Of a stretch of DNA of 13,685 bases, positions 1-13,685 are shown piece by piece. The position numbers and the translations under genes are program-made. The DNA is taken from NCBI GenBank assembly GCA_913009765.1, contig CAJVYT010000070.1, positions 1 through 13,685 on the forward strand, in the 5' to 3' direction. This stretch comes from an uncultured candidate division Zixibacteria bacterium (GTDB lineage: Bacteria > Zixibacteria > MSB-5A5 > GN15 > FEB-12). Position 1 is the first letter of the stretch; each line of letters opens with the position of its first letter. Under the pieces are notes generated by a model, which saw only the letters and a program-made list of their open reading frames with translations, had not been told where the DNA came from and did not search any database.

Positions 1-95
1 TTTTTTTTATTTGTGTGTTTTTTTTTTTTCAAGCAGAAGACGGCATACGAGATATATCAGTGTGACTGGAGTTCAGACGTGTGCTCTTCCGATCT
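1..95. other. Illumina TruSeq i7 adapter and poly-T read-through (not genomic)
   Basis: Positions 30-53 match the Illumina P7 flow-cell sequence, 54-61 is an index (ATATCAGT on this strand), and 62-95 is the read-2 primer site ending in GCTCTTCCGATCT. Positions 1-29 are low-complexity poly-T of the kind produced when reads run past the end of the fragment. Genomic DNA begins at about 96. Translation through this segment gives recurrent adapter peptides: RSEEHTSELQSH on the minus strand and a stretch ending SSDVCSSDL on the plus strand. Any gene call crossing position 95 must be trimmed. Confidence 0.98.
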
Positions 96-3000
96 TAGTG
101 CAGTATACTCAACATCAGCATTTGGAACTTCTTTTCCAAAAGGACTTGGAATATATGCAGTCTGTTTTAAAGTTGTTGATTTAACAGAAGGTGTTGGGGA
201 TACCGGATCTTCCCAATAACATCTTGTAGCATCAATTGTTTCAGGAAGTGTATTATTGACAGCCGAGGATGTATTACCAATAAATGCACTTTCGTGAATA
301 TCAATACTCGATGTATTTGTAGTATTCCCTGATAAATCAGCCGTCCAAATACCATCGTAAAGAGAATTTGTAATTGTACAACCGGTAATCGTGGCTGTCA
401 AACTACCATTATTCCAACCGGTATAGTAACTACCCCCCCAAGGATCTACACCCGTACCAAATAGATCAATTCCATCTCCTCCGTTGTTTAGAATATCACA
501 ATCTGTTATAGTAATATTTGCATTAGAATTGTCTCGGCTTAACTGAACTCCTAAAGTCCATTCATTATCATGAAGATTAAGATTTGTAAAACTTAGATTT
601 ACCGAAGAAGGATTAACATATCCCCAGCCCCAGTCACTGAAATTGACTCCACTCTCACAGTTGTAAACTTCATCATCGACCATTGCAACATCACCGGATT
701 CAAACAACAGAATTCCTGTTGATGCCCAGTCAGTACCTGTATAGGCAGTTCCTTCAACATAGTTTCCTAATGTTGTACCGCTCGCTCCATAGCTTAGTTG
801 GATACAGTTACCGGCTATTGTACTTGAAGCTACACCGGTTACACTATTATTATCAACAGTGAAAGTACAACCCGGACCCATTAAAACAATACCACCCTTT
901 TGGAAAGTCGGGATATTATTATTAGAAATATTAATACTAAATGTATCTCCAAGAGCATGTGTTCCAACAAACGAAACTACAGATTGTACTCCGGGACCAG
1001 CCGGATATGTAATGTTATCAATAGTACAATTAGTGAATGAACCGCTAGTGCTAAAGTAATGTACACCATAGAAATTTTCCGGACCCGTATCTCTACCATC
1101 AATAGTAAAACCATCAATATTAACAGTCCCTGCATCATTGACACCAATAACAGCATCAATTGTTTTAACAGAACCGTTCCATTGCGTTACGTTATATGTT
1201 GACCTGTCTACAGCATCAGGAGCTTCTATTAAACAAACTGATGAACCTGCACCTAACAAATCAATATTTTTATCAATATAGAGCTGCTCCCGATAAGTAC
1301 CTGCCCCAACATTAAGAACTTCCCCGGAGCTGGCAGCATCGATAGCCGGTTGAATGAACAACCCGTCAACAATCAAAAAGCCTCCACCGGCAATTAAAGT
1401 AACGTATGAGCCAACAGCTGTGCTGTCCAAAGCAATCGCAAAGGCAACGGCTTCAGCTTGAGTATCTTGATAGAAATAAAATCCGGCTGCATCAGGACGG
1501 AAAGCAAGATTACGAACCATATATTCATAACCGTTCACTGTGATATTGGTATTAGTAAGACCAAACTCATCCTGACTGAAAAGATTTCCTTCACCTAAAC
1601 TTAAAGTATTGCCATCTATATTAACATTATCTGAACCTCGATTGAGATAAGAAGGTCCCGAAGCATAGATTGCCATACTACCCCAAGCATTACCGGACGT
1701 TGTAATATTATCAATTGTTACACCTATACAACCGGTAACCTGTAAACCATTTCCACCCCACGCATCTTGAGAAGTTAAATACGAGAGAAGAACATTATTA
1801 AAACCATGAATATCAAATCCTGTCCTGCGATGGGCATTTGAAATAGTAATATTCTGTAAGGTTAAGTTTGTAAATCCGTTTGGCGGATTTGATGTTCCAC
1901 TGGCATGTATCGGATAATTTTCATTAGCGGCATTTGTTGCTAAAGTAAAATTTTCCATTAAAACATCGCCCGAAGTAACTAATATACCATACCCCCCTGC
2001 GGCAGGAATATTAATAATCACTCCGGTTTCAGATTCACCTGTTAATGTAAGTGGTTTATTTATTGTCAATGTTTCCGTATACGTTCCATTGGCAATAGTC
2101 ACCGTACTTCCATTTACAGCATCAATGGCTGCTTGGATAGTTGCAAAAGCATTAAAACCCCAGACATAACCGGTACCATTGGCAGCATTATAGACATCAA
2201 CATCTGCCTGCGATGTAAAATCATCATCAACCATAACATCAGAATTATCATTTGATGTAAATGCGAGCCCTGCTGTACATTCACCACCAATTTCAGGATA
2301 GTGGTTACCTGAGCTGTAAACCCATCCGCCGGTGGCATCCTGAGTTGCCCCCAACCAATATCCCATTTTATTTATATCATTTTGATACGTAACTTGATCT
2401 AGATTGCCAAGTGTCATCATTGTATATCCGGTTGACTGCCAATCTTCGTCATCAGTATTAGCACCATAACTTCCACTAATGCCTCCACCGGAATATTGAC
2501 TCGCCAAAAGCCTTGCAACCAAATCAGGGATTTCTGCAGTATGGCTACCCGATGCATCAAAGGCATCAATCAATCCTGTGATGCCAAGCGTATACCACCA
2601 AAAGTTTCTATCTGCCCAAGTAGAATCAAAACCGGCATCAGCGACAATATCAAATAAACCGGGATTATTGTTGTATGAATCTTGCCAAATAACTTCAGCA
2701 ATATCATCAGCATCAGTATCATAAGTTCCACCATAAACATCAAATAACATTTGAGCCACGACAGCATAAATTCCAAGATCCCAACCAATTATTCCGTTAG
2801 GATAATTTTGTGTCACTCCTCGAACATCTCTGAGATATTCAGCAAAAGATGTTGCAGTTCCGCCATTACTTGATATTCGTAAGTCATATTTTGCTTTAGC
2901 GGCAACAGAATAGACTGTTGTTGGTGCTACTTGAGCCGAGTAAAGATCATTAAATAACAATAAAAACTTCATATCAGCACCAGATCTGTTTATTGATGGT

Positions 3001-3467
3001 CCTGTTGAAACTATTTGATCAGCAGCATCTTGTAACACTGTAAACAACGCAGGATCTCCTGTGCTAAGATATGTGTAATACACACCCATTACAGTAGCTC
3101 CATAAATATTTGTAGGACTTGCCCCTGTTGAATGACTAAAAGTAGCCGATGACCAATCCCAACCACCATCATCAGGATCATCTGGAACATCAGGGTTACC
3201 ATTACCGGCGTTATCTTCTGTAATATCTGCTTGCATTTTACGCAGATATTCAGCACCTGCTAATTGAGCAGCATCTAAATTTACCGGATCCCCCGGGGCT
3301 AAAGAGAAATTCTTTGTGTTAATTTTACTTGTTATTGATTTTGTAAAGCTAGTCAAGTTGTTTATATTACCATCCCAATAATTAACAGGTGAAGCGTTTA
3401 TTAAAACTGCTCCCGTTAGAAAAAACACAAATAATAAAGTTATTACTAAGTATTTTTCTACCTTCAT
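96..3467 (-). CDS. Large exported protein with alpha/alpha-toroid and two beta-helix regions (3' truncated)
   Basis: The genomic part encodes 1,124 residues from ATG 3467. The reading frame then enters adapter, so the last 12 apparent residues (RSEEHTSELQSH) are artefact and the true C-terminus is missing. Residues 1-25 form a signal peptide. About 60-405 has repeated Trp/Gly-rich helical-hairpin patterns (WWYTLGITGLIDAF, YWLGATQDATGGW), resembling the prenyltransferase/squalene-cyclase alpha/alpha-toroid fold. About 437-650 starts with FATIQAAIDAVN...GTYTETLTINKPLTLTGE, the classic opening of a pectin-lyase-like/NosD right-handed beta-helix. A second helix starts near 704 (IQPAIDAASSGEVLNVGAGTYRE) and runs to about 1085, with many N-rich coils. 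A GGGAG ribosome site lies 6 nt before the ATG. In T9SS bacteria such proteins usually end in a sorting domain, here probably lost with the edge. A carbohydrate-binding or surface role is only inferred; no catalytic residues are identified. It is separated from the metal genes by about 500 bp and need not be functionally related to them. Confidence 0.85.
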
Positions 3468-3975
3468 TTCAAACTCCCTCAGAGTTTTTCTGTGTAACTA
3501 ACCCAATTAGTTACGTGATTAATTTATTATTAAATTTTTAAGAAGACTAATTGTGTGATTTATTTCTAATTTTGTGAAATCTCCTTAATACCGTCCAAAG
3601 TATTATCAATATGCTATCTTATCACCTCCTATGTAACTTCATCAAAGATACTGATACTATTTTACATTATTTAATAATATATACTGCACACACTGCAAAA
3701 GTAAAACAATCATACTGTTGTGCGTTAATTATTAAATTACTCTTAGTCAAAATAATATACACCTAATACACCATAATTGTCAAGCGTTAATTTTAAAATG
3801 GGGCATACACGCAAAAAACTACTACATTAAAGTCAGCACATAAAGCACGATTAATCAGATGATTTTAACACCGATACTGTACATTATGTAATTTCGTAGC
3901 GTAATATAAATAGCTTAAATAGTTTTAGCGATTTGAGTTGAGCTATTAAAAGTCTTTGATCAAGACAGAAAAAAA
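3468..3975. other. Non-coding AT-rich intergenic region upstream of the large exported protein
   Basis: No convincing ORF is seen on either strand in these 508 bp. The region probably holds the promoter and 5' leader of the large exported protein and the 3' end of the DUF2147 transcript. Visible items are a small inverted repeat at 3494-3514, a perfect Shine-Dalgarno-like AGGAGGTGAT on the minus strand at 3621-3630 with no usable start codon behind it, and the 9-bp word GCGTTAATT repeated near 3722 and 3784. I see no clear terminator, tRNA or riboswitch fold. Confidence 0.6.
3494..3514. repeat. Short perfect inverted repeat in the 5' leader of the beta-helix gene
   Basis: GTAACTAA (3494-3501) and TTAGTTAC (3507-3514) are perfect reverse complements around a 5-nt loop. 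They lie about 30-50 nt upstream of the start codon at 3467. No U-tract follows on the minus strand, so this is not a typical terminator. It could be an operator or a leader hairpin. With an 8-bp AT-rich stem, chance cannot be excluded. Confidence 0.4.
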
Positions 3976-4455
3976 TTATATCTCTTGCTTCAAAAGCTCT
4001 CGTTTCCAAACGAAGCTTTTCTTTACAAACAGAATTTTCACTTGAATTTTAAGATGATTTTTATCAATAAGGGTTAATTTTGGTGATACTGTTCTCCCCT
4101 TTCGATGGGCATAGAACTTTCCATTTCGCCATGTACTCTTTCCGTCAAATTTATAATTCTTCAGTACTTCAAGTCCCAATAGCGGACGGTTTCTTAAATC
4201 TTTATTTTTATTCTTTTTATCTACCACTATAGTTTCGGTTGAGTCTGTTTTCTTTATCCATATAATTTTTCCACAATACATCTCACCGCATTTATATATT
4301 TCAATCTTTTCGACAACCTCACCCTTATCTTCAATAAGCCAAACCCCTATAATATCATCCTGTTTGGATTCAACAGCACTAATCAAGGGAAAAGTGAATA
4401 GCATGAATAATAGAATTAGAGTGACAGCACGTATGCTATATCTATAAGCTAACAT
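3976..4455 (-). CDS. DUF2147-like exported protein
   Basis: The product has 159 residues. Residues 1-27 form a hydrophobic signal peptide (RAVTLILLFMLFTFPLISA). The rest follows the DUF2147 (COG4731) pattern: DDIIGVWLIEDKGEVVEKIEIYKCG, then YCGKIIWIKK at 60-69, RNRPLLGLEVLKNYKFDG at about 88-105, a W..GKFY element, and a final FVWKRE strand. Length fits the family. The usual GGxIYDPxxGKxY element is altered here (NGKFYAHRKGRT), so this is a divergent member. The family has no established biochemical function; members are small periplasmic beta-rich proteins. Its ATG lies 31 nt after the stop of the cytochrome gene, so the two are probably co-transcribed. No strong ribosome site is visible before 4455. 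Confidence 0.8.
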   Translation of the reverse strand: MLAYRYSIRAVTLILLFMLFTFPLISAVESKQDDIIGVWLIEDKGEVVEKIEIYKCGEMYCGKIIWIKKTDSTETIVVDKKNKNKDLRNRPLLGLEVLKNYKFDGKSTWRNGKFYAHRKGRTVSPKLTLIDKNHLKIQVKILFVKKSFVWKRELLKQEI

Positions 4456-4486
4456 TTTTACTTTTTACTACTTTTAATTCAATTTA

Positions 4487-4969
4487 TTATTTTTTTAGAT
4501 TCTCAAACCTGTCACTCACATATGCCGTGTGACAATTCAGACAACTTTGAGTCATATCATTATATATGCTGAGAGCTGTCTTAAAATCATTTGTATCTGC
4601 TGCTTTTGCTAATTTATTTGCTGAACCATGAAATTTTCTATCCATTTTAATAAAACCTTTTGGAAGAATTTTCATAATTTCTTTAATCTCTTTAGAATTA
4701 AATTTCTGTTTGAGATTAGTATCGCTTATTTCTAAGGCAGTCATGGAGGCATTTTCGCCATCTCCTTTGACTATATATTCAAGCAGCTCTCCCATCAATT
4801 TCGTAATAGTAGTCATTTCTTGTACTAATACTGATTGGACATTTTCAGGAAGTTTTAGCTGTTGCGGAATAACGCGGGTAGAATCCTGAATTTGATTTGT
4901 TTCAGCAGCTAATGAAAAACTTAATATTAGTATCAGAACAACTGTCAAAGTTAATTTTTTTTGTAACAT
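4487..4969 (-). CDS. Exported cytochrome c'-like protein with C-terminal CxxCH heme site
   Basis: The product has 160 residues. Residues 1-22 are a signal peptide (KKLTLTVVLILILSFSLAA). The mature part is predicted largely helical and ends with QSCLNCHTAYVSDRF, a single CxxCH covalent heme c site at 143-147. A heme motif near the C-terminus of a roughly 130-residue helical domain is the layout of class II cytochromes c (cytochrome c', cytochrome b562 fold). The segment GSANKLAKAADTNDFKTALSIYNDM just before it fits the last helices of that fold. A role in periplasmic electron transfer or gas/redox sensing is possible but not shown. A GGAAAA-type ribosome site lies just upstream of the ATG. The gene follows copA after 163 bp, so it may have its own promoter, and it precedes the DUF2147 gene. 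Confidence 0.82.
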   Translation of the reverse strand: MLQKKLTLTVVLILILSFSLAAETNQIQDSTRVIPQQLKLPENVQSVLVQEMTTITKLMGELLEYIVKGDGENASMTALEISDTNLKQKFNSKEIKEIMKILPKGFIKMDRKFHGSANKLAKAADTNDFKTALSIYNDMTQSCLNCHTAYVSDRFENLKK

Positions 4970-5132
4970 TCAATTTTCCTTTTTGTAATTGATGTTTGAG
5001 TTATGCTCAATGTTGTTTTCTTTCATTTTTATTATACAGATACATTTCAATAAAGCTGAATTAAATTTCTACTTTTAAATAAAAAGATAAAACAGCATAT
5101 TTGTATTTTCAACAAAGAAGCAAGATTTTTTC

Positions 5133-7580
5133 TTAAATCAATTTACTTTTCTTTAGCCGTAAAGCGTTTGAAATAACCGAAAGAGAACTAAAACTCATCG
5201 CTGCTGCTGCTATCATTGGGCTTAAGAGTAAACCAAAAAATGGGTATAGAACTCCTGCTGCAACCGGTACACCCAATGAATTATATATAAAGGCTAAAAA
5301 GAGATTCTGCTTAATATTTTTAATTGTTAAGCGGCTTAATTGGCGAGCCCGTAATATTCCTCTTATGTCGCCTTTGATGAGTGTAACACCGGCAGATTCC
5401 ATGGCAACATCGGTACCTGTTCCCATTGCAATTCCGACTTCTGCTTGAGCTAATGCCGGAGCATCGTTGATACCATCACCTGCCATAGCAACAAAATAAC
5501 CTTTGTCTTGAAAACGTTTTACTGCTTCGGCTTTTTGGTGCGGAAGCACTTCAGCAATCACTTCATCGATTTGTAATTGTTTTGCGACAACATCGGCAGT
5601 AGCTTTATTGTCTCCGGTAAGCATGACAACTTTAATATTGTCTTCATGAAGCAGTTTAATTGCCGCTTGAGATGTTTCTTTTATCGGGTCAGCGACACCA
5701 ATGATTCCGGCGGCTTGGTTATCAACTGCCACATACATAACTGTCTGTCCTTCTTTTCGCAAAGAATCAGCTTTTGCATGGAGCATATTAATATCAATGT
5801 TTAGGCTTTCAAAAAGTGACTTATTTCCCAAGGAGATTAATTTATTATCTACTCTACCGACTACTCCCTTGCCTGTTATAGATTCAAAATCTTCGGCTTT
5901 TGATAACTGCAGATTATTTGTCACAGCACCTTTGACAATAGCATCTGCCAAAGGATGTTCACTTCCCTTTTCAAGACTTGCCGCATATCTCAAAACATCA
6001 TCATTGTTCCAAGAATCTACCACCTGAACATTCATCAATGTCGGTTTACCGACTGTCAGTGTTCCGGTTTTATCAACAACCAGTAAATCAACTTTTCTCA
6101 AAGTTTCGATTGCCTCGGCATTTTTAAACAGGACACCAAGCGATGCTCCCCGTCCGGTCGCAACCATTATAGACATCGGTGTTGCCAGTCCTAAAGCACA
6201 CGGGCAAGCAATAATAAGAACCGCCACAGCATTTATAAGTGCATGAGCCAATTTTGGATCAGGTCCGACTGTAGCCCAGACAATAAAAGCAATAACCGCC
6301 GAGGCAATAACCGCCGGAACAAAATAACCGGCAACTTGGTCAGCCAATTTTTGGATAGGTGCTTTACTTCTCTGAGCATCAGCAACCATCTGTACTATTT
6401 GAGAGAGTAAAGTATCAGAACCTATTTTTTCAGCTCTTATAATCAAAGAGCCGGTACTATTTACTGTAGCACCGATAACTTTTTCACCTTCTGTTTTCTC
6501 AACAGGTATAGGTTCACCGGTAATCATAGACTCATCAACAGAACTGTTCCCCTCAACAACGACACCATCAATCGGTACTTTTTCTCCCGGACGCACGCGA
6601 AGTTTATCACCAATTTTTATTTGCTCTATAGGGACATCCTCTTCTGTACCGTCATTATTTATTCTTTTGGCAGTTTTAGGAGCCAGACCAAGCAGAGCTT
6701 TGATAGCCGCCCCTGTTTGGCTTCGAGCTTTGAGTTCAAGTACCTGTCCTAAAAGAACTAAAGTTACAATAACTGCTGCCGCTTCAAAATAGACAGCAAC
6801 TTTTCCGGCATCATCCCGGAAAGCATCAGGAAAAATATCAGGAAGCAATGCCGCTGTCAAACTATATATATATGCCACTCCCGTACCAAGCCCTATCAAA
6901 GTAAACATATTCAGGCTTTTATTAACAACAGACTGCCAGCCTCTTACAAAAAACGGCCAACCACCCCAAAGAACAACCGGCGTTGCCAGCAATAACTCTA
7001 TCCAAGTTAATACAGTTGGAGTCGTAACTGATTGAAGCCAGTTATGAATTCCGGGGACAAGGTCACCCATTGCAATAAACAATAATGGGATTGATAATAC
7101 TGTACTTACCCAAAACCTATTACTCATCATACGTAATTCGGTATTATCTTCTTCAACGGTAACAGTGCGTGATTCCAAAGCCATTCCGCAAAGAGGGCAG
7201 CTTCCCGGTGAATCCTGTATAATTTCCGGATGCATAGGACATGTATATTCTATTTTTTCAGATGCCAGAATTGGAGTTACAGATTCTAACGCCATTCCGC
7301 ATTTTGGACATTCTCCGGGTTTGTCCTGCATAATTTCCGGATGCATTGGACAGGTATATTTACCTGTTTTACTGCTGTCTGATTCTTTTTTTATCTCAGC
7401 ATGAGAAGAACTGCAGCAGACAGGCTGAGTATCAGGCGGCTTTACATATTTGTTCGGGTCGTTTTGGAATTTATCGTAACATGATTGACTGCAAAAATAA
7501 TAATTGACATCATCGTAAACTGTGGAAAACTTTGATGACTCGTCAATATTCATATTACAAACCGGATCTTTTAATGGCAT
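5133..7580 (-). CDS. copA: Copper-translocating P1B-type ATPase with YHS and two CPMHPEI metal-binding domains
   Basis: This complete 815-residue pump exports monovalent copper (or silver) from the cytoplasm using ATP. Residues 1-47 are a YHS domain (Cys8, Cys30, Cys34), followed by Cys55-Cys56. Two heavy-metal-binding repeats follow, CPMHPEI...CPKCGM at 77-96 and CPMHPEI...CPLCGM at 114-133. They replace the usual GMxCxxC HMA domains, which are absent. Core motifs are all present: TGEP 354-357, the membrane CPC at 459-461, phosphorylation site DKTGT 503-507, HP at 542-543 in the N-domain, TGDN 655-658 and GDGINDAP 701-708. The last two membrane helices carry YN (766-767) and MSxSS (795-799), the Cu+ (P1B-1) signature. 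The ATG at 7580 has AAGGAG (7587-7592) at 6-nt spacing. The gene lies 52 bp after the kinase-like gene, probably in the same transcript as the ECF sigma factor. Confidence 0.96.
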
Positions 7581-7632
7581 AACATGCTCCTTGTTTCACT
7601 AAATTTAAATAAAACTAAATCAAAATCTATAT

Positions 7633-8748
7633 TTAAAATAATACCTTTTCATTCTTGCTAACACCGTGAACTAAACCGTCTTTTGTTTTCTTTCCATTTT
7701 TATCCCGAGGAACTCCATCTTTTAAATACCAAGGCAGTTTTAATTTTTTTGGAAAAACTAATATAAATTCATCTAAACAATTATCTTTCCAGCGAAACCT
7801 GCAATCTCCAAAATGGTTGTTCATAACATTGATAACTGAAATCATATCATAGTTATGATAATTATCACTATTGAGATCACTTAGTTTGCTGTAATAATAC
7901 TTATCCAGTATCAAATCCGATTTTGTACCGCCTATTAAAATATTTGAAGATGTCTCTTTACTATAAATTACAATATGGTCAACAAATTCATTATTTTCAA
8001 TCAACTTACCAAATAAGAGATGAAAGGATTCTACAAGTGCTTTTTTGTGAACAAATCCTTGTAGTTTCACATCAGAGATGTCTTTTTTAATATAAATATT
8101 TTTATGTTTTAATCCAAGCTCTGCTTCTGATAAAAAACTAAACAGGATTTCATTTATATTTTGTTTTTTTAATCGAAGTTTTTTTCTTTCAACAAGAGAA
8201 ATCAAATCATTTCGTACCGTTTCTATTGAATTTGTTTCTGTTTTAATTACATCTAAATATGTTGCAATCGCAGGATGTTGTTTTTCAAACGGTTCAAGTG
8301 CGATGAGCATTCCATGTATTGATTTTATAGGTGTTTTCAATGACCTGATAATTGAACGTGATAAATTTCCAAATAATGCCATTTTTTCATACGACAGCAA
8401 TAGTCGTTGGTCGTTTACTTTCTGTTCAAAAAGAAGCCCTGAGGTATAGCCTATTATGATAAAAAGAACAATTTCAATAATTTGATTTATTTGATATGCC
8501 GGATGCATCCCCCAACTTATAAAAATATGAGGTAAATATACCATTCCGCAAATAACAGAAATCATCAATCCACCATTTTTACCATATTTGTATGCCGCCC
8601 ATATAACCGGTATATAATACAAACGCTGAAAAATATTATGGGCTAATTCGTGATGTGGTGAAAGAGAATAATGACCTATTGAAATGAATAGTATGCTCAG
8701 TGCAATACCAAGAAAGTTATAATTTATGTGTTTTTTCTGTGTTTTCAT
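7633..8748 (-). CDS. Four-TM membrane protein with degenerate histidine-kinase-like cytoplasmic region
   Basis: The product has 371 residues. Four hydrophobic segments fall at roughly 11-28, 39-54, 60-78 and 86-107, including RLYYIPVIWAAYKYGKNGG, a pattern I associate with the membrane sensor part of some histidine kinases. From 121 the sequence follows a kinase dimerisation helix (EKMALFGNLSRSIIRSLKTPIKSIHG). The HExxxP phosphoacceptor motif reads RSLKTP, so Arg135 replaces His and only Pro140 is kept. Further on, a region like the HATPase domain is recognisable (SFHLLFGKLIENNEF; then MISVINVMNNHFGDCRFRW near where GLGLxIV...HGG normally falls). No DxGxG or GxGxG nucleotide-binding box is present. 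Signal autophosphorylation therefore looks impossible. The gene begins 17 nt after the ECF sigma gene, the usual position of an anti-sigma factor; that role is my inference. The tail 339-371 is charged and of unknown function. Confidence 0.75.
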   Translation of the reverse strand: MKTQKKHINYNFLGIALSILFISIGHYSLSPHHELAHNIFQRLYYIPVIWAAYKYGKNGGLMISVICGMVYLPHIFISWGMHPAYQINQIIEIVLFIIIGYTSGLLFEQKVNDQRLLLSYEKMALFGNLSRSIIRSLKTPIKSIHGMLIALEPFEKQHPAIATYLDVIKTETNSIETVRNDLISLVERKKLRLKKQNINEILFSFLSEAELGLKHKNIYIKKDISDVKLQGFVHKKALVESFHLLFGKLIENNEFVDHIVIYSKETSSNILIGGTKSDLILDKYYYSKLSDLNSDNYHNYDMISVINVMNNHFGDCRFRWKDNCLDEFILVFPKKLKLPWYLKDGVPRDKNGKKTKDGLVHGVSKNEKVLF

Positions 8749-8765
8749 TTTATACCTTAAATGTA

Positions 8766-9293
8766 TTAGACCGCCTTCAACAATGCCCTGTTTCTATTTC
8801 TTTGCTCAATTTGATCTCTTAAAATCACTCGGCTTCTATAAACCCTAGACTTAACAGTACCAAGTTTTAAATCAGTCACTTTTTTTATTTCGGAATAAGA
8901 AAATTCCTTTGTAAAAAACAATAATGATATAATTTTATACTTCGTGTCTAAATTATATATTGAATCAATAATTTCAGCTTTAGACATATTATTTTTAATC
9001 ACCGTACTTTTACCAAAATTATATTCAGCAAAATTATCTTTTACTACTGACTTTTTTCTGCTTTGCGTACAAAATTGATTATATAATATTTTATATAGCC
9101 AAGCTCTGACATTTGTTCCTAAAGTAAATTTATCAATATTAGCATAAGCCTTATAAAATGTATCTTGTACCAAATCCTTGGCATCATCATTGTTTTTTGT
9201 CAATTTAAAGGCATATCTTATCAGGGCTTTGTAATATTGTGGAATTTTATTTTTCAAAGCTGTATATTCTGTATAATTATTCATAATAATCAT
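8766..9293 (-). CDS. ECF-family RNA polymerase sigma factor
   Basis: The product has 175 residues, a normal length for an extracytoplasmic-function sigma factor with only regions 2 and 4. Region 2 spans about 22-80, with DAKDLVQDTFYKAYANIDKF at 37-56 and RAWLYKILYNQF at 63-74. Region 4 spans about 108-160, with SYSEIKKVTDLKLGTVKSRV as the helix-turn-helix that reads the -35 element. It should direct polymerase to a small set of promoters, perhaps including those of this locus. The ATG at 9293 lies one base after the stop of the upstream T9SS-tagged gene (TAA G ATG), so translational coupling is likely. A second in-frame ATG at 9284 is an alternative start. The membrane kinase-like gene downstream is the candidate partner. 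No C-terminal sensor extension is present. Confidence 0.93.
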   Translation of the reverse strand: MIIMNNYTEYTALKNKIPQYYKALIRYAFKLTKNNDDAKDLVQDTFYKAYANIDKFTLGTNVRAWLYKILYNQFCTQSRKKSVVKDNFAEYNFGKSTVIKNNMSKAEIIDSIYNLDTKYKIISLLFFTKEFSYSEIKKVTDLKLGTVKSRVYRSRVILRDQIEQRNRNRALLKAV

Positions 9294-9294
9294 C

Positions 9295-9729
9295 TTATTT
9301 TAGTAAAACCATTTTTTTGACTGAATAAAAATTATCTGCTGCTACGACATAGAAATAAACTCCTGATGAAACAACATTTCTTGAAAAGTTTTTTCCGTCC
9401 CATTCTATCCTGTAACTTCCTGCTTCTTTAATCCCATTTTCTAATATTGTAATTAACTCTCCTAAAGAGTTATAAATCTTTAGTGTTGTGTTTGCCCGTT
9501 TAGGTATGGTATATTCTATTACTGTTATTGCGTTAAATGGGTTTGGATAGTTTTGTTTCACTTGGAAATATTTTGGTATGCTCGCAATATCATTAGATGA
9601 CAGAGTTACTTGTCCATTCAAAAAACCAGTTTCATTGGTTGTTCTGAAATGTGTCTTTTTATTAGCTTCTTTACTAAATCCAACCGTTGCCAAAAAAAGA
9701 GTTGCTGTTATAATAATTAAAAGTTTCAT
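9295..9729 (-). CDS. Small exported protein consisting mostly of a T9SS type A sorting domain
   Basis: The chosen start at 9729 gives 144 residues. It begins directly with a signal peptide (MKLLIIITATLFLATVGFS) and has GTGAGG (9736-9741) at 6-nt spacing. A longer reading from ATG 9798 would add 23 polar residues before the signal peptide and is less likely, though a GGGAG also precedes it. After about 35 linker residues the protein is a complete type A C-terminal sorting domain: YFQVKQNYPNPFNAITVIEY, TTLKIYNSLGELI, EWDGKNFSRNVVSSGVYFY, ending KKMVLLK. Such domains direct proteins through the type IX secretion system of Bacteroidota and relatives, where they are removed or anchored. Here there is essentially no cargo. 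It is the first gene of the unit containing the ECF sigma factor. It may be a remnant of a larger protein, or a small surface signal for the sigma pathway; both are inference. Confidence 0.85.
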   Translation of the reverse strand: MKLLIIITATLFLATVGFSKEANKKTHFRTTNETGFLNGQVTLSSNDIASIPKYFQVKQNYPNPFNAITVIEYTIPKRANTTLKIYNSLGELITILENGIKEAGSYRIEWDGKNFSRNVVSSGVYFYVVAADNFYSVKKMVLLK

Positions 9730-9735
9730 CGTAAA

Positions 9736-9741
9736 CCTCAC
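9736..9741 (-). promoter_or_regulatory. Ribosome binding site deciding the start of the T9SS-domain gene
   Basis: GTGAGG on the minus strand sits 6 nt before ATG 9729. This start places the signal peptide at the N-terminus and therefore supports 9729 over the upstream in-frame ATG at 9798. Confidence 0.6.
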
Positions 9742-9871
9742 TTTCCTATGTTCACATTGATAACAAGCATATCTCATGCCATAAAGACTATTATTCATGT
9801 AACTCCCTAAGAATCAGTGTTTTATGGTGGCACAAAAAGGAGAAATTTCTAAATCAATTTAATATGAGTGT

Positions 9872-9911
9872 AGTATATTCTTCAACATTATAGAAAGTTG
9901 AAGAATATACT
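9872..9911. repeat. Perfect 15-bp inverted repeat upstream of the T9SS/ECF sigma unit
   Basis: AGTATATTCTTCAAC (9872-9886) and GTTGAAGAATATACT (9897-9911) are exact reverse complements separated by 10 nt. Neither side has a U-tract directly after the stem, so it is not a standard terminator, although one lies only 4 nt away at 9916-9942. On the minus strand the loop reads TTTCTATAAT, placing a -10-like TATAAT inside the dyad. It lies in the only non-coding stretch before the T9SS/ECF sigma/kinase-like/copA genes, so an operator or a leader RNA hairpin is plausible. No good -35 element is visible at the right distance. Confidence 0.75.
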
Positions 9912-9915
9912 CTAT

Positions 9916-9942
9916 AAAAAAGCGTCCTTTTACAAGGACGCT
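9916..9942 (-). terminator. Rho-independent terminator after the Met-rich lipoprotein gene
   Basis: On the minus strand a 9-bp perfect stem AGCGTCCTT/AAGGACGCT (9934-9942 with 9921-9929) closes a 4-nt loop and is followed at once by a run of six T (9921-9916). It lies about 40 nt after the lipoprotein stop codon at 9983. It separates the cusA/YHS/lipoprotein operon from the T9SS/ECF sigma/copA unit, which then needs its own promoter. Confidence 0.92.
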
Positions 9943-9982
9943 CAGGGTAAAAATATGAGGGAGGTATATAAAAAATTATTTA

Positions 9983-10519
9983 TTATTCTGTCATAAATTG
10001 ATACATATGATACCCGTCATCGCCATGGTTCATTTGCATCATTCCACCACTTTGATTCATCATGCCGCCTTCATACATAAACATCATATAGTCGGTGTTA
10101 GTCATCATAATAGAATCCGGTATAAATTCACAACTGTCATAATTGTTATTCCAGTTAAAAGTTCCCGGCATTTGAATTGAATCCATCCATATCATCATGT
10201 GATCATTCATCCCCATATTCATTTGTCCCATTCCTCCATAAAAATTAGAAGAGTCCATCCATTCATGCATTTCCGCACCACCTGAAAAGTGAAAATTATT
10301 CATAAATGAAGATGTATCCATTGGCTGGGAAAACTTTATTGACATTGATGTATTAGTTGAGATAGCAGTTGAACCTGCTGTTGGAAATACACTGACGATA
10401 TAAGATGAGGTATTATCAGTTAAAATTTCATTGTTATTATCACTGCACCCAACAAATAAAAGAGTAATTATACTTATCGATAAAATGAGAAATGTCAGAG
10501 TTGCTTTTGATTTGTTCAT
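9983..10519 (-). CDS. Methionine-rich lipoprotein with Big_5-like domain, putative copper binder
   Basis: The product has 178 residues. A signal peptide ends in the lipobox LFVGC with lipidated Cys25, followed by SDNNN. Residues about 40-75 (YIVSVFPTAGSTAISTNTSMSIKFSQPMDTSSF) match the start of a bacterial Ig-like Big_5 (SbsA-type) domain. Methionine is extraordinarily frequent: 26 in all, 25 of them between 59 and 176, mostly in clusters such as MGQMNMGMNDHMM (97-109), MMTNTDYMMFM (138-148) and GGMMNQSGGMMQM (152-163), with interspersed His. Met-rich motifs are established Cu(I)/Ag(I) ligands in CusF, CopC-like and CTR proteins. This suggests a periplasmic or outer-membrane copper-binding role next to the RND pump. 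A ribosome site (AGGAA) precedes the ATG and the gene starts 17 nt after the YHS/DUF2231 gene. I know no named family that covers the whole protein. Confidence 0.85.
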   Translation of the reverse strand: MNKSKATLTFLILSISIITLLFVGCSDNNNEILTDNTSSYIVSVFPTAGSTAISTNTSMSIKFSQPMDTSSFMNNFHFSGGAEMHEWMDSSNFYGGMGQMNMGMNDHMMIWMDSIQMPGTFNWNNNYDSCEFIPDSIMMTNTDYMMFMYEGGMMNQSGGMMQMNHGDDGYHMYQFMTE

Positions 10520-10536
10520 TTTATATTCCTATTATT

Positions 10537-11421
10537 TTAAAAATTAAAGTAATCAATACCATATACTAATGTTGCACCTAAGTGTCCGGTTATACCTACA
10601 AGCACAGCATTTAGCAGGAGAAATAAACGGTAGAGCATAGTTCCGCCGGTTTTGTTTTGAGATAGTTGTCTATAACCAAAGTATGCCGTTATAAAAGTCA
10701 CAACTGTAGTGCTAATCCCTAAAATTCTATGCCATTCAAAAGAAGAGACAAGAAAAGAGGGATACGAGGCATCTGACCCGGCTATTAATCCAAGAGTTGC
10801 CGCCGCAATAGCTGATAGTGCTGCAAAATATATCAAATATATTGAAAGAGTATCAAATATTTCAACTTTAAAAAACATAGATAAACCTGTAAAAAATAAT
10901 GCTGTTAATACTAACGCTATCGGGAAATGGATTATTAACGGATGAAACTTGCCTATAAAAGTAAGCAGCGAACTACTTTCTCCATGACCGGTTTCATGGT
11001 CATGAGCAGGCTCTTCATCATGTCCGCCCCCTTCATCATGTCCGCCCCCTTCATTATCTCCATGATTAGTTTCATTCGTTACTTGTTGTGATTCATTGAC
11101 TGATTGAGCAGCTTCCCCATGAGCATTCATACTATCATGGGGATGATCCTCGGTTACAGCTTGGGCTTTTTTATCTTTTTTTGATGGAAGATTTGCCAAG
11201 TACTTTTCAGGATTTGCTAAAAAATCTTTTTTACAACTGTTGCAGCAAAAGTATATAGTTTCACCTTTATACTCCAACGAAAATTTTTCTAATGCAAATT
11301 CATTGGTTGTCACCGGACAGTATTTATTAGTTACCTCAGCAATACTATTTGTTGGAATAAAACTCAGTATGCTCAAAGTAAGTAACATATACAACATTCT
11401 AATTCTAATTTTATTTTTCAT
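10537..11421 (-). CDS. YHS domain / His-rich linker / DUF2231 membrane protein
   Basis: From ATG 11421 the product has 294 residues; an in-frame GTG at 11424 is an alternative. Residues 1-28 are a signal peptide or anchor. About 32-76 is a YHS domain, a small metal-binding zinc-finger-like module, with Cys35 and YFCCNSC (Cys59, 60, 63). About 90-148 is an acidic, His-rich linker with nine His and repeated GGGHDE, likely to bind metal ions outside the cytoplasm. From about 153 comes a four-helix membrane domain of the DUF2231 type, with the characteristic FHPLIIHFPIAL (His160, His165), EWHRILG and GHLGATLVY. Co-occurrence with a Cus-type pump and a Met-rich lipoprotein supports a role in envelope copper handling. 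The start abuts the pump stop codon (TAA GTG ATG), and GAGGAG lies at 9 nt from the ATG, indicating translational coupling. The exact transport or redox role of DUF2231 is unknown. Confidence 0.88.
   Translation of the reverse strand: MKNKIRIRMLYMLLTLSILSFIPTNSIAEVTNKYCPVTTNEFALEKFSLEYKGETIYFCCNSCKKDFLANPEKYLANLPSKKDKKAQAVTEDHPHDSMNAHGEAAQSVNESQQVTNETNHGDNEGGGHDEGGGHDEEPAHDHETGHGESSSLLTFIGKFHPLIIHFPIALVLTALFFTGLSMFFKVEIFDTLSIYLIYFAALSAIAAATLGLIAGSDASYPSFLVSSFEWHRILGISTTVVTFITAYFGYRQLSQNKTGGTMLYRLFLLLNAVLVGITGHLGATLVYGIDYFNF
11014..11055. repeat. 18-bp tandem repeat encoding GGGHDE
   Basis: Two exact 18-bp units (11014-11031 and 11032-11049) plus the start of a third encode successive GGGHDE hexapeptides in the His-rich linker of the YHS/DUF2231 protein. 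This looks like slippage-driven expansion of a metal-binding spacer, and copy number may vary between strains. Confidence 0.85.
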
Positions 11422-11424
11422 CAC

Positions 11425-13515
11425 TTACGACTCCTCAATTATTTCGGTCGAAATCTTTTTTAGTTTTCTTTCTTCAATAGTACAATACAACACCGGTACC
11501 AAAAATACTGTGATTAAAACTACTGTCATGCCGCCAAAAGAAGGAAGTGCCATCGGTACCATAATATCAGAACCTCGTCCGGTAGAAGTTAAAACCGGAA
11601 TCAGAGCAAGAATTGTAGTAGCTGAAGTCATAAGAGCCGGTCTGATACGTCTTTGCCCTGCTTTAACAGTTGCGTTCCGCACTTCTATCACTGTCTGTGG
11701 TTTGACTTCTTCAAAAATTTGATCCAGATAAGTAGACATAATCACACCATTGTCACTGGCAATACCAAAAAGTGCCAGGAAGCCAACCCATACAGCTACT
11801 GAAAGATTAAAATTCCTTATCTGAAATAGTTCTCTCATATCTATTCCGAATAATGAAAAATCCATAAACCAACCTTGACCGTAAAGCCAAAGCATTATAA
11901 AACCTCCTGCCCATGCGACAAAAATACCTGAAAAGACTAAGAGTGTCACAGGAACTTTTTTAAACTGGAAGTAGAGAATTAAAAAGATGAAGACTAATGC
12001 TAAAGGCAGCACAACTTGAAGTTTCTTTTCAGATCTAATTTGATTTTCATAATTACCCGCAAAGACATAACTCACTCCGGCAGGTATTTTCAGTTCGCCG
12101 CTCTCTATTTTCTTCTTTAAATAGTTCTGGGCATCTTCAACAACATCCACTTCGGCAAAACCGGGTTTTTTATCAAAAATAACATATCCAAGTAAGAAAG
12201 TATCTTCAGATTTGATAACCATAGGTCCTCTGACAAATTTTATTTCAGCCAATTCAATTAATGGAATCTGAGCACCATTCATTGCCGGAATAAGAATTTT
12301 TTCGATATCTTCAATTGTATTTCGTAATTCGCGTTGATACCTTACTCGTACAGGATAACGTTCTCGACCTTCAACAGTAGTAGTTATTTTTTTACCACCA
12401 ATAGCAACTTCAATAACATCCTGTACCTGTCTTATCTGAATACCGTATCTGGCTATTTTTTCTCTATCAATATCAATTTCTAAATACGGCTTCCCAACAA
12501 TTCTATCTGCTATAACTGCCGATGGTTCTATTGAAGGTACTTCTTTGAGAAGTTTTTCGATTTCATAGCCGACTTTTTCTATTGTTTCAAGGTCGGGACC
12601 CTTAACTTTTACACCCATTGGAGCTCTCATACCGGATTGAAGCATCACAATACGAGCAGCAATAGGTTGTAGTTTAGGAGCTGAGGTAGTACCCAATAAT
12701 TTGCCGGCTTTGACAATTTCTTTCCATATATCACTTGGTGAATTTATTTTATCCCGCCATTGGCGAAAAGGTCTGCCGTCATTATCAGGAATTAACTTAC
12801 CAAATTCATCGTGGATAAATTTATTCTTAGTATCATCATACTTAAACTTTATCTTTTTGCCGACTTTATCAACAATATATTCTGACTTATAATTTATTAT
12901 TGTTTCAAACATAGAAATTGGTGCAGGATCTAAGGGCGATTCCACTCTTCCAAGTTTTCCAACCGCCGATTCAATTTCCGGTATTGAGTTAAATGCTTTG
13001 TCCTGAGTTTGTAAAATAGACAAGGCTTCACCTATTGATGCATGAGGCATAGTGGTCGGCATATATAAATAAGAACCTTCATCCAAATCAGGCATAAATT
13101 CTTTACCAATCCCGGGGAAAGTATGACTTAATGATGAATATACAGCATTAGACTGCATCCATCCGGGGATAAATCCGAATATTCTATTAAAACCTAACCA
13201 CATAGACATACCGATTACAATAATTACAACCGGAATTGATAAGAAGAACGTTTTATTGTCAAGACACCATCGTAACATAGGATCATACACCTTAATAAGA
13301 AGCTGGAATAGAAATAAAACTGAACCTAACAAAACCACTACGAAAATATAATTAAGGATTTCTCCAGCCTGTACACCTAAAGGTAACCAATGGTCAGAAA
13401 GAAAAGCAGCTACAACCAATACAATTAGATAATTGAAGTATACCGGTATTTTTACACTTATCTTTGATGGAATACGGTTTTTAAACTGCAAGTACGCAGC
13501 CAAAACAATAAGGGC
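11425..13515 (-). CDS. cusA: Heavy-metal efflux RND permease, CusA type (5' truncated)
   Basis: The gene is cut by the contig end. 696 genomic residues remain of a family usually about 1,040 or longer. The apparent N-terminal MLFRS is translated adapter, not a start. The partial protein opens in membrane helices and continues with FMPDLDEGSYLYMPTTMPHASIGEAL, DPAPISMFETIINYK and RIVMLQSGMRAPMGVKV, the periplasmic pore domain signatures of the HME family. It also contains RYGIQIRQVQDVIEVAIGGK and TTVEGRERYPVRVRY, and ends in membrane helices with NLSVAVWVGFLALFGIASDNGV and RRIRPALMTSATTILALIPV. The Met in RIVMLQSG corresponds to one of the copper-binding Met of E. coli CusA; the equivalent of CusA Met623 appears to be Ile (RYGIQI). 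It uses proton motive force to expel Cu(I)/Ag(I) through a trimeric pump with CusB- and CusC-like partners, expected beyond the right edge. Copper specificity is supported by the neighbours rather than proven. Confidence 0.93.
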   Translation of the reverse strand, partial: ALIVLAAYLQFKNRIPSKISVKIPVYFNYLIVLVVAAFLSDHWLPLGVQAGEILNYIFVVVLLGSVLFLFQLLIKVYDPMLRWCLDNKTFFLSIPVVIIVIGMSMWLGFNRIFGFIPGWMQSNAVYSSLSHTFPGIGKEFMPDLDEGSYLYMPTTMPHASIGEALSILQTQDKAFNSIPEIESAVGKLGRVESPLDPAPISMFETIINYKSEYIVDKVGKKIKFKYDDTKNKFIHDEFGKLIPDNDGRPFRQWRDKINSPSDIWKEIVKAGKLLGTTSAPKLQPIAARIVMLQSGMRAPMGVKVKGPDLETIEKVGYEIEKLLKEVPSIEPSAVIADRIVGKPYLEIDIDREKIARYGIQIRQVQDVIEVAIGGKKITTTVEGRERYPVRVRYQRELRNTIEDIEKILIPAMNGAQIPLIELAEIKFVRGPMVIKSEDTFLLGYVIFDKKPGFAEVDVVEDAQNYLKKKIESGELKIPAGVSYVFAGNYENQIRSEKKLQVVLPLALVFIFLILYFQFKKVPVTLLVFSGIFVAWAGGFIMLWLYGQGWFMDFSLFGIDMRELFQIRNFNLSVAVWVGFLALFGIASDNGVIMSTYLDQIFEEVKPQTVIEVRNATVKAGQRRIRPALMTSATTILALIPVLTSTGRGSDIMVPMALPSFGGMTVVLITVFLVPVLYCTIEERKLKKISTEIIEES
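11431..11436 (-). promoter_or_regulatory. Strong ribosome binding site inside the 3' end of cusA
   Basis: GAGGAG on the minus strand lies within the last codons of cusA, 9 nt before ATG 11421 and 6 nt before GTG 11424 of the YHS/DUF2231 gene. It indicates coupled translation of the two genes. Spacing is acceptable for both starts; ATG is preferred as the commoner codon. Confidence 0.65.
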
Positions 13516-13685
13516 AGATCGGAAGAGCACACGTCTGAACTCCAGTCACACTGATATATCTCGTATGCCGTCTTCTGCTTGAAAAAAAAAAACTAAAAAA
13601 ATAACAAAAAAAACAAAAAATAATACAAAAAAAAAAAAGAAAAAAAATCACCACACTAACTATCGAATGCGTACTGTCCTATCAC
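13516..13685. other. Illumina TruSeq adapter, index and poly-A read-through (not genomic)
   Basis: Genomic DNA ends at about 13515. Positions 13516-13549 begin AGATCGGAAGAGC and form the TruSeq read-2 adapter, 13550-13557 is index ACTGATAT, and 13558-13581 is the P7 complement. An error-rich poly-A tract to about 13646 and a meaningless tail to 13685 follow. The index is the exact complement of the one at the left end, so both ends come from the same library. Translation of the adapter creates the false N-terminus MLFRS on the cusA fragment. Confidence 0.98.

What the first reader, a model, noticed from the sequence alone, without database searches (positions are those of the whole stretch)
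7633..9293. ECF sigma factor paired with a membrane pseudo-histidine-kinase: candidate unconventional sigma/anti-sigma pair
Seen: an ECF sigma gene is followed after 17 nt by a four-TM protein whose cytoplasmic part resembles a histidine kinase, and then by a Cu+ ATPase. Known: ECF factors are usually co-transcribed with a membrane anti-sigma factor, and some anti-sigma factors (SpoIIAB/RsbW) use a HATPase fold. Inferred: the kinase-like protein may hold the sigma factor at the membrane and release it on an envelope copper or stress signal. No CueR, CsoR or CopRS-type regulator is seen in the window, so this pair is the only regulatory candidate.
Basis: partly seen in the sequence, partly recalled or inferred. 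Interest (0 to 1): 0.72.

Follow-up and report, generated by a model that had tools for sequence, protein, structure and literature searches.

The report
Dead sensor kinase beside copper sigma
In copper-export gene clusters of a little-known bacterial group, a membrane sensor that has lost its kinase chemistry is usually encoded right behind an alternative sigma factor, in an operon that carries a sigma-54 promoter-like site; it may work as an unusual non-enzymatic switch, but it also occurs without that sigma factor, so its partner is unproven.

Summary
The genes are real and correctly placed: an ECF sigma gene, 17 nt, then a 371-aa membrane protein ('PHK'), then a Cu P-type ATPase. PHK has a complete histidine-kinase DHp-CA fold, but in 53 of 53 aligned rows (52 distinct) the phosphoacceptor His is Arg or Lys and the G1 Asp is deleted: a conserved pseudokinase of copper cassettes, mostly in Zixibacteria-type genomes. 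The ECF gene sits directly upstream in 6 of 9 readable contexts and is absent in 3 (two lineages). The window itself carries a -24/-12 site and a 15-bp-arm palindrome ahead of the tail-ECF-PHK-copA operon. Best reading: a sigma-54 two-component system switches on a second-tier ECF/PHK/CopA operon, and PHK is a non-enzymatic membrane regulator, most likely of the ECF (anti-sigma-like), alternatively of the real kinase. The ECF-PHK interaction is untested; one AlphaFold run on an artificial fusion was inconclusive.

The parts
8766..9284 (-). ECF sigma factor (ORF opens at 9293; likely start 9284)
7633..8748 (-). PHK: membrane pseudo-histidine-kinase, 371 aa
8395..8748 (-). PHK membrane sensor part (residues 1-118), weak MASE1 trace here, DUF4118/MASE1 traces in relatives; H26, Y27 and H37 invariant in the 34-row family alignment
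8179..8394 (-). PHK DHp helical hairpin (residues 119-190); R135 (codon 8344-8346) in place of the phosphoacceptor His
7729..8178 (-). PHK CA-like domain (residues 191-340) with ATP-binding boxes lost
9295..9729 (-). small secreted protein with type IX sorting domain (ORF opens at 9798; the start ATG at 9729 lies behind the sigma-54 site)
9766..9781 (-). -24/-12 sigma-54 promoter-like site TGGCATGAGATATGCT
9872..9911 (.). palindrome, two perfect 15-bp arms with a 10-nt loop: candidate activator (UAS) site
9920..9943 (-). intrinsic terminator behind the Big_5 gene, separating the two operons
5133..7580 (-). Cu+-type P1B ATPase (CopA) with YHS and HMBD domains
9983..10519 (-). Met-rich Big_5-domain protein (26 Met in 178 aa), recurrent gene of PHK cassettes
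10537..11424 (-). YHS/DUF2231 membrane protein of the upstream operon
11425..13515 (-). C-terminal part of CusA-type RND pump (cut by adapter sequence)

Best explanation
The locus is the second operon of a two-operon copper-efflux cassette. Copper (inferred signal) activates a DUF4118-type histidine kinase and its NtrC-type response regulator, encoded at the far end of the cassette (shown in relatives, inferred for the window organism). The regulator binds the inverted repeat and drives the -24/-12 promoter of the tail-ECF-PHK-copA operon (sites shown, binding inferred). PHK is a catalytically dead relative of that kinase, keeping membrane sensor, dimerisation hairpin and empty CA domain. It most likely acts without phosphoryl chemistry as a membrane regulator of the ECF encoded just before it, binding it through DHp/CA and releasing or holding it with the copper state of the envelope (inferred, untested). 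The ECF would then fire a still unknown second-tier regulon.
For: Dead kinase: in 53 of 53 aligned PHK rows (52 distinct; His to Arg 52, Lys 1; G1 Asp deleted in 53; first N-box Asn absent in 53) against these motifs intact in 17 of 17 kinases, yet fold kept. ECF directly upstream in 6 of 9 readable contexts, with overlapping or touching reading frames in L004-L006 (26, 32 and 1 nt; starts not proven). Cassette-type ECF (over 220 bits) seen in 5 of 132 genomes of the phylum, all with PHK. The ECF's closest paralogues carry a ZAS-type anti-sigma in the slot PHK fills (7 of 7 inspected). Sigma-54 layer: activator with Sigma54_activat 7e-71, GAFTGA in 4 of 5, RpoN in 10 of 10 genomes. Best -24/-12 score 16-19 of 19 before the tail gene in 8 of 8 regions (window, L001-L005, L008, L028), each reached by at most 12 of 300 shuffles, and before cusC in 6 of 8 at that level.
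Against: PHK occurs without the ECF in L007 (only a Big_5 gene kept) and in L008 and L028 (cupredoxin-like neighbour). In the tree the L008 lineage lies near the base of PHK, so the ECF link may be secondary. No anti-sigma domain by Pfam. Fusion model: pTM 0.56 and poor sigma-4, no confident interface. Of 127 positions invariant in eight PHKs taken as ECF-linked, only 8 change in all three ECF-less ones, so little ties PHK sequence to the ECF. An ECF transcribed from a sigma-54 promoter needs no anti-sigma (HrpL; passages of PMC8999054). The L007 PHK has no sigma-54-like site; a looser GA.TGA search found none in the fifth regulator. The exact promoter pattern also occurs away from the tail gene in L002, L008, L009 and L013. 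Copper sensing by PHK is not shown.
Confidence: 0.43

Rival explanations
1. PHK is a feedback pseudokinase of the two-component system: it pairs with the genuine DUF4118 kinase (or sequesters its signal) and tunes the sigma-54 activator, while the ECF is controlled only at transcription, like HrpL or SigE.
For: PHK shares architecture with the cassette's kinase and keeps the DHp dimerisation hairpin. A genuine kinase of this type is in 9 of 10 PHK genomes. RetS-GacS and DivL structures are among the fold matches. PHK sits in an operon carrying the presumed activator's site, as a feedback element would. ECF-less PHKs in L008 and L028 fit easily.
Against: No such kinase found in G007, which keeps PHK. 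50 of the 58 kinase-bearing genomes of the phylum had no PHK match. The frequent slot behind the ECF would be accidental. PHK and the kinases form separate, deeply split groups.
Confidence: 0.27
2. PHK is a copper-handling or sensing membrane protein working with the Met-rich Big_5 protein (relay or chaperone), and neither the ECF nor the kinase is its direct partner.
For: Big_5 is the most constant gene near PHK: present in all 8 contexts whose upstream side is long enough (L001-L005, L007, L008, L028), and in L007 Big_5 and PHK stand without the rest of the cassette. Invariant His in the membrane part.
Against: The H26 and H37 columns are also His in the genuine kinases shown, so they are not special to PHK. 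A whole conserved DHp-CA fold is hard to explain for simple copper binding. Big_5 is not always adjacent (tail and ECF lie between in L001-L005).
Confidence: 0.17
3. Mere passenger: the ECF/PHK adjacency is a by-product of cassette shuffling with no functional link.
For: The kinase-CusCBA core occurs without the tail-ECF-PHK-copA operon (L085, L086, L088, L092).
Against: Gene order tail-ECF-PHK-copA is kept while ECF identity to the window falls to 33-35% and PHK identity to 48-56% (L004-L006); overlapping reading frames; PHK sequence strongly constrained (30 invariant columns in 34 rows).
Confidence: 0.1

Closest known systems
ZraS/HydH- and CusS-type sensor histidine kinases (DHp-CA core)
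   Same: Same DHp-CA fold; ZraS is the best Foldseek match, CusS also matches. The closest intact relative in sequence is a HydH-named kinase with a DUF4118 domain (P0057).
   Different: No phosphoacceptor His, degenerate N box, G1 Asp deleted.
Pseudokinase-type regulators RetS and DivL
   Same: Kinase fold reused for protein-protein control (structures 7n0e and 4q20 appear; their biology is recalled).
   Different: Their known targets are kinases (recalled); PHK's target is unknown and an ECF gene is its frequent neighbour.
Membrane anti-sigma factors of ECFs (RseA type) and soluble ZAS anti-sigmas
   Same: Gene directly behind the ECF, reading frames overlapping in some loci, membrane-bound; paralogous ECFs carry a ZAS-type protein there.
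   Different: No ASD or ZAS domain; kinase-derived fold.
ECFs transcribed by another layer: HrpL (sigma-54) and SigE/CseBC
   Same: ECF gene behind a sigma-54-type promoter; a two-component system in the cluster of relatives. Precedents read in passages of PMC8999054.
   Different: In the passages read those are listed among ECFs without an anti-sigma factor; no pseudokinase is named.
PorA-PorXY-SigP of Porphyromonas gingivalis
   Same: A type IX sorting-domain protein, a two-component system and an ECF in one pathway (abstract and passages of PMC7712824).
   Different: Here the regulator is NtrC-type rather than PglZ-type, the ECF's neighbour is a dead kinase, and the setting is copper efflux.
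CorE (copper-dependent ECF of Myxococcus)
   Same: ECF in copper homeostasis (passages of PMC8999054).
   Different: CorE senses copper itself by a C-terminal Cys-rich domain; this ECF shows no such extension.
BtrS with BtrU/BtrV/BtrW of Bordetella
   Same: An ECF alongside partner-switching proteins (passages of PMC12805831); BtrW being RsbW-like is recalled.
   Different: There a separate anti-sigma BtrA is named; PHK is membrane-bound with a lost ATP site.

Membership tests
ECF sigma factor | sigma-2 and sigma-4 regions, no sigma-3 | tested here: met
   Sigma70_r2 51.4 bits and TIGR02937 55.9 bits over cut-off; region 4 at 23.4 vs 25.7; most close relatives carry PF08281
Active histidine kinase | phosphoacceptor His and ATP-binding N/G1 boxes | tested here: not met
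   0 of 53 PHK rows with His; first N-box Asn in 0 of 53 and second in 3 of 53; G1 Asp deleted in 53 of 53 although one G1 Gly column is kept in 53; kinases 17 of 17 intact
Histidine-kinase fold (DHp-CA) | DHp hairpin followed by CA alpha/beta domain | tested here: met
   AF2 model and PDB matches
Class I ECF anti-sigma factor | ASD or ZAS anti-sigma domain | tested here: not met
   Pfam scan at E up to 1 gives only MASE1 and HisKA traces; a structural ASD comparison was not made
Class I ECF anti-sigma factor | gene directly downstream of its sigma gene | tested here: met
   6 of 9 readable contexts
Class I ECF anti-sigma factor | binds and inhibits the sigma factor | tested here: inconclusive
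   single-chain AF2 of an artificial fusion, pTM 0.56
RsbW/SpoIIAB anti-sigma kinases | ATP-binding GHKL domain that acts as protein kinase (recalled) | tested here: not met
   ATP-binding boxes lost
Sigma-54-controlled operon | -24/-12 promoter with upstream activator site | tested here: met
   sites (sequence matches only, no binding shown)
Sigma-54-controlled operon | enhancer-binding regulator in the same organism | tested here: inconclusive
   present in relatives; outside the sequence held for the window organism
PorXY-SigP type pathway | PglZ-domain response regulator that binds the ECF | tested here: not met
   regulators of relatives are receiver-AAA-Fis HTH (2 scanned)

The most novel reading that the evidence does not exclude
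A sensor kinase that lost its chemistry has been turned into a membrane anti-sigma (or sigma-holding) protein: a kinase-derived, ATP-free partner of an ECF sigma factor, wired behind a sigma-54 two-component system whose own kinase has the same architecture, so that related sensor folds feed two sigma layers of one copper circuit.
Probability: 0.3. Interest if true: 0.75.

Novelty: new variant of a known kind. Interest (0 to 1): 0.5.

Why it matters
A kinase-derived membrane partner of an ECF sigma factor did not turn up in the paper searches made here (which held 2, 1, 0 and 0 papers; passages of those three were read and are about other things; open-licence PubMed Central only). If PHK gates the ECF, it shows a route by which signalling can pass from two-component systems to sigma factors by recycling a dead kinase. 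Even if it acts on the genuine kinase, it is a conserved pseudokinase family with a clear physiological setting (copper efflux) and testable partners, in a phylum known largely from metagenomes (recalled).

Tried and rejected
Rejected: (1) PHK as an active kinase. (2) PHK as an RsbW-like ATP-dependent anti-sigma (ATP boxes lost). (3) 'Only regulatory candidate'. (4) Phage origin: a scan of viral contigs with the PHK alignment found no relative. (5) ECF activated by a C-terminal copper domain: no extension.

Led nowhere: AF2 of the ECF-PHK fusion, with only 6 ECF rows beside the fusion in the alignment and one chain; a first alignment for it misplaced the ECF rows and a third was unsatisfactory. 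The ECF-less versus ECF-linked residue comparison is too thin; its 8 'ECF-linked' rows include P0001 and P0005, linked to an ECF only by equal contig length, and P0021, whose contig length (9867) equals that of an ECF (P0187) but whose DNA was not read. The search of 395 genomes drawn from the phylum of G003 found PHK only in G003; that 7.2-Mb MAG is labelled Bacteroidetes and may be mixed. Matching contig lengths between the PHK and ECF protein lists gave extra likely pairs (35076, 8518, 9867) but no DNA; many PHKs on long contigs had no ECF in the listed top 120 of 1551, which may mean further ECF-less cases. Rows left out of counts: L009 (contig edge, upstream side missing) from ECF adjacency; L006 and L009 from the Big_5 count. 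Of the 53 PHK rows two are the same protein (P0033 and L007). L004 and L009 PHK reading frames are interrupted; they were described, not mended. Paper searches gave background only. Passages of PMC8103513 were not used.

Full report
What is there. On the minus strand the window reads: C-terminal part of a CusA-type RND pump, YHS/DUF2231 protein, Met-rich Big_5 protein, terminator (9920-9943), palindrome (9872-9911), sigma-54-like site (9766-9781), small secreted protein with a type IX sorting domain, ECF sigma factor, PHK (the 371-aa membrane protein), Cu P-type ATPase, a protein with a below-cut-off cytochrome c' match, DUF2147 protein, and a large beta-helix protein. Both ends are Illumina-type adapter (recognised by eye) plus filler, so the pump is cut and nothing beyond can be read.

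Where it occurs. A scan of one genome per species (84,980 species, per the tool) with the PHK alignment gave 9 loci; 5 of the 9 record titles say Candidatus Zixiibacteriota, the others Bacteroidetes (1), FCB group (1) and 'bacterium' (2). In the phylum of G002, 9 of 132 genomes carry PHK, one of them new (G066, locus L028); 395 genomes drawn from the phylum of G003 gave 1, G003 itself. Of the ten contexts, L009 starts at a contig edge. Of the remaining nine, six (L001-L006) have the ECF directly upstream and CopA directly downstream. L007 has only a Big_5 gene upstream and a gene that by eye looks like a Ser/Thr kinase downstream; L008 and L028 have the sorting-domain protein, an unmatched protein with several Cys and a cupredoxin-like protein upstream, with CopA about 8.5-11 kb away. 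The cassette-type ECF (over 220 bits) was listed in five genomes of the phylum, all with PHK; every one of the 132 genomes has at least one ECF match at the threshold used. Seven inspected loci of the closest paralogue group (of 25 fetched; in L058 the ECF frame itself was hidden by a longer ORF on the other strand) have a downstream protein with an HX3CX2C motif, the mark of a ZAS anti-sigma (motif recalled).

The rest of the circuit. In relatives the cassette begins with a 353-aa kinase and an NtrC-type regulator, divergent from cusC-YHS-cusB-cusA-YHS/DUF2231-Big_5; the regulator has receiver, sigma-54 interaction and Fis-type HTH domains, and the kinase has HisKA, HATPase_c and a DUF4118 trace. 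The kinase lies about 11-12 kb from PHK on the same contig in 5 of 10 genomes (G001, G002, G003, G008, G066), on other contigs in four, and was not found in G007. RpoN is present in 10 of 10. The -24/-12 match in the window is the only exact one there (0.06 expected); in 31 loci the exact pattern occurs in 14, mostly at the tail gene or repeats of the same place, but also elsewhere in L002, L008, L009 and L013. Scoring (maximum 19) gave 16-19 ahead of the tail gene in 8 of 8 regions, reached by 0-12 of 300 simple shuffles each; ahead of cusC 6 of 8 regions were reached by at most 3 of 300, while L013 (26 of 300) and L019 (22 of 300) were not clear; most cusC sites lack the -12 C; the two L007 regions were negative. 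The regions are related, so these are not independent tests. Inverted repeats with related arms are the best repeat in about 8 of the 16 regions, by eye (window, L003, L004, L005, L012, L013, L015, L016); L008 and L028 show none clear, and in L001 and L002 the best repeat was the terminator. The window's palindrome has 15-bp perfect arms; 0 of 400 first-order shuffles reached 12. The Cus core with kinase but without PHK was seen in L085, L086, L088 and L092 of eight regions fetched (in L088 the regulator frame was not picked); L087, L089, L090 and L091 were too short or arranged differently.

How it probably works. A sigma-54 two-component system turns on both operons; the second makes CopA plus an ECF and a dead kinase. 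Two uses of the dead kinase fit. As an ECF regulator it explains gene order, overlap and the missing anti-sigma. As a partner of the genuine kinase it explains the shared architecture and the ECF-less cases, with RetS-GacS as a structural precedent. I favour the first at 0.43 against 0.27, because the ECF's anti-sigma slot is filled by PHK and the cassette-type ECF was not seen without it; the ECF-less lineages keep this from being higher. An AlphaFold run on an artificial ECF-PHK fusion returned pTM 0.56 with a poorly modelled sigma-4, so it neither supports nor excludes binding.

Against known systems. The sigma-54-to-ECF step has a precedent in HrpL and a two-component-to-ECF step in SigE/CseBC (passages of PMC8999054). 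A type IX sorting-domain protein feeding a two-component/ECF pathway has a precedent in PorA-PorXY-SigP (abstract and passages of PMC7712824). A kinase-derived membrane partner of an ECF was not found in the open-licence literature searched. So the parts are known kinds; the ECF/dead-kinase pairing is a new variant whose function is untested.

Noticed in passing
window 30-95 and 13516-13685: Sequencing adapter and low-complexity filler at both ends of the contig; ORF ends at 57 and 13530 are artefacts.
   Followed up: yes
window 9983-10519: Met-rich Big_5-domain protein (26 Met of 178), the most constant gene near PHK; possible outer copper binder.
   Followed up: partly
window 9295-9729: Tiny secreted protein that is little more than a type IX sorting domain, kept ahead of the ECF in L001-L006; recalls PorA upstream of SigP.
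   Followed up: partly
L008 8911-9843 and L028 2651-3583: Two small proteins (Cys-containing, cupredoxin-like) stand where the ECF would be.
   Followed up: partly
window 57-3467: 1136-aa right-handed beta-helix protein; a relative lies at the other end of the cassette in L010 (2-3595).
   Followed up: no
L004 5337-6497 and L009 1-1087: PHK reading frame interrupted in these two assemblies (assembly error or decay).
   Followed up: no
L013 and L019 (one genome): Two kinase-regulator-Cus cassettes in one genome, PHK seen beside only one.
   Followed up: partly
L013 14253-14268: An exact sigma-54-type match also points towards the kinase gene, so the two-component genes may be self-controlled.
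   Followed up: no
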